Shown piece by piece: positions 1-43,202 of a stretch of DNA of 43,202 bases; position 1 is the first letter of the stretch; every line of letters starts with the position of its first letter. The notes under the pieces are model-generated. The model was not told the DNA's origin, made no database searches, and saw only the letters and a list, made by a program, of their open reading frames with translations. Origin of the DNA: a virus. The stretch lies in IMG/VR virus record IMGVR_UViG_3300009034_000084, positions 1-43,202 of that record; one strand, 5' to 3'. A program made the position numbers and the translations under genes.

Positions 1-323
1 TTTCGCGCCGGAACGTAGGTAGAAGGGATATCGGTCATCTCACCTTCGTCCCTGCTTTCTGGAACATCGATATCGGAATCTGTCAGCGCTGAACCACCGA
101 TTGGAGTTAGATTGCATTCAATCTTCTTCAACCCATTCATTTTACCATCGAGCGGATTCTGGTGGTAGTAATTCACGACATCTAGAACGGATTGCAGCTC
201 TCTAGCGTGGCGTTGCCCGTAAAATATTGTGAGTGGATACACATCGCGTTTTGCTGCTAAGGCGAACCCTAGTACTGTAGTTGAGTCCAGTCCTCCTGAT
301 GTTAGGACTATGGCCTTAATCAT
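1..323 (-). CDS. queC: QueC, 7-cyano-7-deazaguanine (preQ0) synthase, partial
   Basis: The first 107 codons are present; the 3' part lies beyond the window edge. QueC is the ATP-dependent enzyme that converts 7-carboxy-7-deazaguanine to preQ0. The N-terminus reads MIKAIVLTSGGLDSTTVLG, the SGGxDSTT pyrophosphatase-loop of this family, followed by FYGQRHARE. The last visible residues, STYVPARN, are a hallmark QueC motif. The start ATG at 323 directly follows the TAG of the upstream gene, so the two are translationally coupled. It is the last visible gene of the preQ0 pathway (with folE2, queE, queD). A C-terminal extension or amidotransferase fusion cannot be judged from this window. Confidence 0.95.
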   Translation of the reverse strand, partial: MIKAIVLTSGGLDSTTVLGFALAAKRDVYPLTIFYGQRHARELQSVLDVVNYYHQNPLDGKMNGLKKIECNLTPIGGSALTDSDIDVPESRDEGEMTDIPSTYVPAR

Positions 324-515
324 CTAATCACCTTTGTCTATAATCTTTGGAGCTTCACGCTTTTTCAATGAAATTTTACCGTGTACCATAAAGATTGCAT
401 AGTCACCGTTTTGTGATGGAACTACAGTCCTATGTACTTCTGCATCCTCTAAGTAGTACATATAGTCCGGTGTCTCTTCACCTTCTTTCTGTATCAGTAC
501 CTTAGTGTCCGACAA
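324..515 (-). CDS. small hypothetical protein upstream of queC
   Basis: 63 residues, acidic and basic mixed, no cysteines and no membrane segment. I do not recognise the family. The start is TTG at 515, chosen because GGGAGGTGAATAA stands immediately before it. Its TAG stop abuts the queC ATG, so it may be translated together with queC; nothing in the sequence ties it to the enzyme otherwise. Confidence 0.75.
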   Translation of the reverse strand: MSDTKVLIQKEGEETPDYMYYLEDAEVHRTVVPSQNGDYAIFMVHGKISLKKREAPKIIDKGD

Positions 516-1007
516 TTATTCACCTCCCATTATTTCTATCACTTCATTCAGATATTCTATTGCTTTCCCTTTTTCATCATCCTCAATATGGTTTAGAGCA
601 GCTTGAACTTTAGCCTTGATTGACCAGGCATGGATTCCCATCTTCTTGCATACATCACAGATAGATGTTCCGTCTTTCTCCTTCCAATAATCTTTTTGTA
701 CTTGGGTATCACCGCAAGCGTCACATTTCTTCCATCCGCCTAACTTAGAAATGTTATTCATTACCAATATTTGATGCCATAGGTCATTCTCATCCATCAT
801 TGTTTTGACCCAGCCCTTGAGAGGAGTGTAGAAGCAGAAATAGAACTTGTTAAGGTGGTCTGCATCTCTAAACACAAACCTATCCTTTTCAGGGTCAATC
901 ATTAATCCTGTACAAAAGCAGCTGTAACCCTTTTCCAGGTCTTCCGATGTAACTAGCTGCGTTCCACCAGTACAGTTGCTTTCGTTACAGAAAGAGGGCT
1001 TTCCCAA
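516..1007 (-). CDS. zinc-ribbon hypothetical protein
   Basis: 163 residues, start TTG at 1007 preceded by GGTGATTGA. It contains two cysteine clusters: an N-terminal CNESNC plus CFC group near residues 7-32, and a CDACG ... CDVCKK ribbon near residues 95-121 that could bind one zinc. The C-terminal third is helical and acidic. Its start overlaps the end of the HD-domain gene upstream. I do not recognise the family; a role in protein or nucleic-acid binding is only an inference from the zinc ribbon. Confidence 0.75.
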   Translation of the reverse strand: MGKPSFCNESNCTGGTQLVTSEDLEKGYSCFCTGLMIDPEKDRFVFRDADHLNKFYFCFYTPLKGWVKTMMDENDLWHQILVMNNISKLGGWKKCDACGDTQVQKDYWKEKDGTSICDVCKKMGIHAWSIKAKVQAALNHIEDDEKGKAIEYLNEVIEIMGGE

Positions 1008-1556
1008 TCAATCACCGAGTATTTGTCTCTTCAACTGAGGCATCTTCGTTGCGAAGTAGTCCGCAGTACAAATACAATATTCCAGGAACGTACTGGGTTG
1101 TGGACAATGCCTAAACCAATGAGACATATGACATCTTACTAGCTTCGCAACTTCATCACTCTTATAGAAAGGATTCTCCTCAATTATCTTTGCCCCATCG
1201 ATTGGATGTTGTTGTCCTCCGCCAGTTTGACTCCACCCAGACGCTGGGTAGTGTTTCCAGCCAGGCTCATCTTTCCTTCCGTGGAATGTTTTGACACTGT
1301 TTCCAATATCGTGAAGGATTGTTCCAGATAACAGAATATCTCTATCTGTTCCTACGATATTAAACTCACGAATGAGTTCCTCAGCAAAAATGACTGCGTC
1401 CTGTATATGCTTCTCCATAGTCAACTCGTGCTTATGGTACTTGCCGCTTATGCTTGGCGGGTAGGTGCGATACCAATCCTCCAGCATGTCAACTATTTTC
1501 TTTGTACCATCCCTTATGTCCGAGTTCCTAATTAGACCTATTTCTCTTTCTAACAT
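1008..1556 (-). CDS. HD-domain metal-dependent phosphohydrolase
   Basis: 182 residues from ATG 1556, chosen because AGGAGGATAAAG stands immediately before it. The HD superfamily signature is complete: a first histidine (about H50), LHDIGN (HD at 82-83), a histidine in QQHPIDGA (about 117), RCHMSHW (about 142-147) and a late aspartate in CTADYF (about 166). HD enzymes hydrolyse phosphate esters of nucleotides with one or two metals. In viruses such enzymes often act on dNMPs/dNTPs or cyclic nucleotides; which substrate applies here is not visible. It lies between preQ0-pathway genes and could act on a pathway intermediate, but that is inference. Confidence 0.85.
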   Translation of the reverse strand: MLEREIGLIRNSDIRDGTKKIVDMLEDWYRTYPPSISGKYHKHELTMEKHIQDAVIFAEELIREFNIVGTDRDILLSGTILHDIGNSVKTFHGRKDEPGWKHYPASGWSQTGGGQQHPIDGAKIIEENPFYKSDEVAKLVRCHMSHWFRHCPQPSTFLEYCICTADYFATKMPQLKRQILGD

Positions 1557-1566
1557 CTTTATCCTC

Positions 1567-1740
1567 CTATCCAAGTGGTTCTTCCCTTCTTAATAAAGTG
1601 TTTGGAGATGCTCTTTTAATAAAACAATAAATACACCATCCATCACTTTCCTTTGGTCTATTCTTACCATAAAGAAAGTAGTCAATTTCTCTCCCACATC
1701 CCTTACATTCTTCAGCTTCCATTAAATCATTCCTTACCAT
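1567..1740 (-). CDS. small zinc-ribbon protein
   Basis: About 57 residues from ATG 1740; an in-frame TTG at 1755 and an ATG at 1722 are alternatives and none has a strong ribosome site. It carries CKGCGRE and, about 20 residues on, CIYC, i.e. one CxxC-CxxC zinc knuckle. It is the first gene after a 126-bp intergenic region and so may start the transcription unit that ends in queC. Function unknown. Confidence 0.6.
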   Translation of the reverse strand: MVRNDLMEAEECKGCGREIDYFLYGKNRPKESDGWCIYCFIKRASPNTLLRREEPLG

Positions 1741-1755
1741 GCTTTGCTCGCGCAA

Positions 1756-1881
1756 CTTTATAGTTAAGCTATGTTCACCTTTGTTAACAAATGTAAGTCG
1801 TGCATATAGACTTTAGTTTTATTCGATGGGGCGCATCTATAAACGTAGGGTTATGTTTCAGTAGAAGTGCGCCTCAGGACT
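1756..1881. promoter_or_regulatory. intergenic region between folE2 and the queC unit
   Basis: This 126-bp stretch has no convincing gene. On the minus strand it has two weak TATA-like elements (GTTTATAG near 1833-1840 and ACTATAAAG near 1757-1765) that could start transcription toward queC. Arms GGCGCA (1830-1835) and TGCGCC (1868-1873) form an inverted repeat around the first of them. Neither element matches the strict promoter pattern seen elsewhere in the window, so the assignment is tentative. Confidence 0.35.
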
Positions 1882-2661
1882 TTAATTTTCATCTATCTTT
1901 TCCTTATTTCCCTCCACGTAAGCAAAAGCATTATGTGGATGAATTGACTCATGGTTTACAACAGACACCTTATAATGCGTAATCTGGGGGTGCCTCTCCA
2001 GCAATAACTTTGCCTCTCGCACTACATCCTCAACAAACATAGGATTGTCATACGCTTGTTCTGTGATTGCCTTCTCATCTGGTCTCTTCAATAAAGGTAT
2101 CACCGGTGCGCTTGCACATTTCAATGCGGTTTCAACTAACTCCTCTATCCAGACCCACCCGTCCATGCGAATAGTGATATCAACCTCACTCCTCTGGTTA
2201 TGTGCACCGTACTCACTGATTTCCTTACTGCATGGACACAAAGTCATAATTGGAGTTGATACTGTCAATGTAACATCTTCATCGAATACTGAAAACATTA
2301 CCGAAACCATTAATTTGGATTTCATCCCTGATTCTGGAGCAGTCATTTCCACGAAGTATGGAAAAGAGACCTGTAACATTCCATGTTCAGCTTGAAGTCT
2401 TTCCTTTACATCTGGAAGAATGGTCATCAGTAATAGGTTCAGTGACAACGGCTCATCAATATCTTCCAGACATTCAATAAACCGGCTCATGTGGGTTCCC
2501 CTTTGGTCTGAAGGCAAATCTACAGACACCTGAAATGTTCCAATTGTCTTCTGGAATCCCTGCGCCTTATCTTTTACCTCAATAGGTATGACAACATCTG
2601 TCACCCCTACTTGCTGTATTGTTACTCCTCTATTGTCTTTTTGGTTCTGTACGTCCTCCAT
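1882..2661 (-). CDS. folE2: GTP cyclohydrolase FolE2 (type IB)
   Basis: 259 residues, full length for the COG1469 family. It opens GTP to 7,8-dihydroneopterin triphosphate, the first step toward preQ0. Visible motifs: RGTHMSRFIE (about 54-63), the LCPCSKEISEYGAHNQRS block with metal-ligand cysteines (about 141-158), and VSVVNHESIHPHNAFA near the C-terminus. The block resembles bacterial FolE2 more than archaeal MptA, suggesting the gene came from a bacterial or phage source; this is a visual judgement. GAAGGAGGCAGACTTAG precedes the ATG at 2661. It overlaps the upstream phosphoesterase gene by 32 nt. Confidence 0.95.
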   Translation of the reverse strand: MEDVQNQKDNRGVTIQQVGVTDVVIPIEVKDKAQGFQKTIGTFQVSVDLPSDQRGTHMSRFIECLEDIDEPLSLNLLLMTILPDVKERLQAEHGMLQVSFPYFVEMTAPESGMKSKLMVSVMFSVFDEDVTLTVSTPIMTLCPCSKEISEYGAHNQRSEVDITIRMDGWVWIEELVETALKCASAPVIPLLKRPDEKAITEQAYDNPMFVEDVVREAKLLLERHPQITHYKVSVVNHESIHPHNAFAYVEGNKEKIDEN

Positions 2662-3799
2662 CTAAGTCTGCCTCCTTCAGCAAGTCAATCTCATATCTCC
2701 AAGTAATCCCGTACTTGCGATTGACTCCAAACACTATTTGCACGGTCGACCCTGTAAGACCAATCGTCTCAATTGACCAGTCATCGTCCGTCATGAATGT
2801 TCCATTCGCAATTATCTGTATTGCATTCCAGTTTACTCCCAACGCCGCAACGTGAAAATGACCAACAACCATATATTCGAACTCTCCGATACTTTGTAGC
2901 CACCTCATTGCTTTATTGGTTAGGCCATACCACGGAAACTGATTCCACATTTTTACTTGATTTCCATGTGTAACCAAGAACGGATGTCCCATTATTTCAT
3001 GCAGAATAATTCCTTTCGTCTTATTCGGGTAATGAAAACTAACACGCTCATTGCCTTGTAACAACACATCCATCAGTGTATATGCAACCAAATCCCAGTT
3101 AGTCTTTGGGTCGCCTTTCCATTGTCCTCGACCATGATTGCCAGGAGCACAAAGAACTTCAACTTCCAGGAACTTGGCAGATAAACGTTGAACCATTGCC
3201 GCAATCTCTTTACTTGCATTAAGTGACTGTTGCAGGACTCCGTACTCTACCTCGTACCCGTGTCCTCTGTAGATTTCCTCTCCATCAACAATATCACCGA
3301 CCAATATAATTACCAACTTCTTAATCGGACAGTAGTGCCGATGTAGATTGACAATCTTCATAATGGAATGCTCCATTACGTTTAGTCTTTGCAAAAACAC
3401 ATCATACGAATATGATATAGTTCTTCGTCCTACGTGTGTGTCGCCAATAACTACTACCATTGCTTCCTCTTGAATAACACTCTTACCAATATTTTCCAAG
3501 TACTTAGGAGTCCGGAAGGAGCTCGTATCTAATTTTCCAATTGCACTCCTTACAGCGTCCTCAACAGTTTCAGCTGTCTGTGTCATCTTGCCGAGCTGAT
3601 ATCTTGCTGGTCTGTTTTTTACAGGTTGAATTGTGGTAATAGAATATCCAGCGGCTCTTGCACGTTGAACTAATTTTCTTAAATGGTCTGTACTACATCC
3701 CATTTCCTTAGCTAGTGTCGTTGACGAAGCAGTCATTTTTGGCTTTGTCTTAATTATTGACACTAACTTTTGTGCTTGTGTAAATCTTTCCTCAGTCAT
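2630..3799 (-). CDS. HTH-metallophosphoesterase fusion protein
   Basis: 389 residues. The N-terminal 70 residues form a helix-turn-helix/winged module (TLAKEMGCSTDHLRKLVQRA). The rest is a calcineurin-like phosphoesterase with the full metal-binding set: GDTH (119-122), GDIVDG (168-173), GNHGRG (220-225), THGNQ (about 273-277) and GHFH (about 314-317). Such enzymes hydrolyse phosphodiesters or phosphomonoesters with two metals. It is embedded in the preQ0 operon, its start overlapping the queE stop as TAATG, with GAGGGATTTA as ribosome site. Substrate unknown; a DNA- or nucleotide-directed role is plausible because of the HTH. Confidence 0.85.
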   Translation of the reverse strand: MTEERFTQAQKLVSIIKTKPKMTASSTTLAKEMGCSTDHLRKLVQRARAAGYSITTIQPVKNRPARYQLGKMTQTAETVEDAVRSAIGKLDTSSFRTPKYLENIGKSVIQEEAMVVVIGDTHVGRRTISYSYDVFLQRLNVMEHSIMKIVNLHRHYCPIKKLVIILVGDIVDGEEIYRGHGYEVEYGVLQQSLNASKEIAAMVQRLSAKFLEVEVLCAPGNHGRGQWKGDPKTNWDLVAYTLMDVLLQGNERVSFHYPNKTKGIILHEIMGHPFLVTHGNQVKMWNQFPWYGLTNKAMRWLQSIGEFEYMVVGHFHVAALGVNWNAIQIIANGTFMTDDDWSIETIGLTGSTVQIVFGVNRKYGITWRYEIDLLKEADLDGGRTEPKRQ

Positions 3800-4539
3800 T
3801 AAATCCCTCTCTTTTTGTCAGGCCATAAGACCTTATGTAATTGAATCTGAAAGCGAACAGGTAGTTCGTCATCTAGAATTTTATTCGCCAAAATCATGGG
3901 CCATTGCTTGTTGTCATCTAATATTACAGGAGAAAATATCACATTCCTGTTTTCGATGAGCTTTTCCGGAACCATGCTGGATAATATTCCTTTCGCCCAT
4001 TCGTAATCGATGTCGCCGCCAATTACAAATTTCACTTCATCCTTGTGTGGTTGCATTGACTTTAGTACTGATACTATATTCGCTGAGTCCAGTTGCTCGT
4101 TTGATGAAGGACATTTCACGTCGACAATCCAGTAGATGTTGTTCTTGTGAATTGGAATTTCGAAGCTTCCATTTGTTTCAATGGAAATGATAACATTATC
4201 GTCAAATATATCTGTGAGTCTATTACATAATTCCACAATCTCATTTCCATATATTAAGGGCTCTCCGCCAGTGATGCAAACAAATACATTGCGTTTCTGT
4301 CTACGCGCAAGTTCCTGGGTGACACTTATAACTACTTCCTCGGCTGTCATCTCTGTATAACCCTTTTCTATTTGAGCTTCTTCCTCTTCTGGTACTGTCT
4401 GTACTGTAGGCTCTACAGCGTACAATGAGTCACAGTAGCTACAGCGTAAATTACAACCATAGACCCTGATAAACAAAGTCGGTATTCCTGACAGCGATGA
4501 TTCGCCTTGAATACTAAAGAATATTTCGCTAATCTTCAC
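3799..4539 (-). CDS. queE: QueE, 7-carboxy-7-deazaguanine synthase (radical SAM)
   Basis: 246 residues, start GTG at 4539 preceded by GGTGATTAA. QueE is a radical-SAM enzyme that contracts 6-carboxytetrahydropterin to 7-carboxy-7-deazaguanine. The cluster motif GCNLRCSYCDS gives C29, C33 and C36 (CX3CX2C), the N-terminus FFSIQGES is typical of QueE, and FVCITGGEPL carries the GGEP SAM-binding motif. An insertion rich in Glu (about residues 46-62) follows the cluster, as in the longer QueE subtype. It lies directly downstream of queD with one operon orientation. Confidence 0.95.
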   Translation of the reverse strand: MKISEIFFSIQGESSLSGIPTLFIRVYGCNLRCSYCDSLYAVEPTVQTVPEEEEAQIEKGYTEMTAEEVVISVTQELARRQKRNVFVCITGGEPLIYGNEIVELCNRLTDIFDDNVIISIETNGSFEIPIHKNNIYWIVDVKCPSSNEQLDSANIVSVLKSMQPHKDEVKFVIGGDIDYEWAKGILSSMVPEKLIENRNVIFSPVILDDNKQWPMILANKILDDELPVRFQIQLHKVLWPDKKRGI

Positions 4540-4998
4540 TTAATCACCCTGAGGTTCTACGTGCTCATAAAAAATCCCAATTGCATAAGATGTTTCACTT
4601 TCATACAGTTTTACTTCCACAACAGTAATGTTCCTTATCAAGCACTCTTGAAGTTTATAAATTTGTTCTGCAAAATATTGTGCCATATGTTCGCAAGTAA
4701 TAACTGGTACTGGAATATAAACGAAGTCTTTATTTTCAAACGGAAGGTTAATCAGGTCGCCTAACTTCTCGTCTTTAACAGATTCATGGTCTGGAAACCA
4801 GAATTTGTGGTCGTATTCCTTCAGAAATTCCTTTACATCCTTAAAATCAATTATCATCCCGTCTTCTTTAACTTGACCAGTTATAAATATCTCCAACCTC
4901 CAATTGTGTCCATGCAATCTGTAACACGGCGACTTCTTATCAGTATGTACTATGTGAGCGGCTGCAAGAGTTACCTCAAGGTGAATGTTGCTGTTCAT
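4540..4998 (-). CDS. queD: QueD, 6-carboxytetrahydropterin synthase
   Basis: 152 residues from ATG 4998, chosen because GGAGGAGAAAAATA lies just upstream; a longer GTG-led frame to 5034 would add twelve basic residues and bury that site. QueD converts dihydroneopterin triphosphate to 6-carboxy-tetrahydropterin. Zinc-ligand histidines are visible at AAAH (H15) and LHGHNW (H29, H31), the catalytic cysteine at SPCYRLHGH (C25), and an acid-base Glu/His in TCEHMAQY. The gene overlaps the end of the DUF3310 gene and is followed immediately by queE. Confidence 0.95.
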   Translation of the reverse strand: MNSNIHLEVTLAAAHIVHTDKKSPCYRLHGHNWRLEIFITGQVKEDGMIIDFKDVKEFLKEYDHKFWFPDHESVKDEKLGDLINLPFENKDFVYIPVPVITCEHMAQYFAEQIYKLQECLIRNITVVEVKLYESETSYAIGIFYEHVEPQGD

Positions 4999-5209
4999 TA
5001 TTTTTCTCCTCCATCTCCTTAACCTTCCTACCAAGGTAATATAGCGCTTTCTTTAAGTCCTCTAATGGAGTCCCTTTATGTTTATAGCGCGCAATATACT
5101 TGACAGCATTGCCAAGTAAGAAATCTAAATCCCAATCAATAATCACATCGATTGGCTCATGTTCAAACCGAACATAATGTTCTGGTCTAACAATCTTATC
5201 GTCTTCCAT
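4976..5209 (-). CDS. DUF3310 family protein
   Basis: 77 residues matching the phage DUF3310 family: VRPEHYVRFEHEPIDVI, then LDFLLGNAVKYIARYKHKG and LEDLKKALYYL. The family is widespread in phage replication and nucleotide-metabolism modules and has been labelled a nucleotide kinase in databases, but its biochemical role is not established. The last 20 residues are hydrophilic and overlap the queD start. TAATG links it to the nuclease gene upstream. Confidence 0.85.
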   Translation of the reverse strand: MEDDKIVRPEHYVRFEHEPIDVIIDWDLDFLLGNAVKYIARYKHKGTPLEDLKKALYYLGRKVKEMEEKNNEQQHSP

Positions 5210-5964
5210 TATTCCACATCCGTTGCTTCCTCAGTTAAACAAATTTCATCATAAGGGCACCATTGACAAACGTATCCTGGTTTCTTCTCAAACATATGGG
5301 ATTGAACTGCTTCTCTAACCTTATTCAGATTCCTATAAAATGCTTTCTTACTAATATCCTTCAGCTTTTCATAGAATACCCCGGGAACTTCACCTACAAA
5401 TATGATGCCTATAAACTTCACCTTCCCGGGAACTAATCCACTTGCATTTACCAGGTGAGCATATCCTGCCAACTCTAGTCGGTGTTTGGAAAATGAACTT
5501 TGATGCTTAGGATACTTACTTACTTTATAGTCTAGTACAGCGTAATCATCTCCCACCTTATCTACCCGGTCAACTGTACCATAGAATTTAATTTCATCAT
5601 CCTTGAGGTATAGCTCTCGGTACAATGGAAAGAATTCTTCGAGATTATCTCCTCTCCTCTTCATATTGTCAAAACGCTTTTGCTCAAGCTGAATGAAGTT
5701 TTTACATGGGTCGTTGTCCGGTAGGTGTTTCGCGTACTCTTCAGAAATAGATACCTCCCCCCGAAGAATAGCGCCCTTATCAATCTTGTCATACAACTCA
5801 AATGCATCATCGTGGAATTGCGAACCAATATTCATCTCGAAAGTGGACCCTTGAATATTCTTCACAACCATATACTCGAATCTTCGCGGGCATTGCTTGT
5901 AAGACAATATCCCTGACTTTGAAAGCCAGACGTTCTCGAAATCAAATGGTTCAAACTTCCTCAA
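5209..5964 (-). CDS. Cas4/RecB-like PD-(D/E)XK nuclease with Fe-S cysteines
   Basis: 251 residues, start TTG at 5964 with AAGGAGGACAAACT before it. The fold is the Cas4/RecB exonuclease type: C25 in YKQCPRRFEY, an active-site YGTVDRVD then VLDYKVSK (the D...D-x-K core), and C-terminal CQWCPYDEIC giving C233, C236 and C242. Four such cysteines bind a 4Fe-4S cluster in Cas4/AddB-type nucleases. There is no cas1/cas2 or CRISPR array nearby, so a role in viral replication, recombination or host DNA degradation is more likely than spacer acquisition. Confidence 0.88.
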   Translation of the reverse strand: MRKFEPFDFENVWLSKSGILSYKQCPRRFEYMVVKNIQGSTFEMNIGSQFHDDAFELYDKIDKGAILRGEVSISEEYAKHLPDNDPCKNFIQLEQKRFDNMKRRGDNLEEFFPLYRELYLKDDEIKFYGTVDRVDKVGDDYAVLDYKVSKYPKHQSSFSKHRLELAGYAHLVNASGLVPGKVKFIGIIFVGEVPGVFYEKLKDISKKAFYRNLNKVREAVQSHMFEKKPGYVCQWCPYDEICLTEEATDVE

Positions 5965-6226
5965 AGTTTGTCCTCCTTAAATATATCTTTTTCTGGTTCA
6001 TAAATACTTGGACTGGAAGTTTGTGATTTTTAATATATGACTTTAGTCCTAAATATAAGCTATTGAACGATGTGCTTCCTGAGCTTTCAAGTGGTACTTG
6101 TACTACAACTTGGTTAGATGCAATAAATTCATCAATTATTGGTTTTGTGATAGAGCCCCGTTTCCTGACCACGCGGTCTATAAGCTCTTTCTTTGTCTTT
6201 TCGTCCACATTCTTAATCATAGACAT
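5951..6226 (-). CDS. hypothetical protein, first gene of the preQ0 transcription unit
   Basis: 91 residues, ATG 6226 preceded by GGGAAGGGACATTG. Mostly helical with a basic C-terminal half; no cysteines; unknown family. It is the first gene downstream of a TATA box at 6263-6270 and overlaps the Cas4-like nuclease start by 14 nt, so it would be the leader of the unit running to folE2. Confidence 0.75.
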   Translation of the reverse strand: MSMIKNVDEKTKKELIDRVVRKRGSITKPIIDEFIASNQVVVQVPLESSGSTSFNSLYLGLKSYIKNHKLPVQVFMNQKKIYLRRTNFEEV

Positions 6227-6262
6227 CAATGTCCCTTCCCATCATCTATATAACGATGTAAG

Positions 6263-6270
6263 TATATAAA
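6263..6270 (-). promoter_or_regulatory. archaeal promoter for the nuclease/queD/queE/folE2 unit
   Basis: TTTATATA on the minus strand with CCGCTACA just upstream as a BRE-like element. The expected start site is about 15 nt before ATG 6226. A CG dinucleotide lies about 22 nt before the box, close to the spacing seen at other promoters here. The downstream GCGATGT element is only weakly kept (ATCGTTAT). Confidence 0.7.
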
Positions 6271-6282
6271 TGTAGCGGAATG

Positions 6283-6501
6283 TCAGGCACGCTTCTTACA
6301 TGCCTTTATTTCTCTCATCAGTATCTCAATGTCCTTTCTCATTAAAGCAGTTCCGTAAATTGCAACTTCATCATTGTCGCGAATAATTCTTCCTTGTAAT
6401 GAATATGCATTCCTAACATAGAATACACCTCTTTCCAGCCCTCTTTCTCTTTTGAAATCCTGGAACTCTCCCCAGTTACCTGCAATAACGAAGATAGTCA
6501 T
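6283..6501 (-). CDS. small hypothetical protein
   Basis: 72 residues, ATG 6501 preceded by GGAGAAGATTAG. Starts MTIFVIAGNWGEFQDF and ends in a basic helix; the first half looks like an alpha/beta unit with a hydrophobic strand. Family not recognised. It is the last gene of the long minus-strand unit that begins at 17354. Confidence 0.7.
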   Translation of the reverse strand: MTIFVIAGNWGEFQDFKRERGLERGVFYVRNAYSLQGRIIRDNDEVAIYGTALMRKDIEILMREIKACKKRA

Positions 6502-6708
6502 CTAATCTTCTCCACTATCGACGTGGTTTATGCAATCCGTTTTATTGCACCTTCGGGCGAAATCCACACCACAGAACCAAAATCTCATTAACAAACGTAA
6601 CGGTACTGCACGTAACATTACTTCATTACTCGCTTCGTCGATTGACACGCCAACTGTGTTTGGCATGTCCATTATTTCATTTACTACCATGCACTTTGTT
6701 TCTGTCAC
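6502..6708 (-). CDS. small hypothetical protein
   Basis: 68 residues, start GTG at 6708 with GGTGGTAAA before it. Three cysteines near the C-terminus (FWFCGVDF, RRCNKTDC) could bind a metal. Overlaps the dCMP deaminase stop by 4 nt (GTGA-type coupling). Family not recognised. Confidence 0.7.
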   Translation of the reverse strand: MTETKCMVVNEIMDMPNTVGVSIDEASNEVMLRAVPLRLLMRFWFCGVDFARRCNKTDCINHVDSGED

Positions 6709-7193
6709 TTTACCACCTTCTTGTACCTAAATTTTTCTATCTGATGTACTATATCTCCTTCCCAACTTATGACATTAACACCTGCCTCTGCAAACATCAC
6801 TTTACTTTTCTTAGAATGTTCTAACCACTTTCCTTGATTATTATCATCCCAACTTTTATCTACTACTACGGTTTTAATTCCGGACTGAATAATTGCTCTT
6901 GCACAATCGCAGCAGGGTGTACCATTTGTGTACATAATAGAATCTGAAATAACAGCGCTTGTTCTTATCGCATTATAAATAGCATTTCTTTCGGCATGTT
7001 CGAACCAGTAATACTTTTCTGGCCTTTCTTGCCTGGCATATTTATATTCAACTCCCCTAGGCAATCCGTTATAACCCAATGAAATTATTGTTTTATCTTT
7101 TGCTACTATTACTGCTCCAGTATGTGTACGAGCGTCCTTACTTCTCATTCCCGTCAAATACACTAATGTCATAAAGAATGTATCCCAATCCAT
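6705..7193 (-). CDS. dCMP/cytidine deaminase family enzyme
   Basis: 162 residues from ATG 7193, which overlaps the ribonucleotide reductase stop as TAATG with GAGGTG upstream; a longer frame to 7202 would add MWL only. Zinc deaminase motifs are HAE (66-68) and PCCDC (93-97). The sequence around LGYNGLPRG (about 39-47) is typical of dCMP deaminases, which make dUMP for dTMP synthesis. Position next to the RNR fits pyrimidine dNTP supply. No thymidylate synthase is visible in this window. Confidence 0.9.
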   Translation of the reverse strand: MDWDTFFMTLVYLTGMRSKDARTHTGAVIVAKDKTIISLGYNGLPRGVEYKYARQERPEKYYWFEHAERNAIYNAIRTSAVISDSIMYTNGTPCCDCARAIIQSGIKTVVVDKSWDDNNQGKWLEHSKKSKVMFAEAGVNVISWEGDIVHQIEKFRYKKVVK

Positions 7194-9310
7194 TAACCAC
7201 ACCTCGTATAACTACAACTTAAACACTTTGTACATCCTTCCTCAAATATAATTTGTCCCCCACATGATGGACAATTCCCTCCCACTTTCTCTTGAACTTT
7301 AAACTTCGTAAATTCCTGCAAAGCCTGGCCAATTGCATCTGGACACGACAATATAGGTCTCTTCTGTATGCTCGGTGAAGGACAGCGGATACCTCTTAAC
7401 TGCTTAACAATCGAATCAATGGAAATCCCTGTTCTCAATCCAATTGACACAACCCTACATAAAGCTTCAGTATTGGCAATTGCACATCCCCCACTCTTTC
7501 CAATATTGGCAAATATCTCGAAAACCTTTCCGTCATACGCATTAATCGTCACATAAAGGCTTCCGCAACCTGTCTGCATCTTCTTTGTAATACCTTTTAA
7601 ATCTTCAGGCCTGTCTTTTGGAGCCGAGGAAGATAACACTTGCACTTGCCGGGAGCCATCCCTATAAACGGTAATGCCCTTGCATCCTTGCTCCCACGCC
7701 AACATATAAGCATCAAGAACCTCTTCTACTGTTGCCTGATTCGGTAAATTTATCGTCTTACTGACAGCATTATCTACATTCTCTTGGAAGGCTGCTTGAA
7801 TCATCACATGGTCTTTTGGAGGGATATCGTGCGCAGTCCTAAATACCTTCTTAATATCGTCCGGAACATCCATCTCTTGAATGTTCCCGCGATTGGCGAT
7901 TAATTCCGCAGTGTCAAGTTTAATGCCCATCTTCTTCATCTTATCTTCAAGTAACGGGTTTAGTTCACTTAACTCCTTATCCAAAATATAGCTCTTGTAA
8001 GCTAAAGCAAAGTAAGGCTCTATCCCACTTGAACATCCAGCAATTCTACTTAAACTCCCTGTAGGTGCAATTGTAGTTCTAGTAGCATTCCTTGGAGGTT
8101 CATCCCAATCTGAATATATACTCTTCTCTACAGTTGGGAATGGCCCCCGTTCCTGGGCTAACAAACAACTTGCATCTTGGGCCTCAGAGTTGATGAAGTC
8201 CATAATCTTGATGGCCAAATGAATGGCACCTGTACTATTATATGGAATATCTAACTTAACCAGCAAATCTGCAAAGCCCATTACACCTAAACCTATCTTG
8301 CGGTTTGCAATTGTAGCATCCTCTATCTCGGGAATTGGGTACTTATTCATATCGATTATGTTATCTAGAAAATGCACCGCAATATGGACTACCCGGGCCA
8401 GCTCATCAAAGTCCACTTCTCCATCTTTAAAAAATTTTGACAAGTTAATTGAACCTAAGCAGCATGATTCATAAGACAGGAGTGGTTGTTCTCCGCACGG
8501 GTTTGTTGCTTCTATTTCCCCTAATTCTGGCAATGGATTGTCATCATTAATTTTATCGAGAAACACAACACCTGGCTCTCCGGTCTTCCAGGCACTTAAC
8601 GCAATCTTATCGAGCAGCTGTTTTGCATCTATGTAGTTTGCAACTTGCCCATTCCTAGGATTTCTTAATGCAAACTTTTCCCCACTCCTTACCTTTTGCA
8701 TAAACTCATCGGTAATGCCAATTGAGAGATTGAAATTTGGAATTGTTCCCTCAACCGACTTAATCTCAATAAACTCTTCAATATCCGGATGACTAACCTT
8801 CATTATTCCCATGTTGGCCCCGCGACGCATTCCTCCTTGTTTGATAGTATCAGTTGCCGCATCGAAGGCTTGCAGAAAGGCAACTGGTCCTGAAGACTGT
8901 CCCATAGAGGAAGTGACCACATCACTCTTGGGCCGAAGGTTACTAAATGAGAACCCAGTTCCCCCACCAGACCGTTGAATCATTGCCATATTGTAAATGG
9001 CTCTGAAAATCCCTTCCATTGAGTCAGGAACTGGTAACACAAAACAAGCAGACAATTGTTGAAACTTTCTCCCTGCATTAAATAACGTTGGACTGTTAGG
9101 CAGGAACTTCAATTCTTCCATCACGTTGTAAAATTCTTTGACCGTCTGGTTAATCTGCTTCTTGGTAGCATTATACAACTTGTCCGCTTGTGCGATATTC
9201 TTAGCAACACGTTTAAACATATCTTCGGGAGTTTCGATTACTTCCCCACGTTCGTCTTTCATGAGGTAGCGGTCCTGTAGTAGGGTCATTGCGTTGTCGC
9301 TAAGTTCCAT
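7193..9310 (-). CDS. nrdJ: class II (adenosylcobalamin-dependent) ribonucleotide reductase
   Basis: 705 residues, start ATG 9310 with GGAGAATTAGAA before it. It reduces ribonucleotides to deoxyribonucleotides using a B12-derived radical. Visible: LPNSPTLFNAGR, RSGGGTGFSFSNLRP, the KQGGMRRGANMG loop, NFNLSIGITDEFM, NPCGEQPL with the active-site cysteine/glutamate, and a C-terminal zinc/redox tail CPSCGG ... CTKCLSC. No ATP-cone precedes the catalytic part, and no intein or intron interrupts it. It needs no oxygen and no small subunit, so it would work in anoxic or oxic hosts that can obtain cobalamin. Confidence 0.95.
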   Translation of the reverse strand: MELSDNAMTLLQDRYLMKDERGEVIETPEDMFKRVAKNIAQADKLYNATKKQINQTVKEFYNVMEELKFLPNSPTLFNAGRKFQQLSACFVLPVPDSMEGIFRAIYNMAMIQRSGGGTGFSFSNLRPKSDVVTSSMGQSSGPVAFLQAFDAATDTIKQGGMRRGANMGIMKVSHPDIEEFIEIKSVEGTIPNFNLSIGITDEFMQKVRSGEKFALRNPRNGQVANYIDAKQLLDKIALSAWKTGEPGVVFLDKINDDNPLPELGEIEATNPCGEQPLLSYESCCLGSINLSKFFKDGEVDFDELARVVHIAVHFLDNIIDMNKYPIPEIEDATIANRKIGLGVMGFADLLVKLDIPYNSTGAIHLAIKIMDFINSEAQDASCLLAQERGPFPTVEKSIYSDWDEPPRNATRTTIAPTGSLSRIAGCSSGIEPYFALAYKSYILDKELSELNPLLEDKMKKMGIKLDTAELIANRGNIQEMDVPDDIKKVFRTAHDIPPKDHVMIQAAFQENVDNAVSKTINLPNQATVEEVLDAYMLAWEQGCKGITVYRDGSRQVQVLSSSAPKDRPEDLKGITKKMQTGCGSLYVTINAYDGKVFEIFANIGKSGGCAIANTEALCRVVSIGLRTGISIDSIVKQLRGIRCPSPSIQKRPILSCPDAIGQALQEFTKFKVQEKVGGNCPSCGGQIIFEEGCTKCLSCSYTRCG

Positions 9311-9557
9311 TTCTAATTCTCCTCAATTTCAATATAGCTTTAATCGTTGCACCTAATATCGTTCTACTACCTGGAGATAGGTACAATTCTCCTTCTTCGT
9401 TTGTTTTACACCTCTTAACGCAAATCAAATCAATCTCATAATTGTAAAATCCAACGTGCCATCGTCCACCCCATAGTATAGCATGTCTCAACTTCCCTGG
9501 ATGTGCATACCATACATCTGTGAATTTAAACCAGTGTATTAGCAGTTCGGAAATCAT
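9300..9557 (-). CDS. hypothetical protein between UDG and RNR
   Basis: 85 residues, ATG 9557 with only AAAAGG upstream. The sequence is rich in aromatic residues (KFTDVWYAHPGKLRHAILW) and ends with a basic helix. It overlaps the UDG gene by 32 nt and the RNR start by 11 nt, so it is held tightly between them. Family not recognised. Confidence 0.6.
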   Translation of the reverse strand: MISELLIHWFKFTDVWYAHPGKLRHAILWGGRWHVGFYNYEIDLICVKRCKTNEEGELYLSPGSRTILGATIKAILKLRRIRNGT

Positions 9558-10068
9558 GTAATGCCTTTTTAATCTTTTTATTCAACCTATCCACTGCAGG
9601 ACCCCACTGTTCCTCCTTACTTCCCATACGAATGTAGTACGAAGGATGGTACATAAACAATACAGGAATGTCCATATATCTTGCACCCAATAAAGTCTGC
9701 GCAGTCCGACCAAGTGCCACAATACAAACAGGTTGAATAAACTTAATCTCACACTTAAGGTATTCCTCACAGCTGTCAATTTCACCTTGAAATGGTCTTC
9801 TGTTTCCTGGAGGCCAACACTTGACGACATTTGTAATGATAAAGTATTCGAGTCCAAGCCTTTCAATCCATTTGTCTAAAAGCTTCCCACTCCTTCCAAC
9901 GAAAGGTTCTCCTTGTTTATTTTCCTCTCGGCCTGGTGCTTCGCCGACAAATAACACAGTCTCTCCATATAGTGCAGTCCCTCTAGAGGTAGTAGCTTTA
10001 TTTCGAGTGAAGGATAGCTCGCACTTCTCACATTCTTTGATGGTCTTATTCATAGTTATGTAATTCAT
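9526..10068 (-). CDS. uracil-DNA glycosylase, family 4 type (Fe-S)
   Basis: 180 residues, ATG 10068 after GAAGGTGTAAGG. It removes uracil from DNA. Motif 1 is GEAPGREENKQGEPFVGRSG (43-61), with Glu after GEAPGRE as in family 4; motif 3 is HPSYY (141-145). Cysteines 13, 16, 84 and 100 are spaced as the 4Fe-4S ligands of thermophile and archaeal UDGs. Paired with the dUTPase nearby it would keep the viral genome uracil-free, relevant because archaeal family B polymerases stall at template uracil. Confidence 0.92.
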   Translation of the reverse strand: MNYITMNKTIKECEKCELSFTRNKATTSRGTALYGETVLFVGEAPGREENKQGEPFVGRSGKLLDKWIERLGLEYFIITNVVKCWPPGNRRPFQGEIDSCEEYLKCEIKFIQPVCIVALGRTAQTLLGARYMDIPVLFMYHPSYYIRMGSKEEQWGPAVDRLNKKIKKALHDFRTANTLV

Positions 10069-10191
10069 CCTTACACCTTCAAAGTTGCTTGACTTGACTT
10101 ATCAACGTGTTGGCTGGCACATTGACCACTTGAGTCAATATCTATCTGTGCACTTCTACAGAATCCCTTTTGCTTACTATCACAATCAGCG
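10069..10191. other. intergenic region upstream of the UDG gene
   Basis: 123 bp with no convincing gene and no TATA box of the type used elsewhere. It holds two short inverted repeats: CAACGTGTTG at 10103-10112 and ATTGAC/GTCAAT arms at 10121-10139 around a 7-nt loop. They might form an RNA hairpin between the two parts of the operon or an operator; no U-run follows, so a simple terminator is unlikely. Confidence 0.3.
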
Positions 10192-10701
10192 TTACACGTC
10201 ACCAGCACCATCTACATCCCTCAATATATCAAGCAAGTCGGCTAATTGCTGCTTCCATCTATCATTATCTATCCATAAACAGTACCGTAACCTGTCACAT
10301 TCCATCATTAGTTGACAACTTACGCTATGATAGTGCTTTTCTGTAAATGGTCTTAATATCTTATCAATGGTATCCTCCACACTCAACATACATCTAAAGT
10401 CAATATGTGCTCTTCTTCCATGTTCTGGGCATTCTATATCTTCGCCGTGCCCGCAGCATGACTGAGTAGTCATTATAAATGGAAACTCGTTAATCATCTC
10501 GAGAAAGGGAGTTATTGCTTTATCTATGTAGCCTTCTTTCTTTTCCTCGTAGTAGGTTTTGAGGCGGTACTGTTTCTCCTCTCCCGTAAGGATATTACCC
10601 TTAAACTCTTCCAACCCCATATTTATCCATCCGCTTTCCCCACACTCGGGACATTTCGGCCACACCATTGCACGTTTTGCTCTTGTTATTCCGTCACTCA
10701 T
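10192..10701 (-). CDS. conserved viral-type hypothetical protein with zinc motif
   Basis: 169 residues, ATG 10701 with GAGGTGATTTA before it. N-terminal CPECGESGW is a half zinc ribbon; the centre has TTQSCCGHGEDIECPEH followed by AHIDFR, a Cys/His-rich motif I have seen in phage proteins of unknown function. The C-terminal half is helical. The TQSC-x-GH arrangement weakly recalls TYW3-like folds but I would not assign that function. Confidence 0.7.
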   Translation of the reverse strand: MSDGITRAKRAMVWPKCPECGESGWINMGLEEFKGNILTGEEKQYRLKTYYEEKKEGYIDKAITPFLEMINEFPFIMTTQSCCGHGEDIECPEHGRRAHIDFRCMLSVEDTIDKILRPFTEKHYHSVSCQLMMECDRLRYCLWIDNDRWKQQLADLLDILRDVDGAGDV

Positions 10702-10705
10702 TAAA

Positions 10706-11173
10706 TCACCTCTGCGGCTCCTTCCACCCTAACTTCTTTTTAAATCTTTCCCAATTAACTTTATTCTTCTCAACATACATCTTATGTATTTCCTTAGGAC
10801 TGTAATCTAAATCCTCAAACGCAATCATAAGGAAGTGAAGTATGTCAACTAGCTCTTCAGCTGCTTTTCCGCATTGCATTTCCCAAGCGCCTCTTCCCCA
10901 CCATTTGAAAGGCATTTCGTCAACATATTCAGCAACCTCAGCATAAAGTGCAAGAGCATTTCTCATCATGTTAAGTTCTTTAATTCCGTTCTCAATCTTT
11001 AAATGCAGTTCAATCCACGGCTCAAAAACTTCCTCATCAAAACTACACCCTGTTACAGACTCATAATGGTCCTTGAGCATTTTCTCTGGCATGTCGTCTC
11101 TAGGGGCATTATCTCGAAGGAACTTTGTTAGCTTGCTGTTTCGCTCGAATATATCGACAAGCATATCAATCAT
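10706..11173 (-). CDS. all-alpha dUTPase/NTP-pyrophosphohydrolase (dimeric dUTPase type)
   Basis: About 155 residues from ATG 11173 (GGTGAT then a 4-nt spacer); ATG 11164 is an alternative. The family signature is clear: ALYAEVAEYVDEMPFKWW (the ExxE metal helix), then KAAEELVDILHFLM (the second ExxD helix) and SPKEIHKMYVEKNKVNWER near the end. Enzymes of this dimeric fold hydrolyse dUTP (and dUDP) with magnesium. It lies between a phosphoribosyltransferase and the UDG region, consistent with dUTP removal and dUMP supply. Confidence 0.85.
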   Translation of the reverse strand: MIDMLVDIFERNSKLTKFLRDNAPRDDMPEKMLKDHYESVTGCSFDEEVFEPWIELHLKIENGIKELNMMRNALALYAEVAEYVDEMPFKWWGRGAWEMQCGKAAEELVDILHFLMIAFEDLDYSPKEIHKMYVEKNKVNWERFKKKLGWKEPQR

Positions 11174-11624
11174 TGTCATCACCTTCAAATGGAAATCTCA
11201 CCCATATATCATTATCAATTTGCTTCGCGTAATAGTTCGGAATAAATGAGGAACATGCTTTATAATAGACGACAGCAAAATCTACATGAGAGAACATATT
11301 TTTCAACATTCCGTTTATAGCTTGAAGTGTTAGTCCTTGGTCAGCAATTTCATCTACAGCTATTACTCGTTGAATTGGTTTGGACTGTATTATTGAAAGT
11401 GCATTACTAACCCTAATTTCTCCACCCTTCTTCCCATCGTACCTGCCTGCCATGACAACACCCATAGGCAAATTGAGATGATTACTAATGTATATTGCAG
11501 GTACAAGGCCATTTCTACCAATACCAATTATTGCATCGATAGCTATCGCTTTTTTTTCAATCTTAGCAATTAATGTGTATATGTCCTTTTCGTATTCTTC
11601 CCAAGTAAGTATTGCCTCATTCAT
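11166..11624 (-). CDS. purine/pyrimidine phosphoribosyltransferase-like protein
   Basis: 152 residues. The PRPP loop reads RVIAVDEIADQGLTL (86-100), a variant of VDDIxDTGxT in which the usual DD is DE and DTG is DQG. An upstream IIGIGRNGLVPA strand-turn is typical of xanthine/guanine phosphoribosyltransferases. It would make nucleotides from free bases and PRPP, or act in base salvage for the preQ0/modified-base pathway. Its 3' end overlaps the dUTPase start; its 5' end overlaps the polymerase stop by 4 nt. Confidence 0.8.
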   Translation of the reverse strand: MNEAILTWEEYEKDIYTLIAKIEKKAIAIDAIIGIGRNGLVPAIYISNHLNLPMGVVMAGRYDGKKGGEIRVSNALSIIQSKPIQRVIAVDEIADQGLTLQAINGMLKNMFSHVDFAVVYYKACSSFIPNYYAKQIDNDIWVRFPFEGDDND

Positions 11625-13957
11625 TTAAAGTCTCCTAACGCTAATTGCTTCTGTCCAGACAATACCTCACTTATCGACAATCCGAATGCCTTCAATATTG
11701 GCTGAACCTTATTCTCAATAATCTTCACACCTTGCAAATTCCAATCGATGATACTATCATACTCTCTCAAATCGTCATTCTCATCAAGCGCTATTCTATC
11801 GACCTTCTTATACTTTCCATTAATAAAGATACTTGTCGGCAATCCTTCAGGTGGATGCTTAACATAAAATCTGTATGGTCGACTTCCAGCCTTAAAATCC
11901 TTTCCCATATGCTGATTTGCAAATACGATATCCATTCTTTCAGACAACGCATTACCCGCATACTCAAATATATCCTTCCTCATTGGTTTAGGGATTCCAA
12001 CTTCTGTGAGTCCTTTTTTCTTAAACTCCGATAAAGATTCCAGTATCACTTTCCTTACTTCAGACTCAGTTCCGCCATTCAAAATAATCTCCAGCACCTT
12101 TGTCTGAATAAACTGAGTTTCGCTTGAGGAATCCGACCTCTTGGCCTCGAATCCTTTAATAATCACTTCATCGTCAGGTTTTCCTTTATACCAGACACAG
12201 CGTCCGGCATACCTCTTCTTAACACCACTGAACAGGAGCGGATTGTAAATTTGTTCGCACTCCATAGTGGCTGGCAACTTCCACCCCTCTTTCCGGGCAA
12301 TCTCCCCATACAAATTATTAATCTTGACCTCTAGCTCAGATGCTTGTTGGACAGCCACTTCTAAATCATCAGTTGGAATACTCGTAAGCACAGAATCCGT
12401 ATCTCCATATAGCGGATTTAACCCTACACTCTCTATATATTCCAAACACTCATAAACCAACTTCCTTCCTATGAACGTCGTACTCTTAGATATCTCCGGA
12501 CAGTATACCCGGCTTCCTGGAAAAGAGAAATACCCGTAAACTGCGGCTGTCATCTGTTTAAATGAATATTGCTGTTCGTCAAATACCTTATGTCTTGGGT
12601 CATCAGTCGATAGACTTTTCATCTTTGCCTTTACTTCATTTCTTGCATCATTTAGTCTCTCCAGCATAGCGACAGCAACCCCTACAGGCTCTCGTAAGAA
12701 GTAAATTCCGTCAATCTCATAGAGTTCAGAACTACTATATATGCTTGGGTCTCTTACCAACGTCTCGGGTGACATGTTGTGCGATATAATTATACTCGGA
12801 TACATTCTCGCAAAGTCCAATGCAGCAACCATATTGAATATACCCCTTTGCGGCTGAACTACATGAGCTCCCTCAAACTTTTGTCTTTTGGTGTATCTCC
12901 TACTGGATGGTACTGCGTACTTCCCATGGTATTCCCTTAGAAACATTACTCCAGCATAACGACTTATGGTCAGTGAGTCATCCAACGAACATCCTGCAGT
13001 TTTCCTCAAACCATCGAAGTGGTCAATTAATTCTAGATGCCTATCAATGTCAATCAACTTCTGTACGTCGTCCCTGTTATATGGAACAATTAAATCCATG
13101 TGCTCCCTGTTCATATGATTGGCATAATCGAATGGTTCATCGTTAGTCCACCCCAACTTATATTCCTTCCTAGCAGCGATATCGTCAAGTTTGTAGCTGG
13201 GAAACACCTTATTCTGATAATACTGTTTGAACGCGGCGAGCAAGTCCAACGCATTCCGTCCATGTATCTTAATATGTGGATACCTAATATCGACATACCC
13301 GAACGGGCTTAAGCCATTAGGATTAATTCTTGACTTCCTACACCTTCCAATGATTGTAGCTAAATCGTAAAAGATATTCCACCCTGTAATGATATCCGGG
13401 TCTTCATCTTGCACAATCCTGATAAACTGCTTCAACATATCAATTTCATCTACCTCATTTTCTGCAGACAGTGTGATTGGTTCCTCTCCATTCATTGAAT
13501 AGCAAATCGTCAGTATCATATCTGGACAACCAATAGGGTCGATGGGATTGCCAGTTACCTCAACCTCAATATCCAGATACATGCGCGTTAATCTAATATG
13601 GATATCGTCCGCAGGAACTAGGACCCCATCTCTAACATCAAATCCAGACCTAATATCGCGGTCAATGAGGAATCGCCATGGAAACAAAATATCGGCTTCG
13701 TAGTGTCTAGTATAGTTTTCCCGGCGCTTTGCTACCTCACTCGGTAACACACAGTTTACACGTGCAACCTGAACATGGTCGATTGATTCCATTATTTCTA
13801 TCTTTTCCGCAACTTCTGCAGCAGGTGCATAGAAGTATGGAGTAAATCCACCCAGTTCAAACTGCTCCCTTTTCCCTTGCGAATCTCGTGCCTGTAATAG
13901 GACTACAGGACTTCCCTGCCGTACAGTATAGTCGGCTGATGTAAGTAAGAAAGGCAT
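11621..13957 (-). CDS. polB: family B DNA polymerase with 3'-5' exonuclease
   Basis: 778 residues, standard size for an archaeal replicative PolB. Exonuclease motifs: YLDIEVE (D129, E131), GWNIFYDLA (N194, D198), YNRDD (Y293, D297). Polymerase motifs: LDFARMYPSIIIS (motif A, about 380-392), KQMTAAVYGYFSF (motif B, with AVYG where most have NSxYG), and YGDTDS (517-522, motif C). No intein is inserted at these motifs. It should copy the viral genome. N-terminal uracil-recognition residues cannot be judged by eye. Long minus-strand operon with the RecA-like and nucleotide genes. Confidence 0.95.
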   Translation of the reverse strand: MPFLLTSADYTVRQGSPVVLLQARDSQGKREQFELGGFTPYFYAPAAEVAEKIEIMESIDHVQVARVNCVLPSEVAKRRENYTRHYEADILFPWRFLIDRDIRSGFDVRDGVLVPADDIHIRLTRMYLDIEVEVTGNPIDPIGCPDMILTICYSMNGEEPITLSAENEVDEIDMLKQFIRIVQDEDPDIITGWNIFYDLATIIGRCRKSRINPNGLSPFGYVDIRYPHIKIHGRNALDLLAAFKQYYQNKVFPSYKLDDIAARKEYKLGWTNDEPFDYANHMNREHMDLIVPYNRDDVQKLIDIDRHLELIDHFDGLRKTAGCSLDDSLTISRYAGVMFLREYHGKYAVPSSRRYTKRQKFEGAHVVQPQRGIFNMVAALDFARMYPSIIISHNMSPETLVRDPSIYSSSELYEIDGIYFLREPVGVAVAMLERLNDARNEVKAKMKSLSTDDPRHKVFDEQQYSFKQMTAAVYGYFSFPGSRVYCPEISKSTTFIGRKLVYECLEYIESVGLNPLYGDTDSVLTSIPTDDLEVAVQQASELEVKINNLYGEIARKEGWKLPATMECEQIYNPLLFSGVKKRYAGRCVWYKGKPDDEVIIKGFEAKRSDSSSETQFIQTKVLEIILNGGTESEVRKVILESLSEFKKKGLTEVGIPKPMRKDIFEYAGNALSERMDIVFANQHMGKDFKAGSRPYRFYVKHPPEGLPTSIFINGKYKKVDRIALDENDDLREYDSIIDWNLQGVKIIENKVQPILKAFGLSISEVLSGQKQLALGDFK

Positions 13958-13965
13958 TCACTCAC

Positions 13966-14430
13966 TTAACTAACACTTTCCGCAAAAGCTATTGCCATGC
14001 GTTTTGCATCATCTATAGTCTTGGCTTCAAAACCAACAGGTAATGACAAGTCCCATTCGGGATGTTCCTTAAGACATTCCTCAGTCCAGCCCGAACTTGC
14101 AGTTGCATCACCTTCTTTGACAACGTCACCAATTCCAAATCCGTACATTGCTCTATGAGACCATCCGTACCATTTTTGTTCCTTTTCGCAATAGCCTATA
14201 CAGCATGTACCCCTTTCACTTCCATTATGTTGAAACTCTTCTGGAAAAGGTTCGGGTTTTATGCCCATCTTTCGAGTTAGTCTTTCCGCAGTCTGCTGGT
14301 TACCGATGTAGTGACCATCCAATGTAAAAGCGCTCTCTATCTCATGTCGGTCATTTTCATCACCGAACTCAATTTGCTTCAATATATAAAGACCATCGAT
14401 GTTGCTTTCTCCTAGTATTTTGTTCTCCAT
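13966..14430 (-). CDS. conserved phage-type hypothetical protein
   Basis: 154 residues, ATG 14430 with GGAGGTGAATGA before it. It contains LDGHYIGN and CCIGYCEKEQKWYGWSHRA followed by MYGFGIGD; this combination occurs in many uncharacterised phage proteins. It sits between PolB and the DpdA-like gene. A role in DNA replication or modification is suggested only by position. Confidence 0.8.
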   Translation of the reverse strand: MENKILGESNIDGLYILKQIEFGDENDRHEIESAFTLDGHYIGNQQTAERLTRKMGIKPEPFPEEFQHNGSERGTCCIGYCEKEQKWYGWSHRAMYGFGIGDVVKEGDATASSGWTEECLKEHPEWDLSLPVGFEAKTIDDAKRMAIAFAESVS

Positions 14431-14434
14431 TCAT

Positions 14435-15199
14435 TCACCTCCAATACTGTAACTTCGTCTTTTGTGAACCTAATCTTAATATCTCTAAATTGGCACCAGC
14501 ATATTTCAATTCAGTTTCTGACATTACCCTATCAACTTGATATTTACCTTGAACAGTGATATCTTCTTCATTATTTTCTCCCATCAACAATACATGCATC
14601 ATCGCCGCCTTGTAAGGCATTGAGGTATCGAAACTAACGGTCGTCTCGGGATTGCACAGCCACAACTCCTTTGTATGGTTTAATCCCAGCAAATGGAACT
14701 TAGGCTTATTAATTGCCCAATCTAACTTCCAAGTCATAAACGGTCTAATGTACCCTGACTCGTCCCTCCACTCATCCTTCGCTAAACCAATAATATCGCA
14801 ATACAACTGCAACTTATAATAACAGTCCACAAAATCAATTAACGTCTCTCCGTGTGGAACGCCCATAATCTTAAATCTACTTTTATCTTCTTTCGACAAC
14901 ACATCCATGAAATCTAAAACTAAATTAACAGTCCAGTCAGCTTCTCCCCATTTGTCAGGAGCTACTATTGTCTCCACCCCTAGCTCCTTCGCCATATCTA
15001 AATACTTCTCAACAGGGTATGGCTCGCGAAACTCATGAACTCCATTATCTAAAATTACCTTAGCCCCTTCCCCAATCCTTTTCTTATAAAAAGTAAACAA
15101 ATCCTCCTTTTGTTCCACCCATTGTGCAACAGTCAGGTAGTGGTGTGCTTCTAAATCGAAATCTAGATGCGCAAAAGGAGGTATGGTATAGTACTGCAT
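14435..15199 (-). CDS. dpdA: DpdA-like DNA 7-deazaguanine transglycosylase (TGT fold)
   Basis: 254 residues. The sequence follows the phage DpdA branch of the tRNA-guanine transglycosylase superfamily: KVILDNGVHEF (D51), IVAPDKWGEADWT (D82), IMGVPHGET (111-119), HLLGLNHTKELW (169-180) and TTVSFDTSMPYKAA (187-199), which correspond to the strands that carry the catalytic and base-binding residues. DpdA exchanges guanine in DNA for preQ0. With queC, queD, queE and folE2 in the same window, the viral DNA is predicted to contain 7-deazaguanines. The canonical TGT zinc site is absent, as in short phage forms. Assignment is by motif reading, not by alignment. Confidence 0.8.
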   Translation of the reverse strand: MQYYTIPPFAHLDFDLEAHHYLTVAQWVEQKEDLFTFYKKRIGEGAKVILDNGVHEFREPYPVEKYLDMAKELGVETIVAPDKWGEADWTVNLVLDFMDVLSKEDKSRFKIMGVPHGETLIDFVDCYYKLQLYCDIIGLAKDEWRDESGYIRPFMTWKLDWAINKPKFHLLGLNHTKELWLCNPETTVSFDTSMPYKAAMMHVLLMGENNEEDITVQGKYQVDRVMSETELKYAGANLEILRLGSQKTKLQYWR

Positions 15200-16074
15200 T
15201 AGCTCCCTCGAATATCCTTGAACAACTCTTTCAATCCATTCCAGGTCGTTTTCCCTTCAGACACTTCTGCTACAGGGTATACTTTGCCTTCGAGCTCTAA
15301 GGCGCCTTTTGCCTTTTCGATGGTGGCCGTAAAGGTAGTAATTCCCTCACTGGAGGTACGCTCTAAGAAAACCTTCTGAAACATCATTCCAGGAGTGTTT
15401 TCGTGCCAGCCAGGGACTTTGCCTTTTGTAGCTAATTTTCCTGAACGATAGTCCTTAACTTCCTTCAAATGTGTGGTAAAGAAGCTATCGCACTTAAGTC
15501 GTTTAATTAGCTGAACGACAGTATAATAGCGCCTATTTCTACGTGACCACTGCCATTGGTCTTTTATCTGTACATCAGGGTCAACCTTTAGGTCCTCGTA
15601 CCTCATCACGTATTCACAAGTCTTCAATAGTGTATCCAAACCGTCAACTATGACAGCTTGCAAATTCAGTGTATCTTGTTCCTGCGTGATATAACGTACA
15701 ATCGCCAATACCTTGTTGTACGTAGTCACATAGTCAATGTTTCCGTCAGGTAACAACATAGTTGGGTCGAGTACTATAATATTGTCGTCATTTTTCCAAA
15801 ACTTTTCTTTGAGCGGTCCACATGAACCGTCGAGGTCAATAGCAATCACTCTTTTACCTTTTTCAGTTGCTTCCTCGTTACGACAATCCAATACAACACC
15901 CGACTTACCTACACCGTCATCTCCGTATAAAGCCATGCAGATTGTGGAGCCGGATTCACGATTAACACTACCACCGTCAAGCCATCCCTTTACATCTTCA
16001 TCTGTGAACTTCTGAGGTGGAGCCTCGTCTTCCTTCCCTGACATTGCACCCCAACTACTGCCTGGCGATTTCAT
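15199..16074 (-). CDS. RecA/Sak4-like P-loop ATPase
   Basis: 291 residues, ATG 16074 with AGGTGAGATAG before it. Walker A is YGDDGVGKSG (50-59); Walker B is AVIVDGLDT (140-148). The core (AIDLDGSCGPL, then TTHLKEVKDYRSG) resembles the AAA_24/Sak4 group, phage single-domain RecA-like proteins that promote strand annealing or exchange. It is coupled to the protein encoded just upstream, which may be its ssDNA-binding partner, and adjoins PolB and DpdA in the same operon. Confidence 0.8.
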   Translation of the reverse strand: MKSPGSSWGAMSGKEDEAPPQKFTDEDVKGWLDGGSVNRESGSTICMALYGDDGVGKSGVVLDCRNEEATEKGKRVIAIDLDGSCGPLKEKFWKNDDNIIVLDPTMLLPDGNIDYVTTYNKVLAIVRYITQEQDTLNLQAVIVDGLDTLLKTCEYVMRYEDLKVDPDVQIKDQWQWSRRNRRYYTVVQLIKRLKCDSFFTTHLKEVKDYRSGKLATKGKVPGWHENTPGMMFQKVFLERTSSEGITTFTATIEKAKGALELEGKVYPVAEVSEGKTTWNGLKELFKDIRGS

Positions 16075-16075
16075 T

Positions 16076-17164
16076 CTATCTCACCTGACGAACTGCAGAT
16101 TGTGGCACTTCATCTGCCGGAACCTTGAGCTCTGGTATAGCGTAGACACCTGTGATGTTAAGTATGTAGTTTATACCTTCATCGGCACCAAACGATGTTT
16201 CCTGTGTTTGGGCACATACTATAACACGAGAACCTGAACCGAAGTCTACTGGGACTGATTGCGGAATCCATCCTGTAATGCCTGGGTGGTCTAGGGCAAG
16301 CGACTCATCAGACAACACAACCATACGGTTTCCTGTGTTTGGATTTGGCTGTGGGTCAATGTACATCAAGTCTGCCTCGATGATGCAGAATCTCTGAACG
16401 TCTCCTGCTACTCGACCGTGATAGCTTTGAATGTCAGCCAACTCCATTCTATGACTCTCGTACAGTGAGGTATTATCCTTCAAGAGTTCACTTACATCTT
16501 CACCTATTTCTGTGAACTCAATACGAGAGTATGGGTTGAGCGACAGTACACTTGGGTCCTTTTGCGTCTTCGCTGGGTTTGCGCGGAACGTGTATGGCCT
16601 CATTCCTAAAACATTCACATCGATATGCCTATCACCGAGCGGCATGCGGAATAGTTTCATCTCCCCTTCGTGTTCCAAAATGCCAATTACATTTCTTATC
16701 CAGGAGTGGTCTGGTAATGGCTTACCAAAGTTCGGGTTCGGCCGACCGTTCGAAAATTCCGCCTTCGTGTCCAGTGGAAATCCTTCTGTGTTACAAAGTC
16801 CTTCAGCAATTGCCTGTTCTGAATTCTCCTGCCATGCTTCAGTAGCCTCTCTCCTAGCTGTCCTCACCATATCGAATGGTTCAGATACACCAAGAGTTAG
16901 ACCATTGAATATCAAAGCAGGTGAACGTAGCTCCTGTCCGAAAAATCCCTTTATAGCTACAAACGTTCTGCGTGCAATAGTGTCTGCGTCCTGAGTTGAC
17001 AGTGCCTTCGAAAGTCTGCTGTGTTCTGCTTGGAACTTGTTAAACACATCGGTCTTCGGTATTCCTAGTTTCTCTTCACAAGCCGTAGCAAGTGCATCTA
17101 GCTGTTCAAGTATCTCTTCTCGAGAGCCTTCAGCTGTTTCCAAAAGTTTTTCGATTTCACTCAT
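16076..17164 (-). CDS. possible ssDNA-binding protein (RPA/OB-like), tentative
   Basis: 362 residues, ATG 17164 with AGGAGGACGAAT before it. The N-terminal 60 residues are helical and acidic; the middle and C-terminal parts are beta-rich, with segments such as RFCIIEADLMYIDPQ and GSRVIVCAQTQE that look like OB-fold strands. No cysteine cluster and no P-loop. Position (first large gene of the replication operon, directly coupled to a RecA-like ATPase) suggests a single-strand DNA-binding protein. The fold is not proven from sequence; treat as unknown if no structure match is found. Confidence 0.45.
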   Translation of the reverse strand: MSEIEKLLETAEGSREEILEQLDALATACEEKLGIPKTDVFNKFQAEHSRLSKALSTQDADTIARRTFVAIKGFFGQELRSPALIFNGLTLGVSEPFDMVRTARREATEAWQENSEQAIAEGLCNTEGFPLDTKAEFSNGRPNPNFGKPLPDHSWIRNVIGILEHEGEMKLFRMPLGDRHIDVNVLGMRPYTFRANPAKTQKDPSVLSLNPYSRIEFTEIGEDVSELLKDNTSLYESHRMELADIQSYHGRVAGDVQRFCIIEADLMYIDPQPNPNTGNRMVVLSDESLALDHPGITGWIPQSVPVDFGSGSRVIVCAQTQETSFGADEGINYILNITGVYAIPELKVPADEVPQSAVRQVR

Positions 17165-17354
17165 ATTCGTCCTCCTTATGGACTTCTGTGAATGGAAATT
17201 TATCTTCTCCGGTTTTTGACACTACCCTCTTGATTTCCAAAAAGACAATATCACCTGTTTCCATTCCAATTAGTTCGCGTACCTGTTTTTTCACTGTTAA
17301 TTGGCCACTTGACATCAACGCAGAGTCAAAGACTAATGGTTCGTTGTCGTCCAT
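17157..17354 (-). CDS. AbrB/SpoVT-type swapped-hairpin regulator
   Basis: 65 residues. The centre, SGQLTVKKQVRELIGMETGD (16-35), followed by IVFLEI is the AbrB/MazE DNA-binding hairpin pattern (G-x-x-T-(I/V)-x-K-x-x-R-x-x-(L/I)-G-(M/L)-x-x-G-D). Such proteins dimerise and bind promoter DNA. It is the first gene of the 11-kb minus-strand replication unit and sits next to the symmetric divergent promoter, so autoregulation of both units is plausible. Overlaps the next gene start by 8 nt. Confidence 0.75.
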   Translation of the reverse strand: MDDNEPLVFDSALMSSGQLTVKKQVRELIGMETGDIVFLEIKRVVSKTGEDKFPFTEVHKEDEYE

Positions 17355-17386
17355 AATTTACTACCAATATAGGAATGCTATCAAAA

Positions 17387-17394
17387 TATATAAA
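17387..17394 (-). promoter_or_regulatory. archaeal promoter for the replication operon (minus)
   Basis: TTTATATA on the minus strand, with AATACA upstream as BRE. The predicted start site falls about 12 nt before the AbrB-like ATG (17354). The CG of TCCCGAAA lies 21-22 nt upstream of the box, shared with the opposite promoter. The GCGATGT element is weak here (AGCATTCC). Confidence 0.75.
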
Positions 17395-17436
17395 TGTATT
17401 GGATTGGCAGATTTCGGGACACTACAATCCGCAACC

Positions 17437-17444
17437 TTTATATA
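17437..17444 (+). promoter_or_regulatory. archaeal promoter for the kinase/nuclease/MCM-like operon (plus)
   Basis: TTTATATA preceded by CCGCAACC (BRE) and followed by CGATGT at the fixed position of other promoters in the window. TTTCGGGA lies upstream at the standard spacing. The start site should fall near 17467, about 16 nt before the TTG start of the kinase-like gene. Confidence 0.8.
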
Positions 17445-17482
17445 GTATGCGAACGATGTATATATGCTCTGGAGGAATACTT

Positions 17483-18019
17483 TTGACTATCGCTGTCATA
17501 GGGCCAGATGGTGCTGGCAAAACGGCGTACTGCATTAGGTTTGATAAGCCCATAGTGCATGCTATACCTCGAACTAGGTTGTGGAAAGTGAAGGAGAACC
17601 GAACTTCGCGAATCATGCATGAAGTGTTAATGGGTTTAGAAAAGCTTTGGGTGTTCATGAAATTGCATCGGACTAAGGAAGATGTGATTCTTGAAAGGTG
17701 TTTTATCGACGCTGAGGCATACGGTCATTTGTGGTCGTTAAAAATGGGTAGTTCATTGCCTTTGATAGTTTGTCGATTTGTAAATATTTTTGCGTATAAG
17801 CCTAGTGTAATACATCAGTTGGTCGTGGAGCCATCGAAGGCTAGACCAACTCGTGGATATACGCGCGAGGAGATAGATATGTTGAATGACCTATTTACGT
17901 TTATCCTGAGACGATATGGGTATCGGCAATTTAATTATATTAACTATTCGCGTGGAGTGATGATAATATGGAAAAAGGGTACGAATTCTTGGTCGACTCA
18001 AGAGAAAAGAAAGATATAA
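17483..18019 (+). CDS. P-loop deoxynucleoside monophosphate (thymidylate-like) kinase
   Basis: 178 residues from TTG 17483, chosen because GGAGG lies 7 nt upstream and because the promoter start site excludes the in-frame ATGs further up. The P-loop is VIGPDGAGKT (about residues 6-15). ILERCFIDAEAYG (about 70-82) resembles the DR(Y/F) base-binding segment of thymidylate kinases, and RPTRGYTREEI the LID. It would phosphorylate dTMP or another dNMP. It overlaps the ERCC4 nuclease gene by 52 nt; its basic C-terminal tail is encoded in that overlap. Confidence 0.75.
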   Translation: MTIAVIGPDGAGKTAYCIRFDKPIVHAIPRTRLWKVKENRTSRIMHEVLMGLEKLWVFMKLHRTKEDVILERCFIDAEAYGHLWSLKMGSSLPLIVCRFVNIFAYKPSVIHQLVVEPSKARPTRGYTREEIDMLNDLFTFILRRYGYRQFNYINYSRGVMIIWKKGTNSWSTQEKRKI

Positions 18020-18648
18020 TCAAAGCCATCGTAAAGAAGAAGAATATTAAGCATAGGGTAACTGCTCTAGCCGCAGGCGACTTCGTTCTAAGGAAATTGT
18101 CAAAGCCGGTAGAGTCGATTGTTGGAATTGAGAGGAAAGCGATTCCGGATTTGGTGCAATCTATTCAGTCACAGAGATTATTTAATCAATGTGCAAAGTT
18201 AAAGAGGAATTACAAGATATGTTACCTAATGATTAGCGGCGACTTGAATAGTTATTTGGCCAAGATGCACGAGATGAAGTTGAAGGTAAACATTAACGTG
18301 ATTTATGGGACGATTGCCTCTGTTAGCGTTAGAGGGGAAATTCAAGTAATGTGGTTTCCGAATGACTCAACTTTGGTAGATGTAGCGTACCGAATTTGTG
18401 AGAAGGTTAGCGAAGGGAAGTACGGGATGGGAATAGACAGCCGGCCAAAGTATTTGATGTTTTCACCCAAGAGAGTATTGATGTCGGTACCCGGCGTCTC
18501 GTCTAAGATTGCAGATAAGTTGCTTGGGCGCTTTGGGTCGTTGAAAACTATTGCAAATACAGAGTTGCCAAAGTTAACTGCCGTCGATGGTGTAGGAGAC
18601 AAGATGGCGGAGAAAATTTATAGTTTGTTTAATAAGGAATCTAAATGA
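17968..18648 (+). CDS. ERCC4-HhH structure-specific endonuclease (XPF/Hef/Mus81 type)
   Basis: 226 residues. The nuclease core has LVDSRE (8-13), AAGDFVLR (35-42) and GIERKAIPDL (53-62), i.e. the ERKxxxD active site. The C-terminus carries two helix-hairpin-helix units, VPGVSSKIADKLL and VDGVGDKMAEKI. This matches archaeal XPF and the nuclease end of Hef, which cut 3'-flaps and branched or stalled-fork DNA. There is no helicase part. As the middle gene between a dNMP kinase and an MCM-like ATPase it probably resolves replication or recombination intermediates. Confidence 0.92.
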   Translation: MEKGYEFLVDSREKKDIIKAIVKKKNIKHRVTALAAGDFVLRKLSKPVESIVGIERKAIPDLVQSIQSQRLFNQCAKLKRNYKICYLMISGDLNSYLAKMHEMKLKVNINVIYGTIASVSVRGEIQVMWFPNDSTLVDVAYRICEKVSEGKYGMGIDSRPKYLMFSPKRVLMSVPGVSSKIADKLLGRFGSLKTIANTELPKLTAVDGVGDKMAEKIYSLFNKESK

Positions 18649-19796
18649 CGTTATTGGATAATGTATTAAAATACTTCGAAGAGTGTAAGATTGCACTCTC
18701 GGACAAATTCGTTCCATATTATGTGATTAGTGCATGTAATCATATTGCTAATTTGGAGAATCAAAAGAGGGAGTTTGCAATTGACGGGGGGCGAGTGGTA
18801 AATTTGCGTTTGCATGTGTTCTTTGTTGCACCTCCAGGATTTATGAAGTCGTTACTTTTATCAAAGATGTTAGATGGACCGTTCTCGGTGTTTGGAGCAA
18901 CTGCACTTCAAGTTGGAATGGAAGGAGCGATGACAGAGGCCGGATATGTTGGTACTTTCAAGGCAGTTGAAGGTCAGCCAATCCCTGTGTATGGCGCAGC
19001 GTACGAGCACCAGGAAAGCATATTAGGAATCGATGAATTTGCAAGTTTGACGAACTCAATGAAGATGGAGCACAGTATAAATCTTGATACTGCAATGTTA
19101 ACGTCACTTGATAGTGGATATCTCATCAAACGTCTTGCTCTAGGGAAGTTGAAGTATGTAACGCAGTTGACACTGTGGACTGGTTCGCAGCCGAGTAGGT
19201 TTGACTTATCAGGCGGGTTAGGGAGAAGACTTATGTTCGTCTGTTTTATTCCATCACAAAAGGAAGAGGATATGATTCGACTGGCGCGCCGTGCCGGGAA
19301 GAATGTTAATGCACCAATGGGGAGATTATCATATATTAGGGATGACGTTAAGGAGATAATGACAAAATTGAAAGGTGTTCGCAAGATTATTTATGATAAG
19401 AGTGTTTATTCGATGTTAGATGAGATTAGCGTTCCACATTATGAGGAAGAACTATATGAAAGGATATGCTTAGGGTACAATATAGCTACACAAGATTTTA
19501 ATGATGTTATTATAGTTAAGACTGACAGGAGATTGAGAGGATATGTAAAGCAAGCAAATGAGTGGAGGATGGAGATTAAGAGAGGGACGGAGTTCAGTCA
19601 AGCGATGGTTGTCCTGAGAGAGATGACTCATTGTTCGGTTACGGATGTTAAAAGGAGATTTGCAAATCTCGGATGGTCGTGGCAAAAGAGTTCAGAGATT
19701 ATACAAAATTTGTGCAGACAAAAGGTTATTGAAATTAGGAAAGAAAAGAAAGCAGGAGGAGGAAGACCAAAGGAAATTATCATTGTAAACGAGTGA
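18645..19796 (+). CDS. MCM-like AAA+ ATPase with C-terminal winged helix
   Basis: 383 residues. Walker A is FVAPPGFMKSLLL (60-72), Walker B ILGIDEFASL (126-135), sensor-1/arginine region TGSQPSRFDLSGGLGRRL (179-196). This order and the APPGxxKS form resemble MCM helicases. About residues 310-375 form a winged helix (VTDVKRRFANLGWSWQKSS) as at the MCM C-terminus. The MCM N-terminal OB/zinc domain is missing; only about 55 helical residues precede the ATPase. It may be the viral replicative helicase or a loader. Start ATG 18645 overlaps the nuclease stop (ATGA). Confidence 0.75.
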   Translation: MTLLDNVLKYFEECKIALSDKFVPYYVISACNHIANLENQKREFAIDGGRVVNLRLHVFFVAPPGFMKSLLLSKMLDGPFSVFGATALQVGMEGAMTEAGYVGTFKAVEGQPIPVYGAAYEHQESILGIDEFASLTNSMKMEHSINLDTAMLTSLDSGYLIKRLALGKLKYVTQLTLWTGSQPSRFDLSGGLGRRLMFVCFIPSQKEEDMIRLARRAGKNVNAPMGRLSYIRDDVKEIMTKLKGVRKIIYDKSVYSMLDEISVPHYEEELYERICLGYNIATQDFNDVIIVKTDRRLRGYVKQANEWRMEIKRGTEFSQAMVVLREMTHCSVTDVKRRFANLGWSWQKSSEIIQNLCRQKVIEIRKEKKAGGGRPKEIIIVNE

Positions 19797-19853
19797 CGAA
19801 ATCCCGGGAGTGCTCCTGCCAATTGGTGAGGAGCCAATTCTCCAGAGTTCCTC
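19797..19853. other. convergent intergenic inverted repeats
   Basis: 57 bp between converging operons. It has overlapping arms: GGAG/CTCC around 19808-19817, GCTCC/GGAGC, AATTGG/CCAATT with a 7-nt loop, and GAGGA/TCCTC. No U-run follows on either strand, so it is not a textbook archaeal terminator, but the structure is placed where both transcripts should end. Confidence 0.4.
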
Positions 19854-20081
19854 CTAGGACGTTAGACCGTGTATGATGAGAATGATTAAAGTTGCAGACA
19901 TACAAATAAGTCCAAAGATGATGGTGTAAATTAGAAGTCTGCCTTCTTCCTCCTCTTGTGTTTCAGGCCGTAGAATTTCTTCCATTATCTCTTCCGGAGT
20001 GACTGGCGCTAGTATAACCCCATCGTCATCTATTGTACCGCGAGTTGGTAATTCCGTCCTGTCAAATTGGAGGCTGCTCAT
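19854..20081 (-). CDS. small C-terminally anchored membrane protein
   Basis: 75 residues, ATG 20081 with GGTGACTAA before it. The first 47 residues are hydrophilic and strongly acidic; residues 48-72 are one transmembrane helix (LLIYTIIFGLICMSATLIIL). The orientation with a cytoplasmic acidic domain and a membrane tail is an inference. Function unknown. Confidence 0.75.
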   Translation of the reverse strand: MSSLQFDRTELPTRGTIDDDGVILAPVTPEEIMEEILRPETQEEEEGRLLIYTIIFGLICMSATLIILIIHGLTS

Positions 20082-20384
20082 TTAGTCACCGCCCTCAATG
20101 ATTTTTTCGGGATGTTTGGTTTCGATATGGTGTTTCATTTCGCCAATATCCCAACACTCAAAATCACAAAAAATACACTTCGGACACTTCGCCTCCTCTC
20201 CTTCGCCAGCCTTCCATATCGGTTCGCTGGACGGGGCAGCCGTGGTTTGTAATTTCTCATAACATTTTTCATGGAATGGTGTGCCCTTTGTCAATCCTAA
20301 ATTATCTGGAACCACAATCAACGGTTGAAAAAACCAAATATGTTTACAGCATTCCACACAGTACGGTCTTCTTAATATTCCCAT
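20082..20384 (-). CDS. zinc-finger protein (LIM-like plus C2H2)
   Basis: 100 residues from ATG 20384, chosen for GGAGGTGATTGGTA upstream. The N-terminus has CVECCKHIW ... FHEKCYEKL (a LIM/treble-clef-like pair); the C-terminus CPKCIFCDFECWDIGEMKHH then TKH is a C2H2-type finger. Both suggest zinc-mediated nucleic-acid or protein binding. Target unknown. Confidence 0.75.
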   Translation of the reverse strand: MGILRRPYCVECCKHIWFFQPLIVVPDNLGLTKGTPFHEKCYEKLQTTAAPSSEPIWKAGEGEEAKCPKCIFCDFECWDIGEMKHHIETKHPEKIIEGGD

Positions 20385-20425
20385 TACCAATCACCTCCTT
20401 CATAAGCCCCAATCGTGGCCTCGCC

Positions 20426-20623
20426 TCATGGCTGAACCTCCTTCCACTCATTATCGACGTACTTATACGTCTTTTCTATTAGCTCATCGCCTTTTCTAAT
20501 TTTATACCACACGTCTAAGTAAGGAACTCCATTGTCGTCAAGACACAGGAATTCTCCGGCATTCCAAACTTCGTCTATTCCAAGTTCCTTCCTTAGTTTA
20601 ATTGCTAGTTCCCAATCTTCCAC
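20426..20623 (-). CDS. small hypothetical protein
   Basis: 65 residues, start GTG at 20623 with GGTGATGTA. A helical N-terminus (ELAIKLRKELGID) is followed by a beta-rich C-terminus. The start codon overlaps the stop of the upstream membrane-protein gene. Family not recognised. Confidence 0.7.
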   Translation of the reverse strand: MEDWELAIKLRKELGIDEVWNAGEFLCLDDNGVPYLDVWYKIRKGDELIEKTYKYVDNEWKEVQP

Positions 20624-20877
20624 TACATCACCTTCCCTATCTCCTCATCCGTTGAATGTAACATTCCCTGACCTGCCAAAGCCTCTTCCTCTATCCCTAA
20701 ATCACTTCGCAACTTCTGAACTTCCTTCACCTTCCTCGTCTTCTCTATGTCCTCTTTATGCAAGTACTCAACATATGCAATTAACCCCTTAATTCTCTCC
20801 TCTAGGTGCAATATCCAGAATGCCATGAGAACTAACGCAATTCCAAATATAGCTATGCATAAGTCACTATCGAAAAT
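20623..20877 (-). CDS. small membrane protein with coiled-coil tail, possible ATT start
   Basis: The reading frame is open above the first ATG (20826) and encodes a transmembrane segment, LCIAIFGIALVLMAFWIL, continuous with the coiled-coil tail. The only ribosome site, GGAGGGGATTTA, stands 7 nt before an ATT codon at 20877-20875. I therefore propose an 84-residue protein starting at ATT. If initiation uses ATG 20826 the product is 67 residues and loses most of the membrane helix. Unknown function; the tail is rich in Glu and Lys. Confidence 0.5.
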   Translation of the reverse strand: MFDSDLCIAIFGIALVLMAFWILHLEERIKGLIAYVEYLHKEDIEKTRKVKEVQKLRSDLGIEEEALAGQGMLHSTDEEIGKVM

Positions 20878-21010
20878 TAAATCCCCTCCAAAGCCACTCT
20901 GCTTCGTCCCAAAGTTTCTCCATCTTTTTCATAAAGTCTTCTTTCGTCTTTCCTGCTTTTAGGAACGCTAGTGCTAGGTCTTTAATTGCTTCTGTAATTG
21001 TTGTCTTCAT
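20867..21010 (-). CDS. 47-residue helical microprotein
   Basis: Reads MKTTITEAIKDLALAFLKAG and ends AEWLWRGFNFR; ATG 21010 is preceded by GGTGAACGG. Amphipathic helices with Trp near the end. It lies 13 bp downstream of the tRNA 3' end and its last 11 bases overlap the next gene's start. Compact design, ribosome site and codon use support it as a real gene; function unknown. Confidence 0.65.
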   Translation of the reverse strand: MKTTITEAIKDLALAFLKAGKTKEDFMKKMEKLWDEAEWLWRGFNFR

Positions 21011-21023
21011 CCGTTCACCGTGA

Positions 21024-21155
21024 TAGCGAGGGCTGGATTTGAACCAACGAACTCGAGGTGTCTCAATTAGTCCTAGCGAGGTGGTTTGGCCAGAACTCCT
21101 CCACTAAGACCTCTCATATGAGCCTCGCGGGATAACCGGGCTACCCTACCTCGCT
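21024..21155 (-). tRNA. tRNA-Met (CAU), initiator-like, with a 57-nt intron
   Basis: Exons 21155-21117 and 21059-21024 fold into a complete cloverleaf: acceptor AGCGAGG/CCTCGCT with A73, D-arm GGG/CCC, anticodon stem CGAGG/CCTCG with loop CTCATAA, and T-arm GTTGG TTCAAAT CCAGC. A1-U72 is the mark of archaeal initiator tRNAs; elongator Met and Ile2 usually begin with G. The intron (21116-21060) sits between positions 37 and 38. CTCA in the anticodon loop pairs with TGAG near the intron end, leaving 3-nt bulges TAT and ACA, consistent with a bulge-helix-bulge site for the splicing endonuclease. The outer helix inside the intron is weak. CCA is not encoded. The usual GGG/CCC initiator stem is AGG/CCT here. 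Confidence 0.88.
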
Positions 21156-21336
21156 ATATTGTACCCTCCATTATTGATATTAGGTCTTGTAGTTCTTTCT
21201 GTACCCATTGAAGTTCATCAATTCTTGTTTCCATTAGTTTATGCAATAGTGGGTCGTTTACCTTTGCTTTAGTTAATTGTAGGCTATACAATCTCGTATT
21301 GATGCTTTTTGTTAATTCCTGTAACAATCTTTCCAT
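21154..21336 (-). CDS. small coiled-coil protein
   Basis: 60 residues, ATG 21336 with AGGAGGAAAATA before it. Predicted helical throughout with heptad-like leucines (LLQELTKSINTRLYSLQLTK). The TAG stop overlaps the first bases of the tRNA gene, so the two share a transcript. Function unknown. Confidence 0.7.
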   Translation of the reverse strand: MERLLQELTKSINTRLYSLQLTKAKVNDPLLHKLMETRIDELQWVQKELQDLISIMEGTI

Positions 21337-21471
21337 TATTTTCCTCCTACGAATTGCGCGTTGTTCGACATTTAGTAGTGAATTTTGTTGTGTTAAAATC
21401 TAATTCGCCAATATAGACTTCTATTATTTTAATGCGGCGCGTATTTCAAAATAGGAGAGTACGTTGCTACT
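21337..21471. other. intergenic region upstream of the tRNA unit
   Basis: 135 bp without a convincing gene. AT-rich, with GCGGCGCG near 21433-21440 and no standard TATA box in the minus direction, although AATAATAG lies near 21420. It may hold a weak promoter for the coiled-coil/tRNA unit. Confidence 0.25.
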
Positions 21472-21795
21472 TTAGCGCCTCAAGAATTGCTTTTTCTTGT
21501 GAATTTCTCTTGATTCTTTCACGTACTTACGGAATTCGTCCAATTTGCCTACCCACTTTTCGTTTGCAAAATGAGGTGCAATATGTTCGAATTTATCACC
21601 CTCACAACTACCGAATAGCTTTTCTATGTGTTTTGCATATGCTTCACCACGAGAGTTGAAGTATCCTCTTGACATTCCTCTGAGTTCCTCTAACTGTTTG
21701 CTGTAGTCCTCATCATTTAACCAAAGTATGGTTATATCGAACGTTAGTTGGTTCATTTTGTTATCACGATTGATATCGGTTAATGCATCACTCAT
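21472..21795 (-). CDS. hypothetical protein
   Basis: 107 residues from ATG 21795, which overlaps the upstream stop as TAATG. Hydrophilic, helical, with a very basic C-terminus (REIHKKKQFLRR). No cysteine pair of note. Family not recognised. Confidence 0.7.
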   Translation of the reverse strand: MSDALTDINRDNKMNQLTFDITILWLNDEDYSKQLEELRGMSRGYFNSRGEAYAKHIEKLFGSCEGDKFEHIAPHFANEKWVGKLDEFRKYVKESREIHKKKQFLRR

Positions 21796-22222
21796 TACAT
21801 TCACACTCCGGCCCTGGCTTACCACAGTCACCGCAGAATAAGGCACCTAGGCCAGCTGCCACTTCTTCTTCGGTAATATGGCTTCCGTCTAGAATTACAC
21901 ATCCTGGACAAACACCTCCTATATCGAATGTTTCTCCATGATATTCACAAGTTTCCTTTTCTCTGTTCTCTGGTAAGTCTGTGTTGTAGCACTCTCCTTC
22001 TGGAGTTAAGACATTGAATATCTTCTTTCCACAGCATGGACAGTACTTAATCCAGATAATTCCATCTATCCCAGATAATGCGAACGTCCATCCAAACCCT
22101 TTCTCATCAACATTCTCTGCCTCTACTACCACATACCCAAGCTCTATTAGGGTCATCATTCCGTCACATAGAGCAAGTGGATAGTCCTTAATAAATTGCT
22201 CTATATTATGTTCCATGCTCAT
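21788..22222 (-). CDS. multi-zinc-motif protein
   Basis: 144 residues from ATG 22222, chosen for AGGAGGACTAGAG upstream. An N-terminal alpha/beta part is followed by CPCCGKK, CEYHGE, VCPGC and a final CGDCGKPGPECEC, enough for two or three zinc sites. It overlaps the following and preceding genes by a few nt. Function unknown; likely a nucleic-acid or protein adaptor. Confidence 0.75.
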   Translation of the reverse strand: MSMEHNIEQFIKDYPLALCDGMMTLIELGYVVVEAENVDEKGFGWTFALSGIDGIIWIKYCPCCGKKIFNVLTPEGECYNTDLPENREKETCEYHGETFDIGGVCPGCVILDGSHITEEEVAAGLGALFCGDCGKPGPECECNE

Positions 22223-22559
22223 CTCTAGTCCTCCTAAATGATTCAACCATCTTCCTTTCATATTCTTCCTGATGAATGTCACATAGAGTTTTAATCCAAG
22301 GATTTTTTCTTAACTTGCCCGGTTCCCCGCACTCTTCACAAATTTTAAATGACTTAGCCTCTGCTTTATGTATTCTATTGAATATTTCTTTTGACCCAAA
22401 TCCAATATAGAATCTTAATCCGCCAAACTTCTCCTTTACCTGACATAATTGTCCATCCCATCCTAATTCAAGTAAATCTTTAACCAAATCTATAATTAGA
22501 GGGAACCACCCTTCTTCAACGCCCCAACAGTACTTCTCCCTAATCTCTGCTTCTTCCAC
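22206..22559 (-). CDS. conserved phage-type zinc protein (KEKFGGLRFY family)
   Basis: 117 residues. Contains QVKEKFGGLRFYIGF, then SFKICEECGEPGKLR and TLCDIHQEEY. This layout (helical N-terminus, KEKFGxLRFY, CxxCGxPG, TLCxxH) recurs in many phage hypothetical proteins. The four Cys/His could bind one zinc. Role unknown. Confidence 0.8.
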   Translation of the reverse strand: MEEAEIREKYCWGVEEGWFPLIIDLVKDLLELGWDGQLCQVKEKFGGLRFYIGFGSKEIFNRIHKAEAKSFKICEECGEPGKLRKNPWIKTLCDIHQEEYERKMVESFRRTRDEHGT

Positions 22560-22560
22560 G

Positions 22561-23067
22561 TTATTCCCTCGACTCGTAATACTCTAATATTTGATTCAAA
22601 CTCACAGGCTTAAAGTCCCAAACGTCCACACTAACATTTACTAATGTATCCTTAAACTTCCATAAATTATGAACATGCCCGTGAATCCATCTCTTATTAA
22701 GCAATATGCTAGCCACCGCTGGGTCGTGTGTGAGAAATAGGTCATGTTGTTCCAAATGTAAAAATGTATGTGCAGATTGAAATCCAATGTCTACATAATC
22801 GAGTGCCCTTAACTTATCATGATTGCCTAACACAATAATTTTTGTGCCTTTGAGTTTCCTTACAAATAATTCAATACCGTGCTTTCTGTTAGGTCCTGCC
22901 ATTGTGAAGTCACCTAGATGGTAAACAGTATCGTCATCATTAACAATCTCATTGTATCTCTTGATAATGTATTTATTCATCTTATTGACATCATTAAAAG
23001 GTCTGGCACAATAAAACATAATATTCTCATGCCAAAAGTGTTGGTCCGATGTAAAGTAAATTGTCAT
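22561..23067 (-). CDS. calcineurin-like metallophosphoesterase
   Basis: 168 residues from ATG 23067. Motifs: FTSDQHFWHENI, HLGDFT, VLGNHDK, LTHDP and WIHGHVH, the complete two-metal set. This small form is common in phages and bacteria, sometimes annotated as a phosphatase. Substrate unknown. The start overlaps the upstream stop as ATGA. Confidence 0.9.
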   Translation of the reverse strand: MTIYFTSDQHFWHENIMFYCARPFNDVNKMNKYIIKRYNEIVNDDDTVYHLGDFTMAGPNRKHGIELFVRKLKGTKIIVLGNHDKLRALDYVDIGFQSAHTFLHLEQHDLFLTHDPAVASILLNKRWIHGHVHNLWKFKDTLVNVSVDVWDFKPVSLNQILEYYESRE

Positions 23068-23336
23068 TGCGTCCACCCGCAAATACTACAACCTGGTTCA
23101 CTTTCACTCATGTCGATATTCCGGACCTCACATAGAGGGCACTTCTCTAGTTGATTATCTAATATTGTCAACATCTTCTTTGCAAGCCTTACTGCACCAT
23201 CGTTATAGTGATGGGATATTGTTCCTTCGAATTCGATTAGTTCGTACTTGTTTTGCTCAAACTTATCGCCATTGATGTTTCTAGCGGAGATTCGGTGAAT
23301 TACTCTGTCGTTAATGAGAATAAATACTGTAATCAT
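23064..23336 (-). CDS. small protein with C-terminal zinc ribbon
   Basis: 90 residues. A beta-strand and helix N-terminal part precedes a C-terminal ribbon: CPLCEVRN ... CSICGWTQ. Overlaps the phosphoesterase start by 4 nt. Family not recognised. Confidence 0.75.
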   Translation of the reverse strand: MITVFILINDRVIHRISARNINGDKFEQNKYELIEFEGTISHHYNDGAVRLAKKMLTILDNQLEKCPLCEVRNIDMSESEPGCSICGWTQ

Positions 23337-23349
23337 GCTTCTACCAATC

Positions 23350-23523
23350 CTATTCCATAGTTCCTCTTAACATTGCTGACAATATTGCTATTGCTACCAA
23401 TCCAGCTAATCCAACCGGCATGAACATGACCATCATATATGGTGTGCATGCTACTTCCAAGCATAAGGCGACCAAGAAGAGCCAGAATATCATTTCTTCT
23501 CCTTCTTTCACTTTCAACCTCAT
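23350..23523 (-). CDS. 57-residue two-helix membrane microprotein
   Basis: Begins MRLKVKEGEEMIFWLFLVAL and has two hydrophobic stretches (about 11-24 and 30-50). ATG 23523 overlaps the stop of the next gene as ATGA, with GAGGTTTTAAA before it; the inner ATG 23493 with AAGGAGAAGAA is a strong alternative. The frame fills an otherwise empty gap exactly. Likely a small membrane protein; function unknown. Confidence 0.6.
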   Translation of the reverse strand: MRLKVKEGEEMIFWLFLVALCLEVACTPYMMVMFMPVGLAGLVAIAILSAMLRGTME

Positions 23524-23900
23524 TTTAAAACCTCAATTACCCAATCCTCACCGTTCCAGACCTTATTGTGTACACTCACCATTATGTAAGCCAACCATAG
23601 TTGTTCATAAGTATTGAACTGGCCATAGTAAGCAATCCCTTGGTTTCTGAAATACTTCGATATTATATTCATTTCCATTGTAGGTTCTAATGGATACTTC
23701 AACATCTCCTGCAACTGGTCTTGTCTTGGAAGCCACACACTTCTTTCATTTTCTGGAGGCAGTATAAATGAGATGGCACTATATCTTACATAAAATCTCT
23801 CTTCAATGAATTTGTCCCAATAATAACTATCCAAAGTTGCTTGTTTCTGAATTTCAGTTGCCTTCTCGCACATCTTGATATATAACTCTGTCTCATCCAT
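23520..23900 (-). CDS. conserved phage-type hypothetical protein
   Basis: 126 residues. VWLPRQDQLQEML and a C-terminal VSVHNKVWNGEDWV resemble a family of phage proteins of unknown function. No cysteine cluster. Its stop is coupled to the membrane microprotein that follows. Confidence 0.75.
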   Translation of the reverse strand: MDETELYIKMCEKATEIQKQATLDSYYWDKFIEERFYVRYSAISFILPPENERSVWLPRQDQLQEMLKYPLEPTMEMNIISKYFRNQGIAYYGQFNTYEQLWLAYIMVSVHNKVWNGEDWVIEVLK

Positions 23901-23904
23901 TATA

Positions 23905-24111
23905 TTATCTCCTAAAGGAATCGAACATTCGCTGTGATTCCATTCTCATCTCATGAAATTTTCTCGCAACCTCTACACTTTCCTTTGACAACACAGGACG
24001 GCATTTATCCCAGTCTTTCAATAATTCACGAATTTCTTCCTTTGAACAATTGTCTATGTCTTCTTTTGCATAGTACTCCATGTCTCCTACTACTTTTATA
24101 GTTGGTAACAT
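23905..24111 (-). CDS. small hypothetical protein
   Basis: 68 residues, helical and acidic at the centre (EDIDNCSKEEIRELLKDW). ATG 24111 overlaps the stop of the preceding small gene as TAATG. Family not recognised. Confidence 0.65.
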   Translation of the reverse strand: MLPTIKVVGDMEYYAKEDIDNCSKEEIRELLKDWDKCRPVLSKESVEVARKFHEMRMESQRMFDSFRR

Positions 24112-24272
24112 TATAACATCACCCTCATTCCTGTCAACTTATCAATGCTATGCTTCATCGCAATTTCGTAAGCTTCAGCATATGTAACTTTCCTGCCAAG
24201 CTTAGCTTCCAGTAACTTCTTTTGAAGAGTACCTAGAGCGTGCTGCCTATCTGTAATATTGACACATTTCAC
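24111..24272 (-). CDS. 53-residue helical microprotein (GTG start)
   Basis: The frame reads VKCVNITDRQHALGTLQKKL and ends TGMRVML. A GTG at 24272 stands 8 nt after GGGGAT; a GTG at 24278 is an alternative start. The stop overlaps the next ATG. Fills the space between two genes without leftover bases. Helical, basic; unknown function. Confidence 0.55.
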   Translation of the reverse strand: MKCVNITDRQHALGTLQKKLLEAKLGRKVTYAEAYEIAMKHSIDKLTGMRVML

Positions 24273-24274
24273 TC

Positions 24275-24523
24275 TCACACATCCCCATTATCCTCAATTT
24301 TCTTATCTTCATAAGGAACAAGAAATCTCCTACGAATTTCTTCGCCACACTCGGTTAGTTCTGCAATATAACCCTTAATATCATTATAGCTCCTCGGGCT
24401 GTTGTCTTTGAAGAACTTAAACAAAATATAGTTAATGTCCCCGTTAGGTTTGACTCCCTGTTTGACCATTTCCTCCACTACTTTATCAAGTCGTTCTCTC
24501 TCTGATTGTTTTACATATGGCAT
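24275..24523 (-). CDS. DUF6899-like phage protein
   Basis: 82 residues from ATG 24523 with GAGGTGTGATA. MPYVKQSERERLD at the start, NYILFKF in the middle and RRRFLVPYEDKKIEDNGDV at the end match a phage family with conserved PYEDxKIxxNGDV terminus. Function unknown. Confidence 0.8.
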   Translation of the reverse strand: MPYVKQSERERLDKVVEEMVKQGVKPNGDINYILFKFFKDNSPRSYNDIKGYIAELTECGEEIRRRFLVPYEDKKIEDNGDV

Positions 24524-24534
24524 TATCACACCTC

Positions 24535-24849
24535 TTAGTATGGCCCACTCTCTTCAGCATGAAACTTAGCTGGAGCATCAGGGTAGCATTTCTTACACCA
24601 AGGTCCGTCTGGGCTATCTTGTAGTTCCGTCTCTTTACACTCTGGACACAACTGCCTTGCAACTGCCTTCCAGATATCCATGATGTTGTCGCAATCGTTA
24701 GCCGCAATTTCCTGCAGTTTTGCAAAGTTCTCTGTTGTTGGCTGTATTTCGTAGAGAATTCCTGCGGTCTCATGAAGTAAAGTCGCTGGTTTATTTCTGA
24801 GCAACTTCCTCAGTATCTCTTTCATGTGGTCTTTCTCAAATTGTCCCAT
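24535..24849 (-). CDS. zinc-ribbon hypothetical protein
   Basis: 104 residues. Helical N-terminus, then CPECKETELQ ... WCKKCYPDAP, a single zinc ribbon. Overlaps the deoxyribosyltransferase-like gene by 14 nt. Family not recognised. Confidence 0.7.
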   Translation of the reverse strand: MGQFEKDHMKEILRKLLRNKPATLLHETAGILYEIQPTTENFAKLQEIAANDCDNIMDIWKAVARQLCPECKETELQDSPDGPWCKKCYPDAPAKFHAEESGPY

Positions 24850-25279
24850 TATTGAACACCTCCTCTAGGTCTTCTAAGTCGATATAAATCTCATCGCAAT
24901 GATACATAAGCCATGGATGATTCTCATATCCGTTCGTCACGACTGCATATACTTTTATTCCCAGCGCGTGTGCATATGCAATCTCCATAATGGTTCCGTA
25001 ACTTGTACTCCCATCAATGAGCGCTATGAGTGCATCACATCCACTAATTACATGAATATCGTCTAGAACTAATTCATCTGAACTCTGACCCATCCATTCT
25101 TTTAATTCCATTCCTTCATCTAACTTCTTAACATTTTCGAACGTGAGGTCGTAAAATGGATTGATAATATTCACCTGATACTTATCTTCCATCTCTAGTT
25201 CCCATTTGCGCATGTGATGTCTGGAGCTAAGTGGATGCGCTAGGTAGATTAATTTTTTTGTCTGAGCTTCTATCTCCAT
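24836..25279 (-). CDS. nucleoside 2-deoxyribosyltransferase-like / DUF4406 protein
   Basis: 147 residues, ATG 25279 with GGTGATTGA before it. A Rossmann-like fold is visible: KLIYLAHPLSSR at the start, VISGCDALIALIDGSTSYGT in the middle and MEIAYAHALGIKVYAV after it, which is the layout of the nucleoside deoxyribosyltransferase/DUF4406 superfamily. Members cleave or transfer deoxyribose on nucleosides or nucleotides. It may act in nucleotide salvage or hydrolysis of host nucleotides; the catalytic Glu may be in MEIAYAH. Confidence 0.8.
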   Translation of the reverse strand: MEIEAQTKKLIYLAHPLSSRHHMRKWELEMEDKYQVNIINPFYDLTFENVKKLDEGMELKEWMGQSSDELVLDDIHVISGCDALIALIDGSTSYGTIMEIAYAHALGIKVYAVVTNGYENHPWLMYHCDEIYIDLEDLEEVFNNGTI

Positions 25280-25283
25280 TCAA

Positions 25284-25544
25284 TCACCTTCGCATTGTCT
25301 TTGTTTTTTCTCTTTCCCTTTTTAGCCTTTGTTCTCTTGTCAACCTAGGTCTGAATGTATCTTCATATCCCGGATATTCTAATTTCATCAACGTCTTAGG
25401 TTTTGTTTTGCAGTGTTTACAGTGTCTATTACTTCCACTTCCTTCCCATGTGTGTCCTCTTTTAGGATGTGCGTAATCGCCGGGGTTTCCTTTACGTGTT
25501 TGGCTGACGCGGGTACTTTTGATTTGTTTTGGACATTTAGTCAT
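25284..25544 (-). CDS. small basic protein with CxxC motif
   Basis: 86 residues, very basic (more than 20 Lys/Arg). Contains HCKHCKTKPK and the N-terminal TKCPKQ; ATG 25544 is coupled to the YopX-like gene stop. The composition suggests nucleic-acid binding. Family not recognised. Confidence 0.7.
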   Translation of the reverse strand: MTKCPKQIKSTRVSQTRKGNPGDYAHPKRGHTWEGSGSNRHCKHCKTKPKTLMKLEYPGYEDTFRPRLTREQRLKREREKTKTMRR

Positions 25545-25939
25545 TATTCCTCCAGTAGTTCTGGGTTTTCGAAGATATTGCCGATGACTTCTAATTCGGA
25601 TTGACTCCAGTGTCCAACATAATTTACAACCATACTTCCTATCTTTAAAGCAAAGCCACCCATCGAGAACACTACCTTTGCATTATGGAATTCGCCTACC
25701 TCACCGTAATTGATTGGAATTATGTTGCCCTCGTATATCTCCACATCATTCTTATCCTTCAAACCAATATACTCAATTACATCTACACCCCATTCCAATT
25801 CTAAGTACATTCCACGTGGGTCCTCTGTTACAACATCAACAGAATGTAAATTCCCTTCAATATCGAAATAAAGACCTTCTACAATATACATTGTATTAGT
25901 CCGTTTATCCCATGCTTTATATTTTCTCTCTCGTGTCAT
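25544..25939 (-). CDS. YopX family protein
   Basis: 131 residues, ATG 25939 with AAAGGAAG before it. RKYKAWDKRTNTMY at the start, YIGLKDKNDVEIYEGNII in the middle and VIGNIFENPELL at the end follow the YopX family of phage and prophage proteins. Members are widespread and have no settled function. Confidence 0.88.
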   Translation of the reverse strand: MTRERKYKAWDKRTNTMYIVEGLYFDIEGNLHSVDVVTEDPRGMYLELEWGVDVIEYIGLKDKNDVEIYEGNIIPINYGEVGEFHNAKVVFSMGGFALKIGSMVVNYVGHWSQSELEVIGNIFENPELLEE

Positions 25940-26247
25940 CTTCCTTTCTCCTTCTTCTGATTAATAGTTGGATATGGAAATCCTTTTCTACCCTTACCAT
26001 GTTGACGACCGCAATCAGGACAGAAGTTAAATTTGTAATTGTAGTTCGCACCACAGTCTTGACAAGTGTACCCTCTTCCCATTATTTCTTTATGGGCCAT
26101 ATCCGTATGTACATTGTCTGGAAAGAAAACATTATCTTTTGGCTCATACTGACAATTAGGACAAGAGCCATCATCTCCATAAGACCATAGCCACTTATAT
26201 CCACAGCTAGGACAAGTTACTTCTGTCGATAGACTACCATCCACCAT
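25936..26247 (-). CDS. double zinc-ribbon protein
   Basis: 103 residues with four CxxC pairs: CPSCGYKW, CPNCQYE, CQDCGANYN and CPDCGRQHG, i.e. two zinc ribbons joined by a polar linker. Basic C-terminus. Possibly a nucleic-acid or transcription-factor-like adaptor; family not recognised. Overlaps the YopX gene start by 4 nt. Confidence 0.8.
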   Translation of the reverse strand: MVDGSLSTEVTCPSCGYKWLWSYGDDGSCPNCQYEPKDNVFFPDNVHTDMAHKEIMGRGYTCQDCGANYNYKFNFCPDCGRQHGKGRKGFPYPTINQKKEKGR

Positions 26248-26448
26248 TTAATCGCCCATTTCCCTCATTATAGTCTTCACCCTAGCGATATCTCTCCTGA
26301 GAGGTCTCATCTTCATTGGCTTCCCTTGATTAACCAGAGATTTCCTAGCTCCCTTTTGCCAGGTCAATTCATTCTCTAGTTGTGTTAACAACTCTTGCCT
26401 TTTCTCAGGAGTCATCTTCCTAATCTTCTTAAGCTCATCTGACTTCAT
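26248..26448 (-). CDS. ribosomal protein uL29 homologue
   Basis: 66 residues from ATG 26448, chosen for GGTGAAAAG upstream; the frame extends to 26469 but without a site. The whole length follows archaeal uL29: ELKKIRKMTPEKRQELLTQL (5-24), then a variable stretch and RPLRRDIARVKTIMRE (48-63), matching the conserved IRR-x-IAR-x-KTI end. uL29 sits near the exit tunnel on the large subunit. A virus copy might replace or compete with the host protein. Short helical proteins can look alike, so this is a visual call. Confidence 0.7.
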   Translation of the reverse strand: MKSDELKKIRKMTPEKRQELLTQLENELTWQKGARKSLVNQGKPMKMRPLRRDIARVKTIMREMGD

Positions 26449-26699
26449 CTTTTCACCGTCCATCCCCAATTAAGTAATATCTCACCTGCAAGTCTTTCAG
26501 CTTTATTCTTAGGCCACTTCAATCTATCCTTAATATGTTGTACCATCCAATTGAACCACTCATCTTGTTCTTTCTCGGTCCAGCTATACTCTTCATACCA
26601 ATTTGGTTTGCTCGTTAATTCTGGACTCGGATATTCAAGACCCTTACGTCTGAACATCTCTTTCAGACATTCTGATACTACTTCATCTAATTTATTCAT
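26445..26699 (-). CDS. hypothetical protein
   Basis: 84 residues rich in Trp and charged residues (NWYEEYSWTEKEQDEWFNW). Ends in LLNWGWTVKR. ATG 26699 is preceded by AGAGGAA. No cysteine pair. Family not recognised. Overlaps the uL29-like start by 4 nt. Confidence 0.7.
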   Translation of the reverse strand: MNKLDEVVSECLKEMFRRKGLEYPSPELTSKPNWYEEYSWTEKEQDEWFNWMVQHIKDRLKWPKNKAERLAGEILLNWGWTVKR

Positions 26700-26890
26700 T
26701 TCCTCTTCTCCATTCTTTCCTCTTGGTCAATAATACTCTTTAGTGAAGGAACATCGGAGCTCATATCATACGGTCCCCAGACGCGTGCAATAAACCTAAA
26801 GTTAGGAATGGTACTCTCATCGCTATATGTATGGCATACTACCTTTGTACCGTCTTTCTTGGTGTATTCTCCAATAACTATGTACTTCAT
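26696..26890 (-). CDS. hypothetical protein
   Basis: 64 residues from ATG 26890, chosen because GAGGTGTAAT stands before it. Beta-rich start (MKYIVIGEYTKKDGTKVV) and a charged helical end. Function unknown. Confidence 0.7.
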   Translation of the reverse strand: MKYIVIGEYTKKDGTKVVCHTYSDESTIPNFRFIARVWGPYDMSSDVPSLKSIIDQEERMEKRK

Positions 26891-26898
26891 ATTACACC

Positions 26899-27138
26899 TC
26901 ACGCATATCCTGGTAAATCTTCAAATATTTTTTCTTGAACTAACTCCCAATCCTCATCAAACTTATATCCAGTCTCTGTCTTATACAGTACTCCTTTATC
27001 GATTAGTTGTGCTAGCAAATCTGCAACAGCCCAAAAGGTACCTGGCTCTATGGTATCTTTTACCCAGTCAAGCACTCTCTTTTCATCATCATCTTCTGCA
27101 ATGAGCGTTAGTTTACCTTTCTTGTATTTTGACTTCAT
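26899..27138 (-). CDS. hypothetical protein
   Basis: 79 residues, ATG 27138 with AGGAGACCAGACA. Predicted alpha/beta with acidic helices (TFWAVADLLAQLIDKGVLYK); could be a small winged-helix variant. Family not recognised. Confidence 0.65.
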   Translation of the reverse strand: MKSKYKKGKLTLIAEDDDEKRVLDWVKDTIEPGTFWAVADLLAQLIDKGVLYKTETGYKFDEDWELVQEKIFEDLPGYA

Positions 27139-27236
27139 TGTCTGGTCTCCTTAGGCCTTCCGCAGACCCTACATTTATCTTCACACAAATGAATTTCATT
27201 GTGAGCTCCGCAGTACCCACACTTCCAGTAATCCAT
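27135..27236 (-). CDS. 33-residue zinc-ribbon microprotein
   Basis: Reads MDYWKCGYCGAHNEIHLCED then KCRVCGRPKETRQ. CxxC at 6-9, C18, C22 and CxxC-like C25 give a zinc-ribbon layout. ATG 27236 follows directly the TAA of the preceding gene, and its TGA overlaps the next start by ATGA. Cysteine spacing and exact fit between genes make it credible. Confidence 0.65.
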   Translation of the reverse strand: MDYWKCGYCGAHNEIHLCEDKCRVCGRPKETRQ

Positions 27237-27425
27237 TTAATCTAACTCATGAGGGTCGAATGGTGGTTCTCTGTCGTCATCGTGTACTTCTTGTACATCA
27301 CAGATGTCTGAAATGTATCTTTTGTTCTTAGCCACCTGTTTACCCATTTCGTTCATACGAAGTTGCATCCCTTCTACTTGTCTCTCTAGGGTCTCAATCT
27401 TTCGAATCATTTCTTTCTTTCTCAC
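27237..27425 (-). CDS. small coiled-coil protein (GTG start)
   Basis: 62 residues from GTG 27425, chosen for GAGGTGATAAG upstream and the overlap with the preceding stop. MIRKIETLERQVEGMQLRMN is a heptad-like helix; the tail DDDREPPFDPHELD is acidic. Function unknown. Confidence 0.65.
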   Translation of the reverse strand: MRKKEMIRKIETLERQVEGMQLRMNEMGKQVAKNKRYISDICDVQEVHDDDREPPFDPHELD

Positions 27426-27532
27426 CTTATCACCTCTGCACACTTCATTGCTTGCTCTATTGTCTCTGGATTGTTATAGCAATCCCTACACGGTTGTAAT
27501 AGTAAGTTTAATCCTCTAGGGCATCTTCCCAT
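27422..27532 (-). CDS. 36-residue cysteine-containing microprotein
   Basis: Reads MGRCPRGLNLLLQPCRDCYN ... MKCAEVIR. C4, C15, C18 and C31 could bind zinc. ATG 27532 follows the TAA of the upstream gene without a gap and its stop overlaps the GTG of the next. Function unknown. Confidence 0.55.
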   Translation of the reverse strand: MGRCPRGLNLLLQPCRDCYNNPETIEQAMKCAEVIR

Positions 27533-27736
27533 TTACTCCAACTCCACATCGAGGTATTTTTTTACATCTACAACATCATTCCATGTTGTCCATATCAAAT
27601 TGATTGAATCACAGCAATTGAGCTGAGGTAATAATTCATCAATAGTTTTCCATGCAACCTCTCCTTCTTCTGTAAGTTCACGTGGAACCACAAATGCAGC
27701 TGAACAATTTCTACAATGTGCTACTGCAAACGTCAT
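27533..27736 (-). CDS. hypothetical protein with CxxC
   Basis: 67 residues from ATG 27736, chosen for GAGGTGGAAGTA. N-terminal AHCRNCSAAFVVPREL and a central NCCDS; the rest is acidic. Might be a half zinc finger. Family not recognised. Confidence 0.7.
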   Translation of the reverse strand: MTFAVAHCRNCSAAFVVPRELTEEGEVAWKTIDELLPQLNCCDSINLIWTTWNDVVDVKKYLDVELE

Positions 27737-27942
27737 TACTTCCACCTCGCTACTGCAATTCCATCTTCTGTACGGGCTTCGTGTTCGCCTTCATGTTTAT
27801 CTACTCTAGTGCAAAAGAATCCTTCTGGACATATTGCATCACAATGATTTTCATCCATAATGTATTTTGGCTTTTCCTCTGTGTTACCATCCAGACATGG
27901 AGGTGACTTCCAACAGTCTTTATTCGGTTTACACTCACCCAT
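27736..27942 (-). CDS. cysteine-rich small protein
   Basis: 68 residues. C4, C10, C16, C34, C38 and C44, plus DKHEGEHEA which resembles the Cys/His C-terminus of small phage zinc proteins (GHxGxHxA). ATG 27942 has GGAGAGCCGGAT. Function unknown. Confidence 0.7.
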   Translation of the reverse strand: MGECKPNKDCWKSPPCLDGNTEEKPKYIMDENHCDAICPEGFFCTRVDKHEGEHEARTEDGIAVARWK

Positions 27943-28150
27943 ATCCGGCTCTCCTATTTATTATCATCCTTAACTCATTCTCTGATATCTGACTGCAGTT
28001 GCGCCATCCTCCACATCCTTTACACCGGCCTACTACTCTTCGCGATGTCCGTGGAAAGCCATTTTCTTTTGCACATGAGTCGCAGTATGTAATCATTGTA
28101 TCATAAAAAAGGTTTAACAGGACTTCATTGACCTGAGCCGGGGTCTCCAT
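27935..28150 (-). CDS. zinc-finger-like small protein
   Basis: 71 residues. Contains YCDSCAKENGFP and RCKGCGGWRNC, one zinc ribbon with extra cysteine, and a basic C-terminal helix. Overlaps the next gene by 8 nt. Function unknown. Confidence 0.7.
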   Translation of the reverse strand: METPAQVNEVLLNLFYDTMITYCDSCAKENGFPRTSRRVVGRCKGCGGWRNCSQISENELRMIINRRAGYG

Positions 28151-28610
28151 CCTGTTGAGAGGGGGGAGGAGGAATTTCCTCTTCCTTAATCTTTACCACA
28201 TGCACATCCTTTTTGACTTTTGCACATTCAGTACAGCAACCGTATTCTGGAAGTTCAAAGTATTCGTCACCACATTTCGGACATCTGTATTTAGTCTCTG
28301 GCTCCGGTTCATCTTCTCCTATCTCGAACTCTAGTCCAACCAAGTCGTTCGTGAAACTTACAACTTGCGGAAGTGGTCCTTCCTTGAGCACAAGCTCGTC
28401 GCACTTTGTTATTCGGTTGTTCTTTCTCATGGTTATCTGAACTATTGGTTGAGCGAACTTAGCGTATGCCTGATAGGTTTCATTCCCTACCTTTCGGATG
28501 AGCAACTTGAACGCTGGTGCTGCTCCTAGTGCTACAATATGTGTTGTCTGTGCGAATGAGTGGATTTCTACCTCTCGGTATTGTTCAAACATTTTGTCGT
28601 TTATTTTCAT
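28125..28610 (-). CDS. hypothetical protein with central zinc ribbon
   Basis: 161 residues, ATG 28610 with AGGAGGAAACAA before it. A beta-rich N-terminal 100 residues, then RCPKCGDEY ... YGCCTECAK as zinc ribbon, and a low-complexity PPPPSQQDGDPGSGQ tail. Family not recognised. Confidence 0.75.
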   Translation of the reverse strand: MKINDKMFEQYREVEIHSFAQTTHIVALGAAPAFKLLIRKVGNETYQAYAKFAQPIVQITMRKNNRITKCDELVLKEGPLPQVVSFTNDLVGLEFEIGEDEPEPETKYRCPKCGDEYFELPEYGCCTECAKVKKDVHVVKIKEEEIPPPPSQQDGDPGSGQ

Positions 28611-28620
28611 TTGTTTCCTC

Positions 28621-28821
28621 CTATATCTTTGTTAATATGAATAGTGCAAATTCAAGAGCGATTAGTACTAGGAGCAGGAAGATATCTATCACTACGCCTA
28701 TTGCAAATCCCCAACCAGCAATATGATAATCTAACCATCCTGGCAGATTCCATATTACCCATGCAAAGAATATTGCAATTACTACCATTAGAGCAGCAAT
28801 AGCTACATTTCTACCTTTCAT
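28621..28821 (-). CDS. two-helix membrane protein
   Basis: 66 residues from ATG 28821, chosen for GGAGGTGAAACTG. Two hydrophobic helices (about 6-27 and 40-62) separated by NLPGWLDYHIAGW. Possibly a small holin-like or ion-channel-like protein, but nothing proves that. Located among zinc-protein genes. Confidence 0.75.
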   Translation of the reverse strand: MKGRNVAIAALMVVIAIFFAWVIWNLPGWLDYHIAGWGFAIGVVIDIFLLLVLIALEFALFILTKI

Positions 28822-29146
28822 CAGTTTCACCTCCTTCTTGCTTTTTCACCTTCTGTAACGTAAGATAGTGATAGTAATCATGTTCTATCTTCTTCCCTTC
28901 CTTCGTGAATAGACCTCCCTTGAACGGAATCAAAATCTTCTCTGAGCCATCGTACACCCAAGGTTCGCAATCATCAATCGCACCGTAATGGCCAATTGTT
29001 TCAGCGTGTTTTGCACCACAGATGCAGCCTTGTGTTTTAACAAATTCTGCGTGTTCAAATAGGTCCTCATCCCATACCATACGTTCCTCATACCAATGGT
29101 AAAGATGGCCTTTCTCGCAAACATATCCAAATCCTGGTGCTCCCAT
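28811..29146 (-). CDS. zinc-motif hypothetical protein (GFGYVCEKGH type)
   Basis: 111 residues, ATG 29146 with GAGGTGATATA. GFGYVCEKGHLYHW then GCICGAKH form a Cys/His set; the rest is beta-rich. Similar GFGFVC-x-GHL starts occur in phage hypothetical proteins. Function unknown. Confidence 0.75.
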   Translation of the reverse strand: MGAPGFGYVCEKGHLYHWYEERMVWDEDLFEHAEFVKTQGCICGAKHAETIGHYGAIDDCEPWVYDGSEKILIPFKGGLFTKEGKKIEHDYYHYLTLQKVKKQEGGETDER

Positions 29147-29150
29147 TATA

Positions 29151-29435
29151 TCACCTCGAATCTAACTCTTCTTTGATTGCTTCTAGAACCTTCTTCAGTC
29201 GTTCCTGATATTCATCTGCATCACCTATTGCTGCATCCATGTAATCGCATGCAAAACCTACTCCACAATAGTTTTTGTCATCTTTATCACACCAAACGTC
29301 ACTACAGACTCTGTCCCATGTGTCATAATGCGGAAATGATTTTACGTCATCATTAAGGTCCGCTCTGAGAGTCAGTAACTTCCTTTTGCTAAGTTCTTTC
29401 AGCTCTTTCTTCACACTTGTAATTGTAATACTCAT
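29151..29435 (-). CDS. hypothetical protein
   Basis: 94 residues. Starts MSITITSVKKELKELSKRKL and contains CSDVWCDKDDKNYCGVGFAC, four cysteines that might bind metal. ATG 29435 preceded by GTGATAGG. Function unknown. Confidence 0.7.
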   Translation of the reverse strand: MSITITSVKKELKELSKRKLLTLRADLNDDVKSFPHYDTWDRVCSDVWCDKDDKNYCGVGFACDYMDAAIGDADEYQERLKKVLEAIKEELDSR

Positions 29436-29926
29436 CCTATCACATCCTCCTCAGACAATTCTAACTCTTCCAGCTTCTCTAATCTCTTCTCCTCAAACTC
29501 TCTCATAGCAACCTTAATTAAACCCTCTGGTGCTCCCTTTGGTGCGGTGACCGTTGGTCTCCTCATCATCTCCACATTTGGTTTGTTCATCATCTCCCAA
29601 TTCCTGAACAGCTCAACCTTCTCCTTATCATCTCTAGTGTCAATCTTATCGACTTTCTCAACACCTGGAATCTCTAGCCAGTAATCTAGGAACGCATCCT
29701 TGAAGTCTGTATTTTCATGTGGACTCTCCCAGATGAGGAATGCATCCTTAGTAACATCATCTACCCTCTCATATACAGCTGTTAACGTATCTGTCTCACT
29801 CTTCCAAATCCAAGTCTCCATATTTCCTTTCCACGCCATATCGTACGCTTCTCTGATTTTCTTAAACTCATGCTTGTTGGCAGAGTAGACGTGCCCTTTC
29901 ATGTGGAGAATAATCTTATTCATCAT
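29432..29926 (-). CDS. hypothetical protein
   Basis: 164 residues from ATG 29926 with GGAGAAGAT. Alpha/beta N-terminus and an acidic C-terminal coiled coil (RLEKLEELELSEEDV). No cysteine pair, no P-loop. Family not recognised. Overlaps both neighbours. Confidence 0.7.
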   Translation of the reverse strand: MMNKIILHMKGHVYSANKHEFKKIREAYDMAWKGNMETWIWKSETDTLTAVYERVDDVTKDAFLIWESPHENTDFKDAFLDYWLEIPGVEKVDKIDTRDDKEKVELFRNWEMMNKPNVEMMRRPTVTAPKGAPEGLIKVAMREFEEKRLEKLEELELSEEDVIG

Positions 29927-30263
29927 ATCTTCTCCTACAAGTTTCACAACGTGATAGCAAATCTTGTAATGCTGACTCTCTATCTATTATATGTTCTCCT
30001 ACCCTCTTCATTTGAAAGTGACGATTAAATCTCTCCTCATTGATTAATAGCGGTGAGTTGTGATTAAACTTGCGTTTTTCCATCTCTATGACTAATTCGT
30101 AGTGACGCGACTCCAGTGACTTAGGTTCTAACAAATTATTATTAATATAACCCTGAATGCTAATATTCCTTTCAATAGTACCTACAAACATATGTATCTC
30201 CACATGTTCCCCACCTAAATGTTTCTGACACATTATGTGAGGGTCAACCATCCACATTCTCAT
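29916..30263 (-). CDS. MRMWMVDP family protein, possible pyrimidine-dimer glycosylase relative
   Basis: 115 residues from ATG 30263, which overlaps the upstream stop as ATGA. MRMWMVDPHIMCQKHLGGEH, then VEIHMFVGT, NNLLEP and SRHYEL are characteristic of a compact phage family that databases often relate to T4 DenV-like pyrimidine dimer DNA glycosylases. If correct it would incise UV-damaged DNA. A C-terminal CETCRRRYDE adds two cysteines. The catalytic residue is not obvious by eye, so function is uncertain. Confidence 0.6.
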   Translation of the reverse strand: MRMWMVDPHIMCQKHLGGEHVEIHMFVGTIERNISIQGYINNNLLEPKSLESRHYELVIEMEKRKFNHNSPLLINEERFNRHFQMKRVGEHIIDRESALQDLLSRCETCRRRYDE

Positions 30264-30493
30264 GCTTTTTCCAGCCACCTTGCAGCGAATACGTATCCGC
30301 AACCATATTCATACAGTAACGGAACATCATCATTACGAAGTAAGAAGTACCCTGTAGAAGTTTTCTCTACAACTTCTGCTTCTAAACCCTTAAACTCATC
30401 CATATCGTTTACCCATGATGGTCTATCGTTTGGTCTCTTTGGTTTCTCAGATATTTTTACCTTCATCCCAATCTTAACATCCTGAACTCTCAT
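30260..30493 (-). CDS. SH3/MIB-like small protein
   Basis: 77 residues. KIGMKVKISEKP, then SWVNDMDEFKGLEAEVVEK and GYVFAARWLEKA look like an SH3/mind-bomb-type barrel with KxGMKVxI and MDxFxG motifs. Such domains are frequent in phage proteins and may mediate protein contacts. Function unknown. Confidence 0.7.
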   Translation of the reverse strand: MRVQDVKIGMKVKISEKPKRPNDRPSWVNDMDEFKGLEAEVVEKTSTGYFLLRNDDVPLLYEYGCGYVFAARWLEKA

Positions 30494-30624
30494 ATCATAT
30501 CCACTCCATCCATCTTATCCATCTTTGCAATGACTTCTCTAACCTCAATCTTTGAATTCATATCCTTATCAAGGAGCCATTGTTTTAGCTCATTCCAAAG
30601 GTCATCCCAAAAAATTTCAGTCAT
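30490..30624 (-). CDS. 44-residue acidic/helical microprotein
   Basis: Begins MTEIFWDDLWNELKQWLLDK and ends KMDGVDMI. Two predicted helices rich in Trp and Asp. ATG 30624 overlaps the end of the upstream gene; its stop overlaps the next start by ATGA. Credible by coupling and composition. Confidence 0.6.
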   Translation of the reverse strand: MTEIFWDDLWNELKQWLLDKDMNSKIEVREVIAKMDKMDGVDMI

Positions 30625-30838
30625 ATACTACGTCCTCAAAATTTTCCCATTCTTTAATTCCTTTCCCTTCTTTCCTCCACTCCAAATATTTGTCATATTG
30701 ATAAATCAAATCAGATTGAACTCTATCCCTGTCGATATCAAACATATTACTTAATAACATTGCTCCCCAAGCAAGACCTTCTCTACTGAAGAATGTTACC
30801 GTACACCTTAAGGCTCTTGAATATGCAATTTCTTTCAT
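30617..30838 (-). CDS. hypothetical protein
   Basis: 73 residues, ATG 30838, following the TAA of the zinc microprotein gene directly. Alpha-helical with RVQSDLIYQYDKYLEW; one cysteine. Family not recognised. Confidence 0.7.
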   Translation of the reverse strand: MKEIAYSRALRCTVTFFSREGLAWGAMLLSNMFDIDRDRVQSDLIYQYDKYLEWRKEGKGIKEWENFEDVVYD

Positions 30839-30997
30839 TTACATCCTCCCTCCTCTAGCAATCCCCTTTGCGTTCGGAACTCCCATCACCTTCTTCATAT
30901 TCCTTCTCATCCAGGTATACCTACTCCTCTCACATGGACGGCAATATTGCTTACCCTCCAAAGCTTCCCTACTACACCCTTCGTTACCACACTGCAT
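30839..30997 (-). CDS. 52-residue zinc microprotein with basic tail
   Basis: Begins MQCGNEGCSREALEGKQYCR; C3, C8, C19 and C22 suggest one zinc. The rest is very basic and ends in GIARGGRM, suited to nucleic-acid binding. ATG 30997 with GTGATGATT upstream; TAA directly followed by the next ATG. It starts the 11-kb run of small minus-strand genes after the terminator at 31016-31052. Confidence 0.65.
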   Translation of the reverse strand: MQCGNEGCSREALEGKQYCRPCERSRYTWMRRNMKKVMGVPNAKGIARGGRM

Positions 30998-31015
30998 AAT
31001 CATCACATAAAGGTT

Positions 31016-31052
31016 AAAAAGAGGAGCCCGAAGACCCCTCTAGTCGGGTCTC
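31016..31052 (-). terminator. intrinsic terminator after the winged-helix gene
   Basis: Directly after the TGA stop the minus strand reads GAGACCCGA, a 12-nt loop, then TCGGGCTC and TCTTTTT. The arms pair with one bulged A; five U follow. Archaeal RNA polymerase terminates at such U-tracts, and the placement flush with the stop makes it the clearest terminator in the window. Confidence 0.75.
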
Positions 31053-31307
31053 TCACTCTCCTATATATACATTATATATAAGATTGTCCACCTGCTTCCT
31101 GTCAGTCAGGCCTTCTTTGTTCATCTTTCTCAAGACCTGGTTGACGGTGCTCTTGTTTAGTCCAGTCTCAGCCGCTACTTCTGCGGTTGTGAAGGCTTGA
31201 CCAGTGTTGTTCTGCATGAACTCCTCGACCAAAGGCCGGGTGGAGCTTCCTACACGTCTTGTTGGTTCCTCACCTTGCTCGTTGAACACATCAACTTCGA
31301 TGGGCAT
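31053..31307 (-). CDS. small winged-helix DNA-binding protein, monocistronic
   Basis: 84 residues from ATG 31307, chosen for a perfect GGAGGTGA 5-6 nt upstream. Residues 32-75 form a winged helix (AFTTAEVAAETGLNKSTVNQ then VLRKMNKEGL). The N-terminal leader MPIEVDVFNEQG is shared in form with two other genes (MPIRMEQFKSEG, MPLDLKDFEKHS). It has its own TATA promoter and terminator and a consensus ribosome site, suggesting strong, separate expression as an abundant DNA-binding protein or regulator. Confidence 0.8.
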   Translation of the reverse strand: MPIEVDVFNEQGEEPTRRVGSSTRPLVEEFMQNNTGQAFTTAEVAAETGLNKSTVNQVLRKMNKEGLTDRKQVDNLIYNVYIGE

Positions 31308-31358
31308 TTTTTTCACCTCCTTTTAGATTGTATTAGCGAAAGATAATCGCGCTACTAA

Positions 31359-31366
31359 TATATAAA
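31359..31366 (-). promoter_or_regulatory. promoter of the monocistronic winged-helix gene
   Basis: TTTATATA on the minus strand followed by GCGCGATT at the fixed +16 position. No CG at the usual upstream position. Predicted start about 28 nt before ATG 31307. Confidence 0.75.
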
Positions 31367-31389
31367 TATATTTGACTGTCTCTCATGGA

Positions 31390-31683
31390 TTAGCCAAACA
31401 TAGGATTTTCGTCTTCGCTTACTTTACGTTCTTCAAATTTCACATCGTCAGTGATTACTGCGTATAGCTCACCTTCATATATGTAACATTCAACTTTACC
31501 TTGCTCACTAAGTCTTTTGAGTTCGGCCTCTACCTCAGAGGGGAACCATCCAAGCTCTTTGGCAATTTCGTGAACGCTTTTTGCATACTCAGGAATCTTA
31601 CTTTCCTTTCTTTTTCTTCTTTCTGCCTTTTCCTTTCTTTTTAGGTTTCTCCGTTTTTGCAGGTTTTTCCAGAATTGTCCCAT
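31390..31683 (-). CDS. winged-helix protein with basic N-terminal tail
   Basis: 97 residues, ATG 31683 with GGAGGAACGAA before it. The first 28 residues are almost all Lys/Arg (NLKRKEKAERRKRKE); the remainder looks like a winged helix (VHEIAKELGWFPSEVEAELK). The first 86 nt overlap the 3' end of the upstream gene, whose C-terminus is also Lys-rich in another frame. Likely DNA-binding. Confidence 0.7.
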   Translation of the reverse strand: MGQFWKNLQKRRNLKRKEKAERRKRKESKIPEYAKSVHEIAKELGWFPSEVEAELKRLSEQGKVECYIYEGELYAVITDDVKFEERKVSEDENPMFG

Positions 31684-31948
31684 TTCGTTCCTCCTCTGTA
31701 GTTAGTCTTACATACACGACCTGGCGTCTGTTCTGCTCGATAAAGCCCCTTTTTACTTTCCCCTTCGCTTCGAGCGCTCTTAACGCCTGGTGAATGCTTT
31801 GTCTCCGTGTATCTAATGCATTCTCTAGCTCTATAGCACTGAACGCTTTTTCTGGATTTGCTTCCAGTATCCGTATGATGTTCTCTTGCACAAACTCGTG
31901 TTTGGGTTTTGAACCTTCACTTTTGAATTGCTCCATTCTAATTGGCAT
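31598..31948 (-). CDS. winged-helix protein with lysine-rich C-terminal tail
   Basis: 116 residues, ATG 31948 with GGGAGGTAAT. N-terminal leader MPIRMEQFKSEG, then a winged helix (AFSAIELENALDTRRQSIHQ), wing GFIEQNRRQVVYVRL and a tail ending PKKKGKGRKKKKKGK. The tail should contact DNA non-specifically. Paralogue-like to the genes at 31053 and 33578. Follows the histone-fold gene. Confidence 0.75.
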   Translation of the reverse strand: MPIRMEQFKSEGSKPKHEFVQENIIRILEANPEKAFSAIELENALDTRRQSIHQALRALEAKGKVKRGFIEQNRRQVVYVRLTTEEERNGTILEKPAKTEKPKKKGKGRKKKKKGK

Positions 31949-31949
31949 A

Positions 31950-32171
31950 TTACCTCCCTCGCTCTAAGATGGCGCGTGCTCTTTCCATATGTACTCCCGC
32001 AATCCTTTTCCGATGTCCAATCTCTGCTTCTTCAGCTGCAAGTTCAATTATCTCCTTTGCCTTGTCCGCTAAATACCCATCCAATGATTCAATCGCTTCT
32101 TGGGTTGTTCCCTTCCTTCCTTTTAGTAACTTCTCACTTAGATTCTTTAAGGTCTGGTATTTGAATTCCAT
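31950..32171 (-). CDS. histone-fold protein
   Basis: 73 residues from ATG 32171, chosen for AAGGTGGCCGG. Length and helix layout fit archaeal histones: short helix (FKYQTLKNLSEKLL), the long central helix EAIESLDGYLADKAKEIIEL then AAEEAEIGHRKRI, and a final VHMERARAIL. The HRKRI turn corresponds to the GRKT loop before the last helix. It would dimerise and wrap or bridge DNA. Next to winged-helix genes, downstream of a strong promoter. The family is divergent, so the fold is a confident but visual call. Confidence 0.72.
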   Translation of the reverse strand: MEFKYQTLKNLSEKLLKGRKGTTQEAIESLDGYLADKAKEIIELAAEEAEIGHRKRIAGVHMERARAILERGR

Positions 32172-32292
32172 CCGGCCACCTTGGTATGAAATATATGCAA
32201 TTTGAGCTCGATTGGCCACGTGCTTTTGGGTTTGTGCACTTATCTGGGTTTTCCCTAAAACTCCTACATGGAGTTCTGCACAAGTCACCCAT
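32134..32292 (-). CDS. 52-residue cysteine protein upstream of the histone-fold gene
   Basis: Reads MGDLCRTPCRSFRENPDKCT and further NCIYFIPRWPDG. C5, C9, C19 and C32 form a zinc-like set, similar to small viral CxxxC-x(9)-C-x(12)-C proteins. It fills what would otherwise be a 130-nt leader between the promoter and the histone-fold start and overlaps that gene by 38 nt. GGAG lies 11 nt upstream of ATG 32292, a rather long spacing, hence moderate confidence. Confidence 0.5.
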   Translation of the reverse strand: MGDLCRTPCRSFRENPDKCTNPKARGQSSSNCIYFIPRWPDGIQIPDLKESK

Positions 32293-32326
32293 CGAGAATT
32301 TCTCCAATGTTATATCGTATTTCTAC

Positions 32327-32359
32327 TATATAAATATTTCGTACTTGCAACCGGCGCTC
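32327..32359 (-). promoter_or_regulatory. promoter of the histone-fold unit
   Basis: TTTATATA (32334-32327) with GAGCGCC starting exactly 25 nt upstream and ACGATAT at the downstream element position. Start site expected near 32304, just before ATG 32292. Confidence 0.8.
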
Positions 32360-32615
32360 ATTTGACCTTTATCTTGTATTGATGTGAGAACGGTAAGTTG
32401 ATTCGACCAAGTGCGTTCCTCACATGACCACGAAGCTGGGTTATCACACTCTCGGGGTAGGTTTCGTCGAACGTGACCACTATTGTGGTTACTTTCTTAG
32501 CCTGCCACTCTATTTCGGCTCCTGTCTCGTGAAATTGGATACGTCCCTTCGCTGTCCAATTCCCATCATTCCATTCCATCCCTTCAATGATTACACTTAC
32601 GAATGTTGTCTTCAT
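32358..32615 (-). CDS. hypothetical protein
   Basis: 85 residues, ATG 32615 with AGGAGGATATA before it. Beta-strand rich (TTFVSVIIEGMEWNDGNW, TTIVVTFDETY); no cysteines. Its end overlaps the upstream element of the next promoter. Family not recognised. Confidence 0.7.
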   Translation of the reverse strand: MKTTFVSVIIEGMEWNDGNWTAKGRIQFHETGAEIEWQAKKVTTIVVTFDETYPESVITQLRGHVRNALGRINLPFSHQYKIKVK

Positions 32616-32860
32616 TATATCCTCCTGAATTCGATGTTTGCTCTGTACTTCGAGAAGTTCCCGGCACCCCTCATTTCAAGGTAATTGTGCTCTACCAGGA
32701 AATTGACAATACTTTGTATGTTCTCTATCTTGGTTTCTTCCCGTAGCTGGGCCAACGTCATTTCTTCTCCACGTGTTAGTTGAAGTACTAGCGCTGCTTT
32801 CATGAATGACTTTTCACTAAACCTTATATTCGTTAGTCCTTCGCCCCCTTCGTCTTCCAT
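32615..32860 (-). CDS. small winged-helix protein
   Basis: 81 residues, ATG 32860 with GGAGTGATATT. Winged-helix pattern: TLAQLREETKIENIQSIVNF then LVEHNYLEMRG and a beta wing. The N-terminal 12 residues are acidic. One of the group of small winged-helix genes at 31-34 kb; DNA-binding presumed. Confidence 0.7.
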   Translation of the reverse strand: MEDEGGEGLTNIRFSEKSFMKAALVLQLTRGEEMTLAQLREETKIENIQSIVNFLVEHNYLEMRGAGNFSKYRANIEFRRI

Positions 32861-32873
32861 AATATCACTCCTA

Positions 32874-32972
32874 TTATGACATAATCAATATACATGATGG
32901 TAAAAATAATAACAATAACATTGCTACTATAAACAACCATCCAATTAATTCACCTTCCTTTTCTGGTGTCAT
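32874..32972 (-). CDS. 32-residue single-TM microprotein
   Basis: Begins MTPEKEGELIGWLFIVAM and continues with a leucine-rich stretch to SCILIMS. One membrane helix. ATG 32972 directly follows the TAA of the upstream microprotein; GGTAA only precedes. Accepted because it sits exactly between coupled genes. Confidence 0.5.
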   Translation of the reverse strand: MTPEKEGELIGWLFIVAMLLLLFLPSCILIMS

Positions 32973-33086
32973 TTACCTCACACATTTATCCTCATACAAA
33001 CATTTCCCACTCTTACAACAATCCTCACAAACGTTGGCCGTACAGTGTTCTCTAGGATGTTCGGTGTTGCAAACTTCACATTTCAT
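32973..33086 (-). CDS. 37-residue cysteine-rich microprotein
   Basis: Begins MKCEVCNTEHPREHCTANVC and has eight cysteines in 37 residues (C3, C6, C15, C20, C23, C24, C29, C35) plus two histidines. Two zinc sites are possible. ATG 33086 overlaps the preceding stop as ATGA. Such cysteine density is not expected by chance, and supports a real gene. Confidence 0.65.
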   Translation of the reverse strand: MKCEVCNTEHPREHCTANVCEDCCKSGKCLYEDKCVR

Positions 33087-33193
33087 TCTTCTTCCTCTTC
33101 ATCTCCATCACAGTCATCCATATAGAAGGGACACTCTTCGCAACTCTCTACTCCATGACCTTCTTTCTTTGGACAGTATTCTCTTATATACAT
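33083..33193 (-). CDS. 36-residue CxxC microprotein with acidic tail
   Basis: Begins MYIREYCPKKEGHGVESCEE and ends with a run of Asp/Glu. C7, C18, C21 and C28 plus H13 may bind zinc. The ATG overlaps the TAA of the upstream gene as TAATG. Confidence 0.65.
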   Translation of the reverse strand: MYIREYCPKKEGHGVESCEECPFYMDDCDGDEEEEE

Positions 33194-33321
33194 TACCTTG
33201 CCTCCTTTGATAATTGTTCTAAACCACAATAGTCACAAACAGCATTTCCACAATGTGGACACGTAAATAACATATTCATACTACATTTGGGACATTTTGA
33301 TAATATTTTTGAGCAGCTCAC
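33193..33321 (-). CDS. 42-residue triple-CxxC microprotein (GTG start)
   Basis: Three CxxC pairs: CPKCSMNMLF, CPHCGNAV and CDYCGLEQ. GTG 33321 is preceded by GGTGATAAA, the standard site in this genome. Looks like a minimal double zinc ribbon. Confidence 0.7.
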   Translation of the reverse strand: MSCSKILSKCPKCSMNMLFTCPHCGNAVCDYCGLEQLSKEAR

Positions 33322-33390
33322 TTTATCACCTTACTTCTTTGCAGTCGAAGGAAGAGATTCGTACAACGTCCCAGAGATGAGACAAAACAA

Positions 33391-33648
33391 TTATCTCCTC
33401 TCTTCGATTTCTGCAAGAGTCCGAAGTACAATGTAAAACTTCGGTTTCCTTCCTCCTTTTTTCCAAATTCCCTTATACTCTACTTCAGTCAGCACTCCAT
33501 CTCTAATCGCATTTGAAACTAACCTAGCAGCCTCTTGTGCTGGAATGTGAAACGCCTGCTGAACTAACCGATTCACATCAGTCTTGCTCATCGGGGGTTT
33601 CTTGTTCATCAGCTCCTTTATCTTCGGTATCGATTGAATGTAGTCCAT
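33391..33648 (-). CDS. small winged-helix-like protein
   Basis: 85 residues, ATG 33648 with GGAGAGGAACGC; ATG 33609 with AAGGAGCTG is an alternative that shortens the 71-nt overlap with the upstream gene to 32 nt. VNRLVQQAFHIPAQEAARLV then IRDGVLTEVEYKG is HTH-like, ending with a KKGGRKPKFYIV wing. DNA-binding presumed. The 69 bp downstream of its stop hold no recognised gene. Confidence 0.65.
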   Translation of the reverse strand: MDYIQSIPKIKELMNKKPPMSKTDVNRLVQQAFHIPAQEAARLVSNAIRDGVLTEVEYKGIWKKGGRKPKFYIVLRTLAEIEERR

Positions 33649-33898
33649 GCGTTCCTCTCCAGTAGAGTGTACCTCCTATTGTTTTATTTTCAACTAGTCC
33701 TTTAATCTTAAGAGAGTGCAATGCAGTATTCACTGCAGCATCGAATTTGATTCCAGTCCTAAATTTTATCTCCTTCTGCGTAAATGCCTGCTTTCCATTC
33801 TCTAGCAGGAACTGTGCAATCGTAAGCTGGTTGCTTCCCAACTTCATGCTAGTCTTCGCTACGCTATGCTTCTCGAAGTCTTTGAGGTCTAGCGGCAT
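33578..33898 (-). CDS. small winged-helix protein
   Basis: 106 residues from ATG 33898 with AAAGGAATAGTT. Leader MPLDLKDFEKHSVAK, then a winged helix AFTQKEIKFRTGIKFDAAVN and LHSLKIKGLVENK. C-terminal tail is acidic (DTEDKGADEQETPDEQD), opposite to the basic tail of the 31598 gene. Paralogue-like; regulator or DNA-packing protein. Confidence 0.7.
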   Translation of the reverse strand: MPLDLKDFEKHSVAKTSMKLGSNQLTIAQFLLENGKQAFTQKEIKFRTGIKFDAAVNTALHSLKIKGLVENKTIGGTLYWRGTHGLHSIDTEDKGADEQETPDEQD

Positions 33899-33900
33899 AA

Positions 33901-34164
33901 CTATTCCTTTTTGATTTGATTCTCGCTTGTCCACTCGAATCTCTTGACCTTTATCAATGGTATACCGTACCCGGTCACCATTCCCTTTACGCTTTCAGTA
34001 ACCTCAGGTGCGTACGCATATGTTACTGGAGCTGTCGAGGTCGTCGGTTGAATTATTAATTCGTTTTTTCCTGTGACGTAAGCGATGTACTTTCTACCTC
34101 TTTCCAACATTACTTTAAGCCACTTCTTGAGTTCGGGTAAGCTATCAAACTCTGCTCTTGGCAT
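33901..34164 (-). CDS. hypothetical protein
   Basis: 87 residues, ATG 34164 with GGAGGTATCAG. Alpha/beta: LPELKKWLKVMLERGRKYIA then beta strands. Family not recognised. Confidence 0.7.
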   Translation of the reverse strand: MPRAEFDSLPELKKWLKVMLERGRKYIAYVTGKNELIIQPTTSTAPVTYAYAPEVTESVKGMVTGYGIPLIKVKRFEWTSENQIKKE

Positions 34165-34492
34165 CTGATACCTCCATCTTTAGGACTTTGGTTCTCTTCC
34201 GTTTTAGTGATTCTAACTGTATATTGTCAGGTTTGTGGTCATGAAGATATGAATAACAATATCCATCACCACCTGTACGTCTACTTCTTGCAGGGCAATC
34301 TGAACAATCTCTTATTTTCAAATTAAATGCCTCACATAATGGACATGAATCTTGCAATGGAAATTGAAATTTTCTGTGACCATATTCATCATTAGGATAG
34401 TATCCTGTCTTTATGTTTCTTTCATGCTGCCATATGCGATAATCCAAAGCCTTCAGATAAAAGTACTTCTGCTCCTCTGTCAGTGTCTTCAC
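34145..34492 (-). CDS. zinc-motif hypothetical protein
   Basis: 115 residues, GTG 34492 with GGTGAGTAA. CPLCEAFNLKIRDCSDCPA then GYCYS give four or five cysteines in a zinc-like arrangement; ends with a basic helix. Similar CPLC ... CxxCPA arrangements occur in other small viral proteins. Function unknown. Confidence 0.7.
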   Translation of the reverse strand: MKTLTEEQKYFYLKALDYRIWQHERNIKTGYYPNDEYGHRKFQFPLQDSCPLCEAFNLKIRDCSDCPARSRRTGGDGYCYSYLHDHKPDNIQLESLKRKRTKVLKMEVSDAKSRV

Positions 34493-34900
34493 TTACTCAC
34501 CTTCTACTGATGTTTTTGCTATCTCTTCATAGTCTTCTATCTTCATGAACTGATAAACTTCAGATTCAAGTTGAAGTCCAACGATAGTAGTTCCTCTTGC
34601 AATTAAACCTTTACATTTCACTTTGATTACAGCAGATAATATTCCTGTTCGATAGGATTCAGCATCCTTCTTTGTTTTAAAAACATGGAACCCTGGAATA
34701 TAGTCATCTTTGCTAATATATGCAACATTAGGTGACCTGGCTCTTACTGCTGTATTCCATCCTTTATTATATGGAGTTCTTACAAACCTAGGATAGATTT
34801 TTCCTTGTATCAACTTAACAACCTTGTACCTAGTTACTTCATTCTTTGGTCTCTTCTCTAACTTCCTCTTGCGAGCCCACTTTACAATATCAAGACACAT
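34493..34900 (-). CDS. conserved phage-type hypothetical protein
   Basis: 135 residues, ATG 34900 with GAGGTGAACAA. Starts MCLDIVKW, with central YIPGFHVFKTKKDAESY and VIKVKCKGLIARGTT. The layout (MCL-, GFHxFxTKxDAE, KCKGxI) occurs in uncharacterised phage proteins. No catalytic motif. Function unknown. Confidence 0.75.
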   Translation of the reverse strand: MCLDIVKWARKRKLEKRPKNEVTRYKVVKLIQGKIYPRFVRTPYNKGWNTAVRARSPNVAYISKDDYIPGFHVFKTKKDAESYRTGILSAVIKVKCKGLIARGTTIVGLQLESEVYQFMKIEDYEEIAKTSVEGE

Positions 34901-34904
34901 TTGT

Positions 34905-35120
34905 TCACCTCACAATCATCTCATGTTTACCTAAAGCAATTCTTTCAAGCATATTCTTTCTTCCGTGTTGGCTCATCATAAATCCAAAATGCTCTACTGC
35001 CTTTTGAAAGTCCCCCTGTTCCATCAATCCATTCATATGACTTCGATGATTGTCAATACTCTTTTGCAATCTCTCTATCTCCTTCTCCACTTCACTTCTG
35101 CTTATCTTTATTATCATCAT
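34905..35120 (-). CDS. small coiled-coil protein
   Basis: 71 residues, ATG 35120 with AAGGAGGCTT. Helical (SEVEKEIERLQKSIDNHRSH) with several His and Met. Function unknown. Confidence 0.65.
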   Translation of the reverse strand: MMIIKISRSEVEKEIERLQKSIDNHRSHMNGLMEQGDFQKAVEHFGFMMSQHGRKNMLERIALGKHEMIVR

Positions 35121-35397
35121 AAGCCTCCTTAATCTTGGTTAGTAGCTCATCCTCCGACATTCCCAGCAACTGGGCAGTTGACTTTACTTCCATCATTATT
35201 ACTCTATTCTTCCTTCTCTGTATTATCGCAATCCCATAATCAATTGAGAATTGCTCTAACACTTTCTGAGGTGTCTTCGTATAGTGAGTCTTCGCTTCCT
35301 TGAACACCTTCTCTTCATTAATAGAGATTCCCTTATTCACAGATATTAAGCACATTATCTTTCGGCAGATGCCGTGATGGTGTTCAAAATAGGTCAT
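35092..35397 (-). CDS. hypothetical protein
   Basis: 101 residues. MTYFEHHHGICRKIMCL then an alpha/beta body and a charged tail. No clear ribosome site; start is coupled to the upstream gene's end. Family not recognised. Confidence 0.6.
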   Translation of the reverse strand: MTYFEHHHGICRKIMCLISVNKGISINEEKVFKEAKTHYTKTPQKVLEQFSIDYGIAIIQRRKNRVIMMEVKSTAQLLGMSEDELLTKIKEAYDDNKDKQK

Positions 35398-35656
35398 AAA
35401 ATTGGTCTAAATGCTTTCTGCACATATATATCATTGCAACCATTCTTCCTTCAGGAATTAAAGGAACATCAACATGCATGATGCTTTCCTCTATCTCTTT
35501 CCTTGATAGTATCTTCTTGCAATTTGCAATACTACATCTAAGCAACTTCAACTTATCATCTCCTAAAGGAAAACATACCTTAGTGCTGAGTCCGGCATAC
35601 GAGAGAGGTGGCAACTCAGCGGGAATTTTTAACATCCTCTTACCTAGCCACTTCAT
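35384..35656 (-). CDS. hypothetical protein with cysteines
   Basis: 90 residues; ATG 35656 or the inner ATG 35635 (MLKIPAEL) may be the start, neither with a strong site. LLRCSIANCKKIL and MCRKHLDQF could bind zinc (CxxxxC ... CxxH). Family not recognised. Confidence 0.6.
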   Translation of the reverse strand: MKWLGKRMLKIPAELPPLSYAGLSTKVCFPLGDDKLKLLRCSIANCKKILSRKEIEESIMHVDVPLIPEGRMVAMIYMCRKHLDQFYDLF

Positions 35657-35741
35657 CGTACGACTTCTGCACTCTTCGGGGAGCTGTCGACTGCCTGCCC
35701 CTACTCTTGTTAGTCGGACTTTTCAGCAAAGGTATGCTCTC
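35657..35741. other. short non-coding stretch
   Basis: 85 bp between the DUF1540-like microprotein stop and the following gene. On the minus strand GGGGCAGGCAGTCGACAGCTCCCC could make an imperfect hairpin. It may be an RNA structure or spacer; no gene seen. Confidence 0.25.
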
Positions 35742-35873
35742 CTATTCTATATTTTCACATCTAAGTGTATCAAATCCTGAAATGATACTTCCGTTTAGTG
35801 TAAGTACCCCTCTAGTACATTTTCCGTCATTATTGTGTATACATTCAGAAATGTCACATTTAACTACAGTCAT
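35742..35873 (-). CDS. 43-residue DUF1540-like cysteine microprotein
   Basis: Begins MTVVKCDISECIHNNDGKCT and ends LRCENIE. The C-x4-C-x-HN-x(3)-G-x-C-T ... C spacing resembles DUF1540, a small metal-binding domain. ATG 35873 overlaps the preceding stop as TAATG. Confidence 0.65.
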   Translation of the reverse strand: MTVVKCDISECIHNNDGKCTRGVLTLNGSIISGFDTLRCENIE

Positions 35874-36043
35874 TACTTTCTCCCTCCTCTCTTAGGCGGC
35901 CTCTGTCTCCTTACCATACAAGGCCGGGTAATCCTCACACCATCAACGGTAAATCCATACCGTCTCCTTCTTCCACTTCCGTGATGTGGATGGCTCACTC
36001 TCTCTATCCAGTTTCCTTCTCCATCCTTCTCAAACCTTACCAT
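35873..36043 (-). CDS. basic small protein
   Basis: 56 residues from ATG 36043, chosen for GAAGGTGCAACT; the frame is open to 36103 but that would overlap the upstream microprotein by 50 nt. Very basic: GSGRRRRYGF and RRQRPPKRGGRK. Presumed nucleic-acid binding. Function unknown. Confidence 0.6.
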   Translation of the reverse strand: MVRFEKDGEGNWIERVSHPHHGSGRRRRYGFTVDGVRITRPCMVRRQRPPKRGGRK

Positions 36044-36053
36044 AGTTGCACCT

Positions 36054-36176
36054 TCATTTATGACATTGACAGTCACATATATACTTGGTATTTTTCCCTT
36101 CATGATTCTTCTCTACCCCGCCACTTCCAATACAAGTATGATGTCTTCCGTTTTCGCAGTTACCAGTTCTAGCCAT
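36054..36176 (-). CDS. 40-residue Cys/His microprotein
   Basis: Begins MARTGNCENGRHHTCIGSGG and ends YICDCQCHK. C7, H12, H13, C15, C34, C36, C38 and H39 suggest zinc binding. ATG 36176 overlaps the end of the upstream gene; the TGA is 10 nt before the next start with its ribosome site in between. Weak site upstream (GAGG). Confidence 0.55.
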   Translation of the reverse strand: MARTGNCENGRHHTCIGSGGVEKNHEGKNTKYICDCQCHK

Positions 36177-36507
36177 AATTGTGCCTCGCTAACGTCTTCC
36201 ATCTGTACCACTTCTTACAGACGGGACACCTCCTCAATCCAAACACTTTCCTCTCTGTTTTCATTCCACATTTCATGCATCTTAATGTTGGTCCCTCTAC
36301 AACGAAATCATCACAACATGCGCCTACATCTCTTCTCAATTTAAAGTAAACATCTTTGGTGATATCGTTAATCTCTATCTGTGTATCACATACATTACAT
36401 CCTATCTTTGACGCTAACTCTATCCCTCTCTTCATCACACTAGCTACGTCATCTCTGATACCTGCGGCTTTGAAGCCACAGTTAGAACAGCTAACTATGA
36501 ACGGCAT
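36169..36507 (-). CDS. zinc-ribbon protein
   Basis: 112 residues. CSNCGFKA, CNVCDTQ, CMKCGMKTE and CPVCKKWYRW give two zinc ribbons. ATG 36507 coupled to the upstream TAA. Perhaps a small nucleic-acid-binding adaptor; family not recognised. Confidence 0.75.
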   Translation of the reverse strand: MPFIVSCSNCGFKAAGIRDDVASVMKRGIELASKIGCNVCDTQIEINDITKDVYFKLRRDVGACCDDFVVEGPTLRCMKCGMKTERKVFGLRRCPVCKKWYRWKTLARHNYG

Positions 36508-36875
36508 TATTTATCGTCCTTTGATTGTAACTCTCTTACTTCCTTCATTTCCCTTTCCCATTCGTCGTCTGTCTCTTCAACCAAGTCAGGATAATTTTCT
36601 TTAAGCCATCTTCTACCGTTATCCAAGACTTCAAGCACATCTACATCATGAGGGTTACCTAAAAATATGCATACTTTATACGGATTGCTCGTGCCAAGAA
36701 TTTGTTTTAACTTACTTCCAGAATCATCTAATCCTGGAAAGTTGTGCCCTTTCTCTAAGAGTATGTTGATTGTGTCATGCATTGCATCTCCTAGATTTCC
36801 ATTTCCAGCACCGCCACACATCCTATAAAAGCAGGCATCCCACTCGTCTTCTGTTAAATAGTCACTTAGTGCCAT
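36507..36875 (-). CDS. hypothetical protein
   Basis: 122 residues, ATG 36875 with GTAGGAGGAATTCA. Starts MALSDYLTEDEWDACFYRMC, acidic throughout. No known motif. A hairpin (36893-36910) stands just before the ribosome site. Confidence 0.7.
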   Translation of the reverse strand: MALSDYLTEDEWDACFYRMCGGAGNGNLGDAMHDTINILLEKGHNFPGLDDSGSKLKQILGTSNPYKVCIFLGNPHDVDVLEVLDNGRRWLKENYPDLVEETDDEWEREMKEVRELQSKDDK

Positions 36876-36892
36876 TGAATTCCTCCTACTAA

Positions 36893-36910
36893 CCTTTGCT
36901 CATTCAAAGG
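36893..36910 (-). promoter_or_regulatory. hairpin before a ribosome site
   Basis: CCTTTG-AATGAG-CAAAGG forms a perfect 6-bp stem with 6-nt loop about 6 nt before the AGGAGG of the following gene. It could affect translation or RNA processing between two gene blocks. Confidence 0.4.
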
Positions 36911-36917
36911 TACTTCT

Positions 36918-37166
36918 TTAAGGATGGTCTCTTATTCCACCATGTCTAGGTTTCGACTCGTCCTTCTTTCCTTTTTTGACGATTTTTAATTGTGGTTCGT
37001 CTATCCATGCAGCCTTAGGATACTCTTTCTCCTTCTTTTTATCACATTTCGGTTGTACTAAAATTTGTGTACATCCATACATATATCGTGATATAGCTAC
37101 AACAGTTCCCTCGAACCCAGTTATTATGTCTTTCACCTCATCGTATATCTCAATTTTTCTCTTCAT
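36918..37166 (-). CDS. conserved phage-type hypothetical protein (GFEGTVVAIS type)
   Basis: 82 residues from ATG 37166, chosen for TGGAGGCAGGAAA. YDEVKDIITGFEGTVVAISR followed by YMYGCTQILVQP matches a widespread prophage/phage family of short beta-barrel proteins with no assigned function. Basic C-terminus. Confidence 0.8.
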   Translation of the reverse strand: MKRKIEIYDEVKDIITGFEGTVVAISRYMYGCTQILVQPKCDKKKEKEYPKAAWIDEPQLKIVKKGKKDESKPRHGGIRDHP

Positions 37167-37261
37167 TTTCCTGCCTCCAATGTAATCATGAATCCAAATA
37201 AGACTATCGTGAGTATGATGAAACATACCCATATTAGGTTATCCTTAATTCGTTGTTTCAT
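37163..37261 (-). CDS. 32-residue single-TM microprotein
   Basis: Begins MKQRIKDNLIWVCFIILT and continues through a hydrophobic segment to ITLEAGK. ATG 37261 overlaps the preceding stop (TAATG) and its TGA overlaps the next start (ATGA). Probably a small membrane protein. Confidence 0.6.
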   Translation of the reverse strand: MKQRIKDNLIWVCFIILTIVLFGFMITLEAGK

Positions 37262-37392
37262 TAAACTACACTCTTGTTTTCCATTTCACCGTACATCCTG
37301 TTTGCTGTACATTCCATACACTCAGAATCAGGGCTGTTACAATTTTCACAGTCACAGTCCCATGTAGCATTACACTTGCTGCATTTTCCCAT
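37261..37392 (-). CDS. 43-residue cysteine-rich microprotein
   Basis: Begins MGKCSKCNATWDCDCENCNS; seven cysteines (C4, C7, C13, C15, C18, C25, C28). ATG 37392 has GTGATAAA upstream. Cysteine spacing supports a metal-binding microprotein. Confidence 0.65.
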   Translation of the reverse strand: MGKCSKCNATWDCDCENCNSPDSECMECTANRMYGEMENKSVV

Positions 37393-37396
37393 TTTA

Positions 37397-37696
37397 TCAC
37401 ATTCCTGGTGGCGCTTTCATAGGCAGAAAATTCCTAATAAAATCTTCTGCCTTCTCTCTCTGACCTCTTTCCATCATCATTATCTTCATTATGTGTGCAA
37501 TCATAAAATTCAATTCACCATCATTCTTACACTCACCTCTAACTTTAAATGCGAACTTGTCTGCAAACTCAAACTTTGTTGGGTCAAGACGTCTTAACAA
37601 CTCTTCCATCCTTTCTTCCGAAATATCAAACACTTTATCTAATGTCTGACAGTTCGGGTCTCCACATTCTGGACAGCGGGACTTATCAGGTTTCAA
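37397..37696 (-). CDS. zinc-motif hypothetical protein (TTG start)
   Basis: 99 residues, TTG 37696 with GGGAGTGGTCA. RCPECGDPNCQ at the start, then acidic helices and a Met-rich segment (IMKIMMMERGQ). Family not recognised. Confidence 0.65.
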   Translation of the reverse strand: MKPDKSRCPECGDPNCQTLDKVFDISEERMEELLRRLDPTKFEFADKFAFKVRGECKNDGELNFMIAHIMKIMMMERGQREKAEDFIRNFLPMKAPPGM

Positions 37697-37840
37697 CTGA
37701 CCACTCCCATTAAGATAGAGGGAGAAATCTCCCCCTCATTGTCCAGTTCGTTGTACCATGCGCCGGAAGGCATTCCAAGCTTTCGCCATCTCTTCTTCAC
37801 TCTCTTCCATTGACGGCGAGATAGACCGGGCCGCGTCTTA
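37697..37840. other. spacer with hairpin and a possible 24-residue peptide
   Basis: 144 bp. It has a palindrome GGGAGA-AA-TCTCCC at 37720-37733, perhaps a terminator or RNA-stability element. A minus-strand frame of 24 codons (37736-37810, MEESEEEMAKAWNAFRRMVQ...) is protein-like but has no ribosome site, so I do not call it a gene. Confidence 0.3.
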
Positions 37841-38230
37841 TCATACAGAGTCTTCATCGGATTCCGTCCCTATATGCTTCAGAGCTATTGGACAGACTGT
37901 CTGGTCGCATACCTTTCTTGCATCACAACTTATACAACACAGCCTTTCCTTCCTGCAGTCGACCTCTCGTATGACACATCTGCTCCCGGCAAGGTGCTCA
38001 CATCTCTTCCAATTGTAGTAGGTGCGCAGTGACCCATCGCGTTCTTTGACCAAGTGTCGCTCAACCAGATTTTCCTTCACTAGTTGCTTCGCAATACTCT
38101 TGACGGCTCCGAAGCTGACTCCAGTGTTCTTGGTGATTTCCCTTCGATGGTAGGCCTTCTTCTTGTTGGCTTTGAGGAACTCAGCGGCCAACTTCTTATT
38201 ATATTCGTGTTTGCCTCGTCTCTTGGCCAT
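37841..38230 (-). CDS. winged-helix plus cysteine-cluster protein
   Basis: 129 residues from ATG 38230, coupled to the upstream TGA. Residues 1-70 form a winged helix (YHRREITKNTGVSFGAVKS); the C-terminal part holds nine cysteines (CEHLAGSRCVIREVDC, LCCISC, VCDQTVC) that could bind zinc or an Fe-S cluster. Possibly a redox- or metal-sensing regulator; related in layout to the small winged-helix genes nearby. Confidence 0.75.
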   Translation of the reverse strand: MAKRRGKHEYNKKLAAEFLKANKKKAYHRREITKNTGVSFGAVKSIAKQLVKENLVERHLVKERDGSLRTYYNWKRCEHLAGSRCVIREVDCRKERLCCISCDARKVCDQTVCPIALKHIGTESDEDSV

Positions 38231-38889
38231 CACATCAGCTCCTTGGACTTTGGATTTATTGCCAAGAACAGTCGCTGGGTAAGTTGCTCTGGTGGAATGT
38301 CTAGATGCAAATCGTTAACTGAGCGGGCTGCCATGTTTAGTGCTTTATGCATCATCTCTTGTTCGCTCATTATTTTCCCGTTTGCCGTTTTGCCGATGTG
38401 AGTAACTAGTTCATCAATCACTTGGTCTTCAGCGTAGGTTTCGAACATCTTTAGGTCTTCCGCAAAAGTGTCGAAATCTATTGGTACGTCGTGCATTTGC
38501 ATATTTGCGACAACTTCATCGCGAAGTAATCTGTGTGTTATGAGCTTTGGCGTTCCTAATGTCTGCTTGATTCCTACGTACACTGCGTTGATGCATCCTT
38601 GTTGACGTGTTCCCTCGAATTCAAGAGTTGCTTTCAGCCCTTCAAATGTATCAAGTAAAGATGCTCTTTGTTCGACTTCGTGAAATTTGTTATGAAGGAA
38701 TGTCGCTATTACTCCAGGAATCATTTTTTGTGACCCTTCGTAAGTAGAGCAAATCCCTTCTTCGTCGTGATGTATTACCAGCGTAACGTAGTATCCATGT
38801 AGACCGTTTCTCTGTACGAAGTCCTCAATGACTGCTTTGAGTTGGTCTGACATCCGATGGAACTCTTCGTCATACTCTTTTTCATCCAA
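38230..38889 (-). CDS. hypothetical protein
   Basis: 219 residues, TTG 38889 with GAGGTGACGCCGA. Largely helical with a beta-strand N-terminal part (GYYVTLVIHHDEE). No motif recognised. It is one of the larger unknown proteins of the right half and is coupled to the winged-helix/cysteine gene. Confidence 0.7.
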   Translation of the reverse strand: MDEKEYDEEFHRMSDQLKAVIEDFVQRNGLHGYYVTLVIHHDEEGICSTYEGSQKMIPGVIATFLHNKFHEVEQRASLLDTFEGLKATLEFEGTRQQGCINAVYVGIKQTLGTPKLITHRLLRDEVVANMQMHDVPIDFDTFAEDLKMFETYAEDQVIDELVTHIGKTANGKIMSEQEMMHKALNMAARSVNDLHLDIPPEQLTQRLFLAINPKSKELM

Positions 38890-39040
38890 TCGGCGTCACC
38901 TCTGCTGCAAAGCGTACCTTGCTTTTCGTTTCCCTATCAAATGTTCCTATCATTATATACCTCCTTGACGACGAATCGTCTTCCATATCGAAGACTATGG
39001 ATTTCAACCATATCGACTCATCTCCAATCTTACATCGCAT
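38882..39040 (-). CDS. small hypothetical protein, start uncertain
   Basis: Up to 52 residues from ATG 39040 (MRCKIGDESIWLKS...). If the TATA box at 39047-39054 is used, its start site falls after that ATG, so TTG 39007 or ATG 38986 would be the true start. If the upstream promoter at 39139-39146 is used, ATG 39040 or the GTG 39085 frame could serve. Beta-rich, no cysteine pair; family unknown. Confidence 0.5.
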   Translation of the reverse strand: MRCKIGDESIWLKSIVFDMEDDSSSRRYIMIGTFDRETKSKVRFAAEVTPIG

Positions 39041-39046
39041 TACTAC

Positions 39047-39054
39047 TATATAAA
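39047..39054 (-). promoter_or_regulatory. promoter (minus), right-end unit
   Basis: TTTATATA preceded by CCGCAACA and followed by GTAGTAATGCGATGTAAGATTGG, the best match to the downstream element. No upstream CG at the standard spacing. Drives the 38.9-kb unit. Confidence 0.75.
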
Positions 39055-39138
39055 TGTTGCGGAATATTGCACTTTCTAGGTTCACCTCCTAATTCACGCT
39101 AATGTAGTCTTTCTAGCAATAAGGAATCGCTGTTTTAC

Positions 39139-39146
39139 TATATAAA
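39139..39146 (-). promoter_or_regulatory. second upstream promoter (minus)
   Basis: TTTATATAG then AGCGATTCC at the downstream element position and TTTCGAC 25 nt upstream. It faces the plus-strand promoter at 39197. A GGAGGTGA site (about 39081-39088) follows but has no good start codon after it. Confidence 0.65.
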
Positions 39147-39171
39147 ATGATTGATATTGATACAGTCGAAA

Positions 39172-39204
39172 GTGCGCCCTGAGATATTCCAATATCTTTA
39201 TATA
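39172..39204 (+). promoter_or_regulatory. promoter (plus) of the 39.25-kb unit
   Basis: GTGCGCC starts exactly 25 nt before TTTATATA (39197-39204); GAGATGT follows at the fixed downstream spacing. Start site about 39227, 24 nt before ATG 39251. Confidence 0.8.
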
Positions 39205-39250
39205 GTAGAAATGAGATGTTCTATTGGTAAAATTAGAGTGAGGTTTCGAA

Positions 39251-39568
39251 ATGGAACACGATTTTAAGTTTGACCATACGAAGGAAGACATAACGAAGGC
39301 AATGGGTATTAGTGACGAGGACTGGGACAGAGCTGTAGCTAAATTTAAGGAGGCTGTTGATGCCGGCGATGAATACATGTCTCAAACCTTAGAAAGAATT
39401 TTCAATACAACTGATGATGCACATGAGCTTTCTTTGATAACAATATTGTTATATGGTAATTGGAAGAAAGCATCTAGCTTTTCATCCATGCTTGGTGTAA
39501 AACCAAAATGTGACGACCCAAATTGCAAAGCATGTCATCCAGAGACTGCAGTTAAACCTGAACCATAA
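39251..39568 (+). CDS. hypothetical protein with C-terminal CxxC motif
   Basis: 105 residues. Helical and acidic (EDITKAMGISDEDWDRAVAK), ending PKCDDPNCKACHPE with three or four metal-binding residues. GTGAGG lies upstream of the ATG. First gene of a three-gene plus-strand unit. Confidence 0.75.
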   Translation: MEHDFKFDHTKEDITKAMGISDEDWDRAVAKFKEAVDAGDEYMSQTLERIFNTTDDAHELSLITILLYGNWKKASSFSSMLGVKPKCDDPNCKACHPETAVKPEP

Positions 39569-39579
39569 TCAGTGATTGC

Positions 39580-39804
39580 ATGGTGAAATGTACTCACGAA
39601 CGACTAACTATTTTGAAGTCTAAGTTCAGGGGTATCTCTAAGGTATATTGCACTGATTGTCGTAAGGAGTTTAAGTTTAAGGAGGAAATCATCGAGTGTG
39701 AGGCAACGTTGGTTGATGGCATCGTCACTCATAGTTGCTTCTATAATAAAGGTCATTCAGGTCCACATAAGTGTATGGACGGAATGATTTGGGTGGTGAG
39801 GTAA
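39580..39804 (+). CDS. zinc-binding small protein
   Basis: 74 residues. KCTHERL ... YCTDCRKEF and SCFYNKGHSGPHKC form two Cys/His sets; the latter resembles the GHxGxHxC motif of small phage proteins. ATG 39580 after GATTGCATGGTG; GTG alternatives exist. Function unknown. Confidence 0.7.
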   Translation: MVKCTHERLTILKSKFRGISKVYCTDCRKEFKFKEEIIECEATLVDGIVTHSCFYNKGHSGPHKCMDGMIWVVR

Positions 39805-39990
39805 ATGGATGATAACTCTAAAGCGATTGAAATTTTGCTTAATATGCAAAGGACACTGCAAAAGAAGTTGGTAAAAGGCAAGAGTTCATTATCAAAATGT
39901 CAAGCTAACGTTGATGAGTTAGAACATCAAATTGGAAGTGTTGAGCTTGCACTTATTGGATTAGGGTATAAGGAAGAGTTGAACTATTGA
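39805..39990 (+). CDS. small coiled-coil protein
   Basis: 61 residues, ATG 39805 with GGTGAGGTAA just before it, directly after the previous TAA. Helical with a single cysteine. Its end overlaps the converging minus gene by 7 nt. Function unknown. Confidence 0.7.
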   Translation: MDDNSKAIEILLNMQRTLQKKLVKGKSSLSKCQANVDELEHQIGSVELALIGLGYKEELNY

Positions 39991-40286
39991 ACGGTCGGCT
40001 CCTTTCCTGTTCCCTTGCATCTTGTACAATTAATCCATTCATCTAATGAATGTTTATACCTTTCTCCTGAACCACCACATGCTTTACAACGTTTTGCCCT
40101 CTCCTTCATAATTTCTTCGAAATGGTCAAGAGTTATAAAACGGTCGGCATAATCAATAGACATTGAAATATCAAATTCAAACCCTTTCCTCTTTAATATC
40201 TTCTCTATTTCTCTAGCTGATTTTGCTTGTTCCAATTCGATTTGTCTTTTCCCTTTTTTCTTTAGGTAAGTAATTCTAATTGCCAT
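39984..40286 (-). CDS. protein with DnaJ-type zinc module
   Basis: 100 residues from ATG 40286, chosen for GGTGATATA. The C-terminus has CKACGGSG and, 15 residues on, CTRCKGTG, one half of the DnaJ CxxCxGxG zinc domain. The N-terminal two thirds are a basic alpha/beta part. No J-domain. Possibly binds protein or nucleic acid. Confidence 0.75.
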   Translation of the reverse strand: MAIRITYLKKKGKRQIELEQAKSAREIEKILKRKGFEFDISMSIDYADRFITLDHFEEIMKERAKRCKACGGSGERYKHSLDEWINCTRCKGTGKEPTVQ

Positions 40287-40363
40287 TATATCACCATATT
40301 GAGCATCAACGCTACAACTGCTATTGCCAGCCACTTGACCGTGTGTAGTGTTTCTCTATTCAT
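40286..40363 (-). CDS. 25-residue single-TM microprotein
   Basis: Reads MNRETLHTVKWLAIAVVA then LMLNMVI. A single membrane helix. Its ATG overlaps the upstream stop (ATGA) and its TAA overlaps the next ATG (TAATG). Very short, but positioned with no spare bases. Confidence 0.5.
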   Translation of the reverse strand: MNRETLHTVKWLAIAVVALMLNMVI

Positions 40364-40704
40364 TCTTCTTCCTCTGGTGTTGCTTTTATCTCTTCCAGTA
40401 CTTTCTTGGCCCAGTATTTTGCCCAACGTTCATTTCCTTCCTTATACCAATAGTACCAATGCCAAAAATTTCTTGTACATGGAAGACTAGTTAAAGTATA
40501 TGCAGAATGTTCTTCGGCTTCTGCATCTTCCCAGTACAAAGGACAGTCCTCACAACTATCAAAGTATGAGCAGAATCCACAATCGAACGCTGGATAAAAG
40601 TCAAACTTCTCTAAAAATTCAGTCCTTCCTGGTTCGTGTCCTTTGGCCCTTTTTTTCCAAGCCCAAATCGACATTTCTCTGGCTTTTTCATACGTTAGTA
40701 TCAT
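40360..40704 (-). CDS. cysteine-containing hypothetical protein
   Basis: 114 residues, ATG 40704 with GAGGGTGAACAA. DCGFCSYFDSCEDCPLYW is a four-cysteine cluster common in small viral proteins; a later CTRNFWHWYYWYKEGNERW is rich in aromatics. Ends in Glu repeats. Function unknown. Confidence 0.75.
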   Translation of the reverse strand: MILTYEKAREMSIWAWKKRAKGHEPGRTEFLEKFDFYPAFDCGFCSYFDSCEDCPLYWEDAEAEEHSAYTLTSLPCTRNFWHWYYWYKEGNERWAKYWAKKVLEEIKATPEEEE

Positions 40705-41204
40705 TTGTTCACCCTCGTCTCACACTCTAGGCAAAGGTAGTGGTCGCCACAGTCATCCATCCTTGTCTTGCATAGAAGACATCCCATCCCTGTAAATTCT
40801 ATTGGCTCTGCAACACAGTCACCGAATTCAATGTTATGGGTCCATTTTCCAACTCCATCCCTCACTTGTTCGAATATGTCTCCTCCGCAGTTTTTGCAGA
40901 CGAATTTCTTCTTCCTGCACTCCCCGGGCCCATAACAGCAGTTGTTGTCAATCTTGCAGTAGTAGTCATCGGCCTCTAGTACATACACCATATCCGAGCA
41001 GGGTCTCTCCACAATCGACTTTCCATCTTCCCATCCACCGACAACCCAATCTACCCTTCCATTAGGGTATATGGCGTACGCTGTGCCATTACCAAACAGT
41101 ACGTAAATCACATCATCCTTCTCAACGATGTCACCATATACTGTCCCAGTCTTGGCCCATTGTTCTTGGGCTCTTTTCAGTCTGTCCTTTTGAGCTTCAT
41201 TCAT
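40701..41204 (-). CDS. multi-cysteine hypothetical protein
   Basis: 167 residues. Beta-rich N-terminus, then clusters CKIDNNCC, CRKKKFVCKNCGG, GCLLCKTRMDDCGDHYLCLE; up to four zinc sites. ATG 41204 with AGTGATAAT. Function unknown. Confidence 0.75.
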   Translation of the reverse strand: MNEAQKDRLKRAQEQWAKTGTVYGDIVEKDDVIYVLFGNGTAYAIYPNGRVDWVVGGWEDGKSIVERPCSDMVYVLEADDYYCKIDNNCCYGPGECRKKKFVCKNCGGDIFEQVRDGVGKWTHNIEFGDCVAEPIEFTGMGCLLCKTRMDDCGDHYLCLECETRVNK

Positions 41205-41208
41205 ATTA

Positions 41209-41451
41209 TCACTTTGGTCTTTCTCTGAACTCGAATATTCCGAGGAATGGTATGTTTAGGTCTTCAGCCATGGCCTTGCAGTAATTTTCTGTGTCACCTT
41301 CACCACATACCGGCCATCCATGCCCTCTTCCTTTGTGACCTATGACACCAAGTTTAGTTCCATCTATTTGAGTCTTAATCCATATTACTATGTCATCATC
41401 CACTTTCACACTTTCCCTTCTCGTTAGCACTCGTACAATAATGATATCCAT
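41209..41451 (-). CDS. hypothetical protein, start uncertain
   Basis: 80 residues from ATG 41451 (MDIIIVRVLTRRE...). The TATA box at 41458-41465 would put the transcript start downstream of this ATG, so GTG 41430 is an alternative. Contains WIKTQIDGTKLGVIGHKGRGHGW, alpha/beta. Family not recognised. Confidence 0.6.
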   Translation of the reverse strand: MDIIIVRVLTRRESVKVDDDIVIWIKTQIDGTKLGVIGHKGRGHGWPVCGEGDTENYCKAMAEDLNIPFLGIFEFRERPK

Positions 41452-41457
41452 TACAAA

Positions 41458-41490
41458 TATATAAAGGTATCGTATTTGCAAAATGCGACC
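41458..41490 (-). promoter_or_regulatory. promoter (minus) of the 41.2-kb unit
   Basis: TTTATATA with GGTCGC starting exactly 25 nt upstream. The downstream element is GGATATC, a weak match. Confidence 0.7.
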
Positions 41491-41492
41491 AT

Positions 41493-41894
41493 TCAATCAA
41501 ACTTAACCTTATCTCCTGCAAGTTCAATATCACCATCTTGTACTGTTCCATTAGGGTTTCGGAATGGACTTGGTCTAGGACCAGGTTCCGGTTTCTCTAC
41601 TTCAAACCCTAACTTTATAGCATCACTCGTTGATACCGCACCTGCAAACTCAAATACAAAACCACACTCTTCACATACACGTGGTGGTACTTCAGTCCTT
41701 CTAACCCATCCTTCATAATACCCACCGCGCGGACCATAACGGTATAAACTAGGGAAGAATATTCCTTCCTCTAATCTAATGCTAGAGTAATTACCGTGAC
41801 ACAATTTACCTATGTCACTTTCACGGACTACTGTTTCCGAATCCATGTATAGGATATCATCTCCCAACTTAAATTCATCCTTGTCTATTGGCAT
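41493..41894 (-). CDS. hypothetical protein with CxxC
   Basis: 133 residues, ATG 41894 with AGGAAGGAGTTCA. YYEGWVRRTEVPPRVCEECG, with a following beta-rich stretch and a Pro-rich linker (EKPEPGPRPSPF). Family not recognised. Confidence 0.7.
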   Translation of the reverse strand: MPIDKDEFKLGDDILYMDSETVVRESDIGKLCHGNYSSIRLEEGIFFPSLYRYGPRGGYYEGWVRRTEVPPRVCEECGFVFEFAGAVSTSDAIKLGFEVEKPEPGPRPSPFRNPNGTVQDGDIELAGDKVKFD

Positions 41895-42195
41895 TGAACT
41901 CCTTCCTGTTCATTTCTATAATGACTGAATTGATGGTGTCAATATCTTCACATATTGTTTGCTCATGTCCTAATATTCCGTATCTTTCCCAGTACTTCCA
42001 CATATCCAATTCTTTATATACAAATTGCCATATGTATTGACGACTATGGCAAAACTGAAGAAGTTTATACATTAAGTCACGAGCAGCAATTAATAATTCC
42101 TTCTCCATCTTCTCTAAATGCTCGATACATAGAAAATATCTGCTACCTTCTACATTGTATATTTGGTCAAGCACTTCGCTCCAGTTTCGTTCCAT
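41875..42195 (-). CDS. helical hypothetical protein
   Basis: 106 residues, ATG 42195 with GAGAGTGACACT. Strongly helical and rich in Trp/Tyr (YIWQFVYKELDMWKYWERYG). No motif recognised. Driven by the minus promoter at 42231. Confidence 0.7.
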   Translation of the reverse strand: MERNWSEVLDQIYNVEGSRYFLCIEHLEKMEKELLIAARDLMYKLLQFCHSRQYIWQFVYKELDMWKYWERYGILGHEQTICEDIDTINSVIIEMNRKEFNANRQG

Positions 42196-42230
42196 AGTGT
42201 CACTCTCGCTGAACTTACATCGCGTTACAA

Positions 42231-42264
42231 CTATAAATACTTATCGGACTAGCAATAATCGCAG
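42231..42264 (-). promoter_or_regulatory. promoter (minus) of the 42.2-kb divergent pair
   Basis: TATTTATAG (42239-42231) with CTGCGAT starting 25 nt upstream and GCGATGT at the fixed downstream position. Leader GAGAGTGACACT then ATG. Confidence 0.75.
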
Positions 42265-42297
42265 GTGCGACCGAAGTAACTCCAATATCTTTATATA
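42265..42297 (+). promoter_or_regulatory. promoter (plus) of the 42.2-kb divergent pair
   Basis: GTGCGAC at 42265, exactly 25 nt before TTTATATA (42290-42297), followed by GCGATGT. Leader GAAAGGTGACACT then ATG 42334, almost the same as on the opposite strand. Confidence 0.8.
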
Positions 42298-42333
42298 CTA
42301 CAAATGCGATGTTATATTGAGAAAGGTGACACT

Positions 42334-42684
42334 ATGTCTAAATATCATGATGAACTATTCGTTGACGCTAAAACAGGCAACTGTCTCGTTTGCGATGCAC
42401 CACTTTCAGAAACATCTTGGTCATGGAATCTCTTACATGGAGAAGCAACATTCAGTTGCTGTGGTACCTCCTACCAACTGAAGAGACTTTACATAGAGAA
42501 TCCTGACGAAGAGGACACTGAATTCCTAATCAAGTTAGACGATGGCTTTTACTACTGCCAAATCAGACCAGAGTACCTTCCTATCTGCCGTGAGGTGTAC
42601 GCAGAGCTAGGACGCATTGACTCTAAGGAAGCAGTCAACAAAATCATTGCAATTGGGAAGGAGAGAGGAATAACCAATGACTGA
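42334..42684 (+). CDS. hypothetical protein with cysteine motifs
   Basis: 116 residues, ATG 42334 chosen for AAGGTGACACT. NCLVCDAPLSETSWSW and SCCGTSY form two Cys pairs; later YYCQIRPEYLPICREVY. Possibly one zinc. First gene of the last plus-strand unit. Confidence 0.75.
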   Translation: MSKYHDELFVDAKTGNCLVCDAPLSETSWSWNLLHGEATFSCCGTSYQLKRLYIENPDEEDTEFLIKLDDGFYYCQIRPEYLPICREVYAELGRIDSKEAVNKIIAIGKERGITND

Positions 42685-42943
42685 TGAATTTGCTTCTCCT
42701 TCAATGGAGTTCAGGAAAATAGTAATTGACAAGCTAATCAGGAACCTAAAAACAATGAGAGCAAAAGCTAAAGACGACATTAATATTAACGAGTACAACC
42801 GACTATGCACAACTATAATCGAACTACAAGACCTTGGTTCTGCAAAGATAGTCAGCATAATGGAAGTATTAATTGACAACAGTTTCGTCCGTAATATGGA
42901 TGAAGCCAAAATACTTATGTTTGATATAATGGCTTGGGATTAG
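42677..42943 (+). CDS. helical hypothetical protein
   Basis: 88 residues. All-helical and charged (FRKIVIDKLIRNLKTMRAKA). ATG overlaps the preceding stop. Family not recognised. Confidence 0.75.
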   Translation: MTDEFASPSMEFRKIVIDKLIRNLKTMRAKAKDDININEYNRLCTTIIELQDLGSAKIVSIMEVLIDNSFVRNMDEAKILMFDIMAWD

Positions 42944-42954
42944 GAGTTATCTCT

Positions 42955-43158
42955 ATGGGCGTTGAAACTCACTGTGACGAATGCGGTCGCGGTATTTGCG
43001 GTGAAGAAACCATCTGCAGACGATGCTATGAAGACTTAGAAAACCGAATAGAGCAACTTGAAAGTGACCTTGATGATGCAAAGTCAACAATTCAACACCT
43101 TGAGGAACAAATGAATTCGGAAAAAGTACCAGGTTCTCAACTGACGGTGGAACCATGA
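42955..43158 (+). CDS. zinc-ribbon/coiled-coil protein
   Basis: 67 residues from ATG 42955, chosen for GGAGTTATCTCT. HCDECGRGICGEETICRRCY is a zinc ribbon, followed by a coiled coil (LENRIEQLESDLDDAKST). Similar in design to other small zinc proteins here. Function unknown. Confidence 0.75.
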   Translation: MGVETHCDECGRGICGEETICRRCYEDLENRIEQLESDLDDAKSTIQHLEEQMNSEKVPGSQLTVEP

Positions 43159-43202
43159 AGCGAGTAATATACGTCCCAACAGAGCACAAAGACACTATCT
43201 AC
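43155..43202 (+). CDS. partial gene at window edge
   Basis: ATG 43155 overlaps the preceding TGA (ATGA). The 16 visible residues read MKRVIYVPTEHKDTIY; the rest is cut off. Not identifiable. Confidence 0.6.
   Translation, partial: MKRVIYVPTEHKDTIY

Follow-up and report, generated by a model that had tools for sequence, protein, structure and literature searches.

The window, a 43,202-nt stretch of DNA from an IMG/VR virus record, carries a complete tRNA-Met(CAU) gene on the minus strand (21155–21024), interrupted by a 57-nt intron between positions 37 and 38 (ARAGORN, introns allowed). Exon 1 (21117–21155, minus) comprises the acceptor strand, the D arm, the 5' strand of the anticodon stem and the loop as far as A37; within it the CAU anticodon lies at 21120–21118 and positions 29–31, which read AGG, at 21125–21123. 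The intron occupies 21060–21116 (minus), and exon 2 (21024–21059, minus) supplies A38, CCU at positions 39–41, the T arm and the 3' acceptor strand with U72 and A73; the 3' CCA is not encoded. Once spliced, the 75-nt tRNA (AGCGAGGUAGGGUAGCCCGGUUAUCCCGCGAGGCUCAUAACCUCGAGUUCGUUGGUUCAAAUCCAGCCCUCGCUA) folds into a perfect cloverleaf (-29.2 kcal/mol, z -2.7) with every stem intact. The A1-U72 acceptor end, the CAU anticodon and an anticodon stem of A29-U41 followed by two G-C pairs can be read straight off the sequence, and the 7-nt anticodon loop, CUCAUAA, is unaltered. A preliminary description had placed a clean cloverleaf with A1-U72 and CAU at 21024–21155 without naming a strand; its coordinates were exact, and the sequence, the fold and the match to the Rfam tRNA model all agree with it.

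The gene is easily overlooked. ARAGORN run without introns reports no tRNA gene in the window, because the default run ignores introns; with introns allowed it finds this single gene across the 43 kb and none in 20 shuffled windows. An Rfam scan at gathering thresholds also missed it, evidently through loss by the fast filters: under permissive filters the Rfam tRNA model scored 46.4 bits (E 6.3e-9; gathering score 29) over exactly 21155–21024.

The surrounding DNA is an archaeal tailed-virus contig (Caudoviricetes), and the tRNA sits inside a string of viral genes. The window encodes ribonucleotide reductase (RNR), a family B DNA polymerase (PolB), calcineurin-like and PD-(D/E)XK nucleases, FolE2, QueD, QueE, dCMP deaminase, a dUTPase-like protein, uracil-DNA glycosylase and an ERCC4 nuclease, and contains repeated TATATAAA motifs that look like archaeal promoters. 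Full-length matches to its PolB among phage records come from haloarchaeal tailed viruses, with identities of about 25%. Closer relatives emerged from IMG/VR by an alignment-based scan (a single-sequence scan gave none): G010 at 59% PolB identity, and G019, G016, G017 and G015 at 34–40%. A replication module is common to the window and four of these contigs (G010, G016, G017 and G019) in much the same order. No close DNA relatives of the 19–29 kb stretch were found in phage records, and no terminase, portal or capsid genes were recognised in the 43-kb fragment; G016 has a weak terminase match, below cut-off. As a provirus search for the host, we looked for the group's conserved 383-aa protein in Thermoplasmatota genomes and found it in 0 of 243, a result that is uninformative for lytic viruses.

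Several other genes on the contig deserve mention in their own right. FolE2, QueE and QueD lie together (1882–5034, minus) and form a partial preQ0 pathway, possibly serving 7-deazaguanine DNA modification as in haloviruses. An ORF at 10192–10701 (minus) resembles the wybutosine enzyme TYW3 weakly, below threshold (E 4.8e-6), and may be a tRNA-modification relative. A homologue of ribosomal protein uL29 is encoded at 26248–26469 (minus; PF00831, E 5e-11, 42.9 bits against a cut-off of 24.5). It is of the archaeal type, with archaeal uL29 chains among its best PDB matches, and was found neither among phage records nor on the related contigs tested. As a second translation component on the contig, it suggests a wider viral interest in translation.

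Immediately upstream of the tRNA, a 60-aa ORF (21154–21336, minus) has a GGAGG site before its ATG and ends in a TAG stop (21156–21154) that overlaps the first two tRNA bases; downstream, a 47-aa ORF (20867–21010, minus) starts 13 nt past the tRNA 3' end. This packing points to the tRNA being part of a viral transcription unit, and it bears on whether the gene is simply a passenger, that is, a host tRNA gene picked up recently, or what is left of an integration site, with no selected function. Archaeal viruses often integrate at tRNA genes (PMC4090602), and such a tRNA is absent from the closest relatives where covered, including G010, which means that the group does not share it. The stems, however, are all intact, and viral ORFs enclose the gene, the upstream one with a stop codon that runs into it, leading us to regard a mere passenger as rather unlikely. 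Integration in particular was rejected as an explanation, since none of the 67 small ORFs scanned encodes an integrase and the window holds no second tRNA copy or fragment of at least 13 nt.

The splice junction consists of a 4-bp central helix, CUCA/UGAG, in which exon CUCA (32–35) pairs with UGAG close to the 3' end of the intron, with a 3-nt bulge on each side, UA^U and AC^A. Bulges of 3 nt on either side of a 4-bp helix are the spacing required by the archaeal tRNA endonuclease. In the minimum-energy fold the intron-side helix begins only after an internal loop, so the junction appears to be of the relaxed type and not the full hBHBh'; relaxed forms of the bulge-helix-bulge junction are known. 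The 57-nt intron at 37/38 with a bulge-helix-bulge-like junction, already recognised in the preliminary description, thus stands, probably in this relaxed form. Among archaea such an intron is nothing unusual: of the 48 cellular initiators parsed, 11 have one at 37/38, 20–55 nt long, and one Thermoplasmatota initiator (L152) has the same CUCA/UGAG core, CUCAUA^UGA...UGAGAG^A.

To place the tRNA among methionine and isoleucine tRNAs, we extracted cellular initiators from the genomes of 97 Thermoplasmatota and 100 members of the Woesearchaeota phylum, removed their introns and built a covariance model (R1) from the 19 distinct sequences aligned. Across five archaeal genomes R1 scored initiators at 85–101 bits and all other tRNAs at 66.1 bits or less. 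The viral tRNA reached 73.2 bits even though the intron was included and lowered the score; for cellular initiators that have introns the range was 79.7–89.5 bits. After splicing it agrees with 47 of the 50 columns that are invariant in the 19 cellular initiators, the mismatches being a T at D-loop position 20 and both sides of the 29-41 pair. T20 is not the consensus base of cellular initiators in the two phyla sampled, yet is present in some Thermoplasmatota. Identity to cellular initiators reaches 88% (L151), and Thermoplasmatota initiators come up to the same value. A CAU anticodon on a stem other than GGG could also belong to an elongator tRNA-Met or tRNA-Ile2 that merely resembles an initiator. 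A score above every non-initiator tRNA tested, even with the intron included, together with the invariant-column match, A1-U72, G11-C24 and the 88% identity, makes this very improbable. Judged by sequence, then, the tRNA is of the initiator type, as first proposed.

The anticodon stem is where it departs from the usual pattern. In place of three consecutive G-C pairs from 29-41 to 31-39 it has AGG/CCU, with G30-C40 and G31-C39 kept; the change from GGG to AGG had been noticed at the outset and is plain from the A29-U41 pair. The AGG version of the initiator pattern occurs in 3 of 84,980 species genomes, one Woesearchaeota (L011) and two Thermoplasmata (L012, L013), each time with A29-U41 in the sole pattern match of the genome. 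Unlike the viral gene, these three are chromosomal and have no anticodon-loop intron. Because these three cellular species share AGG, the GGG signature is usual (almost universal) rather than defining, and we class the viral tRNA as initiator-type on its other features. An AU/GC/GC stem of this kind is also found in many mycoplasma initiators. Structural work places rRNA contacts on pairs 29-41 and 30-40, with G30 most important for fidelity (PMC7005279). Since G30-C40 is kept, the effect of A29-U41 should be mild, and the change is most likely tolerated drift that preserves the important pair.

The same position is nonetheless variable among viruses. GGG is present in 75 of 75 unselected cellular initiator matches, none of which has lost G29-C41, whereas the pair is lost in 5 of the 11 viral lineages found, the window counted, although the hosts differ and the cellular sample covers two phyla (Thermoplasmatota and the Woesearchaeota phylum). 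G29 has become A in the window, L008, L005 and L191 (the last two with A1 opposite C72) and U in a halophile group (L003, L004, L006 and L010). It is kept in viral L002, L007, L009, L189, L190 and L192, although in L002 and L009 the tRNA is close to a contig end and may belong to the host flank of a provirus. One could propose that selection has repeatedly removed G29-C41 from viral initiators, yielding a somewhat relaxed form of the tRNA that initiates viral messages at weak or non-AUG sites or escapes initiator-cleaving nucleases, and that here acts with the viral uL29 to alter host translation; we consider this improbable. The recurrent loss in viral initiator-like tRNAs does raise a testable question: is start-site stringency being tuned, or are initiator-cleaving toxins being dodged?

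A related idea is that during infection the viral tRNA stands in for a host initiator that VapC or other anticodon nucleases have destroyed, the altered stem and an intron in the cleavage region making it a poorer target. VapC toxins cut initiator tRNA in bacteria (papers cited in PMC10264068), and phage tRNAs with anticodon-loop changes have been proposed to escape such nucleases (PMC10264068). The contig does invest in counter-defense, with a Tad6-family anti-Thoeris gene at 13966–14430 (minus; PF25188, E 3.6e-48) that has one weak phage relative (Phage NCTB), and the viral losses of G29-C41 would also fit. Against this, the CUCAUAA loop is unaltered, and phages as a rule do not encode tRNA-fMet where that tRNA is what the nuclease attacks (PMC10264068). 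Defense evasion therefore seems to us an unlikely explanation for the gene.

We favor instead, with a probability of roughly 0.7, the view that an archaeal tailed virus captured a host initiator gene with its canonical-position intron, and that the host splices the product, which supplies initiation during infection. The R1 score and invariant-column match, the identity to Thermoplasmatota initiators, the intact stems, a 29-41 position that is still paired (as A-U), an intron whose position and core match those of cellular initiator introns, the viral gene context and the uL29 homologue argue for this view; the relatives without the tRNA, and a T20 and A29-U41 that are off the consensus of the two phyla sampled, count against it. 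On the favored reading, the host gene and its intron would have been kept in a string of small viral genes and co-transcribed with the flanking ORFs. Host RNase P and tRNase Z would trim the ends of the pre-tRNA, and the host tRNA endonuclease and ligase would remove the intron. The spliced tRNA would then receive CCA, followed by methionine from the host MetRS, and the resulting Met-tRNA could, with aIF2, initiate translation at a time when viral messages are abundant. It might also, as the preliminary description proposed, bias initiation toward viral messages. If functional, this would be a natural example of a viral contribution to initiation itself, beyond codon-matching elongator tRNAs, and of a virus relying on the host tRNA splicing machinery for its initiator supply.

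Other viral contigs carry further tRNA genes. G016, a related virus of 88.9 kb, has a tRNA-Pro(UGG) with a 59-nt intron at 37/38 (L120 232–364, minus), whose intron pairing, by eye, fits a canonical junction. In the 95-kb relative G019, two odd tRNA-like genes (L126 6170–6449, plus), bearing one or more apparent introns, did not resolve into convincing tRNAs and were set aside. Ten further viral contig lineages carry an initiator-like tRNA whose 5' half is of the archaeal type, and several of these lineages also have portal, terminase or capsid genes. Among them, L003, L006 and L010 have viral tRNA arrays that include an initiator-like Met whose stem is UGG/CCA, with 28 tRNAs each in L003 and L010 and a portal gene near the array in L003. 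The 154.7-kb IMG/VR virus 3300028048_000061 (L192) has at least six tRNAs at 4047–5487 (minus), among which are a tRNA-Thr interrupted by a 63-nt intron and an initiator-like Met of the A1 type.

Among known systems, virus-encoded initiators have been reported for phage T5 (tRNA-fMet) and cyanophages (PMC4810235), and Caulobacter phage CcrBL10 has an annotated tRNA-fMet; like the present gene these are initiator tRNAs encoded by a virus, but they are of the bacterial type and have no intron. The initial expectation that viral tRNAs are usually elongators is fair, though T5, cyanophages and the ten lineages above are exceptions. Its companion, that viral tRNAs rarely have introns, holds poorly for archaeal viruses, given HGTV-1 tRNA-Ala and the tRNA-Pro and tRNA-Thr just described. 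HGTV-1 (KC292026) is an archaeal tailed virus with an annotated intron-containing tRNA-Ala(UGC), and its tRNA-Met also has AGG/CCU, but its intron lies in an elongator, and its tRNA-Met, with C1 against A72, scores 35 bits as an initiator; R1 thus gives no support to it as an initiator parallel, and we keep it as a lead only. L192 combines an initiator-like tRNA-Met with an intron-containing tRNA-Thr; unlike in the window, the initiator copy is intronless and retains GGG, and the contig has no PolB match to the window. Chromosomal intron-bearing initiators of archaea (Thermoplasmatota L140 and L152, Woesearchaeota-phylum L171 and L181) share with the viral tRNA A1-U72, CAU, a G-rich D stem and the 37/38 intron; the viral gene differs in being virus-encoded, in having A29-U41 rather than G29-C41, and in its slightly longer intron (57 versus 20–55 nt). 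A partial literature search turned up no virus for which an initiator tRNA with an intron had been reported. A virus-encoded initiator tRNA with an archaeal intron is thus real and unusual, yet viral initiators and archaeal-virus tRNA introns each have precedent.
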